DNA of 64,000 nucleotides from Formicincola oecophyllae. Lineage in GTDB: Bacteria; Pseudomonadota; Alphaproteobacteria; Acetobacterales; Acetobacteraceae. The stretch is from the NCBI RefSeq assembly GCF_006542395.2, contig NZ_CP038231.1, forward strand, positions 1,612,001 through 1,676,000, given 5' to 3'. Under the pieces are notes generated by a model. That model had not been told where the DNA came from. It searched no databases and saw only the letters and a program-made list of their open reading frames with translations. This document shows, one piece after another, positions 1-64,000 of this stretch. Both the position numbers and the translations under genes were made by a program. Each line of letters begins with the position of its first letter. Position 1 is the first letter of the stretch.

Positions 1-726
1 CCGTGAAAGGCCCAGCCCTGCAACCAGGCCAAGGGCAGTTAAGGATAATCAGGTGGCTGAAGGGGCACGCCTGTTCCAAGCGGTGGGAAGTCTGCCTGTC
101 TGCCTGGTGGAACCATCAGGGGCGCCGCTTACCATGAAGGGTCGTGGTTGGTTCAAGTCGAAGAACCTGCGTTGGCAGGCGGGCATCCAATTCCCACCGC
201 GTCCAAATGGCCGGAACGCTTCCCTTGAATCACCGCGTGCCACTAAAGACCATGACACCGATGAAGGGACGACTGGAGACCAGCGCAGTGCAAAAAGCCT
301 AGCGCAAAGTTTCTCCCCAGGATAGCCAAGTTTAACGGGGCCCAACGCGACCAATCACACGCCAAGATTTTGAAAGCGCTAGAGCGTCCAGAGGGGAGGA
401 TCCTGGTCTTTCTCCAACTCACGCAATGCCCTTGAAATCGCCCAACAACCACCAGCATGTGGGGCAAAGGGGCACCATGAATCCGGTGCAGCTCACCACG
501 GACAGAAAGCGACAAGAGTTCAGGATGTTCTGGTTGCAAACGTGCCCAGGCCAAGTGTGCGGAAAGACGTACTGTCCAGAAATGCTTTCAAAGGTATTCA
601 GCCAACAGGGTTGGGCAAAAAGTTGAACCACGTGCAGGGTGCGCAACAAAACTCACCAAGCCTCCTAACCTAGATTCAATTCAGGATGGCTGTTGAGGAC
701 TCCAAGTCAGAAATTTTATATCTTTT
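1..726. other. Gene-poor left edge, nothing recognised
   Basis: No open reading frame here looks like a real protein. The frames are short, overlap on both strands, and none shows a recognisable domain, signal peptide or convincing ribosome binding site. I see no tRNA cloverleaf, no inverted repeats suggesting insertion-sequence ends, and no strong terminator. Base composition is GC-rich like the backbone until about position 700, where it turns abruptly AT-rich at the 3' end of the HEPN gene. The stretch could be eroded coding DNA or the rim of an integration hotspot; I cannot decide between these. Confidence 0.5.
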
Positions 727-2400
727 TTAGATAATGTGCTGTTTTAATTCGAATAACCAATCGGAATATTTCACCGACATAGTAATGTTAGTCTGTTCAT
801 CACCTTCATAAACAGCTTTTCGTAATTCTTCTATAGCCTGTTCAAAATCAGTTAGGTCGTAGTCATGATTATCGATTTTGATGTTGCCGGCTTTAACTTC
901 TTTAAGAAATTTTAAGCTATTAAAATTGGACTTCCATATTGTCGTAAAACCAGATGACATAGGCAAATCAATTGATGTTAAGTGCTGCTTATCGGGATCA
1001 CAAAAAGACTCAACTTCTGAACGATAATTCTGAACATAGTTATCTAAATGCTTGTTTTTCCTCCATTCTGGGGGAAGGGATTTTATATTTTTCTCTAAAT
1101 TTTCAAGTTTTTTCTGAATGGCTTCCTCAGTGAAATCTAACAATCTTGCATAGGGGCAATCGGGATAGTACATTTTGCAGAGATTGGGTTGAATATATAA
1201 CTCACTATCAAGATGTGTGAGAGATGCTTTTATAGTATTGGGATCTAAGCCAATAGATTTCATAATGAAAGCCCAATAAATATTACGAACAAAATAATAT
1301 AATACAATTAATTTCCCATATTCGGATGAATCCTTAACGGATAAATTTCCATGAGCTAAAGAGTTTCTATATTTCCTTACCTCATCCAAGAAAGATTTTA
1401 CATATTGATCAGGTAAGTATAAATTCACATCAGAAATATGTTTTTTTATCTTATCATAATACTTACTATTATATTTATCTTTTTGAAATCCTTCTAGTAG
1501 AGTTAAATAATTTAAAAGAGCATAATTAACATCCAAAGGTTTTGGAGAAAGTAAATTTATGGTTATGATGTTTCTTACATAACTGAAATACCATTCAGGA
1601 TGTAAAAAGCTTTGTTGAATATATTCCAAAATTAAATTGCAAAAATCATTCTTAATAGGTATAATGATTTTTCCCGGTTTAGTTAAAGAGAAATTATCTC
1701 TTGGATAAACAAATAAGGCTTCAGGGAAGGGTTTATTTATTTTAATTACTGGGTAAGGCAGCCTATGTAAGCTACTTATAGCAGTTAAGAAAAACCATTC
1801 TGTCTGGTTAATCAATGAAATTAGATAATCTATATTATGAAGTGTACTAAATTTTTTGAATTCTTCCTTAAGAAGCATATTTAAAAATAATTTCTTTATA
1901 ATTACATCTTCACATTTAGGTTGATTTCCATCGAATTCTCCTTCGAAATTTATTACTATATAGTTATTGTAAATTGAGTTTGTTGTCTTAAAAAAAGATG
2001 TTACTTTATCGGATGTATTATTTATATATAATTTTAAATATTCCCTTAAGTCCCATTTTATATTTAACGATTCACATGGGGTAAATTTAGTTAGTTTTAG
2101 TTCTTCTATAGATAGAATATCACAATTAGATTCAAAAATAAATGCAGCTTTTGATGTGAACTTCAAAGAGGAATAATTTATTCCTCCCTTGTCTAATGAT
2201 CCCTTTCCTGGAAATAGAATTATGTAAATGTTTTTCTGCTTCAATACAGCAATTATTTGGCTCCCTATATCATAAATATTTTCACTATTAATTTCCTTAA
2301 TCCAATTAAATTTTCCTTTCTCTATAGAAAAGAATATCACCTTCAGAAGTGATATTAACCTTTCCTTCTGACCAGTTCTTGAGATTGTCCTTCTCCTCAA
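727..2400 (-). CDS. HEPN-domain protein, AT-rich, probably frameshifted at its 5' end
   Basis: This 557-residue reading frame starts at a TTG codon and is far more AT-rich than anything around it except 5431-7188. The clearest motif is RNSLAH at about residues 345-350. It fits the R-x4-H catalytic signature of HEPN ribonucleases and lies in a helical stretch preceded by a long alpha-helical region (about 290-345). The architecture, a long N-terminal part followed by a HEPN domain and a C-terminal tail, recalls ApeA-like and other HEPN defence proteins, but I cannot assign a named family. The TTG start is unconvincing. A better N-terminus lies in another frame beginning at the ATG at 2452, so the gene probably carries a frameshift near 2310-2340. 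Composition and position suggest horizontal acquisition. A role in phage defence or RNA cleavage is inference. Confidence 0.7.
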   Translation of the reverse strand: MRRRTISRTGQKERLISLLKVIFFSIEKGKFNWIKEINSENIYDIGSQIIAVLKQKNIYIILFPGKGSLDKGGINYSSLKFTSKAAFIFESNCDILSIEELKLTKFTPCESLNIKWDLREYLKLYINNTSDKVTSFFKTTNSIYNNYIVINFEGEFDGNQPKCEDVIIKKLFLNMLLKEEFKKFSTLHNIDYLISLINQTEWFFLTAISSLHRLPYPVIKINKPFPEALFVYPRDNFSLTKPGKIIIPIKNDFCNLILEYIQQSFLHPEWYFSYVRNIITINLLSPKPLDVNYALLNYLTLLEGFQKDKYNSKYYDKIKKHISDVNLYLPDQYVKSFLDEVRKYRNSLAHGNLSVKDSSEYGKLIVLYYFVRNIYWAFIMKSIGLDPNTIKASLTHLDSELYIQPNLCKMYYPDCPYARLLDFTEEAIQKKLENLEKNIKSLPPEWRKNKHLDNYVQNYRSEVESFCDPDKQHLTSIDLPMSSGFTTIWKSNFNSLKFLKEVKAGNIKIDNHDYDLTDFEQAIEELRKAVYEGDEQTNITMSVKYSDWLFELKQHII

Positions 2401-2452
2401 TGGGATAAAAATAGGCCAGTTCGTTTTCTATGGGGAGGGGTGGATTACTCAT
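2306..2452 (-). other. Likely true 5' end of the HEPN gene, in another frame
   Basis: An ATG at 2452 opens a 48-codon frame ending at TAA 2308-2306. It begins MSNPPLPIENELAYFYP and ends SEGDILFYRERKI. Its last residues run naturally into the text of the main frame (EKGKFNWIKEINSEN) if one base is skipped or two are added near the AGAGAAAGGAAA stretch. The peptide has ordinary protein composition, whereas the main frame's first 24 residues do not read like a natural start. I therefore read 727-2452 as one gene interrupted by a frameshift. Whether this is a real mutation, a sequencing error or recoding cannot be told from one sequence. Confidence 0.5.
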
Positions 2453-2488
2453 TCTACTTCTACGTTCGATTCTAAGGCATGACACTTA

Positions 2489-3499
2489 ATGACATTGAGG
2501 AAAACAGTTTATCCTTTTTTGCGGCATTGGGAAATGCGTTCCAACGCTCAAATCCTATGGGCGGGGGTGGTGGGGTCGCGGCTGTGGGGCTTTGAGGGGC
2601 CAGGCAGTGACCATGATGTGCGCTTCCTCTATCTGGCATCTGAACGGGACTATTTGCGTCTCTCCCCCCGCCGCCTGGTGGTGGAGGAAATGGTGGACCT
2701 GCTCTGCCCCCAGCACGGCCTGGCTGCGCCAAGCCAGGAAAGCCCACGATCGCAGGGAGGGCGGGAAAGCGGGCCAGGGGTGTTTTCTGCTTCAGCCCCC
2801 TCCACCCTGCAGCTGGACCTGGTGGGGTGGGACATCGCCAAAGCTTTGCCCCTTCTGGCCAAAGGCAACATGGCTGTGCGTGAATGGCTGGCCAGCTCCT
2901 GCTCGTTCCGGCAGGAGGAGCGCGCCATGGCCATGGTGCGTTCATTTGCCGCCTGCAGCTTCAACCCCGCCGTGGCGTGGCAAACCCACCATTCCATGGG
3001 CAAGCGCGCTTGGGGGGAACAGCAGCGCAGTGGTGCGCTCAAGCCCCTCCTGCACGCTGTGCGCTCCGCCTTGACGCTTCAAGTTTTAGTGGCGCAGTGC
3101 CGTGCGGCAGAGCGCGGCGGCCCCGCACTTGTCATGCCAGCTGTGAGCGTGCCTGGCCTCCTGGATGCCCTTGAAAGCGCAACCGCCCAGCAGGACCAGC
3201 CCAGCGCTTCCTGGTCAGAGGCGCTGCGCCCCATGGTGGAGGCCCTCATCCAAGCAAGGCGCCAAGGCGTTGCAAGCGCTGCCGTGCCTGGGCCTTTGCT
3301 GGATTGGTTGGAAATGGTTTGGGAGCAGCCGCAGCCTGGCCTGTCTGTCCAGGCCAGCCAGGCGCAGGGCCACGCGCACCAAGAGTTGGAGAGGCTGGCT
3401 GATGACGTCTTCCTGGCGTTGCTGGGCAAAGGGCCAGACCCCTTCACTCAGCCTGGCTCCTTCCAATCTGGCCCGCCAGCGCGCCATACCCCCCTGTAA
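2489..3499 (+). CDS. RlaP/COG3541-type nucleotidyltransferase
   Basis: This 336-residue protein belongs to the DNA-polymerase-beta-like nucleotidyltransferase superfamily. G29-S30 followed by D41-x-D43 (GSRLWGF...GSDHDVRF) is the metal-binding GS...DxD motif. The later segments LVGWDIAKALPLLAKGN and VREWLASS fit the RlaP family (RNA-ligase-associated polymerase beta), where the equivalent stretch reads roughly GWD-KaL-L-aKsN and EWL-S. The natural substrate is not known; family members are linked to RNA repair by gene context. Residues about 75-105 look like a low-complexity insertion. The start at 2489 is chosen because it is the first ATG of the domain frame, with an AAGG about 12 bases upstream. 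A closer ATG at 2479 is in a frame that stops after 38 codons. It is transcribed divergently from the HEPN gene but has backbone-like base composition after its first 50 bases. Confidence 0.75.
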   Translation: MTLRKTVYPFLRHWEMRSNAQILWAGVVGSRLWGFEGPGSDHDVRFLYLASERDYLRLSPRRLVVEEMVDLLCPQHGLAAPSQESPRSQGGRESGPGVFSASAPSTLQLDLVGWDIAKALPLLAKGNMAVREWLASSCSFRQEERAMAMVRSFAACSFNPAVAWQTHHSMGKRAWGEQQRSGALKPLLHAVRSALTLQVLVAQCRAAERGGPALVMPAVSVPGLLDALESATAQQDQPSASWSEALRPMVEALIQARRQGVASAAVPGPLLDWLEMVWEQPQPGLSVQASQAQGHAHQELERLADDVFLALLGKGPDPFTQPGSFQSGPPARHTPL

Positions 3500-3559
3500 A
3501 GCGGCTGAAAGGGGCAGAGGGCGCCCTTATTTCACGCCCACCCCTCAATCCCTCACCCC

Positions 3560-4780
3560 TCAGGCGTCAGCGTCAAGCGCCAGGTAGGGGTTGGAGGCGG
3601 AGCCGAACATCTCGAAGTTCACCTGCGCCTGGGGAAGGCCGGCATCCTTGAGGGTCTGCACCATGTCCACCAGGAAGTCGGTGGGGCCACACAGATAGTA
3701 GGTGGCGTTGGGGTCGATCTGCCCCCGCAGCCACAGCGTGGTCATGCGCCCCTCATGGTTGGTAACGCCAGCGCTGGCAGCTGGTGGCTTGGCGCGGGTG
3801 TAGAACATGTCCGCCTTCACGCGGCCCTCCGCTGCCAATTTGCGGATGTAGTCGCCAAAGGCTTCGCTTTCAGGGCTGTGGGTGCTGTGCATGTAGCGGA
3901 CGGGGGTTTTCTGGGCACCCTCCCTGTCCAGCGTTTCCAGCATGGCGATCATGGGGGTGAGGCCAACGCCGCCACTGATGAAGAAAAGGGGCTTGTCGTG
4001 CTGGGCTGGCAGCTGGAAATCACCAGCGGGGGCGGAGACGTCAATCTCGTCCCCCTCATGCATGTGGCTGTCAAACCAGTTGGAGACAACGCCCTGCGGC
4101 TGGCGCTTGATGGTCAGGCGGTAATGGTCGGCCGCCGGCGCTGAGGAGATGGTGTAGTTGCGCCGCTGGGAGCCGTGGCCTGGCACATCCAGCTTGAAGC
4201 TGAGGTACTGGCCGGGCTTGTGCAGCATCACAGGCTTGCCGTCCACTGGCTCCAGCCGGAAGGATTCGATGTCGGCGGCCTCATGGTGGCGCTTGGCCAC
4301 CTTGAAGCGGCGCCAGCCTGTCCAGCCGCCTGGCTGGTGGGCGTGCTCATCGTAAATCTGGTGCTCGCGCCCAATCAGGACGTCCGCCAGGAACCAGTAG
4401 GCCTGCTTCCAGGCCTCCATGACCTCTGGCGTGGCGCTGTCGCCCAGGACATGCGCGATGGCGCCGAGGAGGGCCTTGCCAACATAGGGGTAGTGCTCTG
4501 GCAGGATGTTCAGCCCAACGTGCTTTTCAGCGATGCGCTCAATCATCCTATGCAGCGGGGCGGGGTTGTCGATGTGCTTAGCATAGGCCAAAACGGCATA
4601 GGCCAAGGCCTTCTGCTGTTCACCATCCTTTTGGTGGGACATGTTAAACAGGTCGCGGATCTCAGGGTTGGCAAGCAGGCGCTTGTACATCTCCTGGGTG
4701 ATTTCAAGGCCGCGTGCCTCCAGGGCGGGCACGCAGGCTTTGACGATGGCGATCGTTTCTGGCGAAAGGGGTTGGGGCAT
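3560..4780 (-). CDS. hmp: Flavohemoprotein, nitric oxide dioxygenase
   Basis: A cytoplasmic enzyme that oxidises NO to nitrate with O2 and NAD(P)H. The N-terminal globin domain (about residues 1-140) carries the proximal haem ligand, His87 in the segment AEKHVGLN. The FAD domain follows with RRNYTISS, which matches the RxYS flavin motif. The NAD domain has GGVGLTPM, and the C-terminus has NFEMFGS, typical of the family. At about 406 residues the length is normal. I chose the ATG at 4780 (AGGA about 11 bases upstream) over 4792 (no spacing to its AGG). The longer frame back to 4873 would place the promoter and NsrR operator inside the coding sequence. nsrR is divergent on the other side of that operator, so NO-responsive repression is very likely. 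Confidence 0.95.
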   Translation of the reverse strand: MPQPLSPETIAIVKACVPALEARGLEITQEMYKRLLANPEIRDLFNMSHQKDGEQQKALAYAVLAYAKHIDNPAPLHRMIERIAEKHVGLNILPEHYPYVGKALLGAIAHVLGDSATPEVMEAWKQAYWFLADVLIGREHQIYDEHAHQPGGWTGWRRFKVAKRHHEAADIESFRLEPVDGKPVMLHKPGQYLSFKLDVPGHGSQRRNYTISSAPAADHYRLTIKRQPQGVVSNWFDSHMHEGDEIDVSAPAGDFQLPAQHDKPLFFISGGVGLTPMIAMLETLDREGAQKTPVRYMHSTHSPESEAFGDYIRKLAAEGRVKADMFYTRAKPPAASAGVTNHEGRMTTLWLRGQIDPNATYYLCGPTDFLVDMVQTLKDAGLPQAQVNFEMFGSASNPYLALDADA

Positions 4781-4802
4781 GGTGCTGTTCATCCTGCATT
4801 GA

Positions 4803-4825
4803 AAGATGTATTTGATAAGTATCTT
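4803..4825. promoter_or_regulatory. NsrR operator
   Basis: A near-perfect 11-1-11 inverted repeat: left half AAGATGTATTT, a single central G, right half ATAAGTATCTT. This matches the NsrR consensus known from enterobacteria (AAGATG...CATCTT halves separated by one base). It lies between hmp and nsrR, just upstream of the hmp start and overlapping the end of the proposed hmp -10 element, so bound NsrR would block hmp transcription. Confidence 0.85.
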
Positions 4826-4850
4826 TATACCCATCCCGCCATGATGGCAA
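4824..4850 (-). promoter_or_regulatory. Candidate hmp promoter
   Basis: Read on the minus strand, TTGCCA (4850-4845) and TATAAA (4829-4824) are separated by 15 bases, slightly shorter than ideal. The -10 element abuts the NsrR operator, so transcription would start inside the operator. The call rests on pattern and position only. Confidence 0.45.
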
Positions 4851-4907
4851 GGAAACCCTGCCATCCACTCCACCCCTCAGGGCCACCGTGTTCAGGAAAG
4901 GACAAGC

Positions 4908-5420
4908 ATGAAACTAACAGTCCACACGGATTACGCCCTCCGCACGCTCATCTACCTGGGTGTGCAGTATGAGGAGGCGAACCTTGCACCCCAGGCTGGC
5001 GCAGGCGAAACCGCGCCCCCCTTGGTGCCTTTGGCAGAGATTGCGCGCGTTTACGAAATCTCCACCAACCATTTGGTGAAGGTCATCCACAGCCTGGGGC
5101 AGGGGGGGTTCATTACCACCGTGCGCGGGCGCGCAGGCGGCGTGCGGTTGGCGCGCGCGCCTTCGGCCATCAATCTGGGCGCTGTGGTGCGCCACACTGA
5201 AGGGGCGCTGGCCATCGTGCCCTGCTTGAAAGGGCCTGCCGTGGCCGGGGGCTGCGCTAGCGCCACGGCGGGCGGCATGTGCCTGCTGGCAGGGGGCTGC
5301 GCGCTGACAAGCGTTCTGGCCAGCGCCCAGGAGGGCTTCATGGCGGCCCTGGACAGGCAGAGCCTGGCCGACATTGTGACCCCTTATGAAAAAGAGCGCA
5401 TCATGAAACGAGCAAAATGA
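4908..5420 (+). CDS. nsrR: NO-sensing Rrf2-family repressor NsrR
   Basis: A winged-helix Rrf2-family regulator of 170 residues. The N-terminus MKLTVHTDYALRTLIYL and the recognition region ISTNHLVKVIHSLGQGGFI are characteristic of NsrR. Iron-sulfur ligands are expected in the C-terminal half. C106, C116, C125 and C131 are present, with C125-x5-C131 matching the usual last pair; one cysteine more than the standard three is available. Two features differ from the classical protein: an insertion of about 15-18 residues (roughly 22-40) before the helix-turn-helix, and a longer loop between the first and last cysteines. Divergent hmp and the operator at 4803-4825 support the assignment. Confidence 0.92.
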   Translation: MKLTVHTDYALRTLIYLGVQYEEANLAPQAGAGETAPPLVPLAEIARVYEISTNHLVKVIHSLGQGGFITTVRGRAGGVRLARAPSAINLGAVVRHTEGALAIVPCLKGPAVAGGCASATAGGMCLLAGGCALTSVLASAQEGFMAALDRQSLADIVTPYEKERIMKRAK

Positions 5421-5430
5421 TTAAAGGAGC

Positions 5431-7188
5431 TTAAGGCTTTTTCCATAAGGTGAGAGCCTGGCGATAGAGCTGTTCGCTTCGGGCCAGGATCTCTCTGGAA
5501 GTCCAACTGTCCAGATCAGCAATATTCCTGTTGGAAAGGAAACTGCTTTTTCTCAAGGTAATTTTTTTATGAGAAAAATCATTGTTGCCCATTTTCTGAT
5601 TTTCCCCTGAGAGAGTAAGGTTCCCCAAAGTGTTTTTCAGCTTTTCACATTTCTGGTGTTCTTCTTCATCCAGGGAAGCCCATTTGCCTTCAGGGTTCTG
5701 AGGATAGATGTGTTCAATGGTGGTATCGGTAAAGTAAACTTTTTCAGGTCCAGCACTCTTTTCCATGAGACACTCAAGGATGTACCGACAATATTTATTG
5801 TCCCCATCCGTATAAACATCATATGTCAGAAATGCTTTTTGAAGTTCTTGATCGGAAGGAAAACGACCCTGATTAGAAATTTGAGAGATGCTTTCACTTA
5901 AAAATTCATACCATCCACCATTCGAACCCTCTTCAAAAGGTCGATTGGCCAACGTGCCAGCTATCGATACTGAAGCCGTGGTAAGCGAATTAGATGGTAA
6001 ACCACTGAAAAATCTACGAATGATGTAAGATTCTATCAATTCAAAGCAGGAGGTTAAAGTAGTGCCGTCAAACAGCCCTTTTTTCCATAAAATGAGTAAC
6101 CTCAATGCCAAAGGGAAAACGGCCTTGGCTTCAAGGCGTTGAAAAACATTTAAAACTTTTAAGGCTTCAGAAGGTAGATGATTCTCTGAATCAGAATCTG
6201 GAGCTAACATCAGGCTATACAATGAACTAGCAACAGATAATTTTTCCAAAAATTCTTTAACATGATCTGGGCCATTTTTCCCCAGAGCAGTTAGTTTTTT
6301 TGATATTTCAGCATATACAACCTTCTTGGTTATCTTTTTTCCCTTAGAGCGTAAGTAATTATAAAAAAACTCTGTCAAATTTTTAGAGCCCACACAGTTC
6401 TCTAAAGGCAGCCAATAATTTTTGTAAACTTCTTCTTGGTTTTCTTGCTGAAAGCACATTAGAACACTGTTACGGATTAAATCTCCAGAATTTAAACTTT
6501 CCCCTGTTGCATTGAGACTTTCAAAAATTTCTTGAGCATTGTCATCACGATCAAGAGAAATGTCGATTACTTCTAAGCCACATGGATTCACAAGGGCCTT
6601 GTAGATTTGCTCTAATGACGGTTCAGATGCATCTTTACCAGAAGACTCTTTTATTTTAGATTTAAAAAAATCATATGCTTTCATCATGGGGTGTTTAAAT
6701 TTTTTTCGTTCTGCAGACGAAAACTTATTATATTTTTCTACAAGTATATTGTAGGATTTCTCATCATCATCTCTAGAGGTAGGATATATTTTATACGCTT
6801 TAGAAGCACTAGAGTGGTTTTTAAGGTAAAAATCAATCTCATCTGATGTTTTTTTATCTTTCTCTTCACAAAAAACATCACGTAAAGCGATTAAGAAAAT
6901 ACTAAATGTAATGAGTCTTTGTTGTCCATCTATAATTAGAAAGGTATTAGTGTTGGTCGCGCTTGATTCATAAGGCGCCACATAGATTCCACCTAAAAAA
7001 TGACGTGGTGGAGTGATGTTCGATACCTTTGAAGCGCCCTCTTCATAGAGAAGGGCTAAATCTGATAGATCTTCCCAAAGAGCAGCCCAATCTTTTTTTT
7101 CCCAGCTATACCCTCGCTGATAGGCAGGAACACAAAAAGCTTTTTTACCATCAAAGTAGTTTAGAATTGTTTGTGTTGATGCTTTCAT
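5431..7188 (-). CDS. DUF262/DUF1524 GmrSD-like nuclease, single chain
   Basis: This 585-residue protein joins the two halves of the GmrSD type IV restriction family. The N-terminal DUF262 part has PAYQRGYSW at 21-29 and IDGQQRLITF from about 86, the nucleotide-binding motif of the family. The C-terminal DUF1524 part carries an HNH-like nuclease signature: H493 in IEHIYPQ, N523 in LGNLTLS, then an NND-F-HKK stretch. Known members cleave modified (for example glucosylated) phage DNA using NTP hydrolysis; whether this one does is inference. It is strongly AT-rich compared with its neighbours, sits 10 bases from the convergent nsrR, and has no methylase or partner gene beside it. Foreign origin is likely. 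All visible motifs are intact and the frame is open throughout. Confidence 0.85.
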   Translation of the reverse strand: MKASTQTILNYFDGKKAFCVPAYQRGYSWEKKDWAALWEDLSDLALLYEEGASKVSNITPPRHFLGGIYVAPYESSATNTNTFLIIDGQQRLITFSIFLIALRDVFCEEKDKKTSDEIDFYLKNHSSASKAYKIYPTSRDDDEKSYNILVEKYNKFSSAERKKFKHPMMKAYDFFKSKIKESSGKDASEPSLEQIYKALVNPCGLEVIDISLDRDDNAQEIFESLNATGESLNSGDLIRNSVLMCFQQENQEEVYKNYWLPLENCVGSKNLTEFFYNYLRSKGKKITKKVVYAEISKKLTALGKNGPDHVKEFLEKLSVASSLYSLMLAPDSDSENHLPSEALKVLNVFQRLEAKAVFPLALRLLILWKKGLFDGTTLTSCFELIESYIIRRFFSGLPSNSLTTASVSIAGTLANRPFEEGSNGGWYEFLSESISQISNQGRFPSDQELQKAFLTYDVYTDGDNKYCRYILECLMEKSAGPEKVYFTDTTIEHIYPQNPEGKWASLDEEEHQKCEKLKNTLGNLTLSGENQKMGNNDFSHKKITLRKSSFLSNRNIADLDSWTSREILARSEQLYRQALTLWKKP

Positions 7189-7289
7189 AGTTTTAATCTC
7201 TCTTGAGGTAGATAGTTTTAAACGAGCTTAGCACCCTTCTTTAAAATGTGGTAAGGTTTAAAAAAGGGTGCTGTAATAAAATTTTAGGT

Positions 7290-8105
7290 TCAGCTGGGGT
7301 TGGGCTGGCCCCTGAAGCCTGTGGCCACAACGTAGAGCTCGCGCGATTCCTTGCGTGAGGCCGGCGGCTTGACGTGGCGCACCGTGGCGTAATCACGCTT
7401 TAGCTGGTCGAGCATGGTCTTCTCCGCCCCGCCTTGAAACACCTTGGCGATGAAGGCACCCCCAGGTGCTGTGATGTCGCGGGCGAAGTGGAGCGCGTTC
7501 TCCGTCAACCCCATGATGCGGATATGGTCCGTGCCAGGGTGGCCTGTTGTGTTGGGCGCCATGTCCGACATCACCAGGTCCGCCTTGCCGTCCAGAAGCG
7601 CTTCAAGCTGGGCTGGCATGGTGTCGTCCATGAAGTCGCCTTCAATGAAGCTGGCGCCCTCCACAGGTTCCACAGGCAGTAGGTCAACGCCGACAATGCG
7701 TGCGCCAGGGGCGCGCTTGGCCGCCACTTGCGCCCAGCCGCCAGGGGCCGCGCCCAAATCCACCACCTTCATGCCTGGTTTGAGGAGGCCGTATTTATCG
7801 TCCATCTCCAGCAGTTTGAAGGCGGCGCGCGAACGCCAGCCCTGCAGGCGGGCGGCCTGCACGTAAGGATCGTTAAGCTGGCGCTGGAGCCAGCGCACCT
7901 GGGCGTTGGTTTTGCCGCGCGCCTTCTTCACGCGCACTGTTTTGGGGCGCAGCGTGCGGGCTGCGGCGTCATCTGCGCGGCTGTCGCGCACCCCTGGCGT
8001 GCCAGACGCCCGCAAAGGCCGCCCTGGAACGCGCCCCTGCCGCGTGGCTGGGGTGGTGGTGGTTGCGCCCTCAGGCTTGTTGTCAGGGGGTGTGTTGGCG
8101 GTCAT
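7290..8105 (-). CDS. rlmE: 23S rRNA 2'-O-methyltransferase RlmE
   Basis: Methylates the ribose of U2552 in 23S rRNA, acting late in 50S maturation. The FtsJ/RrmJ fold is clear: the GWRSRAAFKLLEMD lysine region, SAM-binding VVDLGAAPGGW, catalytic SDMAPN, AKVFQG, and SRELYVV at the end, which together supply the K-D-K-E tetrad. The protein has 271 residues, about 60 more than the E. coli enzyme. The excess is a basic, Ala/Thr/Pro-rich N-terminal extension, common in alphaproteobacterial homologues and probably disordered. The gene stands alone on the minus strand between the GmrSD-like gene and the tRNA-Gln pair. Confidence 0.93.
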   Translation of the reverse strand: MTANTPPDNKPEGATTTTPATRQGRVPGRPLRASGTPGVRDSRADDAAARTLRPKTVRVKKARGKTNAQVRWLQRQLNDPYVQAARLQGWRSRAAFKLLEMDDKYGLLKPGMKVVDLGAAPGGWAQVAAKRAPGARIVGVDLLPVEPVEGASFIEGDFMDDTMPAQLEALLDGKADLVMSDMAPNTTGHPGTDHIRIMGLTENALHFARDITAPGGAFIAKVFQGGAEKTMLDQLKRDYATVRHVKPPASRKESRELYVVATGFRGQPNPS

Positions 8106-8323
8106 GTCAGTTCAATTCAATTTCGTCAAAGCGGTTTCAAGAACGGCTTGAGTGGTTTTACAGTTTTTTACAGTTATGGGTTTAGAAGGGGTTCACAAGA
8201 TATAGGCCTGCTACGCCACCTTGCCAGGGCGGTGATGGTTTTTTGCTTTTCATCCCCTTGCGGCTGGGTGGGAAAGGGCGCTAAAGCATCGCTGTTCCCT
8301 ATTCATTTATGAGGGAACCCGCT

Positions 8324-8397
8324 TGGGAGATAGTTTAGCGGTAGAACTACCGGCTCTGACCCGGTCAGCCCTGGTTCGAATCCAGGTCTCCCAGCCA
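8324..8397 (+). tRNA. tRNA-Gln(CUG), copy 1
   Basis: Folds as a complete cloverleaf. The acceptor stem TGGGAGA pairs with TCTCCCA. The D arm is GTTTAGCGGTAGAAC. The anticodon stem ACCGG/CCGGT encloses loop CTCTGAC with anticodon CTG. The T arm is CCTGG-TTCGAAT-CCAGG, followed by discriminator G and an encoded CCA. U1-A72 pairing and the CTG anticodon identify glutamine. Confidence 0.95.
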
Positions 8398-8663
8398 GAA
8401 TATCCAAATCCAGGATTCAAAAACCCAGACTTTAAAAACAACCCTCCCTTTGGGGTGAGGCCTGCTGCTGGCTTGCCGTTGTGGGTGGATGTGTGTTTAT
8501 GGGTGCTTTGGCGCCTTCACCCTCCCCTCCATTTCTCTGCTTTGCTTGCGCATTTTTGCTTGCATATTTGGGGGTTAAGGCAGAAAAAGCGCTTGGCAGG
8601 GGTTGCGCAGGGGACTGAAGGCAGTTATAGAAACCACCGTTCCTTCGTTAGAAGGGATCCGCT

Positions 8664-8737
8664 TGGGAGATAGTTTAGCGGTAGAACTACCGGCTCTGAC
8701 CCGGTCAGCCCTGGTTCGAATCCAGGTCTCCCAGCCA
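8664..8737 (+). tRNA. tRNA-Gln(CUG), copy 2
   Basis: Base-for-base identical to the copy at 8324-8397, 340 bases downstream on the same strand, including the encoded CCA. A rho-independent terminator follows at 8759. The identity shows recent duplication or gene conversion. Confidence 0.95.
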
Positions 8738-8758
8738 GAATTCGCGCTTGAAGCCCTA

Positions 8759-8790
8759 ACGCCTGCCGGTACAGCCAGCAGGCGTTTTTT
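8759..8790 (+). terminator. Rho-independent terminator of the tRNA-Gln pair
   Basis: Perfect 8-base stem ACGCCTGC (8759-8766) and GCAGGCGT (8778-8785), an 11-base loop, and a run of six T from 8785. It lies 22 bases after the second tRNA. Confidence 0.85.
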
Positions 8791-8948
8791 CATGGCCGCT
8801 TTACGCACGGGCGTTTTCCGTGGGGGTTTTCCCATGGGCGGACTTGTGGCCACTTGAGGGCTTGCAAAACACACTGCGCGCAAAAAATGTTATGGTGCGC
8901 GGCACCCCATCACCCCTCCCTTTGTTGAGATTTGCTGGCAGGCTTTGC

Positions 8949-9773
8949 ATGTGCACCCCCAAGCGTTTCCACCGCCGCCCTTTGCCCCCCACCTGGCTTA
9001 AGCTGGGCAAGCCAGCCGCCTGGCTGGTTGCGGGGTTAGCCATAGGTTGGGGGCCAGCTGGCCTGCAGCAAGCGCAGGCGCGGGGCGGGTGGCACTTCAA
9101 CCAAGGCAGCGCTGGCGCTGAATGGAGCGCTGAGCATTGGGTAGCCTACCAAGGCAACATCACCCAATGCCGCCTGCTAGCGCGCCTGCCTGGTGGGGCC
9201 CACTTAGCCCTGGAGAACCGTTCTGGCCCGCTTTCCATCCTGGTGCTGCCGCCAGGCTGGCAGGATGGCGCAGCAAGCGCCAGTGAGAACGCGCCCCCGG
9301 CAGAAGAACAGGGCGCCAGCCAGAACCAGCCCTTCAAAGGGGGGGAGCACATCACCCTCAGCACAGGGGGGCAGCGCTGGGAATTTGACCTCAGCCCTTT
9401 CCACCACCAGGCATGGCAAGGCACGCTTGACCGCAGCACGATGGAGGCCCTTCTGGCCGCCTGGCTGCAGAACAGCCAAGGCACGCTTGACGTCACCCAT
9501 GGGAATGGTGATGGGGGGCGTCATGCTGGGCAGGGCAGCCAAACTAATCCAGCCCCAAAGCAGGTCCAGAAGGGCGCCAGCCCAGAGGTCGTCCCAACAG
9601 CCAACGGTGAAGGCGCCACCATCAGGCTGCTGTTCGCTGGCCCTGCCATCAGGGGGTTCCAACACTGCCAGGGGCTGCTCTCAACTGCGTGGTTCGGCCC
9701 TGTGGCGGGGGAGTCATCGCCCCCCTTCTGGGGAACGGTGGCGCCAACTGCCGCTGGGTCCGAAGGTCCCTGA
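8949..9773 (+). CDS. Secreted protein of uncertain family, possibly MotY-N-like
   Basis: A 274-residue protein with a probable signal peptide: basic start MCTPKRFHRR, a hydrophobic core AWLVAGLAIGWGPAG, and likely cleavage after QAQA. The mature part has an N-terminal segment with W...QCRL...LPGGA and a C-terminal segment IRLLFAGPAIRGFQHCQGLL. From memory this spacing resembles the MotY N-terminal domain (CRL-h-IP...GxA, then F--CQ-LL), but without an OmpA domain. That is weak, unscored similarity. An Ala/Gln/Pro-rich linker separates the halves. I chose the ATG at 8949 because GGCAGG lies 6 bases upstream and it heads the signal peptide; the frame continues upstream to 8820. Function is not assigned. 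Confidence 0.6.
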   Translation: MCTPKRFHRRPLPPTWLKLGKPAAWLVAGLAIGWGPAGLQQAQARGGWHFNQGSAGAEWSAEHWVAYQGNITQCRLLARLPGGAHLALENRSGPLSILVLPPGWQDGAASASENAPPAEEQGASQNQPFKGGEHITLSTGGQRWEFDLSPFHHQAWQGTLDRSTMEALLAAWLQNSQGTLDVTHGNGDGGRHAGQGSQTNPAPKQVQKGASPEVVPTANGEGATIRLLFAGPAIRGFQHCQGLLSTAWFGPVAGESSPPFWGTVAPTAAGSEGP

Positions 9774-10040
9774 AACCAGCAGGGCCTGGCCTGCCAGGGG
9801 TTGGTTGGTACCAAGTGCTGGATGAGCTTGGGCTCGCCTGTCACTTTAAGGCAACATCAACGCCCCGAAGGCCAAGCCTGCGGGGATCCTGGGTGATTTA
9901 ACCCCCGCTTAAACCTTCCCCAGGCTGGGGCGATAGGTTAAGAAGCGCTGTCAACGGGCCAGAGGCGCCCGCTGGCAAAACGGCCGCAGGCAACGCGGCC
10001 TGGCATGGCAGCGCGCTCCCCTGGCTTTCCGTTCCTTTGA

Positions 10041-11558
<1,518 letters not shown>

Positions 11559-11628
11559 ACCACGACCTGGCAGGGGGCGCGCCAAGGTGCCCCTTGCCGT
11601 TGCGGGCGTAACAAGCTAGGGCGGGTGC

Positions 11629-13044
11629 ATGACACCTGAAGCACGCCTTGCCAGCGCCATCGACCTGCTTAACGCCATCGCTGCCGCGCCCCGCCGCCCT
11701 GCTGACGCCACCGCCAACGCCTTCTTCAGGGAACGGCGCTTCATCGGTGGTGGCGACCGCAGGGCCATTGCCCAGCTGGCCTGGAACGTGCTGCGCAATT
11801 GGCGCAAGCTCCACTGGCACTTCCCCGACCGCGCTGCGGAGGGGTTCAGCACCGCTGACGTTACGCCGCGCCTGCTGTGCGCAGCCATGCTGCATTTTGA
11901 GGGCATGGCCCTTGATGACGTGGCCAGGATGTTTAGCGGTGAACGCTACGCTCCAGCCCGTTTGAAGGCGCCTGAAAAACTGGCCCTTTCACATCTGGCT
12001 GGCAAGAAGCTGGCCATGCCGCAGCAATCGAACGCCGTCCGCCTGGAATACCCCGATTGGCTGGCGCCTGCGCTGGAGGCCCAGTTCGGCCCTGACCTGG
12101 TGCCTGAAATGGCCGCCATGGGGCAGGCGCCCACCCTTGACCTGCGCGCTAACCTGTTGAAAGGCACGCGGGAGGAAGCGCTGCGCGAACTGGCGCGCGC
12201 TGGCCTCACCGCCAAGCCCACTACGCTTTCCCCCTGGGGACTGCGCCTTGAAGGGCGCCAGCCTGTGACGGCCAGCCAGCCTTTCCGCGATGGCTTGGTA
12301 GAGATCCAGGACGAGGGCAGCCAGCTTGTGGCAGCAGCAGCAGCCCCCAAGCCAGGGCAGCGCGTGGCTGATTTTTGCGCAGGCGCTGCCGGTAAAACGC
12401 TGGCCATGGCCATGCTGATGGAGAATCGCGGCCAGATCGTGGCCTGTGACGTTTCAGAGCCACGGCTGGAGGGTGCTGCCAAGCGCCTGAAGCGCGCAGG
12501 CGTGCACAACGCTACCCGCCACCTGCTGACGGCGGGGGATAAATGGGCCAAGCGGCGCGAAGGCACCTTTGATGTTGTCCTGGTGGACGCGCCTTGCTCA
12601 GGCACGGGCACATGGCGCCGCAACCCCGATGCCCGCCTGCGCCTGCGCCAGCAGGACCTGGACGAGCTGGTGCCCAAGCAGGCCGCCATCCTCCAGCGGG
12701 CTGCCAAGCTAGTGCGCCCTGGGGGGCGGCTGGTTTACGCCACCTGTTCTTTGCTGGACGCCGAGAACGGCCAGCAGGTTGCGGCGTTCCTCCAATCCCA
12801 CCCTGATTTCGCCCTAGCTGCTGAGGGGGAGACATCCTCCCTCCTGCCAGAGGGGCTGCGGGGGAAAGGGGCCTTCTCCCTAACGCCCTACCGCGATGGG
12901 ACGGATGGCTTCTTCGCAGCCACCATGGTGCGCAAAGCAGCGCCAACTAGCACAGAGGCCCCACTCGCCGGGCCCGCTGAAGGGAGCCAGGCCCTGCGTG
13001 CGCCTGACCAACCAGGGGAGGGAGCCCCAGCCAGCGCCGCCTGA
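11629..13044 (+). CDS. RsmB/NOP-family RNA (cytosine-5) methyltransferase
   Basis: A 471-residue SAM-dependent RNA m5C methyltransferase. A NusB-like helical N-terminus (ANAFFRERRFIGGGDRRAIAQLAWNVLRN) precedes the catalytic domain. Two cysteine motifs mark the family: DAPCSGTGTWRRNPD and YATCSLLDAENG, where the YATCS cysteine normally attacks C6 of the target base. The SAM motif VADFCAGAAGKTLAMA differs slightly from the usual D-CAAPGGKT. RsmB (16S C967) is the nearest well-known relative, but I do not claim that exact target. The C-terminus carries a roughly 35-residue Ala/Pro/Glu-rich tail. Probably co-transcribed with guaB. Confidence 0.9.
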   Translation: MTPEARLASAIDLLNAIAAAPRRPADATANAFFRERRFIGGGDRRAIAQLAWNVLRNWRKLHWHFPDRAAEGFSTADVTPRLLCAAMLHFEGMALDDVARMFSGERYAPARLKAPEKLALSHLAGKKLAMPQQSNAVRLEYPDWLAPALEAQFGPDLVPEMAAMGQAPTLDLRANLLKGTREEALRELARAGLTAKPTTLSPWGLRLEGRQPVTASQPFRDGLVEIQDEGSQLVAAAAAPKPGQRVADFCAGAAGKTLAMAMLMENRGQIVACDVSEPRLEGAAKRLKRAGVHNATRHLLTAGDKWAKRREGTFDVVLVDAPCSGTGTWRRNPDARLRLRQQDLDELVPKQAAILQRAAKLVRPGGRLVYATCSLLDAENGQQVAAFLQSHPDFALAAEGETSSLLPEGLRGKGAFSLTPYRDGTDGFFAATMVRKAAPTSTEAPLAGPAEGSQALRAPDQPGEGAPASAA

Positions 13045-13100
13045 GGAACCCAAGCCCACATCACACCTGACGTTACAACCCATGCCATCCTGGCGCCACT

Positions 13101-15134
13101 TTGGGGGAAACCGCCATTCTGACGCAATCAGCACTCCTCATCGGGCTTTTGGCCACGTTTGGCGCTGGCATGGGGGCGCAGCTTGTGGCGTGGCGCTTCA
13201 AGGTGCCGGCCATCATCCTGCTGTTCGGGCTTGGGCTGCTGTTCGGGCCAGGGCTTGGGCTGCTGCACCCATCGCAGTTCTTCGGGCCCATGTTCCGCCC
13301 GCTTATCTCCCTTCTGGTGGCGGTGGTGGTGGCTGAAGGCGGCATGGCGCTGGATTTTCGCCAGCTGCGTGAGGCTGGCGAAGGGGTCGCGCGCCTGACC
13401 ATGCTGGCGCTGCCCGTCAACTGGGGCCTTGGAGCGTTAGCTGCCCATTTCATCACTGGTTTTGATTGGGGGCTTTCGCTCCTGTTCGGCGCCATCGTGG
13501 TGGTTACGGGGCCGACTGTGGTCATGCCCCTTCTGCGTGACGCTAAGCTGAAGCCGCGCATTGCCGCCTTCCTGCGTTGGGAAGCCATCCTCAATGACCC
13601 TGTGGGTGCCATCCTGGCTGGCATCGTGCTGGAAATCATGCTGCTTCAAGTGCCAGCTGGGCACCACCACCATCACCTCGTCATGGCTTGGAGCCTGGAT
13701 GATTTGAGCGGTGCCCTGGGGGCTTCCTGCCTGGGGGCCATGGGAGGGGTTGTGGCGGCGTGGGGGCTTAAAATGTTGTTCACGCGCGACATGGTGCCTG
13801 AAATCTTCAAGGTCCCCATCCTGCTCAGCATGATTTTGATTATTTACCAGGCCTGCACCCTCTTGGCAGAGGGGGCTGGGCTGGTGGCGGTGACGGCCTT
13901 CGGTGTGGCCATCGCTAATTTCCACATCCCCGGCATGGCTGATTTGCGCCGCACCAAGGAAGCGTTGGTGGTGCTTATCGTCTCCGTGCTGTTCATCATC
14001 CTAACAGCCGATTTGCAGCGCTCCGTCCTGGCGGACGTCTCAGGCCCCATTATGGCGCTAGCGCTGGCCATGGCTTTTGTTGTGCGCCCGCTGGGCATTA
14101 CCCTCTCCACCATCGGCTCCTCTATGACGTGGCAGGAGAGGCTGTTCGTCAGCTGGGTGGCGCCGCGCGGCATCGTGGCTGCAGCTGTGGCTGGCACGGT
14201 GGGCATGAAGCTGCTGGGCGCTGGCGTGCCTGGTGGCGGCCTCATCACCCCTGCCGTGTTCGCCGTCATCGCTGTGACCATGCTGGCCAGCGGGCTGACG
14301 TTGAAGCCGCTGGCGCGCCTGCTGCACTTAACGATGTCCAACAAGCCCACCGTGGTGATTGTGGGCGCCCGCCCTTGGACGATCGACCTGGCGGAATGCC
14401 TGCGCCAAGCTTCCATCCCCGCCATGCTGGTTGATGACAGCCAAAGCGGCCTGACCATGGCCCAGGGGCGCGGCCTGCCCACCCTTCACGCGGAAGTCCT
14501 CTCCCCCCACGGGGAGGAGGCCCTTGAGGAACGCCCTGTGGACTACCTCATCGCGGCTACGGGGGACTGCATTTATAACGGCATGGTGTGCTCCCACCTG
14601 GCGCCGCATCTGGGGCGGCAGCGCGTGTTCCAGGTCAGCCCCGGCGTGGCGCGGCTGGATTTCTACCACGGCCTTTCGCGTGACGCGCGCGGCCGCCTGC
14701 TTGGCCAGCCTGAATGGACGTACATGTACTTCATCCAGCGCTACCGGGAGGGGTGGCGCTTCGTCAGCCTTGAGGTCACCCCAGACGACCTGCCCGTCCT
14801 GACAGCCATGATGAACGAGGTCACGCCGCCCCTGGTGGTGCTGGTCGTCAAGCGTGGCGCTGTGCTGGCCATCCATTCCGCTGAGGAAGGCGCCATCGTC
14901 CTCCAACCAGGTGATACAGTGGTGGCGTTCGCTTCCCCCTTTGCGCAGCGGAAGCTGCATGACAATGTCAGCCTTCATGTGGTGGCTGAATGCGCAGCCA
15001 ACCCTGAAGGGCACGGCCATGGGCAGGGCGCGCCAAGCGCCCCAGAAGCCGCGCCTGCCGTAGCTGGGCTGAGCCCAACGGAGCAAGGTTCAGCCAGGCC
15101 AGGCGAGGTCAAGCAGAAGGGGGACGTGGTCTGA
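13101..15134 (+). CDS. Cation/proton antiporter with C-terminal TrkA-like domains
   Basis: A 677-residue inner-membrane protein. The first 410 residues contain about a dozen hydrophobic segments with CPA-family landmarks: GPTVVMPLLRD and the conserved NDPVGAI, which carries the ion-binding aspartate. The soluble C-terminus has a Rossmann-like region (VVIVGARPWTIDLAECL) as in TrkA-N/RCK domains and a TrkA-C-like stretch (VLAIHSAEEGAIVLQPGDTVVAFA). It likely exchanges Na+ or K+ for H+ and helps pH homeostasis; the ion is not readable from sequence. The start is uncertain: no ATG or GTG precedes the first membrane segment in frame, leaving TTG 13101 with no clear Shine-Dalgarno. The 3' end overlaps the convergent exonuclease gene by 45 bases. 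Confidence 0.88.
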   Translation: MGETAILTQSALLIGLLATFGAGMGAQLVAWRFKVPAIILLFGLGLLFGPGLGLLHPSQFFGPMFRPLISLLVAVVVAEGGMALDFRQLREAGEGVARLTMLALPVNWGLGALAAHFITGFDWGLSLLFGAIVVVTGPTVVMPLLRDAKLKPRIAAFLRWEAILNDPVGAILAGIVLEIMLLQVPAGHHHHHLVMAWSLDDLSGALGASCLGAMGGVVAAWGLKMLFTRDMVPEIFKVPILLSMILIIYQACTLLAEGAGLVAVTAFGVAIANFHIPGMADLRRTKEALVVLIVSVLFIILTADLQRSVLADVSGPIMALALAMAFVVRPLGITLSTIGSSMTWQERLFVSWVAPRGIVAAAVAGTVGMKLLGAGVPGGGLITPAVFAVIAVTMLASGLTLKPLARLLHLTMSNKPTVVIVGARPWTIDLAECLRQASIPAMLVDDSQSGLTMAQGRGLPTLHAEVLSPHGEEALEERPVDYLIAATGDCIYNGMVCSHLAPHLGRQRVFQVSPGVARLDFYHGLSRDARGRLLGQPEWTYMYFIQRYREGWRFVSLEVTPDDLPVLTAMMNEVTPPLVVLVVKRGAVLAIHSAEEGAIVLQPGDTVVAFASPFAQRKLHDNVSLHVVAECAANPEGHGHGQGAPSAPEAAPAVAGLSPTEQGSARPGEVKQKGDVV

Positions 15135-15902
15135 GGGGCGTTCCCAATCGCGCACGCTTTCCAGAACGCGCGCCCCCACCACCCTCTCCAGCAGGTCTGG
15201 CGTGGCCCAGCCATGGTCAAGCCTGCGCCCGCGGTCTGAGGCAAGGCGGTTCCTGTTGCGGTAAGACCACCAGGTGTAAAGCCGCGCAGGGGCTGGGTGG
15301 TGGTGGCGCATGGCATCGCTGAAAGTGGTGGCGCACCAGGCCTCCAGGGCCTCTGTCTCAGCTGGGGTGTGGCTCACCACCTTGAGGAGCTGGCGGTGGC
15401 TCCATACATCATCAGGACCAGGGGCCACGTTGAGGTCCCCTACCAGCAGGGCACCGCGTTCGGGGTTGGCGGCGAACCAGGCCTGCGCCTCCCTCAGGAA
15501 AGCCATTTTGTGGGCGAACTTGTCGTTGGCGCCTTCATCAGGCTCATCGCCGCCAGCGGGAACGTAGAAATTGTGCACCGTCAGCGCTTGTCCCCCAAGG
15601 GTGAGGGATGCTGCCAGGTGGCGGCAGTCATCGCGCCCGCACCATAGGGGATAGTGGCCAAGCCGTCTGAGGGGGTGGCGGGCCAGGATGGCCACGCCAT
15701 TGTAGGATTTCATGCCTTTGAACAGCTGGTGGGTGTAGCCCATGGCGTTGAGGGCTTCAGAGGGGAAGTCGGCGTCCTGCACTTTGGTCTCTTGCAGGCA
15801 GATGACGTCTGGTTCCTCTTCAGCGGTGATGAGGGCCAGCTGGGGCAGGCGCAGGCGCAGTGAGTTGATGTTCCAGGACAGGAGGCGCAGTTTCTTGGTC
15901 AT
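15090..15902 (-). CDS. xth: Exodeoxyribonuclease III (AP endonuclease)
   Basis: A 270-residue DNA repair enzyme of the exonuclease III/APE1 family, acting on abasic sites and 3' ends. Catalytic residues are all visible: Asn in SWNINSLR, Glu in LQETKV, Asp and Asn in VGDLNVAP, and the terminal SDHVPLLLDL histidine. The start at 15902 gives MTKKLRLLSWN, directly at the family's usual N-terminus; the longer frame to 16148 only adds low-complexity residues and would overlap the divergent dipeptidase. Its last 45 bases are antisense to the end of the antiporter gene. Confidence 0.95.
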   Translation of the reverse strand: MTKKLRLLSWNINSLRLRLPQLALITAEEEPDVICLQETKVQDADFPSEALNAMGYTHQLFKGMKSYNGVAILARHPLRRLGHYPLWCGRDDCRHLAASLTLGGQALTVHNFYVPAGGDEPDEGANDKFAHKMAFLREAQAWFAANPERGALLVGDLNVAPGPDDVWSHRQLLKVVSHTPAETEALEAWCATTFSDAMRHHHPAPARLYTWWSYRNRNRLASDRGRRLDHGWATPDLLERVVGARVLESVRDWERPSDHVPLLLDLAWPG

Positions 15903-15969
15903 GGTCGCTTTCAAGGCAGGGCCTGGGCAAAGGGCGTTGGGGCAGTTTGTGATGGATGAAGGGCACAGC

Positions 15970-17121
15970 ATGGACAGGACAGGCAACATGAGGGGCACTG
16001 CAACCAACGCCCTGCAGGGCGCAAGCAGCGCAGGCGCGGGGCCTGCCAGCTGCCCCCAGCCCATTCCCGTGTCCAAGCCCATGCTGCGGCTGGATAGCCA
16101 CATTGACCTGCCCTGGCCTGAGCGCGACAGCCATGGCCTGCCTGCCACAACGCCTTTTGAAACGCCCCAGCCCTGCCAGTTTTCCCCAGCGCTGGCGCGT
16201 GAAGGGGGCCTTGGCGCTGCCGTGCTGGCTGCTTATGTGCCCCAAGGCCCCCTGGACACTCAAGGCCACGGGGCGGCCTGGGCGCGGTTACAAGCGCAGA
16301 TGGGTGCCATCCACGCCCTGGCCAACAGCACCGGGGTAAACGGCAGTAGGGCACGGGGCGCAGGCCAAGCCACAGCGCGCCTCTGCCACAGCACAAATGA
16401 CGTGCGCGCAGCCCACCAGGTAGGCCAGGTGGCCATCCTACCAGCGCTGGAAAATGGCTACGCCTTGGGGGAGGACATGGGGCGCATCGCCACGGTAAAA
16501 AGAAAATGGGGCCTGACCTACGTCACCCTCACCCACAATGGCCACAACCTGCTGGGGGATTCATGCGTCAGCGCCGGCCTGGGTGCGCCAGCCCATGGCG
16601 GCCTTTCAGAGCTGGGGCGGGAGGCTGTGCGTGCGCTCAACCAGGCTGGCGTCTTGGTTGACGTCTCCCATGCTTCCCCCCAAGCCATGATGGAAGCGCT
16701 GCGCCACAGCACAGCCCCCGTCATCGCCAGCCATTCAGCCATGAAGGCCCTCCACCCCCACCCGCGCAACTTGGACGACAAGCAGCTGCTGGCCCTGCGT
16801 GAGCAAGGCGGCGTTGTACAGGTGGCCGCCGTGCGCTTTTTCCTGGCGCGCGGGCAGGCGGGGCTTGGGCACCTTGTGGCGCACATCCGCCACGCTGTGC
16901 GGCTGATGGGGGTGGGGCATGTTGGCATCTCATCTGATTTTGACGGCGGCGGCGGCATTGAAGGCTGGCAGGGCGCTGACCAGACCATGGCGGTTGACCA
17001 AGCCCTGGTGGCGGCAGGCTTTGATGAAAGCGAGCGCACAGCCCTCTGGGGGGGTAATTTTCTGCGCGCCCTCCACCAAGCCCAGGCTATAGCAAGCCCT
17101 CTTCCTGCGGCGGCGCCATGA
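15970..17121 (+). CDS. Membrane dipeptidase, peptidase family M19
   Basis: A zinc metallopeptidase of the renal-dipeptidase family that cleaves dipeptides. The metal ligands begin with the HxD of LDSHIDLPW. The family's NGHN segment (THNGHNLLGD), VDVSHAS, IASHSAMKALHPHPRNLDD and GISSDFDGGGG follow in order. About 383 residues from the chosen start. The start is uncertain: ATG 15970 has AAGGG six bases upstream, while ATG 16081 begins right at the domain and ATG 15952 lies further up. There is no clear signal peptide, so the 'membrane' name is by homology only. Its stop overlaps the uvrC start (ATGA), so the two are translationally coupled. Confidence 0.9.
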   Translation: MDRTGNMRGTATNALQGASSAGAGPASCPQPIPVSKPMLRLDSHIDLPWPERDSHGLPATTPFETPQPCQFSPALAREGGLGAAVLAAYVPQGPLDTQGHGAAWARLQAQMGAIHALANSTGVNGSRARGAGQATARLCHSTNDVRAAHQVGQVAILPALENGYALGEDMGRIATVKRKWGLTYVTLTHNGHNLLGDSCVSAGLGAPAHGGLSELGREAVRALNQAGVLVDVSHASPQAMMEALRHSTAPVIASHSAMKALHPHPRNLDDKQLLALREQGGVVQVAAVRFFLARGQAGLGHLVAHIRHAVRLMGVGHVGISSDFDGGGGIEGWQGADQTMAVDQALVAAGFDESERTALWGGNFLRALHQAQAIASPLPAAAP

Positions 17122-19208
17122 ACGCACACACTCCCCCCGCCCCCATAGCAGCGCTTGAGGCCAAGCCTGCCAAGCCCACACCCCTTGAAACAGGCGTTGG
17201 CGTCATCAAGCGCGTTCTGGCCACCCTACCAGACAAGCCTGGCGTCTACCGCATGTTGGGCGCTGGGGGGGAGGTGCTTTACGTTGGCAAAGCGCTGAGC
17301 CTGAAGCGGCGCGTGGCTTCCTACACGCGCCTGGGGCAACTCAACAGGCGCATCAGCACTATGGTGGGGCGCACAGCCGCCATGGAAATCGTGGTGACAG
17401 GCAGTGAGGCCGAAGCCCTCCTGCTGGAAGCCAACTACATCAGGCAGATGCAGCCGCATTTCAACATCCTGCTGAAGGATGACAAGAGCTACCCTTGGCT
17501 GGTGCTGGAGGGCGGGCACGACTTCCCGCGCCTTTCCCGCCACCGCGGCAAAAAACAGAAGGGGGCCTGGTACTGGGGGCCGTTCGCCAGCACGCGCGCA
17601 GCCCAGCACACCCAGCAAGCGCTTGAACGTTCCTTTGGGCTGCGTACCTGCAGTGACGCTGTGTTCAACGCCCGAACAAGGCCTTGCCTGCTGCACCAAA
17701 TCAAGCGTTGCTCCGCCCCTTGCGTGGGGCGCATCTCCCAAAGTGATTACCGCGACAGCATAGCTGAAGCCAAAGCCTACCTGGCCGATGGTGGCCAGGC
17801 CTTGCAGCGCCACCTCCACGCTGAGATGGAGAAAGCGGCGGAGGCCCTGGCCTTTGAGCGCGCAGCAGCCCTGCGCGACCGCCTGCGCGCTTTGGGTGAC
17901 GTGCGGCGCTCAGGCGCCATCAACCCTAGCGTGATTGAGGAGGCTGACATTTTCGGCCTTTGGCAGGCAGGCGGCCAGACCTGCATTCAGGTGGTGTTCA
18001 TCAGGGGGGGGCGCAACAACGGCAACAGGCCCTTTTTCCCTGTCCATGATGACGAAGCGACCCCAGCGGAGATCATGGCCAGCTTCATGCTGCAGTTTTA
18101 TAGCGACAAAACGCCCCCGCGCGACATCCACGTTAACATCCAACCTGCGGAGCCAGCTTTGCTTGAGGAGGCCCTAGGCCTGCAGCGTGAAGGGCGTGTG
18201 CGCGTCACCATGCCCCAGCGCGGGGAGAAGCGCGCCGTTGTGGAACACGCTGAGCGCAACGCGCGTGAAACTATAGAGCGCCATTTGGCTGAAAGTGCCG
18301 CCCAAAAGGACATCCTGGAACGCGTTGGGGTATTGTTCAACTTGCCCCACCCCCCTGCGCGCATTGAAACCTACGATAACTCGCACATCTCAGGCCAAGC
18401 GCCTTATGGGGTGATGGTGGTGGGCGGGCCAGAGGGGTTCATGAAGCGCGCTTACCGCAAATATGCCATCCGTGGCCCTGTGACGGCTGGCGATGACTTT
18501 GCCATGATGCGTGAGGTGATGGAGCGCCGCTTTGGCCACGTGGCCAAAATGGGCCTGGAGGAAGCGCGCAAAGCCGATTGGCCCGACCTGCTGTTGATTG
18601 ATGGGGGCGCTGGGCAGGTCTCAGCTGTGCAGGCCATGCTGGCTGAACTGGGGGTGGAGGGGGTACCCATTGTGGGCATCGCCAAAGGGCCAGACCGCAA
18701 TGCTGGGCGGGAGTGGTTCGTCCAGCCAGGGCGCGTGCCCTTCCAGCTGCCCCCCCACGACCCTGTGCTCTACCACCTTCAACGCCTGCGCGATGAAGCC
18801 CACCGCTTCGCCATCACCACCCACCGCGCCAAGCGCTCGCGTATGCTTGTCCACTCCGCCCTTGATGATATCCCAGGCATTGGGCCAGCGCGCAAAAAGG
18901 CCCTTTTGGCGCGTTTTGGGTCAGCGCGCGGTGTGCGCAACGCCAGCTTGGACGAACTGGCCCAGACGCCAGGGCTAAGTGGCGCCAGCGCCCAATCGGT
19001 CTATGGTTACTTCCATCCTGAATGGATCAGGGACAGCGCTCCCTCCCCTATGTTGGCGAGTGGGGGTAATTTCCAGCCTGCCTTGGTGGGGGAAGGCGCC
19101 CTAACAGGGCAGAAATCCCTAGGTGGGGGTTCTGCAACGGAGGAAATGGCGCTTAAATCCTCCCAGCGCCCACCACGGCCTCCAGCACCTGAGACGGAAC
19201 CATGCTGA
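17118..19208 (+). CDS. uvrC: Excinuclease ABC subunit C
   Basis: Makes the dual incisions of nucleotide excision repair with UvrA and UvrB. At 696 residues it is slightly long. The N-terminal GIY-YIG domain begins at about residue 40 (KPGVYRMLGAGGEVLYVGKA), the cysteine region TRPCLLHQIKRCSAPCVG follows, then the UVR helix (AEALAFERAAALRDRLRAL), the C-terminal RNase-H-like nuclease (ETYDNSHISG, DLLLIDGGAGQVSA), and helix-hairpin-helix DDIPGIGPARKKALLARFG. The first 38 residues and the last 70 are low-complexity extensions. It overlaps the dipeptidase by 4 bases upstream and pgsA by 7 bases downstream. Confidence 0.97.
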   Translation: MNAHTPPAPIAALEAKPAKPTPLETGVGVIKRVLATLPDKPGVYRMLGAGGEVLYVGKALSLKRRVASYTRLGQLNRRISTMVGRTAAMEIVVTGSEAEALLLEANYIRQMQPHFNILLKDDKSYPWLVLEGGHDFPRLSRHRGKKQKGAWYWGPFASTRAAQHTQQALERSFGLRTCSDAVFNARTRPCLLHQIKRCSAPCVGRISQSDYRDSIAEAKAYLADGGQALQRHLHAEMEKAAEALAFERAAALRDRLRALGDVRRSGAINPSVIEEADIFGLWQAGGQTCIQVVFIRGGRNNGNRPFFPVHDDEATPAEIMASFMLQFYSDKTPPRDIHVNIQPAEPALLEEALGLQREGRVRVTMPQRGEKRAVVEHAERNARETIERHLAESAAQKDILERVGVLFNLPHPPARIETYDNSHISGQAPYGVMVVGGPEGFMKRAYRKYAIRGPVTAGDDFAMMREVMERRFGHVAKMGLEEARKADWPDLLLIDGGAGQVSAVQAMLAELGVEGVPIVGIAKGPDRNAGREWFVQPGRVPFQLPPHDPVLYHLQRLRDEAHRFAITTHRAKRSRMLVHSALDDIPGIGPARKKALLARFGSARGVRNASLDELAQTPGLSGASAQSVYGYFHPEWIRDSAPSPMLASGGNFQPALVGEGALTGQKSLGGGSATEEMALKSSQRPPRPPAPETEPC

Positions 19209-19771
19209 TGAACCTGCCCAACCTGCTGACCTTTTTCCGCATTGGCATCATCCCCCTTCTGGTGCTGCTCCTTTCGCTTGAGCCCGCCTGGTGTTCAGCC
19301 TTGGCGCTGGCCATCTACTTGGCTGCCTGCGTTACGGATTACCTTGATGGCTTCCTGGCGCGTGCCTACCACCAGCAGAGCGAGCTTGGGCGTATGCTTG
19401 ACCCCATCGCTGACAAGCTCCTGGTGGGGGCGCTGCTCATCATGCTGGCTGCCATCCACCGCTATGCTTATGGCGCGCTCTACGCCGCCATCATCATCAT
19501 GATGCGCGAAATCACCGTCAGCGGCCTGCGGGAATTCATGGCGGGGCGCAAAGTTATTCACGTCTCCCGCGCTGCTAAGTGGAAAACAGGGCTGCAAATG
19601 GTGGCGCTGGGCTTCCTGGTGGCTGGCGACCAAACGGCCACCTTGCTGGCGCCGCTCCATTTGGGCTGGATTCCTGCTGTTGGCATCGGCTCCGTTCTGC
19701 TGTGGCTTTCAGCTGCCCTGACGCTCTGGACGGGGTGGAGCTACCTGCGCGCCAGCGCTGACTACATGTGA
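19202..19771 (+). CDS. pgsA: CDP-diacylglycerol-glycerol-3-phosphate 3-phosphatidyltransferase
   Basis: Makes phosphatidylglycerophosphate, the first step to phosphatidylglycerol and cardiolipin, in the inner membrane. The CDP-alcohol phosphotransferase signature is complete: D-x2-D-G-x2-A-R in TDYLDGFLARA, then G-x3-D-x3-D in GRMLDPIADK. The 189 residues include about five hydrophobic helices, as usual. The start is at ATG 19202 or 19208; both overlap the uvrC end, suggesting an operon dipeptidase-uvrC-pgsA. Confidence 0.95.
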   Translation: MLMNLPNLLTFFRIGIIPLLVLLLSLEPAWCSALALAIYLAACVTDYLDGFLARAYHQQSELGRMLDPIADKLLVGALLIMLAAIHRYAYGALYAAIIIMMREITVSGLREFMAGRKVIHVSRAAKWKTGLQMVALGFLVAGDQTATLLAPLHLGWIPAVGIGSVLLWLSAALTLWTGWSYLRASADYM

Positions 19772-19968
19772 AGCCCACCCAAACGCCAGGCCGTGGGGTG
19801 GGCAGCCCCAGCCATGGTGCGGCAAGGCTTTGGCAAAGAATCCTGGCGCGGGCTTGACCACAGCGCTGAAAATCCCCATTGTGCGCCCAGCAATACCCGC
19901 GAGCGTAGCTGCGCGGTGTCATGGCGCCTGCGCGCCCTGCCAGGCGAACCCTGTGCCTCGAGGATATT

Positions 19969-20136
19969 ATGGCCAAGACCAACGTTATTCAGATCCGTCT
20001 CGTCTCATCAGCCGACACCGGTTATTTCTACGTCACGCGCAAGAACGCCCGTTCAGCCACAGGCAAGCTGGAACTGCGCAAGTACGACCCTGTGGTGCGC
20101 AAGCATGTTGTGTTCCGCGAAGCCAAAATCAAATAA
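19969..20136 (+). CDS. rpmG: 50S ribosomal protein L33
   Basis: A 55-residue ribosomal protein starting [18 protein letters not shown] with the conserved YVTRKNAR and [12 protein letters not shown] segments. It lacks the CxxC zinc knuckles of the alternative L33 form. GAGG lies six bases before the ATG at 19969; the frame runs further upstream but has no L33 homology there. A strong terminator follows, so it is a single-gene unit. Confidence 0.97.
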
Positions 20137-20192
20137 GGCTTCACGCCACGCCCCTGGCGCCATGCGCTGGGGACCAGGCAAGCAAAGCAAGC

Positions 20193-20217
20193 AAAAGCGC
20201 CTTTCGGGGCGCTTTTT
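20193..20217 (+). terminator. Rho-independent terminator of rpmG
   Basis: Stem AAAAGCGCC (20193-20201) against GGCGCTTTT with a short TTTCGG loop and six T in the second arm and tail. It lies 57 bases past the rpmG stop. Confidence 0.85.
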
Positions 20218-20307
20218 TCATGTTCTTTTTCATAGTTTTTTTCAGAACCCCAACCCCCTCAAGCACACGCTGGGGTTGGGGCTTGGGAAGCAGTCAGGCC
20301 TGGTTAT

Positions 20308-20655
20308 TCAGAACAGCTTACCATCAGCGCCATAAGGGATGACAAGCTCATTGTCGTGGCCTGTGTTGAGCATGGCGCGGCTGCGCTCATCAAGCAGGTC
20401 CGGGTCCAGGCTGGCGGCACTCAGCCCGCGCACGCGGCGCTGCCAAATGCTTTGTTCCGACTGGGCGTCAAGCAAGGCCTGGTGGGCTTGCCCCTCGTAA
20501 CTTTGCTGTTTTTTGTAGGCTTCAAGCCCGCGTGCGCCCAGCAAAGCACTGTTGAAGAAATAAACCACCACCAACAGAAGCAGCACAGGCACGCACAGCG
20601 CCCAGAATTGTAAACGCCACCTGGTCACGGTTTCCTCCACCCTGCAGGCTGTCAC
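20308..20655 (-). CDS. ftsB: Septum formation initiator, FtsB/DivIC-like
   Basis: A 115-residue bitopic membrane protein. One transmembrane helix (LQFWALCVPVLLLLVVVYFF, about residues 15-34) follows a short cytoplasmic N-terminus; a periplasmic coiled-coil-like stretch (about 45-75) and the C-terminal motif LDPDLLDERSRAMLN follow. That motif and the position near eno fit the alphaproteobacterial divisome protein FtsB, which bridges FtsQ and FtsL. The starting codon could also be the GTG at residue 10. The symbol is given by family and context rather than by close sequence match. Confidence 0.85.
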   Translation of the reverse strand: MTACRVEETVTRWRLQFWALCVPVLLLLVVVYFFNSALLGARGLEAYKKQQSYEGQAHQALLDAQSEQSIWQRRVRGLSAASLDPDLLDERSRAMLNTGHDNELVIPYGADGKLF

Positions 20656-21200
20656 AGCCCCTCATATGTCCGCTGTCCGCACTCTGTCCGCTTGGAGGCT
20701 AGCTGGCAAGGGTGGTTTGTGGTGGGAAATACGGCAGGCGCCACCCCGACCCCCCACCAAGCAAGTTAGCTGCTGGCTGTGCTAGCCCTCTCTGCACCTG
20801 GCCAGCAGGCGCTTTAGGGGTGCTTTGCCGCGCTAGGGCCAGAACGCCAGCCTGGCATAGTGCACACTGTCCGGTGCCACGCAGTACTCAAAGGCCTGAT
20901 GGCGTTCCAGCTCCACCCCACACCCCAACCGCCCCTCCTCAGGGGGGAGGGCACAGGTGGCGTTGACTTGAACTGTGAAAAAACTGAAAAGACTGTGAAA
21001 AAAAGCGCTGCAGCACCGTAGCATGGGGCGTTCCCTACCATCCCTGCAGGGCGCACCAGGCAAGCAGGCTGGGCACAAGAAAACCCCCCACCCGTAAAGG
21101 CAGGGGGTTTTGCTGCAGGCTGCCAAGCGCGCAAAGCGCGCGCCTGGCGGCATCACATCACCCAAGCACCCTTAGAGGGGCGCAAGGCTGACGGCAGGGC
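20656..21200. other. Intergenic region between ftsB and eno
   Basis: About 545 bases with no firmly supported gene. It holds the eno terminator (21080-21111) and an AT-rich patch with two CTGTGAAAAAA copies near 20976-21003. On the minus strand the stretch 20833-20975 translates into protein-like text (NATCALPPEEG...FEYCVAPDSVHY...LAFWP) but has no credible start, so it may be a gene fragment or chance. The ftsB promoter presumably lies near 20660-20720. Confidence 0.5.
21080..21111 (-). terminator. Terminator downstream of eno
   Basis: AAAACCCCC pairs with GGGGGTTTT around a loop near 21090-21101. On the minus strand the hairpin ends in T4. It is about 90 bases past the eno stop; the A/T flanks are symmetric, so it may work in both directions. 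Confidence 0.7.
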
Positions 21201-23035
<1,835 letters not shown>

Positions 23036-23932
23036 TTACAGGCTCAGCCCTTCCTGGCAAAGGGCCATCTGGTTTTTGAAAGCAGGGGACTTCACCAGCT
23101 TGTCTAACGCCACAAGCGGCTCAAGTAGGTTGGGCAAGGCCGCCAGCGGCACCATCACTGGCCCGTCAGAAGGGGCGCTGGTGGGGTTTTCATGCGTTTC
23201 AAGGAAAAGGGCGCTGATGCCAGCAGCCACCGCAGCGCGCGCCAAGGGGGGCACGAACGAACGCTGGCCCATGGTCTCCGCCCCATGGCCTGGCTGCTGG
23301 ACGGAATGGGTGGCGTCATACATCACAGGCCAGCCGCTGGCCGCCATGATGGGCAGGGCGCGCATGTCGTTGACCAGCTGGCCATAGCCAAAGAACGTGC
23401 CGCGTTCGCACAGCATCACGCTTTGGTTGCCGGTGGAGGCCACCTTAGCTGCGGCGTGCTCCATGGCGCCTGGGGCAAGGAACTGGCCTTTCTTGATGTT
23501 GACAGCGCGCCCTGTAGCGCCCGCCGCCAGCAGCAGATCGGTCTGCCTGCACAGGAAGGCGGGTATTTGGAGAACGTCAGCTACCTGCCCAGCCAAAGCG
23601 CATTGCTGGACGTCATGGACATCCGTCAGCACAGGCAGGGAGAGGCTCTCGCGCACCTCAGCCAGGATCTCCAGCCCCTTCTCAATGCCCACGCCGCGCT
23701 GGCTGGCCAGGGACGTGCGGTTGGCCTTGTCGAAGCTGCTTTTGAACACAAGGCCAAGGCCGAGCTTGCCGCACAGCTCTTTGAGGGCTTCGGCCATCTC
23801 CAGGCTGTGGGCGCGCGATTCGATCTGGCAAGGGCCAGCCACTAGGATGAAGGGCCTGTCCTGGCTGACAGCGAGCGCGGCAGCCCCCGTGCCAAGGGTG
23901 ACGGTGCGGGAGGTGGAAGCTTGGTTGGCCAT
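23036..23932 (-). CDS. kdsA: 3-deoxy-8-phosphooctulonate synthase
   Basis: Condenses phosphoenolpyruvate and arabinose-5-phosphate to KDO-8-phosphate for lipopolysaccharide inner core. 298 residues. Visible motifs: LVAGPCQIES, FKSSFDKANRTS, VLTDVHD, LQIPAFLCRQTDLL, NIKKGQFLAP, and YDATHSVQQPG. The cysteine in AGPCQIES is the position that is cysteine in metal-dependent KDO8P synthases (as in Aquifex) and asparagine in the metal-independent E. coli type, so this is probably the metal-dependent class. It lies 59 bases downstream of pyrG on the same strand, probably in one transcript. Confidence 0.96.
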   Translation of the reverse strand: MANQASTSRTVTLGTGAAALAVSQDRPFILVAGPCQIESRAHSLEMAEALKELCGKLGLGLVFKSSFDKANRTSLASQRGVGIEKGLEILAEVRESLSLPVLTDVHDVQQCALAGQVADVLQIPAFLCRQTDLLLAAGATGRAVNIKKGQFLAPGAMEHAAAKVASTGNQSVMLCERGTFFGYGQLVNDMRALPIMAASGWPVMYDATHSVQQPGHGAETMGQRSFVPPLARAAVAAGISALFLETHENPTSAPSDGPVMVPLAALPNLLEPLVALDKLVKSPAFKNQMALCQEGLSL

Positions 23933-23991
23933 GATTCATCCTTTCCTAACCCGTCAAAGGGGCCTGCCAGGCCCCCTGGCGCCTGGCAACT

Positions 23992-25836
<1,845 letters not shown>

Positions 25837-25853
25837 TTATAGGTGGGCGGCGT

Positions 25854-26219
25854 TCAGCGCGCAGGCTGGGCTGGTTGCGGCGCCTGGGGAGCTGGCGCAG
25901 GCTGCGTAGCGCCCTTGCCCGTGCCAGGCTGGCTTGCTGCTTGGGTCAAGCTTTTGGTGGAGAGGATGTCATGCCCACCCCCGCCAGCAGCGCCTTTATC
26001 CATGATACCAAGCCCCAGGCACAGCACCATGAACAGCCCCGCCAAGACGGCGGTGGAGTGGGTGAGGAGGTTAGTGGTGCCGCGCCCCGTCATAAAGGAG
26101 CCAGCGCCACCGCCACCACCCATGCCGCCAAGACCGCCACCCTCGCTGCGCTGCAGCAGGATGACCCCGATGAGGGCCAGTGAGACGATCATCGTCAGGA
26201 TGAGCAGGAATGTGGTCAT
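25854..26219 (-). CDS. secG: Preprotein translocase subunit SecG
   Basis: A small inner-membrane SecYEG subunit of 121 residues. Two hydrophobic helices (about 3-23 and 54-74) flank a glycine-rich loop; ILLQRSEGGGLG is the family's signature. The C-terminal tail is Pro/Ala/Gln-rich, as often in alphaproteobacteria. It follows tpiA on the same strand after 126 bases, an arrangement seen in many bacteria. Confidence 0.93.
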   Translation of the reverse strand: MTTFLLILTMIVSLALIGVILLQRSEGGGLGGMGGGGGAGSFMTGRGTTNLLTHSTAVLAGLFMVLCLGLGIMDKGAAGGGGHDILSTKSLTQAASQPGTGKGATQPAPAPQAPQPAQPAR

Positions 26220-26345
26220 GGATTAGCATGTTCCCTTAACTAGGCTGCCAAGCTGGCTGGCGGCCTGCGCGTTGGTGGGGGTGGGGCGTTTAGTTCAACA
26301 CAGGACCAGCCCAATCTGGACAGTCTGGCCCTGGCCAGCCTTGCT

Positions 26346-27203
26346 TCAGCTGCGCGCAGGGAAGGGCAGGTCAGCGGCCACTTTGACGATGCCCAGGAAG
26401 CTGGAGGCCTGTAGGCTGGCGCTGCCCACCAGGACACCCGCCAAATCGGGGATGGAAAGGATGGAGGGCGCCAGCGCCGCCGTCACCGACCCGCCATAAA
26501 GCAAGGGGATGGTCTGGCCGTCTGCCGTCAGGTGCATGGGCAGCAAGGCCGAAATCAGCTTGAGCTTATGGCACAGCTCCCGCCGGGAGGGCATGACGCC
26601 ACTGCCAATGGCCCAGACAGGCTCATAAGCGATCATGCCCCTGAAGTCGCGCGTCAGCGAACCTTCAATTTGGCTGGCCAGGACGCTGGCTGCGCGGCCT
26701 TCGTTGCGTTCAGTCAAATGTTCGCCAATGCAGACGATGGGCACCAGGCCAGCCGCCGTGGCAGCCTTAACCTTCTGGCGGACGATGGCGTCCGTCTCAT
26801 GGTGGTTTTGGCGGCGCTCGGAATGACCTAAAATAACGTACTTCACACCAAGGCCAGCCAGCATCTGCGCTGAGATGTCGCCTGTGAACGGGCCTGAGGG
26901 GGCAGGGTAGCAATCCTGCGCGCCAAGCGCCAAGCGATCCTCAGGCAGGTCAGCGTGCTCCAGGATTTCATGGACGCCGTAAAGCTGCGTGAAGGAGGGG
27001 CACACCACCGTTTGGACGGGGATGGGCCCCATAGCGCGCAGCCCATCAGCAATACCTGTGGCCAGCTTCATGCCCTGCTGGTGTTCCAGCTGCATTTTCC
27101 AGTTGCCGACAACGTAGCGCACAGGCCCTGGCGCCTTCTGGGCGGTAGCCTGGCCGGCCTGGTCTTGGTGGTCTGGTGAGATGGTGGTGGGGGCTTTGCT
27201 CAT
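26346..27203 (-). CDS. tpiA: Triosephosphate isomerase
   Basis: Interconverts dihydroxyacetone phosphate and glyceraldehyde-3-phosphate. Active-site residues: Asn/Lys in VVGNWKM, His in VILGHSERR, Glu in AYEPVWAIGSG, and the phosphate loop LLYGGSVTAA. About 285 residues from ATG 27203. This start has GGAGGA ten bases upstream; it leaves a 30-residue N-terminal extension (Ala/Gln/Thr-rich) before the barrel, longer than usual. Divergent from the PpiD-like gene. Confidence 0.95.
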   Translation of the reverse strand: MSKAPTTISPDHQDQAGQATAQKAPGPVRYVVGNWKMQLEHQQGMKLATGIADGLRAMGPIPVQTVVCPSFTQLYGVHEILEHADLPEDRLALGAQDCYPAPSGPFTGDISAQMLAGLGVKYVILGHSERRQNHHETDAIVRQKVKAATAAGLVPIVCIGEHLTERNEGRAASVLASQIEGSLTRDFRGMIAYEPVWAIGSGVMPSRRELCHKLKLISALLPMHLTADGQTIPLLYGGSVTAALAPSILSIPDLAGVLVGSASLQASSFLGIVKVAADLPFPARS

Positions 27204-27437
27204 GGCGTTTCCGTCCTCCCGGGGTGTCGGCTTTGGGTGCTGGTCAATCAGCAAGGCTGTCGGTATGCTGGGCGGACTTTAACCCGCTTTGCCCACCATG
27301 GCCACTGCTTGCCTGAGAAGCCCTGTGGCATGGCAAGGGCAGCCTTGCCTGCCGCACAAAGCCCCCAGGGCGTTGGGCAGGGGCTGCCTGGGCGCGCCCT
27401 GTTCGCTTTGCTGCGAGGAAAGGTTGTTACTGCCGTC

Positions 27438-29417
27438 ATGATCACTGCCATGCGCCGTTTTTTCGTGGGGACATGGGCTGGCCGCCTTCTGGTTGGGGCA
27501 AGCTTCCTGGCATTCCTGGGCCTTGGCGGCACTTTTGTCGGCATGGGGGGTCTTGGCGGCGACATGGGCGCCCCTGACGCTGTCATCAAAGTGGGCAAGG
27601 CTGCCATTACAGCGCCAGAGCTTGGGCAGGCCATCGTCAGGCAGGTGAACTACATGCGCAACCAGGGCGCGCCCCTTTCCGCCCTGGGCGCGCCAGCCAT
27701 GCGGGTGCAGCTGGCTAACAGCGCGCTGCGCCAGCTCATCCTGGGGCTGGAAGTCAGGCGCGTGGCCAAAGGTGCTGGCTTCCTGCTGGGCGACGGTGCC
27801 ATCAGGGAGGCTGTCATGGCCATGCCTGAATTCAAAGGGGCTGATGGCCGCTTCGACCCGGCCCGCATGAACGCTTTGCTGGAGCGCAGCCACCTTTCCC
27901 ACGCTGACTTGGTGAAGGAAACCAGTACAGCTATGCTCATGGGCAGCATCATGGCTGGCATGGAGGACAGCGCCACATTGCCTGAAAGCCTGGTGGCGCC
28001 CGTCCTACGCCATTACGGCCTGCGCGTTGTGGTGGAGCTTGCCCGCCTACCCCAACAGGCCCCAGCTTCCGTGCCAGCCCCTGCTGAAGGGGAGCTGGAG
28101 CGCCTCTACGATAACCACAAGGACGATTTCAGGCGCCCTGAATACCGCCATGCCCGCATCGTCATCATGACCAAGGAAACGGTGGGCAAAACCATCACCG
28201 TTCCTGAAAAAACCCTCCGCGCTATTTATGATGAGCGCAAGCGTGATTACAACGTGCCCACCACGCGTTCGCTGGCGCTGGTCAATTTCCCAGCCAGCGA
28301 TGGGCAGGCGGCCAACGACCTGGCGCGGGCCTGGCGCGCCAAGTCTGCAACCAGCGCGGCCCTCAACGGCGCCGGGCTTGAAGGGTTCGCCCGCCCTTAC
28401 AAAGGTGCGGTCCCCGTAGTGCTTGATGATGCCCGCCAGGAGGACTTGCCAGACGCCCAGCTGGCCCAGCAGCTGTTCAAGGCACCTGTGGGGCAGGTGG
28501 TTGGCCCTGTGAAGACCGCCGCTGGGTGGTCTGTGTTCCGCGCCAGCCATGCAGCACCCCCCCATGTGGTGACCTTTGAGCAAGCGCGCCCCAAAATTCT
28601 TGATGAGGTGCGCACAGCCCAGGCTGAACCCGCTTTGCGTGAGCACGTGGCCGCTTTGCAGGAGGCTGTCGCCTCCTCAACAGCGCTTGACAAAGTGCCA
28701 GCGGATATCGGCGCTGTTGCAGCCTCTGGCGAGATTGACCATGAAGGCCGCATGGAGGACGGGCACATAGCCCCTCTGCCTGGTTCAGCCGCGCTGCGCC
28801 GCGCCATAGTGCGGCAGATCTTCAGCCAGGGCCCTGGCCAGCCGCCAGCGGTCATCATCACCCCTGGGGGGGAGGCCTTCGCTGTTTTGGTGGACGCCAC
28901 CACGCCAAGCGCGCCGCGCAGCTTCGAACAGGCGCGCCCTGCCGTTCTGGAAGCCTGGCAGCGCCAAGGCCAGCGCCACGCCCAGAATGAGCGCGCCACC
29001 GCCCTTTACCTGCTGGCGCGCCAAGGGCGCCTGCGCCAGGGCGCTTCCACCATGCCCGCTAGCGTGGGCACGTACAAGGCAGGGGTCGTCTTCTCGCGCT
29101 TGGCCAGGCCCCCTTACCCCGCCAGGGTAGTGGAAGCCGCCATGGCGCTGCCTGTGGGTCATGCCACCATGATTGAGGATGACGGCGCCTATTGGGTGCT
29201 GCGCGCTACCGCCAGGCCGGCCATGGAAGCTGTGGATGAGGAGGCTTTGCGTGCGCGCCTAGTAGCGCGCCTTAATGCGGGCCTTCATGAGGATTTGCTG
29301 GAGACACTGGGCCTGGGCTACACACGGGAGAAACCGCCTACCCACTTCAACCCGGCGCTGTTTGCCAGCACAAGCCGCGCTGCCCTGGGCCAGGCTGGCC
29401 TGCCGCCAGCGCCTTGA
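27438..29417 (+). CDS. PpiD-like periplasmic peptidyl-prolyl isomerase/chaperone
   Basis: A 659-residue membrane-anchored SurA/PpiD-type protein. A single N-terminal transmembrane helix (LLVGASFLAFLGLGGTFVG, about residues 15-33) anchors a periplasmic part. The SurA-N chaperone region follows (VIKVGKAAITAPELGQAIVRQ ... ALRQLILGLEVRRVAKGAGF), then a parvulin-like domain (PVGQVVGPVKTAAGWSVFRA) and a second degenerate one near the C-terminus (LPVGHATMIEDDGAYWVLRA). PpiD works at the Sec exit on nascent envelope proteins, which suits its position beside secG. Start at ATG 27438; GAGGAAAGG lies 14 bases upstream, so ATG 27450 is also possible. Confidence 0.87.
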   Translation: MITAMRRFFVGTWAGRLLVGASFLAFLGLGGTFVGMGGLGGDMGAPDAVIKVGKAAITAPELGQAIVRQVNYMRNQGAPLSALGAPAMRVQLANSALRQLILGLEVRRVAKGAGFLLGDGAIREAVMAMPEFKGADGRFDPARMNALLERSHLSHADLVKETSTAMLMGSIMAGMEDSATLPESLVAPVLRHYGLRVVVELARLPQQAPASVPAPAEGELERLYDNHKDDFRRPEYRHARIVIMTKETVGKTITVPEKTLRAIYDERKRDYNVPTTRSLALVNFPASDGQAANDLARAWRAKSATSAALNGAGLEGFARPYKGAVPVVLDDARQEDLPDAQLAQQLFKAPVGQVVGPVKTAAGWSVFRASHAAPPHVVTFEQARPKILDEVRTAQAEPALREHVAALQEAVASSTALDKVPADIGAVAASGEIDHEGRMEDGHIAPLPGSAALRRAIVRQIFSQGPGQPPAVIITPGGEAFAVLVDATTPSAPRSFEQARPAVLEAWQRQGQRHAQNERATALYLLARQGRLRQGASTMPASVGTYKAGVVFSRLARPPYPARVVEAAMALPVGHATMIEDDGAYWVLRATARPAMEAVDEEALRARLVARLNAGLHEDLLETLGLGYTREKPPTHFNPALFASTSRAALGQAGLPPAP

Positions 29418-29643
29418 TCCACTGGCTCCACCGCTAGGGGCGCCCTATGCTGGGCCTTCGCATAGGGGTGGTGGCCAAAAATGCCTTGGGGTGGCCGCCA
29501 AAACGCCCCCTCAAGGTAGATCCCCAAACCCATATGACGTGGGAGCCACGCCAGGGCGGCCGCACCTCAGTTACCCTTCCTAGCCTCTTGAAGCTCCGCC
29601 ACCTTTCATCACTTTTCATCACGTCCCCCTTTATTATGAGATC

Positions 29644-31158
29644 ATGAGCAAAATCCTCTACCGCACACGTTCTGCCGACCTGCTGACGCCGCTGGCAGTT
29701 TTCATGCGCCTGTCAGCTTTGGCCACGCGGAAAGGGCAAGGCGCGCACCGCATTTTCCTGGAAAGCGTTGAAGGCGGGGCTGCCAGGGGCCGCTACTCCA
29801 TCATCGCGCTGATGCCTGACGTCATCTGGCGCTGCCAGGACGGCGTGGCAACGCGCAACGGCAAGGTCCAGGCGGAGCCCCCCCTGGACGCGCTGCGCGC
29901 CCTGATCGCTGAAAGCCAGATGGACCTTCCTGAAGCCATGCCGGCCGTGGTGGGTGGGCTGTGCGGTGTTCTAGGTTACGACATGGTGCGGCAGATGGAA
30001 CGCCTGCCCCCCTCCCCCCCTGATGATGTCGGGCTGGCTGAGGCCATCATGGTGCGGCCGCGGCTTTTCGCCGTCATCGACACCGTGCGTGATGAGCTGA
30101 CCTTGGCTGTGCCTGTGCGCGCCCCCCAGCCTGGCGCCCCTGAACATGCTGGGGAGGAGGCAGCCGCAGCGCTACTTGATGAGGCGGAGGCCGCTTTGGA
30201 CGGCCCCTTCAACGCCAGCGCCTTGGCTGAAAGCCTGCCCCCTGGCAGCACGCTGGCCCACCCTGAGGCTAACATGACCAAGGGGCGCTTTTTGGAAGGC
30301 GTTGCCAAAGCTCAGGCGCACATCGCTGCTGGCGATGCTTTCCAGATCGTGCTGAGCCAGCGCTTCCAAGCGCCCTTCCCCCTCTCCCCCCTGGCGCTTT
30401 ATCGCAGCTTGCGGCGCATCAACCCTTCGCCGTTCATGTTCTTGATGGATTTAGGCGATTACACCCTTGTAGGGGCCTCGCCAGAGATCCTGGTGCGCCT
30501 GAAGGAGGGGGAGGTGACCGTACGCCCCCTAGCCGGCACCAGGCGGCGCGGCGCCACCAAGGCGGAGGATGAAGCCTTGGAGCGCGAACTCCTAGCGGAC
30601 GCCAAAGAACGTTCAGAGCATTTGATGCTACTTGACCTGGGCCGCAACGATGTTGGCCGCGTGTCCCGTCCCGGCACAGTGCGCGTGCCTGAAAGCTTCG
30701 CTGTGGAACGCTACAGCCACGTCATGCACATCACCTCCATGGTAACGGGGCAGGTGCGAGGGGATGTCGGCCCAGTGGAGGCGCTGAGCGCAGGCTTTCC
30801 CGCAGGCACGCTGACGGGCGCGCCCAAAATCCGCGCCATGGAGATCCTGTCAGCGCTGGAACCCACTAAGCGCGGCCCTTATGCGGGCTGTGTTGGCTGG
30901 TTTGGGGCTAATGGGGAGATGGACACCTGCATTGGCTTGCGCATGGCGGTGGTGAAGGACGGCACCATGTATGTTCAGGCAGGCGCTGGGATTGTCGCTG
31001 ATTCAAACCCTGAGGCCGAATATGAGGAAACGCGCGCCAAGGCCCGTGCCCTGTTCACAGCGGCTGAGCGCGCTGTGGCTATGGCGGCCAGCCTGGGCGG
31101 GGTGAAGGGCCACACCCAAAGGGGCGGGGCCGGGAAAAGCGAAGGGGCTGGGGCATGA
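29644..31158 (+). CDS. trpE: Anthranilate synthase component I
   Basis: Converts chorismate to anthranilate with ammonia supplied by TrpG. 504 residues. The N-terminal region has LES-x10-S (FLESVEGGAARGRYS), the tryptophan-binding motif, so feedback inhibition is expected. The chorismate-binding C-terminal domain has PSPFMFLMDLGDYTLVGASPE, LAGTRRRG, HLMLLDLGRNDVGR, SHVMHITS and GFPAGTLTGAPKIRAMEI. The 226-base gap upstream contains one inverted repeat, CCCTATGC/GCATAGGG (29443-29467), but no Trp-rich leader peptide that I can see. It overlaps trpG by ATGA. Confidence 0.97.
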   Translation: MSKILYRTRSADLLTPLAVFMRLSALATRKGQGAHRIFLESVEGGAARGRYSIIALMPDVIWRCQDGVATRNGKVQAEPPLDALRALIAESQMDLPEAMPAVVGGLCGVLGYDMVRQMERLPPSPPDDVGLAEAIMVRPRLFAVIDTVRDELTLAVPVRAPQPGAPEHAGEEAAAALLDEAEAALDGPFNASALAESLPPGSTLAHPEANMTKGRFLEGVAKAQAHIAAGDAFQIVLSQRFQAPFPLSPLALYRSLRRINPSPFMFLMDLGDYTLVGASPEILVRLKEGEVTVRPLAGTRRRGATKAEDEALERELLADAKERSEHLMLLDLGRNDVGRVSRPGTVRVPESFAVERYSHVMHITSMVTGQVRGDVGPVEALSAGFPAGTLTGAPKIRAMEILSALEPTKRGPYAGCVGWFGANGEMDTCIGLRMAVVKDGTMYVQAGAGIVADSNPEAEYEETRAKARALFTAAERAVAMAASLGGVKGHTQRGGAGKSEGAGA

Positions 31159-31793
31159 TTCTGCTCATCGACAATTACGACAGCTTCACGTTCAACATCG
31201 TCCATGGCTTCGCAGCCTTGGGGGCTCCATGCACCGTCAGGCGCAATGACAGCCTGAGCGTAGCTGAGGCCCTGGCTATGAAGCCAGATGGCATCGTGAT
31301 TTCGCCAGGCCCTGGCACCCCTGATGACGCCGGCATCTGCCTTGACCTCATCAAGGCCGCAGCAGGCCAGGTGCCGCTGCTGGGCATCTGCTTGGGGCAC
31401 CAGGCCATCGGCCAGGCCTTCGGGGCCAGGGTGGTGCGCGCGCCTGAACCCATGCATGGCAAGGTCAGCCCCATCAACCATGACGGCACGGGGGTTTTCA
31501 GCAATCTGCCCCAAAACGTGCCTATGACGCGTTACCACAGCTTGGTGGTGGCGCCTGAAAGCCTGCCAGCTACCCTCCTGCCCAACGCCCATACGAGCGA
31601 TGGCGTTTTGATGGGCGTGCGCCACCGCGACCACGCCATCCACGGCGTGCAGTTCCACCCTGAAAGCATCGCCTCTGAAGGCGGGCTGGCGCTGATGGCC
31701 AATTTCATGAGGCTGGCTGGCCTGCAGCCTAAATTCCTGCCTGCAGCTGGGCCTGCCCAGGCTGGGGCTCAGCTGGGCACAGCGCCAGCATGA
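31155..31793 (+). CDS. trpG: Anthranilate synthase component II, glutamine amidotransferase
   Basis: Supplies ammonia from glutamine to TrpE. 212 residues with LLIDNYDSFTFNIVHG, the oxyanion loop SPGPGTPDDAG, nucleophile GICLGHQAIG, MRYHSL-like MTRYHSLVV and the His-Glu pair VQFHPESIAS. The protein is not fused to TrpD or TrpE. Start and stop overlap trpE and trpD by four bases each, so the three are translationally coupled. It could also serve aminodeoxychorismate synthase as PabA; no second copy is in view. Confidence 0.96.
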   Translation: MILLIDNYDSFTFNIVHGFAALGAPCTVRRNDSLSVAEALAMKPDGIVISPGPGTPDDAGICLDLIKAAAGQVPLLGICLGHQAIGQAFGARVVRAPEPMHGKVSPINHDGTGVFSNLPQNVPMTRYHSLVVAPESLPATLLPNAHTSDGVLMGVRHRDHAIHGVQFHPESIASEGGLALMANFMRLAGLQPKFLPAAGPAQAGAQLGTAPA

Positions 31794-32938
31794 AACAGGC
31801 CAGAACGGCACGGCCCATAGGGGAATCGAGCCCCGAATCCAGCCCCAAACCTGCTTTAGGCCCCAACCCCCTGCAGGCGCTGATGGCAGGCAAACTGCCT
31901 GGGCAGGAGGCCACATGCCGCTTTTTTGAGGGCTTCATAGCTGGTGACGTCAGTGATGTCGCCATGGGCGCCTTCCTGGCCGCCCTGGCCGCTTTGGGGG
32001 AAGGCCAGCCCCAGCTGGCTGGCGCTGCCCAGGCCATGCGCGCTGCCATGGTGAACGTCCCCCTGCCGGAGGCCCTGCGCCAAAACGCTTTAGACGTGTG
32101 CGGCACAGGTGGTGATGGGCTGGGAACGCTCAACGTCTCCACAGCCACGGCCTTTGTGCTGGCAGCCCTGGGGGTACCTGTGGCCAAGCATGGCGGCCGC
32201 GCGCAGTCATCGCGCAGTGGTTCTACGGATGTGCTGGGTGCTTTGGGCGTTGTGGAAGACCCAACCCCCCACGCCATGGCCCAGCGCCTGGCCAGCCAGG
32301 GGTTGCTTTTCATGGCAGCGCCGCGCCACCACGGCGCCATGAAGCGCGCTGCTGGCTTGCGCCGCGCGCTGGGGGTGCGCACGCTCCTCAACCTGGTGGG
32401 ACCATTGTGTAACCCTGCCCGCGTGGGCAGGCAGATGCTGGGCGTGTGCGACCAGCGCTGGCTGCAACCCATGGCTGAGACGCTGCTAGCACAAGGGGCC
32501 TGCAGTGTTGGCGTGCTGTGCGGCCAAACTGATGAAGGCCCCCTTGACGAAGCCACCCTGGCTGGTCCCACAACCCTTGTCCTGGCCCAAAGGGGGCCTG
32601 ATGGGGTGCCCACAACCACCACCTGCACCATCCGGCCTGAGATGGCTGGGCTGGCGCCTGCGCCGGTCGCAGCAGTGCGCGGGGGGGACACGCAGCATAA
32701 CGCTATGGCTTTGCAGGCCTTTCTGAAGGGCTTAAAAGGAAGTTACCGAGACACCGTGCTGCTTAACGCGGCTTTGGGGCTGCATGTCGCTGGCAGGGGC
32801 AACATCCTTGCCAGCGGCCATGTGGTTCCTGAAGCCCTCAAGCGCAATGTGGCCTTGGCCGCGCAAGCAGTTGACAGCGGCAAGGCCTATGGGGCGCTTA
32901 AGGCAGCGCGGGCCATCGGGCCGGCTGGAACCGTTTGA
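31790..32938 (+). CDS. trpD: Anthranilate phosphoribosyltransferase
   Basis: Transfers phosphoribose from PRPP to anthranilate. 382 residues, about 40 more than typical because of an N-terminal extension before LQALMAGKLPGQEA. Signature segments: DVCGTGGDGLGTLNVSTA (PRPP and magnesium binding), AKHGGRAQSSRSGSTDVLGALGV, and RTLLNLVGPLCNPA. Coupled to trpG by ATGA; trpC follows after 61 bases. Confidence 0.97.
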   Translation: MKQARTARPIGESSPESSPKPALGPNPLQALMAGKLPGQEATCRFFEGFIAGDVSDVAMGAFLAALAALGEGQPQLAGAAQAMRAAMVNVPLPEALRQNALDVCGTGGDGLGTLNVSTATAFVLAALGVPVAKHGGRAQSSRSGSTDVLGALGVVEDPTPHAMAQRLASQGLLFMAAPRHHGAMKRAAGLRRALGVRTLLNLVGPLCNPARVGRQMLGVCDQRWLQPMAETLLAQGACSVGVLCGQTDEGPLDEATLAGPTTLVLAQRGPDGVPTTTTCTIRPEMAGLAPAPVAAVRGGDTQHNAMALQAFLKGLKGSYRDTVLLNAALGLHVAGRGNILASGHVVPEALKRNVALAAQAVDSGKAYGALKAARAIGPAGTV

Positions 32939-32999
32939 AAGCGCAGCACCTTCCCAGCCCACGGGGCTGATTCCCCAGGGCAGAAACCAGAGATCACAC

Positions 33000-34037
33000 A
33001 TGATTCCTTCATCCCTCCGACAGACTGCAACCCGCCTTCCCGAAGGCACCGCCGCAGGCCAGCCTGGCCTTGCGGAGGGCATGTCAGGCGCAGGGCAGGC
33101 ACCGGCTGAGCGCCCAGCGCAGGAAAGCCCCACCCCAAATCCTGGAAGCAGGGCTGCTGAAAGCCCAGCCACCACGGACCCCATGTCGGCTGCCCACCAG
33201 CAGGGGCCAGGTACAACGCCCCAGGCCCCCGCCCCCTCTAAAGGCGACAACCTGCTTGAGCGCATCCTGGCGCGCATTCGCCTGGATGTGGAGCAAGCCT
33301 CCCGCGTGATGCCGCTGAAGGAAATCCTCACCAAGGCGCGGGAGATGACCACCCCCACGCGTGGCTTTGGCCAGGCGCTGCAGCGCGTAACGGCTGACAG
33401 GCGCTTGGGGCTCATCGCTGAGATTAAGCAGGCCTCCCCCTCAGCTGGGGTGATTGTGGAGGATTTCGACCCCGTCTCCATCGCCAAAGCTTACCAGGCG
33501 GCGGGGGCAACGTGCCTCTCCGTGCTGACTGAAAGCTCCTGTTTCCGTGGCAGCGTGGAGGATTTTGAGGCTGTCCACGCCGCAACAACGCTGCCTATGC
33601 TGCGCAAGGACTTCATCATTGACGCTTGGCAGGTGGCGCAAAGCCGCCTCATCGGGGCTGATTGCATCCTCATCATCCTGGCCATCCTTGATGAAAGCCA
33701 CGCAGCCGACCTCATCGCGCTGGCCAAGGGGCTGGACATGGACGTCCTGATCGAGGTCCACACAGAGGAGGAGCTGAACCGCGCCCTTGCTTATGACAGC
33801 TTCCTCATCGGTATCAACAACCGCAATCTCAGCACGCTGCAGACCAACATCCAAACCACCCTTGAACTGGCCCCGCTGGTGCCGCCTGACCGAATCATCA
33901 TCTCTGAAAGTGGCATCAAAACGCGCAAGGATATGGAACTGGTGCAGTCGGTGGGCGCAAGCGCCGTCCTCGTGGGGGAGGCGCTGCTTGAAAAGCTGGA
34001 CCCCGGGCTGGCTGCGCGCGGGCTTCTCGGTTTCTGA
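33000..34037 (+). CDS. trpC: Indole-3-glycerol phosphate synthase
   Basis: Closes the indole ring of 1-(2-carboxyphenylamino)-deoxyribulose-5-phosphate. A TIM-barrel enzyme with LLERILARIRLDVEQA at the start of the fold, then LIAEIKQASPSAG, LSVLTESSCFRGS, MLRKDFIIDAWQV, LIEVHTEEEL, IGINNRNLSTL and SESGIKTRKDM. The core is of usual length. An N-terminal region of about 80 residues, Pro/Ala/Ser/Gln-rich and probably disordered, precedes it if ATG 33000 is used. ATG 33081 or 33184 would shorten it. TrpF is not fused here and not in the window. Confidence 0.93.
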   Translation: MIPSSLRQTATRLPEGTAAGQPGLAEGMSGAGQAPAERPAQESPTPNPGSRAAESPATTDPMSAAHQQGPGTTPQAPAPSKGDNLLERILARIRLDVEQASRVMPLKEILTKAREMTTPTRGFGQALQRVTADRRLGLIAEIKQASPSAGVIVEDFDPVSIAKAYQAAGATCLSVLTESSCFRGSVEDFEAVHAATTLPMLRKDFIIDAWQVAQSRLIGADCILIILAILDESHAADLIALAKGLDMDVLIEVHTEEELNRALAYDSFLIGINNRNLSTLQTNIQTTLELAPLVPPDRIIISESGIKTRKDMELVQSVGASAVLVGEALLEKLDPGLAARGLLGF

Positions 34038-34231
34038 CTTTTGGGGGCGCGCCTTTTGAGGCACAATGCCACCAAAGGCCAGGGCGCCCAAAGCCCTGGC
34101 GTGGTTTGGCGCGCAGGCCCCCGCCGCTACGCAGCGCTTGGGCGTTTGCAGCCTAGGGGGCTGCGTGGTGTTTCCAGCGGGGCTGCGCTGTGCCAAACCC
34201 ATAGCCACCACCAAAACACAGGAGCAGGCGA

Positions 34232-35233
34232 ATGGATGACATGGCAGCGACAGGCAGGAAGGCCAAAGGCCGCCTGTCGGTAGGGCAGCTCAAGGACGCC
34301 TGGCGGGACATGCTTCTGCTGCGCCGCTTTGAGGAACGCACAGGGCAGCTTTACGGGCGCGGGTTGATTGGCGGCTTCTGCCATCTCTACATTGGCCAGG
34401 AAGCCATCGCCGTTGGCATCGGACTGTGCATGGAGCCGGGTGACCGCTCCATCACCTCCTACCGTGACCATGCGCAGATGCTGGTCGCTGGCATGACTCC
34501 GCGCGGCGTCATGGCGGAGCTGATGGGCCGCACGGACGGCTACTCCCACGGCAAGGGGGGTAGTATGCACATGTTCTCGCGCGAGAAGCAGTTCTATGGC
34601 GGCCATGGCATCGTGGGCGCGCAAGTGGCGCTGGGCACGGGGCTTGGCTTCGCCAGCGCCTACAAGGGTGACGGCAAAGTGGCCATCATCTATTTCGGCG
34701 ATGGCGCTGCCAACCAGGGCCAGGTTTTCGAGAGCTTCAACCTGGCTGCCCTTCTCAAGCTGCCCTGCCTGTTCGTGATTGAGAACAACCGCTACGCCAT
34801 GGGCACCTCCCTCAAGCGCAGCTCCACAGTGGCGCACATGACCAAGCTGGGCGAGCCTTGGGGCATTCCCGCCAAGCGCGTGGACGGCATGGACGTTCAG
34901 GCCGTCCACAGCGTTGTGGAAGAAGCTATGGACCATTGCCGCACAGGCAAAGGGCCTTACCTGCTTGAGATGGACACCTACCGCTACCGTGGCCATTCCA
35001 TGTCCGACCCAGGGCGCTACCGCAAGCGTGAGGAGGTGGAGGCCACCCGCCAGGAGCGCGACCCCATTGAGCGCCTGAAGCGCGAACTCCAGGCTGACGG
35101 CGTGGATGAATCCTTCTTCACCACCACGGCTGCCGAAATCAAAGCCATTGTCGATGACGCCGCAGCCTTCGCGCAGGAAAGCCCAGAGCCGGCCCCTGCT
35201 GAGCTGTGGACAGACGTGGTGACGGAGGACTGA
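34232..35233 (+). CDS. pdhA: Pyruvate dehydrogenase E1 component, alpha subunit
   Basis: Thiamine-diphosphate-dependent decarboxylase subunit. 333 residues. FCHLYIGQEAIAVG, SYRDHAQMLVAG, GKGGSMHMFS, and the ThDP motif GDGAANQGQVFESFNLAALLKLP with ENNRYAMGTS match E1-alpha. YRYRGHSMSDPGRYRKREE is the phosphorylation-loop segment conserved from the mitochondrial enzyme. AGGAG precedes the start. First gene of a five-gene run pdhA-pdhB-pdhC-lpd-lipA. Confidence 0.97.
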   Translation: MDDMAATGRKAKGRLSVGQLKDAWRDMLLLRRFEERTGQLYGRGLIGGFCHLYIGQEAIAVGIGLCMEPGDRSITSYRDHAQMLVAGMTPRGVMAELMGRTDGYSHGKGGSMHMFSREKQFYGGHGIVGAQVALGTGLGFASAYKGDGKVAIIYFGDGAANQGQVFESFNLAALLKLPCLFVIENNRYAMGTSLKRSSTVAHMTKLGEPWGIPAKRVDGMDVQAVHSVVEEAMDHCRTGKGPYLLEMDTYRYRGHSMSDPGRYRKREEVEATRQERDPIERLKRELQADGVDESFFTTTAAEIKAIVDDAAAFAQESPEPAPAELWTDVVTED

Positions 35234-35236
35234 ACC

Positions 35237-36649
35237 ATGGCACATTACATCAGGATGCCCGCCCTTTCCCCCACCATGACCCACGGCACGCTAACGCGCT
35301 GGCTGGTCAAGCCTGGCGCACCTGTCAAGGCAGGCGACATCATCGCTGAGATCGAGACCGACAAGGCCGTGATGGAAATGGAAGCTGCCGAAGACGGCGT
35401 CATGGGCCCTTACATCATCGAGGACGGCCAGCAGGACGTCGCTGTTGATGAGCCTGTGGCCGTCCTCCTCGCCCCTGGGGAGGATCGCTCAGCTGCTGAA
35501 AAGCTCCTCAACGACCTGCGTGAGGCCGATGCAGCCGCCATCAGCCAGCCCAGGGAAACTGCCCAGACCGCTTCTGGGGAGAGCCAGGGCGTGCCAGCCT
35601 CCCACCAGCCAGCTGCTGCCCCTGCACGCACTGAAGCGAGCGCTGAAAAAGACTGGGGCCCCACCAAGGACATCACCGTGCGCGAAGCCCTGCGCGAGGC
35701 CATGGGGGCGGAGATGCGCCGCGACCCTGACGTCTTCCTGATGGGCGAGGAAGTGGGGGAGTACCAGGGCGCCTATAAAATCAGCCAAGGCCTGCTTGAT
35801 GAATTCGGCCCCAAGCGCGTTGTGGACATGCCCATTACCGAGCACGGCTTCACCGGCATGGCCGTGGGTGCTGCGCTTGCTGGGCTGCGCCCCATCGTTG
35901 AATACATGACGATGAACTTCTCCATGCAGGCCATGGACCACATCATCAACTCAGCTGCCAAGACGCGCTACATGTCTGGTGGGCAGATGAACTGCCCCAT
36001 CGTGTTCCGCGGCCCCAACGGTGCTGCAGCGCGCGTTGGCGCCCAGCATTCGCAGTGTTACGCCAGCTGGTACGCCCACGTGCCAGGCATGAAGGTGGTC
36101 GCCCCCTGGTCCTCCGCTGACGCCAAAGGGCTGATGCGCGCCGCCATCCGCGATGATAACCCTGTCATCGTGCTGGAGAACGAGATCCTCTACGGCCAGA
36201 CCTTCCCCTGCCCCGTGGATGAAGGGTTCATCCTGCCCATCGGCAAAGCCAAGGTGGAGCGTAAAGGGCGTGATGTGACGCTGGTCGCGTTCTCCATCAT
36301 GGTCGGGGTAGCGCTTGAAGCAGCCGAGATGCTGGCCAAGGAAGGCATCGAGGCCGAGGTCATCAATTTGCGCACGCTGCGCCCGCTCGACAGCGCAACC
36401 ATCATTGATTCCGTCAAGCGCACAAGCCGCCTCGTCTCTGTGGAGGAGGGCTGGCCTGTGGCGGGCATCGGCGCTGAAATCTGCACCATGGTGTCAGAGC
36501 AGGCCTTTGACTGGCTGGACGCGCCGCCAGCGCGCGTGTGCGGCATTGACGTGCCGCTACCCTATGCCGCCAATCTGGAGCAAATGGCCCTTCCCAAGCC
36601 TGAATGGGTGGTTGAGGCCGTGCGCAAGCAGTTCAGGGATGAAGCCTAA
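35237..36649 (+). CDS. pdhB: Pyruvate dehydrogenase E1 component, beta subunit, with N-terminal lipoyl domain
   Basis: 470 residues. A lipoyl domain occupies residues 1-80, with the modified lysine in [14 protein letters not shown] flexible Ala/Pro/Gln linker (about 85-135) follows, then the E1-beta fold beginning [16 protein letters not shown] and including [40 protein letters not shown] and FPCPVDE. A lipoyl domain on E1-beta is a known alphaproteobacterial peculiarity, and the lipoyl segment closely resembles that of the adjacent pdhC. Three bases separate it from pdhA; its stop overlaps the pdhC start by one base. Confidence 0.97.
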
Positions 36650-37944
36650 TGTCCATTCAAATCCTCATGCCTGCCCTCTCCCCCACCATGACGGCAGGCA
36701 CCCTTTCCAAATGGTTGAAAAAGGAAGGTGACAACGTCCAACCTGGCGACATCATCGCCGAGATCGAGACCGACAAGGCCGTGATGGACGTTGAAGCCAT
36801 TGACGAAGGCGTGTTGGAGAAGATCCTGGTCGCTGAAGGCACAGCGGACGTTCCTGTCAACACCCCCATCGCGCTGGTTTCAGGGGAGGAGGCTACAGTC
36901 CCCCAGGGCGCTGCCACGCCGCAGTCACCGCAACAGGCCGCCCAGCCAGCCAGCCCCAGTGCGCCAAACGCTGTGCCAAGCGCGAAACCAGCAGGGGCCA
37001 CAGGCGCCATGGCTGATTTGGGGCGCCGCCTGGTGGAAGGGACGCGCATTTTCATCTCCCCCTTAGCCCGCCGCCTTGCGCGTGAAGAAGGGATCGCGCT
37101 TGATTCCCTAACAGGCACAGGGCCAAAGGGGCGCATCCTGCGGCGCGATGTCGAAGAGCGCCTGCGCGCCCCCCAGCCCAAGCCAGCGCCTGCGCAAGCT
37201 CCTCAGAAGAAACCAAGCTCAGCTCAGCCCGCCCCAGGCAGGTCTGAAAGCGCAGCCCCTGTGGAGCGCATCCCCCACAGCGGCATGCGCCGCACCATCG
37301 CCCGCCGCTTGACGCAGTCCAAGGGGGAGGTACCGCATTTCTATGTCTCTGTGGATGTGGAGCTGGACGCCCTCCTGAAGCTGCGCGGGGAGCTCAACGC
37401 CGCTTTGATGGAGGAAGGGGCCAAGATCTCCGTCAATGACATGCTCATCAAGGCTTCTGCTTTGGCGCTGAAAAAGGTTCCGGCCCTGAACGTGCAGTTC
37501 ACGGAGACGGAGATGCTGGCTTTCAGTGACATCGACATCTCCATGGCTGTCTCTGTGCCTGACGGGCTCATCACGCCTGTTATCCGCAACGCCGACACCC
37601 TCTCCCTGCGCGACATCGCGACTACAGCGCGCGACCTGGCCAAGCGCGCCCGCGAAGGCAAGCTCCGCCCAGCTGAATATGAGGGGGGAAGCTTCTCCAT
37701 CTCCAACATGGGCATGATGGGGGTGAAGTCGTTCAGCGCCATCATCAACCCGCCGCAAGCTGCCATTTTGGCAGTCGCTGCTGGTGAAAAGCGCCCTGTG
37801 GTGCGTGATGGCGCCCTGGCTATTGCCACCGTCATGACGGCCACCCTTTCCGTTGACCACCGCGCCACTGATGGCGCCGCTGCAGCGCAATGGCTGAAGG
37901 CGTTCAAGGAACTGGTGCAGAAGCCGCACAGGCTGGTGGTGTGA
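36649..37944 (+). CDS. pdhC: Pyruvate dehydrogenase E2, dihydrolipoyllysine acetyltransferase
   Basis: 431 residues. One lipoyl domain (residues 1-80, lysine in [13 protein letters not shown]), a linker, a peripheral-subunit-binding domain ([13 protein letters not shown]...[14 protein letters not shown]), a second linker, and the acetyltransferase core with the active-site HxxxDG read as DHRATDG near the C-terminus. Forms the complex core and passes acetyl to CoA. Overlaps pdhB by one base. The symbol aceF is equally used. Confidence 0.96.
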
Positions 37945-38005
37945 GCAGCCCAGCCCTGGGGAAGGGGCTGGCCGCCTGGAAAAGTGGGATGTGAAGGAGC
38001 AAGCC

Positions 38006-39421
38006 ATGAGTGAATTTTTTGACCTGACCGTCATTGGTGGTGGGCCTGGCGGCTATGTGGCGGCTTTGCGCGCTGCCCAACTGGGCATGAAAGTGGCCCT
38101 GGTTGAGGAACGCCACCTGGGTGGCATTTGCCTGAACTGGGGCTGCATCCCCACTAAGGCCCTTCTGCGCTCTGCTGAAATTTACCACTTGATGGGGGAG
38201 GCAGAGGCCTTCGGCGTCCAGGTGGGGGAGCGTGGCTTCGACTTGCAGAAAATGGTGCAGCGCTCCCGCGCTGTGGCCGACCGCATGGGCAAGGGGGTGC
38301 AGCACCTCCTCAAAAAAGCTGGCGTCACCGTTTTGGAAGGGCGCGGGCGCCTGGCCGGACAGGAGGGGGAAGTCCACCGCGTTGCTGTTACGGAGGGCAG
38401 TGGGAAGGAAAGCACACCCATCCGCACACCCCACGTCATTTTGGCCACAGGCGCGCGCGGGCGCCAACTGCCAGGGGTAGACTACACCTCCAAAGCCGTG
38501 TGGACAGCGCGTGAGGCCATGACGCCTGACATCATGCCCCAGAAGCTGTTGGTGGTGGGCAGTGGCGCCATTGGCGTGGAGTTCGCTTCCTTCTATCGCG
38601 ACCTGGGCGCTGAGGTGACCATTATTGAGGCAGCAGAGCGCATCATGCCTGCTGAGGACGCCGAAATCAGCCAGGCGGCCCGCAAGGCTTTTGAAAAGCG
38701 CGGCATGGCGATCCACACCGATTCCCGCTTGGAAAAGCTGGAGGTCCTTGAAGGAGGCAAAGGGGTGCGCGCCCATGTCAACACCCCTCAAGGCCCCGCC
38801 ACGTTTGAGGCGGACCGCGTCATCAGTGCTGCCGGCGTTGTGGGCAACAGCGAAAACCTTGGCCTGGATGGCACAGCGGTCAAGGTGGAGCGCAGCTTTG
38901 TGGAGATTGACGATTTCTGCCGCACTGGGGAGCGCGGCATCTACGCCATTGGCGATTTGGCAGGCCCCCCTTGCCTGGCCCATAAAGCCAGCCACGAAGG
39001 CATCATCTGCGTGGAGAAAATCGCAGGTCGCCTGCCCCAGCCCCTTCACCCGCTCAACATCCCTGGCTGCACTTACGCGCGCCCGCAGGTGGCCTCCGTT
39101 GGCATGAGCGAGGCAGCAGCCCGCGCAGCCGGCCATGAGGTACGCGTGGGGCGCTTCCCCTTTATGGCCAATGGCAAAGCCGTTGCCATGGGGGAACCTG
39201 ACGGCATGACCAAAACCGTGTTTGACGCCAAAACGGGGGAGCTTCTGGGTGCCCACATGATTGGCGCTGAAGTTACGGAGATGATCCAGGGCTTCACCAT
39301 CGCCCGCACCAGCGAGCTGACGGAGGCTGAATTGGTGGAGACGGTCTTCCCCCACCCCACCATCTCTGAAACCATGCATGAGGCCACGCTGGCCGCCCAT
39401 GAAGGCGCCCTTCACATCTGA
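38006..39421 (+). CDS. lpd: Dihydrolipoyl dehydrogenase (E3)
   Basis: Reoxidises dihydrolipoamide with FAD and NAD+. About 471 residues. FAD-binding VIGGGPGGYVAALRAAQLG, redox-active disulfide in GGICLNWGCIPTKALL, NAD-binding VVGSGAIGVEFASFY, YAIGDLAGPPCLAHKASHEG, and the C-terminal active-site HPHPTISE (VFPHPTISETMHEA). The start is the ATG after a GAAGGAG sequence; a GTG five codons upstream is possible. It could serve other 2-oxoacid complexes as well, since it follows the pdh genes directly. Confidence 0.97.
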   Translation: MSEFFDLTVIGGGPGGYVAALRAAQLGMKVALVEERHLGGICLNWGCIPTKALLRSAEIYHLMGEAEAFGVQVGERGFDLQKMVQRSRAVADRMGKGVQHLLKKAGVTVLEGRGRLAGQEGEVHRVAVTEGSGKESTPIRTPHVILATGARGRQLPGVDYTSKAVWTAREAMTPDIMPQKLLVVGSGAIGVEFASFYRDLGAEVTIIEAAERIMPAEDAEISQAARKAFEKRGMAIHTDSRLEKLEVLEGGKGVRAHVNTPQGPATFEADRVISAAGVVGNSENLGLDGTAVKVERSFVEIDDFCRTGERGIYAIGDLAGPPCLAHKASHEGIICVEKIAGRLPQPLHPLNIPGCTYARPQVASVGMSEAAARAAGHEVRVGRFPFMANGKAVAMGEPDGMTKTVFDAKTGELLGAHMIGAEVTEMIQGFTIARTSELTEAELVETVFPHPTISETMHEATLAAHEGALHI

Positions 39422-39472
39422 GGGCCGAGGCTTGAGGCCACGCACACCGCACCACTGTAGGGGAGGAGCCTG

Positions 39473-40525
39473 ATGGCAGGCCGTCACGTTATAGACCACC
39501 GCGCAGGTGGCGCCACCGCTGCCCCTGCAGGCCAGGGGGAGGGCGCTTTGAAAAGCCGCCCCAACCGCCACCCTGGCTTCCGCCAGCGCGCTGCAGCGGA
39601 AGTGGCCAGCCAACCAGCCAAGCCAGGCTGGCTGCGCGTCAAAGCGCCAGGGGGGGCGGTTTACAACGAGACCCGCGACCTTGTACGCTCCCACAATCTG
39701 CTGACCGTGTGCGAGGAGGCAGCCTGCCCTAATGTGGGGGAGTGCTGGTCGCACCGCCACGCCACCATGATGATCATGGGGGGGGTGTGCACGCGCTCCT
39801 GCGCGTTCTGCAATGTGGCCACAGGCATGCCCGCCCCGCTGGACGGGGGGGAGCCAGCCAGGGTGGCTGACGCCGTGGCACGGATGAAGCTTGCCCATGT
39901 CGTCATCACTTCAGTGGACCGTGACGATTTGAGGGACGGCGGGGCGGGGCACATCGCTGCCGTTATCAGGGCCATTAGGGATGCTGCGCCCCAAACCACC
40001 ATTGAGGTCCTGACGCCCGACTTCCTGCGCAAGCCAGGCGCGCTGGAGGTGGTGGTGGAAGCCAGGCCAGACGTCTTCAACCACAATGTGGAAACCGTCC
40101 CCAGGCTTTACCCCTCCATCAGGCCAGGGGCGCGCTACTACCAGTCGCTGCGCCTGCTTGACCGCGTTAAGCAGCTGGACAGTTCACTTTTCACCAAGTC
40201 TGGCTTGATGCTTGGCCTGGGGGAGGGGCGCGAGGAGGTTATGCAAGTCATGGACGATTTCCGCATCGCTGATGTGGACTTCCTAACTTTGGGGCAGTAT
40301 TTGCGCCCCACACCGCGCCACGCCCCTGTAAAGCACTTCGTCACCCCGGCTGAATTCGACACTTACGCTGCCTTGGCGCGCGCGCGGGGGTTCCTTCTTG
40401 TCAGCGCAACACCACTGACGCGTTCCTCCTACCATGCTGACAGGGACTTTGCCGCCCTGCGCGCTGAGCGTGCGCAGAAGCAGCAAGCAACCCAGGCCCC
40501 AGGCGCAACTGGCGGGGTGGGGTAA
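39473..40525 (+). CDS. lipA: Lipoyl synthase
   Basis: Radical-SAM enzyme inserting two sulfurs into octanoyl-protein. Both clusters are visible: the auxiliary set C-x4-C-x5-C in [12 protein letters not shown] and the radical-SAM CxxxCxxC in CTRSCAFC. The C-terminal RSSYHAD completes the auxiliary cluster with its serine. 350 residues, with a 50-residue poorly conserved N-terminal extension before [10 protein letters not shown]. It sits after lpd and would lipoylate the three lipoyl-bearing products upstream (pdhB and pdhC). Confidence 0.96.
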
Positions 40526-40529
40526 CGTC

Positions 40530-40973
40530 ATGCCCGCCCACACAGATGTGCGCCTTGTCCCCTACAGCCCTGAACAGCTTTTCGATTTGGTGGCTGACGT
40601 TGCCCGCTACCCTGACTTCCTGCCCTGGTGCCAGGCTGCGCGCGTGTGGGGGCGGCAAGGCAACCAGTTCCTGGCGGAGCTCAAAATAGGCTTTGGCCCT
40701 TTCAAAGAACGCTACACAAGCCGCATTACGCTTGAGCGCCCAACCCTCATCACCGCAAGCTATGTGGAGGGGCCCTTCAAGACCCTTTCCAACAGCTGGC
40801 GTTTCCAGCCAGTCGCTGGCGGTACTGAAGTGCGTTTCCATGTTGATTTCGAGTTTCGCTCCCGCTTGCTGGGGCGCACGCTTGGCCTGGCCTTTGACGA
40901 AGGGGTGCGGCGGATGGTGCGCGCCTTCACTGAGCGCGCGCGCGCCATTTACGGCCCTCCCGCCCTGAGGTGA
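40530..40973 (+). CDS. Coq10/RatA-family START-domain protein
   Basis: A 147-residue polyketide-cyclase/START-fold protein. YSPEQLFDLVADVARYPDFLPWC, SRITLERPTLITASYVEGPFK and NSWRFQPVAGGTEVRFHVDFEFRS are typical of the Coq10/RatA family. Mitochondrial Coq10 binds ubiquinone and helps its delivery to the respiratory chain; RatA in E. coli was described as a ribosome-associating toxin. The pdh-lipA neighbourhood conserved in alphaproteobacteria favours the ubiquinone role. The start at 40530 is four bases after lipA, so the two are coupled. Confidence 0.88.
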   Translation: MPAHTDVRLVPYSPEQLFDLVADVARYPDFLPWCQAARVWGRQGNQFLAELKIGFGPFKERYTSRITLERPTLITASYVEGPFKTLSNSWRFQPVAGGTEVRFHVDFEFRSRLLGRTLGLAFDEGVRRMVRAFTERARAIYGPPALR

Positions 40974-41162
40974 GTTTGGGCGCGCGCCTTGGGCTTTACC
41001 TGTTGGCTGGGGGCTTTTCATGGCACGAAAGACACGCAGTCCAGGTGAAGAGGGGCTGTAGTGCAAGTCAAAGCTGCAAAATAATTGTTTTGCTGCTGCC
41101 AACTCCTTAGGATGGTCACGAAGCCGCCCCAATCAAGCGGCACCCCGATTGAGGAGCATTTC

Positions 41163-41603
41163 ATGAAAAAAGTTCTGTTCGCTGCTGTGGCCGCTGCTGG
41201 CATGATGGCTGCCGTCACCACCCCTGCGATGGCCGCCCACGCCCACAAAAAGGCGCACCACGTCACCCATCACGGCAAGAAGGCCCACCACCACCGCCAT
41301 GGTGCCCACGCCGCTGCCATGAACGGCCAGTCTGTCACCGCTCAGGATGCTGACACTGCCCGCCTGAACAGCATGTCCCTGCAGAAGGTGCAGGCTGAAA
41401 ACAGCGCCCCAGCCGTGCCTGGCGTTGCCGTTCCTGCTGCCCCTGGCGTTGCTGTTCCTAACGTTGCTGTCCCCACCGTCAGCGCTCCGAACGTTACAGC
41501 GCCCACCGTTACGGGCCCCAGCGTTTCCGCTGCTGGCGTCACCGCGCCAAGCGTGACGGCGCCCACCGTCAGCGCCCCCACTGTGACCGTTCCCGGCCAG
41601 TAA
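41163..41603 (+). CDS. Exported His-rich protein with Val/Pro pentapeptide-like repeats
   Basis: 146 residues, no family recognised. A clean signal peptide (KKVLFAAVAAAGMMAAV, cleavage after PAMA) is followed by a histidine-rich segment (about residues 25-52) and a C-terminal half built of five-residue units of the form V-(T/S/A)-(A/V/G)-P-x, about twelve times in a row (APNVTAPTVTGPSV and so on). No cysteines in the mature part. GAGGAG lies six to eight bases before the ATG at 41163. The His block could bind metal or buffer protons; the repeat would be extended and flexible. Both ideas are inference. Single gene flanked by intergenic DNA. Confidence 0.75.
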   Translation: MKKVLFAAVAAAGMMAAVTTPAMAAHAHKKAHHVTHHGKKAHHHRHGAHAAAMNGQSVTAQDADTARLNSMSLQKVQAENSAPAVPGVAVPAAPGVAVPNVAVPTVSAPNVTAPTVTGPSVSAAGVTAPSVTAPTVSAPTVTVPGQ

Positions 41604-42042
41604 TCGCTGGAAGGATTTCAGGCACGCGCGTGCTGTGGGCTGGTGGGGCGCACCCTTTTGGGTGGGTGCCCCAGCTAGGCACCGCGCAGCGCCTGGGCTG
41701 TTGCCCAGGGGTTGCCTGATGGCTGCAGGCCAGGCCTTGTCCCGCTCCAAGCCGCCCCTCCACCAGGATGGGGCTTGTTTGGTGGGGGACAGGACCTGGC
41801 CTGTTTGTGTTGGCGCAGCGTTTACGCTAGGAGGGGCGGGCAAAGCTTAATTAACGCTCATTGAAAACCTTTTTGGGGAAAGCCTTTTCTGAAAGCTTTT
41901 GGGGAACAATCGTTCCTGCCCTGGACCAGCAGGGACGGCCTTGCCAAACGCCCCAAGCCCTTTGGAAGGGCTGTTGTGGCAGTGCCCAGGGCCCTGTTTC
42001 ACCCTTTATCAAGACCTGCAAGACCTTAATCGGAGACCGAGC
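41604..42042. other. Intergenic region upstream of purB
   Basis: No gene recognised. A GC-rich stem-loop at 41644-41673 (TGGGGCGCACCC against GGGTGGGTGCCCCA with a bulge) may end the His-rich gene but lacks a T run. Just before purB there is an imperfect direct repeat, GAAAACCTTTTTGGGGAA (41863-41880) and GAAAGCTTTTGGGGAA (41891-41906), a candidate control site. I see no purine riboswitch core. Confidence 0.45.
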
Positions 42043-43431
42043 ATGATTCCGCGCTATTCCCGGCCCCGCATGACAGCCATCTGGTCACCAGCGAACCGCT
42101 ACCGCATCTGGTTTGAGATCGAGGCTCTAGCCTGCGAGGCCCTGGCGCAACAAGGCGCCATTCCAGCGGAATCCGCCCGCACCATCCGCGAGCGTGGCGA
42201 TGCCGCCATGGCCGCCTTCAGTGACGCTGACCTAGCGCGCATTGATGCCATCGAGGCCGAGACCCGCCATGACGTCATCGCCTTCCTGACATGGCTGGCT
42301 GAGAAAATCGGCCCTGACAGCCGCTATGTCCATCTGGGCATGACGTCATCTGACGTCCTCGATACCTGCCTGGCCGTGCAGCTTGTCCAAGCGACTGACA
42401 TCCTGCTTGAGGACATGGACGCCGCTTTGGAGGCGCTGAAGCGCCGCGCTTATGAGCACAAGCACACCGTGACCATTGGGCGCAGCCACGGCATCCACGC
42501 TGAACCGACAAGCTTCGGGCTGAAGCTGGCTGGGCATTACGCTGAGTTCGCGCGCAACCGCCAGCGCCTGGAGGCGGCGCGCAAGGAAATCGCCGTGTGC
42601 GCCATCTCAGGCGCTGTGGGCACGTTCGCTCACATCGACCCCGCTGTGGAAGCGTTTGTTGCCAGCAAGCTGGGGCTTGCGGTGGAGCCCGTCTCCACCC
42701 AGGTCATCCCGCGTGACCGCCACGCCGCCTGGTTTGCCGCCCTTGCCCTCACCGCCAGCGCCATTGAGCGCCTGGCCACGGAGGTGCGCCACCTCCAGCG
42801 TTCTGAAGTGCGTGAGGCGGAGGAGTTCTTCCACGCTGGCCAGAAGGGCAGCTCGGCTATGCCGCACAAGCGCAACCCCGTTTTGAGCGAGAACCTCACG
42901 GGGCTGGCGCGCCTGGTGCGCTCCGCCCTCACCCCAGCGTTGGAGGACGTAGCACTTTGGCATGAGCGCGACATCAGCCATTCCTCTGTGGAGCGCAACA
43001 TCTGCCCTGATGCCTCCGTCACGCTGGATTTTGCCTTGGGGCGCCTGGCCACCATGATGGAGAAGCTGGTGGTCTACCCAGAGCGCATGATGGCCAATGT
43101 GGAAAGCCTGGGCGGTGTCGTCCATTCTGGCGAGGTCCTTCTGGCGCTAGCGCGCGCTGGCATGTCGCGCGAGGACGCTTACCGCGTTGTCCAGTCTGCC
43201 GCCATGGAAACCTGGACGAAGCTTGGCACAGAAGGTGCCAAGACGTTCCGCCAAAACCTGGAGGCCCAGCCAGAGGTCGCAGCCCGCATCCCCGCCCCTG
43301 TCCTGGATAAGGCCTTGGACCCAGCCCTGCATTTGAAAGCCGTTGACGGGGTGTTTGAGCGCGTCTTCACAGCGCCAGCCAGCGCAACTGCTGCCAACGC
43401 CCCCAAGGCTGCCAAAGCCAGCAAAAGCTGA
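42043..43431 (+). CDS. purB: Adenylosuccinate lyase
   Basis: Acts twice in purine synthesis, releasing fumarate from SAICAR and adenylosuccinate. 462 residues starting [16 protein letters not shown]. Fumarase/aspartase superfamily signature [17 protein letters not shown] with the catalytic serine loop, [28 protein letters not shown]. The C-terminal 20 residues are an Ala/Lys tail. ATG 42043 has GGAG nine bases upstream. First gene of the purine run. Confidence 0.96.
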
Positions 43432-43571
43432 GCGCACCCATCCCTTACCCCGCCACCTTCCCCAGGCACCGCTTGCTGGCTCTGGCGCCAGCTGTGCTAT
43501 GGAAGGCGGCACTGGTTGCAACGCACCAACACCAACCGGCCCCCTGGGCCGGCACGCAAAGGAAGCAGCCC

Positions 43572-44354
43572 ATGGCACGCCGCCGGCAGATTTACGAAGG
43601 CAAAGCGAAAACCCTTTTCGAAGGGCCGGAACCCAACACCATCGTCCAGTACTTCAAGGATGACGCCACAGCTGGCAACGGCGCCAAAAGCGGCGTTATC
43701 CACGGCAAGGGCGTGCTGAACAACTGCATCAGCGAGCTTCTGATGCAGCGCCTGGGGGAGCTGGGGATCAAAACGCACTTCATCAGGCGCCTGAACATGC
43801 GCGAGCAGCTCGTCCACGCTGTGGAGATCATCCCCCTGGAGGTGGTCATCCGCAATGTTGTGGCTGGCTCCCTGGCCAAGCGCTTTGGGCTGGAGGAGGG
43901 TGCGCGCCTGCCCCGCCCCTTGATTGAGTTTTATTACAAAAGTGACGCTCTGGGCGACCCGCTGGTCTCTGAAGAGCACATCACCACCTTTGAATGGGCC
44001 TGCCCGCACGACCTGGACGAAATCTGCGCCCAGAGTATGCGCATCAACGATTATCTGTGCGGGCTGTTCGCTGGCGTTGGCATCCAGCTGGTCGATTTCA
44101 AGCTGGAGTTCGGGCGCCTGTGGGAAGGTGAGGAGATGCGCATCGTCCTGGCTGACGAAATCTCACCAGACAATTGCCGCCTGTGGGACATGCGCACCCA
44201 GGAGAAGCTGGACAAGGACCGCTTCAGGCGTGACTTGGGCGGTGTTGAGGAAGCCTACCAGGAGGTGGCGCGCCGCCTGGGCATCATGCCTGAGGGCGTG
44301 CGCCCTGAAGCTGCCCCTGGGCAGGGCAAGCGCAAAGACAAGGGAGGGAACTGA
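43572..44354 (+). CDS. purC: Phosphoribosylaminoimidazole-succinocarboxamide synthase
   Basis: Joins CAIR and aspartate to SAICAR, the substrate of PurB. 260 residues beginning [16 protein letters not shown]. Conserved [26 protein letters not shown] and [14 protein letters not shown]. Starts 140 bases after purB and ends three bases before purS. Confidence 0.97.
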
Positions 44355-44357
44355 ACC

Positions 44358-44603
44358 ATGAAAATCCGCGTGTTTGTTTCACTGCGCGAAGGCGTGCTTG
44401 ACCCGCAAGGTAAAGCTGTGGGCCACGCCCTTGATTCACTGGGGTTCAAAGGGCTTGGCGATGTGCGCATCAGCCGCGTCATCGATATTGAGGCCCCCCA
44501 GGGCACCACAGAGGCCGAAGGGCTGAAGCTGGGGGAAGCCATGGCCAAGCGCCTGCTGGCCAATGAAGTGATTGAGGACTACCGGGTGGAGACAAGCGCA
44601 TGA
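44358..44603 (+). CDS. purS: FGAM synthase subunit PurS
   Basis: 81-residue small subunit bridging PurL and PurQ in the three-part formylglycinamide ribonucleotide amidotransferase. KIRVFVSLREGVLDPQGKAV and SLGFKGLGDVRISRVIDIE are diagnostic. Its stop codon overlaps the start of the Rap1a-like gene. Confidence 0.96.
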   Translation: MKIRVFVSLREGVLDPQGKAVGHALDSLGFKGLGDVRISRVIDIEAPQGTTEAEGLKLGEAMAKRLLANEVIEDYRVETSA

Positions 44604-45100
44604 TGGACCGTGACATAAACACCCATGACATGACTGCCCGTGACATGAACGCCCCTTCCCGTTTCAGCACCCCCTCTTGGAAGGGTGCCAAGCGCGCCTT
44701 CAAGGCTCTGCTTGGTGGTTGCGCCCTGGCTGCCGCCGTGGGGCTGGCTGGCGCCCAGCCTGCCCACGCCCAGCGCATCTCCCACTTGACGGGGCAGATG
44801 CTGCAGAAAATCTGCACCAACCAGCATGAGGTCGCCATGTGCGACGCCTACATCTCTGGCGTGATGGACGGCGAGGTCTGGGCGCGCGATTTCGCCACGT
44901 TCGAGCACGCCCCAGCGCCGGTGGCGTTCTGCGTGCCCGTCAGCCAGAACATCCGCACCGTGCGCAACGTGTTCCTGGCCTGGATCTCCGCCCACCCTGA
45001 CGGCAACGAGCAGCAAGCAGGCAAGGTCGTTTACCGCGCTTTGCATGATAACTTCCCCTGCAGTGGCAGCGCCAGCGGCATGCCGGGAGGCGCCAAGTGA
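44600..45100 (+). CDS. Exported Rap1a-like small protein inside the pur operon
   Basis: 166 residues. A hydrophobic segment ([19 protein letters not shown]) after a basic stretch gives a signal peptide with likely cleavage after PAHA. The mature part has the Rap1a/Tai-type pattern: LxxxC....[13 protein letters not shown], then [25 protein letters not shown] and [11 protein letters not shown], with cysteines that could form two disulfides. Known Rap1a proteins neutralise type VI amidase effectors in Serratia, but most members of this fold are uncharacterised. ATG 44600 overlaps the purS stop; ATG 44648 is an alternative that starts nearer the signal peptide. The end overlaps purQ by ATGA-type coupling. 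No toxin is adjacent, so an immunity role is not supported here. Confidence 0.75.
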
Positions 45101-45798
45101 AGGCTGGCGTCATCCTCTTTCCAGGCACCAACCGCGAGCGCGACATGGTGGACGCCCTGGAGCGCGTCAGCGGCCACAGGCCGCGCCTCATCTGGCATGG
45201 CGAGCAGCAGCTGGACGGGCTTGACCTTGTGGTGCTGCCTGGCGGCTTCAGCTTCGGCGACTATCTGCGCAGCGGCGCCATGGCGGCGCATTCCCCCATT
45301 ATGCAGGCCGTGCGGGATTTTGCGGCCAAGGGCGGCCATGTTCTTGGCGTGTGCAACGGCTTCCAAATCCTGACAGAAGCCGGGCTGCTGCCTGGGGCGC
45401 TGCTGCGCAATGCTTCTATGCGCTTCCTTTCCCAGGACTGCCACCTCCGGGTGGAGAACGCCACAAGCCCCTTCACCAGCAAATGGCGCCAAGGCGATGT
45501 TTTCCGCGCCCCCCTGGCCCATGGTGATGGCAACTACGCAGCCAGCCCGGAAACCCTGCGCCGCCTTGAGGGGGAAGGCCGCATTGCTTTTCGCTACTGC
45601 GCCCCTGACGGCACGGTGGATGAACGCGACAGCGCCACCAACCCCAATGGCAGCCTTGGCGCCATCGCTGGCGTGCTGAGCGCCAACCAGCGCGTGTGCG
45701 GCTTTATGCCCCACCCTGAAAACATGACTGACCCCGCCCTGGGGCCAACCGATGGCGTGCCCCTTTTCCAAAGCCTTGTGGAGGCCCTGCTGGCATGA
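45097..45798 (+). CDS. purQ: FGAM synthase subunit PurQ, glutaminase
   Basis: 233-residue class I amidotransferase supplying ammonia to Pur[33 protein letters not shown], nucleophile GVCNGFQIL and the terminal GFMPHPEN. It starts with GTG at 45097 overlapping the previous stop, and overlaps purL by four bases. Confidence 0.97.
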
Positions 45799-48053
45799 GC
45801 GGCACAAACCACCAGAAAACACCCGCCCTCCCTGTTGTTGACGCAGCCCTTGGCGCCTCCTTCGGGCTGACGGCTGGCGAGTATGACAAGACGCTGGCCA
45901 TCATGGGGCGCACCCCCAGCCTGACGGAGTTGGGCATTTTCTCCGTGATGTGGTCTGAGCACTGCTCCTACAAATCATCGCGCAAGCACTTGCGCGGTCT
46001 GCCCACCAAGGCGCCCTGGGTCATCCACGGCCCTGGGGAGAACGCGGGCGTTGTGGACATCGGCAATGGCTTGGCTGCCGTCTTCAAAATGGAGAGCCAC
46101 AACCACCCCTCCTTCATTGAGCCTTACCAAGGCGCTGCCACCGGCGTTGGTGGCATCCTACGCGATGTTTTCACCATGGGCGCGCGCCCTGTGGCCAATT
46201 TGAACGCGCTGCGCTTTGGCAGCCCCACCAACCCCGACACGCGCCGTGTGGTGGATGGCGTTGTGCGCGGCATTGGCGGCTATGGCAACTGCGTTGGCGT
46301 GCCGACTGTGGGGGGGGAGGTCAACTTTCACCCCAGCTACAACGGCAACCCGCTGGTCAATGCCATGACGGTGGGCATCGCGCCTAAGGACCGCATTTTC
46401 CTCTCCGCTGCGGCTGGGGTGGGTAATCCTGTGGTTTATGTCGGCTCCCGCACGGGGCGGGACGGCATCCATGGCGCCACTATGGCTTCAGCTGAGTTTG
46501 ACGAGGAATCAGAAGCCAAGCGCCCCACCGTCCAGGTGGGCGACCCCTTTACGGAAAAGCTGCTGATTGAGGCGTGCCTGGAGCTGATGGCAACAGACGC
46601 TGTCATCGCCATTCAGGACATGGGGGCAGCCGGCCTGACCTCCTCAGCTGTGGAGATGGCGAGCAAAGGCGGTGTCGGCATCGATCTGGACCTGGACAAC
46701 GTCCCCCAGCGCGAAAAGGGCATGACGGCTTATGAGATGATGCTCTCTGAAAGCCAGGAACGCATGCTCATGGTGCTGCGCCCCGACCGCACAGCGGAGG
46801 CGGAGCGCATTTTCCGCAAATGGGGTCTTGAATGCGCCGTTATCGGCACCTTGACTGACACAGGCCATATCGTGGTGCGCCGCAATGGCGTGGTGGAAGC
46901 CGACATCCCCTTGGGCCCGCTTGCTGACGAAGCCCCCCTTTACGACCGCCCCACAGCCCCCACGCCAGAGCAGCCAACCCTGGCTGCGCCTGAGGACAGC
47001 GTTGGCGTTCTGCCAGCGCTGGAGAAGTTGCTGGGCAGCCCTGACCTGGCCTCGCGCGATTGGGTGCGCAACCAGTATGACAGCGGCGTTGGCGGCCAGA
47101 CCATGCGCGTGCCAGGCGGCGCTGACGCGGCTTTGGTGCGGGTGGCTGGCACCAACACCGCTCTGGCCATCACGGCTGACTGCACGCCGCGCTACTGCCA
47201 GGCCAGCCCGCGCACAGGCGGCGCGCAGGTGGTGGCTGAAGCGTGGCGCAACATCACAGCCACAGGTGCGCGCCCCCTGGCGGTGACGGACAACCTCAAT
47301 TTCGGCAGCCCTGAGAACCCCGTCATCATGGGGCAGTTCGTTGACGCGCTTAAAGGCATGGGGGAGGCCTGCCGCGTTCTGGACTTCCCTGTCGTCAGCG
47401 GCAATGTTTCCCTCTACAACGAAACGCGCGATGCTGAGGGCAGGCCAGCGGCCATTCTGCCAACGCCCGCCATCGGCGCCATCGGGCTTTTGGACGACCT
47501 GGCCCACGCCACAGGCTTCGCCCTGCAGCCTGGCCAGGCTTTGGTGGAGGTTGGCACTAACCAGGGCTGGCTTGGTCAGTCGCTATGGCTGCGTGAAATC
47601 CAGGGCCGTGAGGAAGGCGCCCCACCGCCTGTTGATTTGGCACAGGAGAGGCGCCATGGCGACTTCATCCGCCAGGCCATCGCTGGGGGGTTGGTCAAGG
47701 CCTGCCATGACGTCTCTGATGGTGGGCTTTTGGTGGCCATTGCCGAAATGGCGCTTGGCAGCCCCCAGGGCGCTGGCGCAGGGCCAGGCGTTGGCGTGAA
47801 GTTGGACGCCCCCCCCGCCACCATCCCCCCCCATGCTTATTGGTATGGGGAGGACCAGGGGCGTTACGTTGTGGCGCTGAACCCTGGGGACGTGGAAACC
47901 TTCACCAAAATGGCCGGGCAGGCGGGCGTGCCCGTTCGCACCCTTGGCACAGTGGGGGGGGAGGCCATTACCCTCCAAGGCCAGAGCATTCCCCTCGCCA
48001 CGCTGCGCCAGCGCAGCGAGGCCTTCTTCCCCACGTTGATGGAGGTGCGCTGA
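45795..48053 (+). CDS. purL: FGAM synthase subunit PurL
   Basis: 752-residue ATP-dependent synthetase of the small PurL type that works with PurS and PurQ. Conserved [19 protein letters not shown] near the start, [42 protein letters not shown], and the second half repeat [20 protein letters not shown] and [11 protein letters not shown]. The context purS-x-purQ-purL is complete. bolA begins one base after its stop. Confidence 0.97.
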
Positions 48054-48054
48054 C

Positions 48055-48306
48055 ATGCCCATGAAAGCGAGTGTCGTCCTCAAAACACTGCAGGACGCCT
48101 TCCCTGAAGGGCAGGTCAGCCTGCAGCCCCTAGCTACGGATGGCGACCATTACGCCTGCACCGTTATCAGCGAGCGCTTCAGGGGGGTGCCACGCGTGCG
48201 CCAGCACCAGATGGTCTATGACGCCTTTGGCGGGCGCATCGGCACAGAGCTGCACGCCCTGGCCGTCAAGACCGCCGTGCCTGACGCCACGCCTGACGCT
48301 AGCTGA
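48055..48306 (+). CDS. BolA-family protein
   Basis: 83 residues. VLKTLQDAFPEGQVSLQPL and FRGVPRVRQHQMVYDAFGGRIGTELHALAVKT match the BolA fold; the HxMVYDAF...I-HAL helix-turn is typical. BolA proteins pair with CGFS glutaredoxins through a shared 2Fe-2S cluster in iron regulation. The grx4-type gene 180 bases downstream supports that. Position directly after purL is common in alphaproteobacteria. Confidence 0.9.
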   Translation: MPMKASVVLKTLQDAFPEGQVSLQPLATDGDHYACTVISERFRGVPRVRQHQMVYDAFGGRIGTELHALAVKTAVPDATPDAS

Positions 48307-48489
48307 TAGAAGCCAGGTTGGGGCGTGGCTGGGGCTTGCAAGCCCTGGGCGCGCTCCCCATGTTGCCCTTTAAAGGGTACCAGGGAGGTTTCATTTACCA
48401 GCCCCCAGCGCTAAGCTGGCCCCAGCAGCACCAATCCCTTGCCACCCTCCCCCAATCCCAACACCTATTCCCAACAAAGGCCGAATCGC

Positions 48490-48828
48490 ATGCCCAACAG
48501 CACACCCATCGCCCAGACCATCCAGAAGTTGATCACGGAAAATCCCGTGATGCTGTTCATGAAAGGCGACCGCAACCATCCCCAGTGTGGCTTTTCTGCC
48601 CGTGTGGTGCAGATTCTCAACCAAATGGGCGTCCCTTACGGGACGTGCAATGTCCTGGAAAGCGCCGAGATGCGCCAGGGCATCAAGGACTTCTCCCAGT
48701 GGCCCACCGTGCCCCAGCTCTACGTGAAAGGTGAGTTCATCGGGGGTTGCGACATCACCACCGACATGTTCCAGAATGGTGAGCTTGAGGCCCTTATGGC
48801 GGAAAAAGGCATCAAGGCCGCATCTTGA
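48490..48828 (+). CDS. grxD: Monothiol glutaredoxin, Grx4 type
   Basis: 112 residues with the CGFS active site (HPQCGFSARVVQIL), FMKGDR upstream, and the glutathione-binding WPTVPQLYVKGEFIGGCDI. CGFS glutaredoxins bind and transfer 2Fe-2S clusters. Start at ATG 48490; a longer frame to 48439 has no conserved residues. Confidence 0.95.
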   Translation: MPNSTPIAQTIQKLITENPVMLFMKGDRNHPQCGFSARVVQILNQMGVPYGTCNVLESAEMRQGIKDFSQWPTVPQLYVKGEFIGGCDITTDMFQNGELEALMAEKGIKAAS

Positions 48829-48940
48829 CCGCATGAGGGGGCATGATTTGCGCAAAGCCGGTTTAACTTGACCCCTCCCTGCTTCGGGCGCTTTATGAAA
48901 TCTTCAAAAGCATGTCCGCAACAGCAGGAGAGCAAACCCC

Positions 48941-49276
48941 ATGCGGAATTGGAAAATCTTGTCCCTGGTGGGCGCGTTCGGTGTTGGCCTGGCTTTGGTG
49001 GCTTTGGCCAAGCCCGCCCACGCTGACCGTATCATCAGCGATTACGAGGCCAGCAAGCTGACCTTCAGCGCGCTGACCGCCACCCCTCACCGCGCCCACC
49101 GCCATGTAGCGCTGCATATGGCTGGTTTCCACCGCAGTGCTGGCCATGCCCATGGCGCTGCGCGCCTGCGCACGGTTTCCTACCACCGCGCCAGCAGCCA
49201 CGCCCACGCTTCCCATGCAGCCCATGCTGCGCACCATCTGTCCCTGCATAAGCCAAGCCACCGCCGCCACGGCTGA
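48941..49276 (+). CDS. Small exported His-rich protein
   Basis: 111 residues, no family recognised. Signal peptide WKILSLVGAFGVGLALVALA with cleavage likely after AHA. The mature chain has about twenty histidines, many in HAHA, HRAH and SHAH pairs, mixed with Arg, Ser and Ala, and no cysteine. Very basic overall. It resembles in style, not sequence, the His-rich protein at 41163. Metal binding or adaptation to acidity is possible but unproven. Followed by a good terminator. Confidence 0.7.
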   Translation: MRNWKILSLVGAFGVGLALVALAKPAHADRIISDYEASKLTFSALTATPHRAHRHVALHMAGFHRSAGHAHGAARLRTVSYHRASSHAHASHAAHAAHHLSLHKPSHRRHG

Positions 49277-49347
49277 TTGCCCTGCCAGGACAGCACCGCT
49301 TCCCGCCCCCTTGTTGGGGCGCTAAGGCGGCAGAGGACTTTTGCAAG

Positions 49348-49388
49348 CACCCCGCTAGCAGCACCGTGGCTGCGCGGGGTGTTTTGTT
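49348..49388 (+). terminator. Rho-independent terminator of the His-rich gene
   Basis: CACCCCGC (49348-49355) pairs with GCGGGGTG (49374-49381), with an inner GC-rich loop and the tail GTTTTGTTT. It lies 71 bases past the stop and ends just before the convergent yraN. Confidence 0.75.
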
Positions 49389-49396
49389 TGTGTGCT

Positions 49397-50889
<1,493 letters not shown>

Positions 50890-52329
50890 TCACTTGTTCA
50901 GCTGACTGTGCCTCATGCCGTAGCAGAGATAAACCACCAGCCCCGCCAGCAGCCACAGGAACAGCTGCAGCCATGTGCGCCCGTCCATGGAGGCCATCAC
51001 CACGCTGCAGCACAGAACGCCAAGCGCCGGAATAACCCACGGCCCCCCCGGCACCCGGAAGGAGCGTTGGGCGGTGGGGTTGGTGTGGCGCATGATCATC
51101 ACGCCAGCGCACACCAGCACAAAGGCCAGAAGCGTGCCGATGGACGTCATGTTGCCAAGGACGCGCAGCGGCACGAAGGCCGCCAGCAAGGCTGCCAGCG
51201 TGGCTGAGACCACAACGGCGACCCAGGGGGTCTGCGTGCTTTTGGTCATAGCGCTGAAAGCTGGTGGCAAAAGGCCGTCATCAGCCATGGCGGTGAGGAT
51301 GCGGCTCTGCCCCAGCAGCAGGCCGTAAACCACGGAGATGTAGCCAATGGTGATGCCAAGCTTCACGAACTGCCCCAGGGCCCTTTGGTGGGCGGCGTTC
51401 ATGGCCGTGGCCACGGGGTTGGGGTCGTTGGCGAGCTGCGCCCAGGGCACCACCCCCACCAGAACGAAGGCAAAAATAACGTAGATGATAGCGCAGGCCG
51501 CCACCGTCCCCAGAAGGCCGATGGGGATATTGCGCTGGGGGTTTTTGGTTTCCTTGGTCATGGTGGAGACGACCTCGAAACCGATGAAGGCGAAGAACAC
51601 CATGCCGGCCGCGCGCATGATGCCGCTCCACCCCAGGGCGCCGAACACGCCTGTATTGGCTGGCACGAAGGGGGTGAAGTGCCCCTTGTCCAGGAAAGGC
51701 ACGCACAGCGCGACAAAGGCTAGGAGCACCAGCACCTTGAGGATGACCAAAATGGTGTTGACGCGCGCCGACTGCCTGGTGCCGCGCAGCATCAACAGCG
51801 TGACGGCCAGAACGATGACTACGCTTGGCGCGTTGAGCCAGCCATGCGCCACCGTGCCATCGCTGAGCGTAACCAGGCTGCCGGGGCTTGCCGTCAAGCG
51901 CGGGTCGAGTTGCAGCCCCCACCCCCCCAGCAAAGAGCGCACATAGCCAGACCAGCTGGAAGCCACAGCGGCCGCGTTGACGGTGTATTCCAGCATCAGG
52001 TCCCAGCCGATGACCCAGGCCGCCAACTCCCCAAGGGAGGAGTAGGCGTAGGAATAGGAGGAGCCGCTTGTGGGAATCATCCCAGCTAGTTCAGCGTAGC
52101 ACAGCCCAGCGAAAGCGCAGGCGATGGCCGCGATGAGGAAGGAGAGCGTCACAGCAGGCCCAGCGTAGGACCCAGCCGCGATGCCCGTCAGCGAGAACAG
52201 CCCAGCGCCCACGGTCACGCCAATGCCCAGCGCCACCAGGTGCCAAGCGCTGAGGACGCGCCTGTGCGGTTCAGCGTCCACGGTGGCTGGGGGGGGTACA
52301 GGCTTGATGCGCCAGAAGGGGTGGGTCAT
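50890..52329 (-). CDS. APC-family amino-acid permease, CAT-like
   Basis: 479 residues with about 12-13 hydrophobic helices. GIGVTVGAGLFSLTGIAAG, in the first helix, carries the substrate-binding glycine-rich motif, and SGSSYSYAYSSLGELAAWVIGWDLMLEY, FFAFIGFEVVSTMTKETKNPQRNIP and LLGQSRILTAMADDGLLP match cationic-amino-acid transporters of the YhdG/CAT branch. The substrate cannot be told. ATG 52329 has AGGAGAG five bases upstream. The leader contains a terminator-like hairpin (52413-52448), so premature termination may control it. Confidence 0.9.
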   Translation of the reverse strand: MTHPFWRIKPVPPPATVDAEPHRRVLSAWHLVALGIGVTVGAGLFSLTGIAAGSYAGPAVTLSFLIAAIACAFAGLCYAELAGMIPTSGSSYSYAYSSLGELAAWVIGWDLMLEYTVNAAAVASSWSGYVRSLLGGWGLQLDPRLTASPGSLVTLSDGTVAHGWLNAPSVVIVLAVTLLMLRGTRQSARVNTILVILKVLVLLAFVALCVPFLDKGHFTPFVPANTGVFGALGWSGIMRAAGMVFFAFIGFEVVSTMTKETKNPQRNIPIGLLGTVAACAIIYVIFAFVLVGVVPWAQLANDPNPVATAMNAAHQRALGQFVKLGITIGYISVVYGLLLGQSRILTAMADDGLLPPAFSAMTKSTQTPWVAVVVSATLAALLAAFVPLRVLGNMTSIGTLLAFVLVCAGVMIMRHTNPTAQRSFRVPGGPWVIPALGVLCCSVVMASMDGRTWLQLFLWLLAGLVVYLCYGMRHSQLNK

Positions 52330-52639
52330 GGTTGCTCTCCTGCGTAGGGGCACGGTGTTGGGGCGGCCATGGCACGTGTCAAAGCTTTTCTGGGGGGGCT
52401 GCCCACCAAAAACAGCGCCAGAATGGTTGGGGGACCGTTCTGGCGCTGGCCTGGGGTGTTGGGCAAAAGCCTTCCCCCTGAAAAACAGGGGCCGCGCCAA
52501 GATAGACGGAAAGGGGCGCTGCGCCTATAGAGGAGTGCGTTGGCGGCGTGCGCCATGGCACTATGTGAACGTTCTTTAACGCGCACACGCCGCCCCCACC
52601 TGCCCAGAGGCCCCCGCCCCCTTGCCGGAGACACGCAGC
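52330..52639. other. Divergent regulatory region between the permease and glyA
   Basis: 310 bases without a gene. On the minus strand it holds the permease leader: a CCCCTG-T5-CAGGGG hairpin near 52473-52490, then the terminator hairpin at 52413-52448. Toward glyA there is an 8-base palindrome GAACGTTC (about 52567-52574) inside GTGAACGTTCTTTAAC that may be an operator. I do not see a glycine or SAM riboswitch core, but I cannot run a covariance search. Confidence 0.5.
52413..52448 (-). terminator. Terminator-like hairpin in the permease leader, candidate attenuator
   Basis: CAGCGCCAGAA pairs perfectly with TTCTGGCGCTG over 11 bases, extended inside by GGT/ACC. On the minus strand the stem is followed by TTTTTGG, whereas on the plus strand no T run follows. 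It lies about 85 bases before the permease start and no other minus-strand gene lies upstream of it, so it would terminate the permease's own leader transcript. Confidence 0.7.
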
Positions 52640-53929
52640 ATGACCACCCATGACAGCCAGGCGACCCAGGCGTTCTTCCACGCCAGCCTGAATGAGCGCG
52701 ACCCCGAAACCGCCGCCATCCTCAACCAGGAACTTAAACGCCAGGCAGACGGCATTGAGCTGATCGCCTCTGAGAACATGGCCTCCCAGGCTGTGATGGA
52801 GGCCCAAGGGTCCGTCCTGACCAACAAGTACGCTGAAGGCCTGCCTGGCAAGCGCTACTATGGCGGCTGCGTTGACGTGGACAAGGTGGAGAACCTGGCC
52901 ATTGAGCGCCTGAAAAAGCTGTTCGGCGTCCAGTACGCTAACGTCCAGCCCCACAGCGGCGCCAACGCCAACCAGGCCGCCTTCATGGCGCTGGTCAAGC
53001 CTGGCGACACCATCCTGGGCATGAGCTTGGCTGCTGGCGGCCACCTGACGCACGGTGCGGCCCCCAACTATTCAGGCAAGTGGTTCAAGGCTGTGCAGTA
53101 CGGCGTGCGTAAAGATGACGGGCGCCTTGATTATGATGAGATGGAGCGCCTGGCGCGTGAGCACAAACCGAGCCTGATCGTGGCTGGTGCCTCCGCCTAC
53201 CCGCGTGAGATTGACTTTGCGCGCTTCCGCCGCATCGCTGACGAGGTGGGCGCTGCCCTGATGGTGGACATGGCCCACTACGCAGGCCTGGTCGCCACGG
53301 GCCTCTACCCCAGCCCGGTGCCCTTTGCTGACATCGTCACCACCACCACGCACAAGACCTTGCGTGGCCCGCGCGGCGGCGTTGTAATGACCAACAATCC
53401 CGACATCGCCAAGAAGCTCAACTCAGCCGTGTTCCCAGGGCTGCAGGGCGGCCCGCTGATGCAGGTCATCGCTGGCAAGGCCGTAGCATTTGGGGAGGCT
53501 CTGAAGCCAGACTTCAAGGCTTACCAGCAGCGTGTCCTGGCCAATGCGCGCGCCCTTTCAGACGAACTTGCCAAGCGCGGCTTTGACATCGTCTCAGGCG
53601 GGACGGACTGCCACCTCATCCTGGTGGACCTGCGCCCTAAGGGCGTCACCGGCAAAGTGGCTGAGAACCTGCTTGAGCGCGCAGGCATCACAGCCAACAA
53701 AAACGCCGTCCCCTTCGACCCTGAAAAGCCCTTCGTGACGTCAGGCCTGCGCCTGGGCAGCCCTGCTGCCACCACGCGCGGCTTTGGGGAGGGGGAGTTC
53801 CGCGACATCGCCCGCATGATTGACGAAGTTCTGAGCGCTGGCGATGACGAAGCCACCATCCAGAAAGTGCGCGCTGAGGTAGAAGCGCTGTGCAAGCGCT
53901 TTCCCATCTACAGCCACGCCTGGGCCTGA
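52640..53929 (+). CDS. glyA: Serine hydroxymethyltransferase
   Basis: Interconverts serine and glycine with tetrahydrofolate and PLP. 429 residues from ATG 52640. Conserved [54 protein letters not shown], the PLP lysine in [14 protein letters not shown], and [10 protein letters not shown]. The frame can be extended to a TTG at 52622 but that is not needed. Confidence 0.97.
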
Positions 53930-53964
53930 TAGCAGCCTAAGTCACCTGTTCACGCCCCTGCTGT

Positions 53965-55239
53965 TCAGGCGGGGGCTGGGACGATGCGCACCTTTTGCCC
54001 TGTGCGCCGCTCCACCTCGCGCAGGGCGAAGCGGTCTTCAGGGCTGAGGAGGGACAGCGCGTTGCCCCGCCTGCCTGCACGCGCCGTCCTGCCAATGCGG
54101 TGGATGTAAAGCTCGGCGCTGGCGGGCAGCCCCATGTTGATGACCTGACCAACGCCATCGATGTCCAGCCCGCGCGCCGCCACGTCTGTGGTCACCAGAA
54201 CGCCGGCGGGCGCCTGGCTGAAATGGGCCAGCGCTGCTTTACGCGCCCCCTGCGCCAAATCGCCGTGGAGTGCTACGCTGTCCTGGCCAGCGCGCGCCAG
54301 CAGGTCGTTCAGGCGCCGTGCCTCCCGCTTGGTATTGACGAAGACGATAGTGCGTGAAGCCCCCCCAGCCGTGCCGCCTTTGCGCCCGTCATGGCGCTGG
54401 CCTGCTTGCAGCTTAGCCAAGATGGCTGGCAGTGCACCCTCCCGCACAGCTTGGTTGATGAACATGGCTTGCTGGCGGATGGTGGCTGGCAGGGGGGCGT
54501 CCACCGTTAGGTCAAGCTGCACGGGGTTGCGGGTGACGGTGCGCGCGAAATCCATAAAGCCAGGCTGCAGCGTGGCGGAGCAGAACACCGTTTGCTGGCG
54601 GTTTTCCAAATAGGGCGCAAGCGCCGTCATGGCTTCGGAGAACTCGTCATCTAGAAGGCGGTCGGCTTCATCAAGTACCAGGTGGGTGACGCCGTCCAGG
54701 ACAAGCGCGCCTTGCTGGGCCAGGTCTAGGATGCGCCCAATGGTGCCGACCACCACATCTACACCACCAGCCAGCCCTTCCACCTGGCGCTGCCTATCAA
54801 GCCCGCCACACACAACGCGCGTGCGCAGCCCCATGTGCCGGCCAAGTTGGCGGCTGACGCCGGCAGTCTGGGTGGCCAGGTCGCGCGTGGGCGCCAGCAC
54901 CAGGACGCGTGGCGTGCGCTCCCCCGCAGCCTCAGCTTCAGCTTGTTCAAGCTGGCTCATGATAGGCAGGAGGAAAGCAGCCGTTTTGCCAGACCCCGTA
55001 GGCCCCACCAGCAAGGCATCCCGCCCTGCAGCCAACGTGGGGATGACGCTTTGCTGGATGGACGTTGGCTTGCTGAACCCGGCAGCAGCCGCTGCCGCGC
55101 AGGCTTGGGGGGAGAGGCCAAGGGCCGCGAAGCTCTGGGGGCCTTCAGCAACGTTTGGTGGGGAAGGCGTGGAGGAAAGGTCAGGCGTGGCACTGCTCGT
55201 GGCGCTAGCAGGGGTGCTGTCAGGTGAAGAAATGGTCAT
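53965..55239 (-). CDS. DEAD-box RNA helicase, RhlE-like
   Basis: 424 residues. Q motif region GFSKPTSIQQSVIP, Walker A VGPTGSGKTAAFLLP, APTRDLATQ, DEAD in HLVLDEADRLLDDEF, motif III FCSATL, then RecA2 motifs VFVNTKREARRL, TDVAARGLDIDGVGQVINMG and HRIGRTARAGRRG. The first 35 residues are a Ser/Thr/Pro-rich disordered leader, and there is no long C-terminal extension. Likely works in rRNA or mRNA remodelling. Convergent with glyA. Confidence 0.95.
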   Translation of the reverse strand: MTISSPDSTPASATSSATPDLSSTPSPPNVAEGPQSFAALGLSPQACAAAAAAGFSKPTSIQQSVIPTLAAGRDALLVGPTGSGKTAAFLLPIMSQLEQAEAEAAGERTPRVLVLAPTRDLATQTAGVSRQLGRHMGLRTRVVCGGLDRQRQVEGLAGGVDVVVGTIGRILDLAQQGALVLDGVTHLVLDEADRLLDDEFSEAMTALAPYLENRQQTVFCSATLQPGFMDFARTVTRNPVQLDLTVDAPLPATIRQQAMFINQAVREGALPAILAKLQAGQRHDGRKGGTAGGASRTIVFVNTKREARRLNDLLARAGQDSVALHGDLAQGARKAALAHFSQAPAGVLVTTDVAARGLDIDGVGQVINMGLPASAELYIHRIGRTARAGRRGNALSLLSPEDRFALREVERRTGQKVRIVPAPA

Positions 55240-55381
55240 GCTGTGTTTCTTGCCACATCAGGGCGCTATCGTGGATAGATTTCAAAAGGCTTGGCAGGAA
55301 AAAGCACTGCTGTTGGGAACGCTGGGCCACCATCCTGCCCTTGCCCAAGGGAACCACAACGGGAAAAGGCGTGAAAGCCCC

Positions 55382-56557
55382 ATGTCATCACCCCTCCATG
55401 CCCTTTTGGTGGCTGAGGATTTCGCTGGGATGAAAACCCAAGCCACCGCCCTGGCGGAACGCGCCGCCATGGTGGGGCATTGGCGCCCCGTGCCCCCCAG
55501 GCCAGCAGGGATCTGGGGGTGGCGCCTGCCAGGGCGCGGTCTGCTGGGGCGTTGGGGGCTGGGCAAGGCGCAGCGCCAATGGCTGGATGGCCTGGCTGCG
55601 CAGCAGGCTGCCCTGCCCCCTCATCAGCGCTGGCGCTGCATCCTGGCTGTGGGGGGGCGCGGTGGGGCTATGGGGCTTTGGGTTGGCAAGCGGCTTGGCC
55701 TGCCTGTGGTGGCTGTGCAGGACCCGCGCCGCCAACGCTGGCGCTACCGCTTAATTGTGGCCTGCCGCCATGATGGCCTGCCCCCCAGCCAAGCGAAAGC
55801 GGCAGGCCTTGGCGGCGGAGGCGCCCCAAGGGCTGCAGTAACTGTGGTGCGCACGGCGCTTCACGCTGTGACGCCCGCCAAGCTGCGCCAGGCCGCCCAG
55901 CAGGGGCCGTGGCCAGCACGCCTTGCAGCGCTCAAAGGGGGGCGGCGTCTTCTGGGGGTGCTGTTGGGCGGTCCTAATGGGCGTTACCGCTTTGGCGGGG
56001 CTGAGGGGGGGGCGCTTGCTGCCAAGCTAGCCCAGTTCATGAAGCGCCATGACGTTGCTTGCATGGTCACCTGGTCGCGCCGCACAGATAAGGCGGCCCT
56101 GGCTGCGCTGCGCGCCCACCTTGAACCGCTTGGCGCCTGCTTCGCTGGGCCGCCCGGGGGCCCAGGCGTGCAGGAAAGCCAGCCAGGCAGCCAAAGCGCT
56201 GCTCACCAGCAGGCACCCACCCCAGGCGCCAACCCCTATATGGCCATGCTGGCGCTGTGTGACGCCCTAGCTGTGACGGTGGACAGCGTTTCCATGATTT
56301 CGGAAGCTGTGGCCACCACCCGTCCCGTCAGCCTGCTGGCGCTGCCTGGGCGTTCGCGCCGCATGGAGCGCTTCCACGCCATGCTGGCGCGGCAAGGGCG
56401 CGTGCAACCCCTGCTAGCACAGCCTTACGATTTCGCCCCAGCCCAACCGCTTGATGACGGCGCCTTGGCCGCCACTGCCCTCCTGCGCGCACTGGGGGCC
56501 CCGCCCACGTCCTTTCCTGTACCAAGCCACCTTTTGAAGGCAGAACATCATGGTTGA
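55382..56557 (+). CDS. ELM1-family (DUF1022) protein
   Basis: 391 residues. AVGGRGGAMGLWVGKRLGLPVVAVQDPRR, VVRTALHAVTPAKL, LGVLLGGPNGRYRFG and LAVTVDSVSMISEAVATTRPVSLLAL match the DUF1022 family named after plant mitochondrial fission protein ELM1, whose fold looks like a GT-B glycosyltransferase. The bacterial role is unknown. The frame extends upstream opposite the helicase gene, but ATG 55382 heads the conserved part. Its stop overlaps the next gene by eight bases. Confidence 0.85.
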   Translation: MSSPLHALLVAEDFAGMKTQATALAERAAMVGHWRPVPPRPAGIWGWRLPGRGLLGRWGLGKAQRQWLDGLAAQQAALPPHQRWRCILAVGGRGGAMGLWVGKRLGLPVVAVQDPRRQRWRYRLIVACRHDGLPPSQAKAAGLGGGGAPRAAVTVVRTALHAVTPAKLRQAAQQGPWPARLAALKGGRRLLGVLLGGPNGRYRFGGAEGGALAAKLAQFMKRHDVACMVTWSRRTDKAALAALRAHLEPLGACFAGPPGGPGVQESQPGSQSAAHQQAPTPGANPYMAMLALCDALAVTVDSVSMISEAVATTRPVSLLALPGRSRRMERFHAMLARQGRVQPLLAQPYDFAPAQPLDDGALAATALLRALGAPPTSFPVPSHLLKAEHHG

Positions 56558-58508
56558 CGTCACCACATGGGACCGCAGCGGCGGTAATGTCATCTACAAA
56601 GCTTTGACGCACCCCCTGGCTGTGGCGCCGCTGCGCGCCTTGGAGGGGGCCCTAGCTGGGCGGCGCTTTGCGGTTTATGACCCAGAGGGCATGTTGCCTA
56701 CCCTGCTTGCTTTTCACCCAGGGCTGCGGCCAGCAGCCATCCTCACCCACGACAGCCTGGCCGTTGGGCGTGATGACGGCCATGGCGGCACCCTCCTGCC
56801 CCTGACGGCCCTTATGGGGGATGGGGAGAGGGGTAGCCCAAAAGCGCTTGAAGGGGTGGAGGATGTTCTGGCCCTCTCCTTTGACGGGCCGCGCATGGCT
56901 GAACGCTTTAAGGCCATCCTGGGGGGGCGCACGCTTCACACCCTGGCTGCGGCGCGCCTGCCTGAAAGTTGGCTTGAGCGCGACAAGCCCTATTTGGACA
57001 AGGGGCATTTCGTCACCAACTTTGCTTTTTTCCGTGATGACGGGCGCTTCTCCACACGTTTGACTACGGCCGACTACTGGTCTGGCTATGGTGCGCGCAA
57101 CCTGCGCTACTGGTTCCGCCTGATGGATGCTCAGGGCCAGACCTTGGCTGAGTGGGAACACCCCATCACCAGCCCAGGCGCCACCGTGGTGGTGGACAGC
57201 ACTGAGGTGCGCAGGCGCTTTGGCCTTGGGCCGTTCACGGGGCAGCTTTTCGTCCACGTTATCGGTGCGCGCGGCCATGACGTTTTGAAATACGCGCTCG
57301 ACACCATCGGCAAGCCGGGGGAGGACAGCCTCTCCGTCACCCATGACGCCAACCCCTGGCCAGCAGGCCGCTATGGTTCCCTGCCAGCGCCGCGCGCTGG
57401 GGAGGAGCTGGTGGTATGGGTGCAGAACAGCCACGGCACCGCCATCCCTGACGGCGCCATCACCTTCAACCCCATGGGTGTGGCAGCGGAGGGCGCGCCT
57501 ATGCCTGGCGGCCCCCTTGGCCCCTATGCCACGCGCGCGGTGGATGTGGGCGCTCTTCTGCCCAACACGCGCTGGCCAGCCCAGATAGAGACGCGCGCTG
57601 GCCACCATATCGTCCGCCCGCGTTACGAGATGACGCCGCATGGTGGCCAAGGCGCGGCCCAAGAAGGCCAGGGCGGGGCTGGACTGACGCGCATCGCCCA
57701 CCTCAACGTCATGCGTGCTGACATCAAGCCGGACCCGGCGCTAGAAGCCATGCCAGCCGTCATGGGGCGCGGCTTCCTCATGCCGTTCCCCGTCTTAGAC
57801 CCCAAGAGCCACGAGACCTGGTTCCAGCCCAACCCGATGAGCGAAGCCCTGGAAAGCCTGCCAGCCAGGCTGGACGTCTTCGACCAGGCAGGCACGCTTA
57901 AGGCAAGCCATTTCCTGGGCAATTTGCCGCGCGCCTTCAAAGGGGCCTGGCCTGTGCATGAATGGACGGACGCCCCAGGCCATGCCGAGCTCGTCTATGA
58001 TTTCAGCGCTGGCGGCGTGGCTGACGGTTGGCCCCACGGCATGGCGCGCTACCGCCATAAAGCCACAGGCCATGAGGCCGAAAGCAGCTTTGGTGGCCAC
58101 ATCTACAACAGCTTGATGACGTGGCGCAGCGAACCGCAATCCTACGCTGGCCCCCCACCTGGGCTGAGCACGCGCATTTTCCTCAAGCTGGGGCATGGTG
58201 CGCAGGGCCGGGCGCTTACCAGCTTCTGCTGCCTCATCCACCCTGTTTCAGGGGAGGGGGGGGCGCCTTCTCAAACGGAACTGCGCCTCCATGGGGCTGA
58301 CGGCGCGCTGATTGCGGTTAAGACCCTCAGCGTGCCGCCCAGGGGATCGTTGATGCTGCGCCCCCATGAACTGTTCAGCGCCAGCGACATCAGCCAGGCG
58401 GCGGATGGCTACGTGATGCTGCGCGACCGCACGTGCCGCCTGTTCGGCTATCACGGGCTGGAGGACAGCGCGGGGCGCTTCTCACTCGACCATATGTTCG
58501 GTTTCTGA
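56550..58508 (+). CDS. Large protein of unknown function coupled to the ELM1-family gene
   Basis: 652 residues, family not recognised. No signal peptide or long hydrophobic helix is visible, so it is probably cytoplasmic. The N-terminal 130 residues read like an alpha/beta domain (RRFAVYDPEGMLPTLLAFHP, TLHTLAAARLPESWLE). The remainder is rich in aromatic residues, Gly and Pro with beta-type text (GHFVTNFAFFRDDGRFSTRL, RNLRYWFRLMD, GRFSLDHMFGF). ATG 56550 overlaps the ELM1-family gene by eight bases, so translation is coupled and a shared pathway, perhaps surface polysaccharide or lipid synthesis, is a fair guess but no more. Confidence 0.75.
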   Translation: MVDVTTWDRSGGNVIYKALTHPLAVAPLRALEGALAGRRFAVYDPEGMLPTLLAFHPGLRPAAILTHDSLAVGRDDGHGGTLLPLTALMGDGERGSPKALEGVEDVLALSFDGPRMAERFKAILGGRTLHTLAAARLPESWLERDKPYLDKGHFVTNFAFFRDDGRFSTRLTTADYWSGYGARNLRYWFRLMDAQGQTLAEWEHPITSPGATVVVDSTEVRRRFGLGPFTGQLFVHVIGARGHDVLKYALDTIGKPGEDSLSVTHDANPWPAGRYGSLPAPRAGEELVVWVQNSHGTAIPDGAITFNPMGVAAEGAPMPGGPLGPYATRAVDVGALLPNTRWPAQIETRAGHHIVRPRYEMTPHGGQGAAQEGQGGAGLTRIAHLNVMRADIKPDPALEAMPAVMGRGFLMPFPVLDPKSHETWFQPNPMSEALESLPARLDVFDQAGTLKASHFLGNLPRAFKGAWPVHEWTDAPGHAELVYDFSAGGVADGWPHGMARYRHKATGHEAESSFGGHIYNSLMTWRSEPQSYAGPPPGLSTRIFLKLGHGAQGRALTSFCCLIHPVSGEGGAPSQTELRLHGADGALIAVKTLSVPPRGSLMLRPHELFSASDISQAADGYVMLRDRTCRLFGYHGLEDSAGRFSLDHMFGF

Positions 58509-58570
58509 AATCCGGTTCCCGGCAGGGCTGTGTCCAAGTGTTGGCATTTACAGACTCTTGTTAAGGTATT

Positions 58571-58852
58571 TTGGCCTGGGGATGCCTTCATGACATGCAC
58601 TGCACCTGCCAGAAAGCATCTCTTTGCCGCATTGCTGGCAACGAGGTAGTGCACCTTGGTAAAATCAACTTTGATGACAACGCTGATTTGGCACGCAAAC
58701 TGTTCCGCATGGTCAATCTGATTGTTGAGAAAGCCATTTCCGACCCTCAAGAGTTGGCTGAAACATGGGATTACATGCCTGAACAGGCGCGCCTTGCGGT
58801 GGAGAAACGCGATGCCATAGCCAACAACCCCCAGGCCAAACCCGCTTCTTAA
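58571..58852 (+). pseudogene. Remnant of a DUF4145-type protein, C-terminal part only
   Basis: A 93-codon frame. From about residue 18 it reads LCRIAGNEVVHLGKINFDDN, then LARKLFRMVNLIVEKAIS and YMPEQARLAVEKRDA. This closely follows the C-terminal end of DUF4145-domain proteins (R-iGN-avHpG-i-l-D, then LF-lvNlive, LPe----i-kRD). The N-terminal two-thirds of the family are missing, and the first 17 residues are unrelated. Base composition is more AT-rich than neighbours. It is best read as the surviving tail of a deleted gene. DUF4145 belongs to the HEPN-like superfamily. Confidence 0.6.
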
Positions 58853-58898
58853 ACGGGCAGGGCTGAGGACGCTTTGGGCCAGGATGGTTCTGGGTGGC

Positions 58899-60155
58899 TC
58901 AAGGGGTGCTGGGGATGGGGGTAGTTCCTGAAGCCGCTTCAGGCACGCTGGTGGTTTGGATAGTGAACAAACGCATGGGGTAGGCGATCTTGTCATGCCC
59001 ATGGTTGAAGGGCGCCGCCCTGTCCAGTTGGGAGACGGGCATCCACAGCTTGCCGTCAGCATCGAGGAACTGCGCGTCCGTCCAGTGCAGCTGGGGGCTG
59101 GCCGCCAGGGTGGTAATAGTGCCGCTTGGGCTGCGCATCTGCTCTGTATCATCACGCAAATTGCTGAAGTAAAGGTTGCCAGCCCCGTCCATAGCGGTGC
59201 CCCCCACAGGTGGCATATCAGCCCAGGGCCGCACCTGCGCTGCAAGCTGGTCGGGGGTGAGGGTGGGGTCCTCCAGCGCGGCTGTGGGCACTTTCGACCA
59301 GGGCCCTTCAAGCGTGCCGAAATACAGCCACGCGCCGTCCGGGCTGACCTCAAGCGGGTCTGTGTTGATGAGCAACGGCGCGCCGTTGGCTTTGCGTACA
59401 ATGGTGGTGCTGGCAGGAATGGCCCCTGGCGGCGTTTGGGGCGTGGGGGCTGGCACCACGATGGGGCGCCCAGGCTGGGCCGTTGTGGCTGGCACGTTGT
59501 CGAGAACGCGGCGGCCTTGGCCCGTTTCCATGTTCAGCACCAGCAGGCCAGGATTGCCTGCGTCCGTCAGGAAGGCGAAGGGGGGGTGGAAGCGGATGTC
59601 GTCAATGTAGCTTCCAGGCCGCGCCAAGGCGGGGCCTAAGGGGTAGAGGCGCTTGAGCGCGCCTGTGCGCCCATCAAAGCGGATGAGCTTGGCGGCGTGC
59701 GGCAGGGGGCCAGCGCCGAAAACGGGCGTTCCTGTGTCCACCACCCACAAATCACCGTCTGGGCTGAGGTGGAGGGCGTTGACATTAACGAAGCTGTGGC
59801 TGGGGTCATGGCCAGGGCGCCAGGCGTTCCAGGCAGCGTCTGGCCAGGGTGTTTGGGCGTGCGCGCTGGTGGCGGCCACAGAAAGGAAGGGTAAGTCGGC
59901 CTTGGCAGGCCATGCCCAGCGCGGCCCGCCCACAATGGTCTGCCCGCGGAAACGCGCCACCGCGTTCCACACCATGCGGTCGCTTTGCGCTTGCTGGCGC
60001 AGGCTGGGCTGGAGGGTGGATAGCTGGCCAGCGCCCTGCTGGGCCGTACTCTGGGCTTTAGGGGCGCCTGCAGTTATGCCCACGGCCAGGCCAAGGGCGG
60101 CAAGCGTTGCCAGGGCTTTGATGGGGCTGGGGATGGTTGATGGTGGCATGGCCAT
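58899..60155 (-). CDS. Secreted yellow/major-royal-jelly-protein-family beta-propeller
   Basis: 418 residues with a signal peptide (ALATLAALGLAVGITAGA). The mature part follows the MRJP/yellow family: ALHLSPDGDLWVVDTGTPVFGAG, KLIRFDGRTGALKRLYPLG, IDDIRFHPPFAFLTDAGNPGLLVLNMETG, DPLEVSPDGAWLYFGTLEG and GTAMDGAGNLYFSNLRDD. The family includes insect dopachrome-conversion proteins; bacterial members are exported and mostly uncharacterised, and may bind small aromatic ligands. AGGA precedes ATG 60155; an ATG two codons downstream is also possible. SMP-30 proteins share the propeller but lack this motif order. Confidence 0.85.
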   Translation of the reverse strand: MAMPPSTIPSPIKALATLAALGLAVGITAGAPKAQSTAQQGAGQLSTLQPSLRQQAQSDRMVWNAVARFRGQTIVGGPRWAWPAKADLPFLSVAATSAHAQTPWPDAAWNAWRPGHDPSHSFVNVNALHLSPDGDLWVVDTGTPVFGAGPLPHAAKLIRFDGRTGALKRLYPLGPALARPGSYIDDIRFHPPFAFLTDAGNPGLLVLNMETGQGRRVLDNVPATTAQPGRPIVVPAPTPQTPPGAIPASTTIVRKANGAPLLINTDPLEVSPDGAWLYFGTLEGPWSKVPTAALEDPTLTPDQLAAQVRPWADMPPVGGTAMDGAGNLYFSNLRDDTEQMRSPSGTITTLAASPQLHWTDAQFLDADGKLWMPVSQLDRAAPFNHGHDKIAYPMRLFTIQTTSVPEAASGTTPIPSTP

Positions 60156-60379
60156 GAAATCCTGCTTGTAAGGGGTGAGTGGGTGGGTTTGGGGTGCTGT
60201 TGGCCCATGCTCACCCTCCAAGGGGTGGCTGGCAATTAGGCACAATTTTGTTTCCTGTTGCCTGCGCGCCAGCCAGCCTTAGAATGGCCAAACCACCTGT
60301 TGGCCAAGGGAAGGAAAAAGCCAGCACACCAACACCAAGCACCACCAGTACCAAGCAAGGACCCAAGGATCTGAAGACC

Positions 60380-60859
60380 ATGGCCACCATGAAGGACAGG
60401 AACGCAGCCACCAGGCCAACCCCCCGGAACGCGGAGCAAGCCCCCGCCGTGCCAGCGCGCAGGCGCCGCCACCCCCACCCTGCCCCCAGCCCAGCCTGCG
60501 CTGTGGAAGCGACCCTTTCGCTGATTGACGGCAAATGGAAAGGCTCCGTCCTGTGGCACCTGCTGAAGGGCCCGCAACGCTTTGGCGAGCTGCGCCGCCT
60601 GATGCCGCGCGTCACCCAGCGCATCCTCACCAACCAATTGCGTGAGCTAGAGGAGGACGGCTTGGTCCTGCGGGAGGTCTTCCCTGTGGTGCCTTTGCGG
60701 GTGGAGTATTCGCTCACCCCCCTGGGGCAGTCGCTGGCCACTGTGCTGGGCAGCCTGAAGGCCTGGGGGGATGAGCATGAGGATTTTTGGCAGGATGGGG
60801 CTGACCCCAAATCCCTTGGCGCTGACGCGCGCGAGGCCCAGAAACCTTATCAAGGCTGA
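60380..60859 (+). CDS. HxlR-family transcriptional regulator
   Basis: A winged-helix protein with ACAVEATLSLIDGKWKGSVLWHL, FGELRRLMPRVTQRILTNQLRELEEDGLVLR, and VEYSLTPLGQSL, the standard HxlR series. The cysteine ahead of the first helix (PACAVE) is the position used for redox or aldehyde sensing in some HxlR members. From ATG 60380 it has 159 residues, with a basic disordered N-terminus of about 35. The upstream start at 60284 would add 32 low-complexity residues. It is convergent with the efflux operon, and regulates something in this vicinity by guess only. Confidence 0.85.
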   Translation: MATMKDRNAATRPTPRNAEQAPAVPARRRRHPHPAPSPACAVEATLSLIDGKWKGSVLWHLLKGPQRFGELRRLMPRVTQRILTNQLRELEEDGLVLREVFPVVPLRVEYSLTPLGQSLATVLGSLKAWGDEHEDFWQDGADPKSLGADAREAQKPYQG

Positions 60860-61077
60860 AAAATTGGTTTGAAGAGCCGGGCTGAATAACCAAGCCTGCA
60901 ACCCAGCGCTGGTTGGGCATCCTCAAGGGCTGGAATGTGCCGCGGTGCCGCTATACCGCCACTCGCCTTCAGGCCCTGGCGTTAGCCTGAAGGGCAAAAC
61001 GCCCAGCGTGGTGTGGCAGGAAAAGAGCCGGGGCGCTGGCCAGCCCCAGGCTGATCTGGGGGCGTTCAGCGTACCCT

Positions 61078-62688
61078 TTAAGGCATGGGCGCAGGCTTGC
61101 CTGCGGGTTTCTCAGCACGCTTTCCAGCATGGCCACCCTCAGCTTCCAAAGGGTAGCGCGTTTCCCAACCGCCCCCCAGCGCCTGGTAAAGCCTGGCCAC
61201 AGCGGAGGCGACGTCAGCATGGGCGCGCACGAGCGTCTCATGCGAGGTCAGAAGGGCGTTCTGCAGCGTCAATACGTTCAGGAAGTCGCCAGAGCCCTCA
61301 GCGTATTGCAACTGGGCGATGCGCACGGCCTCCTGGTTGTCGCGCACGGCCGCCTGCAGGCGCTGGCGTTGGCGCTGGGCGCTGGCGAAGTCCGCCATGG
61401 CGTCAGCCACTTCGCGCCAGGCGCCCAGGACGGTGTCCTGGAAGCGCAGCGCCGCTTCCTGTTCCTGTTTGCGCCGCAGCCGCAGCTGCCCAATCAGCCG
61501 TCCGCCCTGGAACAGAGGCAGGCTGAGCGTGGGTCCGAAACCATATTGGCGCGATGCCCAGGAACCCAGGCCGCTGAAATGCAGCGCCTGAATGTCCATG
61601 CTGCCAGAGAGGGTGACGCGCGGGAAGAACTCCGCCAAAGCCACACCCACATTGGCCGTGGCGGCGTGCAGCCTGGCTGCGGCTGCCTGGATGTCGGGCC
61701 GGCGCTCCACCAGTTCGGAAGGCAGGCCGGCAGGAACAGCCCCTGGGACCTCCGGCACGGGGGCGCGCTTGCCCAGGCGTGCCTCCACAGCGCCAGGCCG
61801 CTGCCCGGTGAGGTAGCTAAGCGCGTTGAGCAAGTGCGCTTCCTGCGCCTGGAGGGGGGGCAGGCGGGCTTCAAAAGCGCTGAGCTGGCCAGCGGCTTCA
61901 GCCACGTCACCGCGCGTTGCTGTGCCCGCGCTGAAGCGCAGGCGCGTCAGCCCAACGCTGCGCGTGGCGATGGTGATGTTGCGTTCCAAAATGGCGGCTT
62001 CGTTCTGGACAGTGCGCAGCGCGATGTAGTCCAGCGCCGCCTGCGCCATGAGGGAGACCAGAAGCCCGCGCCGCTGGTAGGCACTGGCCACCACGCCAGC
62101 GTCCGCTGATTCCACCTGCCGGCGCACATGCCCCCACAAATCCACCTCCCAAGAGGCGCCAAGGCCGTATTGCGGCAGGTTGAAGGGTGGGTCCCCTTTG
62201 GAACCAGCCATTTTGGCAGGGCCAAAGCCAGGGGCGCCGTCAGCTATGGTGGCCGGGTCGTCTGAAGCCCCCGTGCCCAGCAGGCCGAGGACGCCATTAG
62301 GGCTGCCGCGCTCGCGCATGTAAGAGGCGTTGCCAGCCACGGCTGGAAACTGGATAGCGCCTGCGATGCGCCGCTCAGCTTGGCTTTGGGCGAAGCGGGC
62401 GCTGGCGATGCGCAAATCAAGGTTGCCGTCAGCCACCTGCCCCTCCAGCGCGGTCAGGGCCGGGTCGTTGTAAATGCGCCACCACTGGGGGTTGAAGGCG
62501 CCTTCCGTCACGCGTTTGGGCCCTTCTGGCACGTTGCGGTGGAAATGGGCTGGCGCTGGGGCCTGGGGCTGGCTGAAGTCAGGCCCCACAGCGCAGCCAG
62601 CCAGAGCGGCCGCCAAGCTGGCCAGTGCCCCCAGGGCGCGGCCTAGGCGCCTTGGTTTTTGGGGTGTGCGCGCGTCAGTTCCAGCCAT
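61078..62688 (-). CDS. Outer-membrane efflux lipoprotein, NodT/OprM family
   Basis: 536 residues. Lipobox LAGC in the signal peptide (SLAAALAGCAVGPDF), then two repeats of the OEP fold: WWRIYNDPALTALEGQVADGN with ASARFAQSQAERR, and ELVERRPDIQAAAARLHAATANVGVALAEFFPRVTLSGS, plus GPTLSLPLFQGGRL. Forms the trimeric TolC-like exit duct. It overlaps the emrA-like gene by 14 bases, completing a tripartite pump. The last 25 residues form a Lys/Pro tail. Confidence 0.94.
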   Translation of the reverse strand: MAGTDARTPQKPRRLGRALGALASLAAALAGCAVGPDFSQPQAPAPAHFHRNVPEGPKRVTEGAFNPQWWRIYNDPALTALEGQVADGNLDLRIASARFAQSQAERRIAGAIQFPAVAGNASYMRERGSPNGVLGLLGTGASDDPATIADGAPGFGPAKMAGSKGDPPFNLPQYGLGASWEVDLWGHVRRQVESADAGVVASAYQRRGLLVSLMAQAALDYIALRTVQNEAAILERNITIATRSVGLTRLRFSAGTATRGDVAEAAGQLSAFEARLPPLQAQEAHLLNALSYLTGQRPGAVEARLGKRAPVPEVPGAVPAGLPSELVERRPDIQAAAARLHAATANVGVALAEFFPRVTLSGSMDIQALHFSGLGSWASRQYGFGPTLSLPLFQGGRLIGQLRLRRKQEQEAALRFQDTVLGAWREVADAMADFASAQRQRQRLQAAVRDNQEAVRIAQLQYAEGSGDFLNVLTLQNALLTSHETLVRAHADVASAVARLYQALGGGWETRYPLEAEGGHAGKRAEKPAGKPAPMP

Positions 62689-63760
62689 AGCGCTTGTCCT
62701 TGGCGTGGGGGCCTTCTGGCGTGCCCAGGATAATGCGCGCCTCAGCTGACATGCCGACCCGCACGCGCTTGGTCAGGGGTTGGCCAGGGTCAAACACCAG
62801 CTTGACGGGCAGGCGCTGCACCACTTTGGTAAAGTTGCCTGTGGCGTTGTCTGGCTGGATGGGGGAGAAGGCCACCCCAGTGGCGGGCGGCACTGAATCC
62901 ACATGGGCGCGCAGCGGGTGACCTGGGAAAGTGTCCACCCAAACAAGCGCCCGCTGCCCTGGCAGGACGTGCGTCAGCTGCGTTTCCTGGAAATTGGCCA
63001 GAACGTAGGCTTGCTGAACAGGCACAACGGCCAGCAGCGGCGCGCCGCGCATAACGTAGGCGCCAACGCGCACCCCGCGCGCGCCCACAACGCCTGCGAA
63101 CGGCGCTGGGATGGTGCAGTAGGAAAGGTCAAGCTTGGCCTGCCTCTCCTCCCCCTCCATCCGCAGCAGGGTGCTGCGGGCACGCGCCAGCTGCGCTGTA
63201 AGGATAGGCACCTGCCGTTCAGCCGCGTTCAGCCCCGCCTGCTCCCGCGCCAGGGTAGCCTGGGCTGTGCGCAGCTGCGTTGCGGTGTTCTGCTGCTGCT
63301 CCCTTGTGGCTGCCCCCCCGTTAGAAAGCATCTGGTAGCGGCGCGCATTGGCGCGGGCGAAGTCCAGAGCGGCCTCGCTTGCTGCAACGCTTGCGCGCGC
63401 TGCGGTGATAAGGGCCCCCTGGCGCGCTAAGGCGCCCTCCGTGGTGGCGACCTCAGCGCGGGCGGCGCCCGTCTTGCCCTGGGCTACCATCAAGCTGGCG
63501 CGGTAGTCGTCATCTTCAATGTGGGCCAGCTCCTCGCCTTGCTGCACGCGTTCGTTGTCCTGGGCGATGACGCGGTCAATCCGGCCCGCCACCTTGGGGG
63601 CGACAAGCGTGAAGTCGGCCGTCACGTAGGCGTCATTGGTTTCAACGCTGGTGGCGGGGCCAAGCAGACCCTCCCCCAGGATGAGGCGGTCAGCCCCCCA
63701 GGCCACAACCCCTAAAAGGGCGGCGCTGCCCAGGGCGGCCATAATGCGTTTGCGGCTCAT
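62675..63760 (-). CDS. emrA: EmrA-type membrane fusion protein
   Basis: 361 residues, periplasmic adaptor of a MFS tripartite pump. One N-terminal helix (ALGSAALLGVVAWGA). Barrel and lipoyl halves: VETNDAYVTADFTLVAPKVAGRIDRVIAQDNERVQQGEELAHIED and TIPAPFAGVVGARGVRVGAYVMRGAPLLAVVP, split by a long coiled-coil hairpin. Then VQRLPVKLVFDPGQPLTKRVRVGMSAEARI. GGAGGGGG precedes ATG 63760, which overlaps the emrB stop (ATGA). The operon order is emrB-emrA-OMF. Confidence 0.93.
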   Translation of the reverse strand: MSRKRIMAALGSAALLGVVAWGADRLILGEGLLGPATSVETNDAYVTADFTLVAPKVAGRIDRVIAQDNERVQQGEELAHIEDDDYRASLMVAQGKTGAARAEVATTEGALARQGALITAARASVAASEAALDFARANARRYQMLSNGGAATREQQQNTATQLRTAQATLAREQAGLNAAERQVPILTAQLARARSTLLRMEGEERQAKLDLSYCTIPAPFAGVVGARGVRVGAYVMRGAPLLAVVPVQQAYVLANFQETQLTHVLPGQRALVWVDTFPGHPLRAHVDSVPPATGVAFSPIQPDNATGNFTKVVQRLPVKLVFDPGQPLTKRVRVGMSAEARIILGTPEGPHAKDKRYGWN

Positions 63761-64000
63761 GTCCCCCTCCTTTGTGCTGGGAGCGGCTGTGCAGGGAACG
63801 ACTGTGCAGGTGGCGGCTTTGGCTGCGCGCTGCCAGGCGGGTACACCCGCTGCGGCAGAATGAGGTTGAGCGCGAACAACGCACCGCACAGCCCAACCAT
63901 AATGGTGAGGATGTCAGCGCAAGCCAGGATGGTGGCCTGGGTGTGAACAGTGCCATGAAACAGGGCCGTGGCCTGCCTGGCCTGCAGGTGGGGTTGCAGC
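63757..64000 (-). CDS. emrB: DHA2-family MFS efflux permease (EmrB-like), C-terminal part
   Basis: Truncated by the window edge; only the last 80 residues are present (first full codon at 63999). They contain HTQATILACADILTIMVGLC and GALFALNLILPQRVY, fitting the last transmembrane helix of a DHA2 14-helix drug/proton antiporter, followed by a Pro/Gln-rich cytoplasmic tail of 35 residues. Coupled to emrA by ATGA. The substrate is unknown; EmrB pumps hydrophobic toxicants. Confidence 0.85.
   Translation of the reverse strand, partial: LQPHLQARQATALFHGTVHTQATILACADILTIMVGLCGALFALNLILPQRVYPPGSAQPKPPPAQSFPAQPLPAQRRGT

Follow-up and report, generated by a model that had tools for sequence, protein, structure and literature searches.

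A stable stem-loop of 11 perfect outer base pairs followed directly by five T residues lies on the strand of an amino-acid permease gene that diverges from glyA in the Formicincola oecophyllae genome, and it is found at this one place in the genome and was not found at the same position in the other genera examined. At a probability just short of even, the best reading is an intrinsic terminator, specific to this lineage and located in the 5′ leader of the permease, that would throttle or insulate the gene constitutively and not serve as a ligand switch. The window referred to below is the whole 64,000-nt stretch of DNA that was analyzed.

Genes flanking the terminator

The host is presumably a small-genome acetic acid bacterium (1.96 Mb). 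The permease (50890..52329, minus strand) was assigned by profile and structure matches to the APC superfamily as a CAT/BcaP-like amino-acid permease; it matches AA_permease_2 and scores 483.5 bits against the BcaP model, below the NCBI equivalog cut-off of 690. Its best solved relatives are the bacterial CAT-like APC transporters PDB 5oqt (E 1.3e-115) and 6f34 (E 1.2e-114). Paralogues of the permease are present elsewhere in the genome (e.g. L220 and L221), with a single copy beside glyA. The serine hydroxymethyltransferase gene glyA (52640..53929, plus strand; 647.2 bits against a cut-off of 335) is divergent from the permease, with an intergenic gap of 310 nt. The next minus-strand gene upstream is at 53965-55239, beyond glyA, in agreement with an earlier sequence-only reading of this DNA which held that no other minus-strand gene could need a terminator here.

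Structure and strength of the terminator

The stem-loop (52413..52448, minus strand) consists of two 15-nt arms, 52413-52427 and 52434-52448, which are 93% complementary and form 11 perfect outer pairs, one mismatch and 3 further pairs around a 6-nt loop. On the minus strand it reads CAGCGCCAGAACGGTCCCCCAACCATTCTGGCGCTG, then TTTTT, with the T5 run (52408..52412) directly abutting the stem. The permease ATG follows 83 nt after the end of the stem and 78 nt after that of the T-run, so that both the perfect 11-base stem with its T5 and the position about 85 bases before the permease start, as described by the sequence-only reading, were borne out. Folded as minus-strand RNA, 52404-52450 reaches -24.3 kcal/mol, whereas its shuffles average -11.4 (z -4.48) and none of 200 equals it, and the whole region 52328-52620 on the same strand gives -145 against -121.7 (z -4.15; 0/200). 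In a scan of the window for perfect stems whose inner loop is no longer than 14 nt and which run directly into a T-rich tail, only this stem had at least 11 bp, and no such stem arose in 60 dinucleotide shuffles of the window. The arm pattern, even with up to 3 mismatches, occurs at a single place in the genome, which rules out a dispersed repeat. A stable G+C-rich stem directly before a U-run is the sequence mark of an intrinsic (Rho-independent) terminator, and by its sequence the hairpin is a genuine predicted 5′ terminator facing the permease, probably inside the transcribed leader of that gene. A second hairpin just upstream, CCCCTG-TTTTT-CAGGGG (52475..52491, minus strand), had been described as well; it is indeed present, but its stability is at chance level, with 74 of 200 shuffles as stable (z -0.31).

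The terminator was compared with others in a 464-kb sample of the genome with crude gene calls, in which 836 sites were reduced by filtering to 107 and, after removal of 52 inside called genes, to 55 intergenic terminators. It ranks 15th of these 55 in stability, and 13 of the 41 gene-end terminators in the sample (mean -20.2) are at least as stable. Terminator-like sites occur in 8 of the 41 divergent intergenic regions of the sample, the one in the permease leader being the most stable. In the survey by Naville and Gautheret (2010, PMC2965389), the mean stability of terminators was lower in 5′ UTRs than in 3′ UTRs (-16.5 vs -20.2 kcal/mol), and the permease-leader terminator falls on the 3′ side of this comparison; being as strong as gene-end terminators sets it apart from the 5′ terminators described there. 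It resembles the 5′ premature terminators, or candidate attenuators, covered in that work in being an intrinsic terminator on the strand of the gene, within ~100 nt of the start, before a transporter gene.

Two further sites can be recorded from these comparisons. One of the other seven terminator-like sites in divergent regions comes after tRNA genes, and a strong terminator-like hairpin (L232:17064-17111, minus strand; -20.5) in a divergent region precedes a same-strand called gene by 114 nt and has no Rfam match.

A shared promoter-like footprint

Alignment of 18 of the 31 glyA-permease regions (own included) brought out an interlocked promoter-like footprint at 52499..52531 on both strands, in which TAGACG-17-TATAGA on the plus strand would serve glyA and TAGGCG-17-TATCTT on the minus strand the permease. 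The footprint set was picked by the motif GTCTAT, which is present in 12 of the 18 aligned regions, representing five genera, while the remaining 6 hold another motif. Among these 12 genomes, the minus-strand hexamer 17 nt upstream of TAT(C/T)NT is TAGGCG in 10, the others being TAGTGC in G085, the nearest genus by glyA, and TATGCT in G151. Each -10 overlaps the -35 of the opposite strand, and the hexamers are weak (4/6 and 4/6 on the plus strand, 3/6 and 4/6 on the minus strand). The minus-strand -10 is 40-51 nt from the permease start in 10 of the 12 genomes, 169 nt here and 163 nt in G085.

The footprint looks like a promoter shared by glyA and the permease, from which the permease transcript would begin at ~52491-52493, upstream of the stem; since a start upstream of the stem is thus predicted, premature termination is plausible. 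In a report on bidirectional promoters (PMC10268837), opposite-strand starts likewise arise from one short stretch, but there they are 7-25 bp apart, whereas the starts predicted here would be ~46 bp apart, with each -10 overlapping the opposite -35.

Distribution among relatives

Synteny was followed in 30 picked relatives of the same family and three further genomes. glyA is present in all 30 relatives, and a permease relative is divergent from it in 27; the permease matches of G045 and G131 are located away from glyA and no match was obtained in G071 at E 1e-90, so that all three are outside the region set. The further genomes (G094, G041 and G064) have the same glyA/permease pair. In G116 (L200), the permease array lies ~11 kb away from glyA, and this genome was omitted from the terminator scan because of the insertion. 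With one filter applied to the 30 glyA-permease regions, in which the permease starts of distant relatives are alignment estimates, a terminator toward the permease was found in the region under study and in 0 of the 29 others, and none was found toward glyA in any of the 30. A looser scan recovers other hairpins, weaker or of a different build, in several leaders and between tandem permeases, but none of them is this stem. As the genome (G000) is the sole one of its genus in the comparison set, the absence concerns other genera and not congeners. The sequence-only reading had named lack of conservation of the stem in relatives as a result that would refute it, and for the genera examined this is the result obtained. 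The pair itself is, by sequence comparison, widely conserved in the family, where it occurs without this terminator.

At the DNA level, a search of 397 genomes (own included, with two candidates scored in each) gave short matches as the strongest ones outside the genome, with E 8e-5 at best, and the first four of these fall in the part of the query next to glyA. The leader showed no homology above shuffles with the leader of G085, either by global alignment (score 59, shuffles averaging 55.4 and 98 of 300 reaching that score) or by local alignment (21 vs 17.1; 34 of 300). G062 and G141 (L206 and L208), the two species of a single genus, each have a 10-bp hairpin whose end is no more than ~30 nt from the estimated start of the permease.

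Searches for sensor RNAs and leader peptides

The sequence-only reading had proposed an expression platform that stops transcription unless a signal intervenes, with an unlisted riboswitch among the candidates and a glycine or serine signal as a tempting one. The platform stands in part: a terminator lies between the footprint and the permease, and a stop unless read through is a reasonable expectation, but the intervening signal was not supported. No Rfam family matched at the locus, and the glycine riboswitch model (RF00504) found no match over the whole genome, although in a control it did match Bacillus subtilis and Caulobacter vibrioides. The locus is like that riboswitch in adjoining a glycine metabolism gene and differs in the absence of a match at the locus or in the genome; the glycine riboswitch and the other Rfam classes were ruled out on these covariance searches, at the locus for Rfam and over the genome for glycine. 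A glycine or serine riboswitch is not supported. Upstream of the stem as far as 52520, the minus strand contains no ATG or GTG that could open a leader peptide, and only TTG at 52500 and 52466.

RNA running from 52510 to the terminator 5′ arm is predicted to fold as a three-way junction that sequesters the arm, and a covariance model of this putative junction was built from the one sequence, scoring 113 bits against itself. In 396 other genomes of the family it gave seven matches with E 0.003-0.08 per genome, which is chance level over that number of searches, though the strict filters used may miss weak ones; the seven loci had no permease or glyA by tblastn at 1e-3. At 30 homologous loci, two paralogue loci and in the window, the model found only matches with E of at least 1.5 apart from itself. 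The covariance search in relatives which the sequence-only reading had suggested thus gave nothing above chance among these genomes or homologous loci. A literature search returned no paper joining glyA, a riboswitch, an amino acid permease and a terminator.

Competing explanations

Conditional attenuation is possible but, on balance, unlikely. It supposes that RNA starting at ~52510 or upstream forms the three-way junction, with the terminator 5′ arm in its closing helix, and that a metabolite, protein, small RNA or ribosome signal shifts the balance. The possible antiterminator strand (52489..52510, minus strand, from folding) pairs with the 5′ arm (52434-52451) only if it is transcribed; together they reach -25.0 kcal/mol against -18.0 for shuffled upstream sequence, with 3 of 500 shuffles as good. 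This competitor ranks first among the 55 intergenic terminators of the sample (p 0.017, z -2.69), and the RNA that runs as far as the 5′ arm has folding z-scores of -2.76, -2.05 and -1.86 when it starts at 52512, 52530 and 52505. However, some terminator of the 55 must rank first, and 6 of them have p of at most 0.03. By duplex prediction the pairing requires a start at ~52500-52510 or above (p 0-0.0075 from 52510 and above, a marginal 0.085 at 52501 and 0.145 at 52498, and 0.26-0.51 at 52495 and below) and vanishes from the footprint promoter, with p 0.35 at 52493; the 5′ strand of the helix in fact overlaps the footprint. Even from 52510, the terminator form is favored by ~9 kcal/mol (-44.0 vs -34.9), and from 52493 it stands at -39.9 against -20.2 with the 3′ arm kept single-stranded. 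Structural relatives are not above chance in the other genomes or homologous loci, and whereas the attenuator families in PMC2965389 recur across species at the same gene, this terminator occurs in 1 of 30 glyA-permease regions, its own, in a comparison that covers other genera and omits G116. A riboswitch is unlikely, and its most specific form, a lineage-restricted switch of an undescribed sensor class in which a three-way-junction leader (52510-52434), its closing helix sequestering the terminator 5′ arm, gates the permease by a glyA-linked metabolite (serine, glycine or folate), is very improbable.

The hairpin could instead be a relic, in that the genome would have lost the first of several tandem permeases and kept the 3′ terminator of the lost copy, although this is improbable. 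Sister genera (L190-L200, L202) have 2-4 tandem paralogous permeases divergent from glyA where this genome has one, and trees place the surviving permease beside the second of the copies in the nearest genus (87/97 with a long branch, and 81/92 in a larger tree), its grouping with the third copy being rejected (p-AU 0.0245). In G133 and G048 the looser scan also shows stable hairpins (-18.8 and -16.9), located ~60 nt upstream of the second permease and followed by a weak T tail. Against the relic, the AU test also allows a grouping with the first copy (p-AU 0.208 and 0.201), the nearest genus keeps its first copy and yet has a leader nearly as long, and by the stricter filter none of 26 gaps between tandem permeases holds a terminator. 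A remnant of a deleted permease was sought in the region and dismissed, the best score of 42 being within the 38-56 of 30 shuffles. About equally improbable is an independent small RNA, ~85-105 nt long, that would start close to the shared promoter and end at the hairpin, as the footprint, the short transcript length and the strong terminator would allow; the permease would then depend on a downstream TTGACA (52377..52382, minus strand), a possible -35 below the terminator. This perfect hexamer sits 53 nt before the ATG and is expected 0.01 times in the 83 nt between stem and ATG, but in the sample the enrichment of TTGACA upstream of called genes is only about two-fold (8 sites in 27,298 upstream bases, 144 overall), the -10 is poor here (2/6), and for such an RNA no Rfam match appears at the locus and no relative above chance in the 396 other genomes. 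Somewhat less probable again is a DNA palindrome serving as an operator, or a functionless hairpin with a chance T5. Long inverted repeats can serve as operators, and the palindrome pairs better as plus-strand RNA (-30.9 vs -24.3 kcal/mol), on which strand no T-run follows it; however, the T5 directly abuts the stem on the permease-facing strand, and the window shuffles produced no such stem before a T-rich tail.

Proposed mechanism and implications

As the terminator was not found at this position in the related genera examined and the searches lent no support to a signal, it is most likely an ordinary premature terminator that was recently gained. In the favored reading of a throttle or insulator, transcription toward the permease would start at the promoter shared back to back with glyA, at ~52492, and polymerase would meet the hairpin after ~45 nt and mostly end at the T-run, leaving a short RNA of ~85 nt. 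The permease would then be expressed from read-through and perhaps also from a weak second promoter below the stem, with the terminator presumably working constitutively, as a throttle or an insulator free of regulation. To keep a strong terminator between promoter and gene would be costly unless it is lifted, which favors regulation and counts against an unregulated throttle, as do the antiterminator pairing from starts at 52510 or above and the better-than-shuffled fold of the whole region 52328-52620.

The hairpin looks like a strong terminator acquired next to a long-standing divergent gene pair, and it may be raw material for the origin of an attenuator. More generally, the widely kept glyA/permease pair, the interlocked promoter-like footprint and the repeated duplication of the permease suggest that amino-acid uptake in the family may be linked to glycine/serine metabolism, which can be tested.

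Inverted repeats elsewhere in the window include a 12-nt repeat (92%) in the glyA leader at 52542-52594, the glyA side of the intergenic region being longer here than in sister genera, and a strong terminator-like hairpin at 8758-8786 that comes after two tRNA genes (8324-8394 and 8664-8734) with equal model scores.
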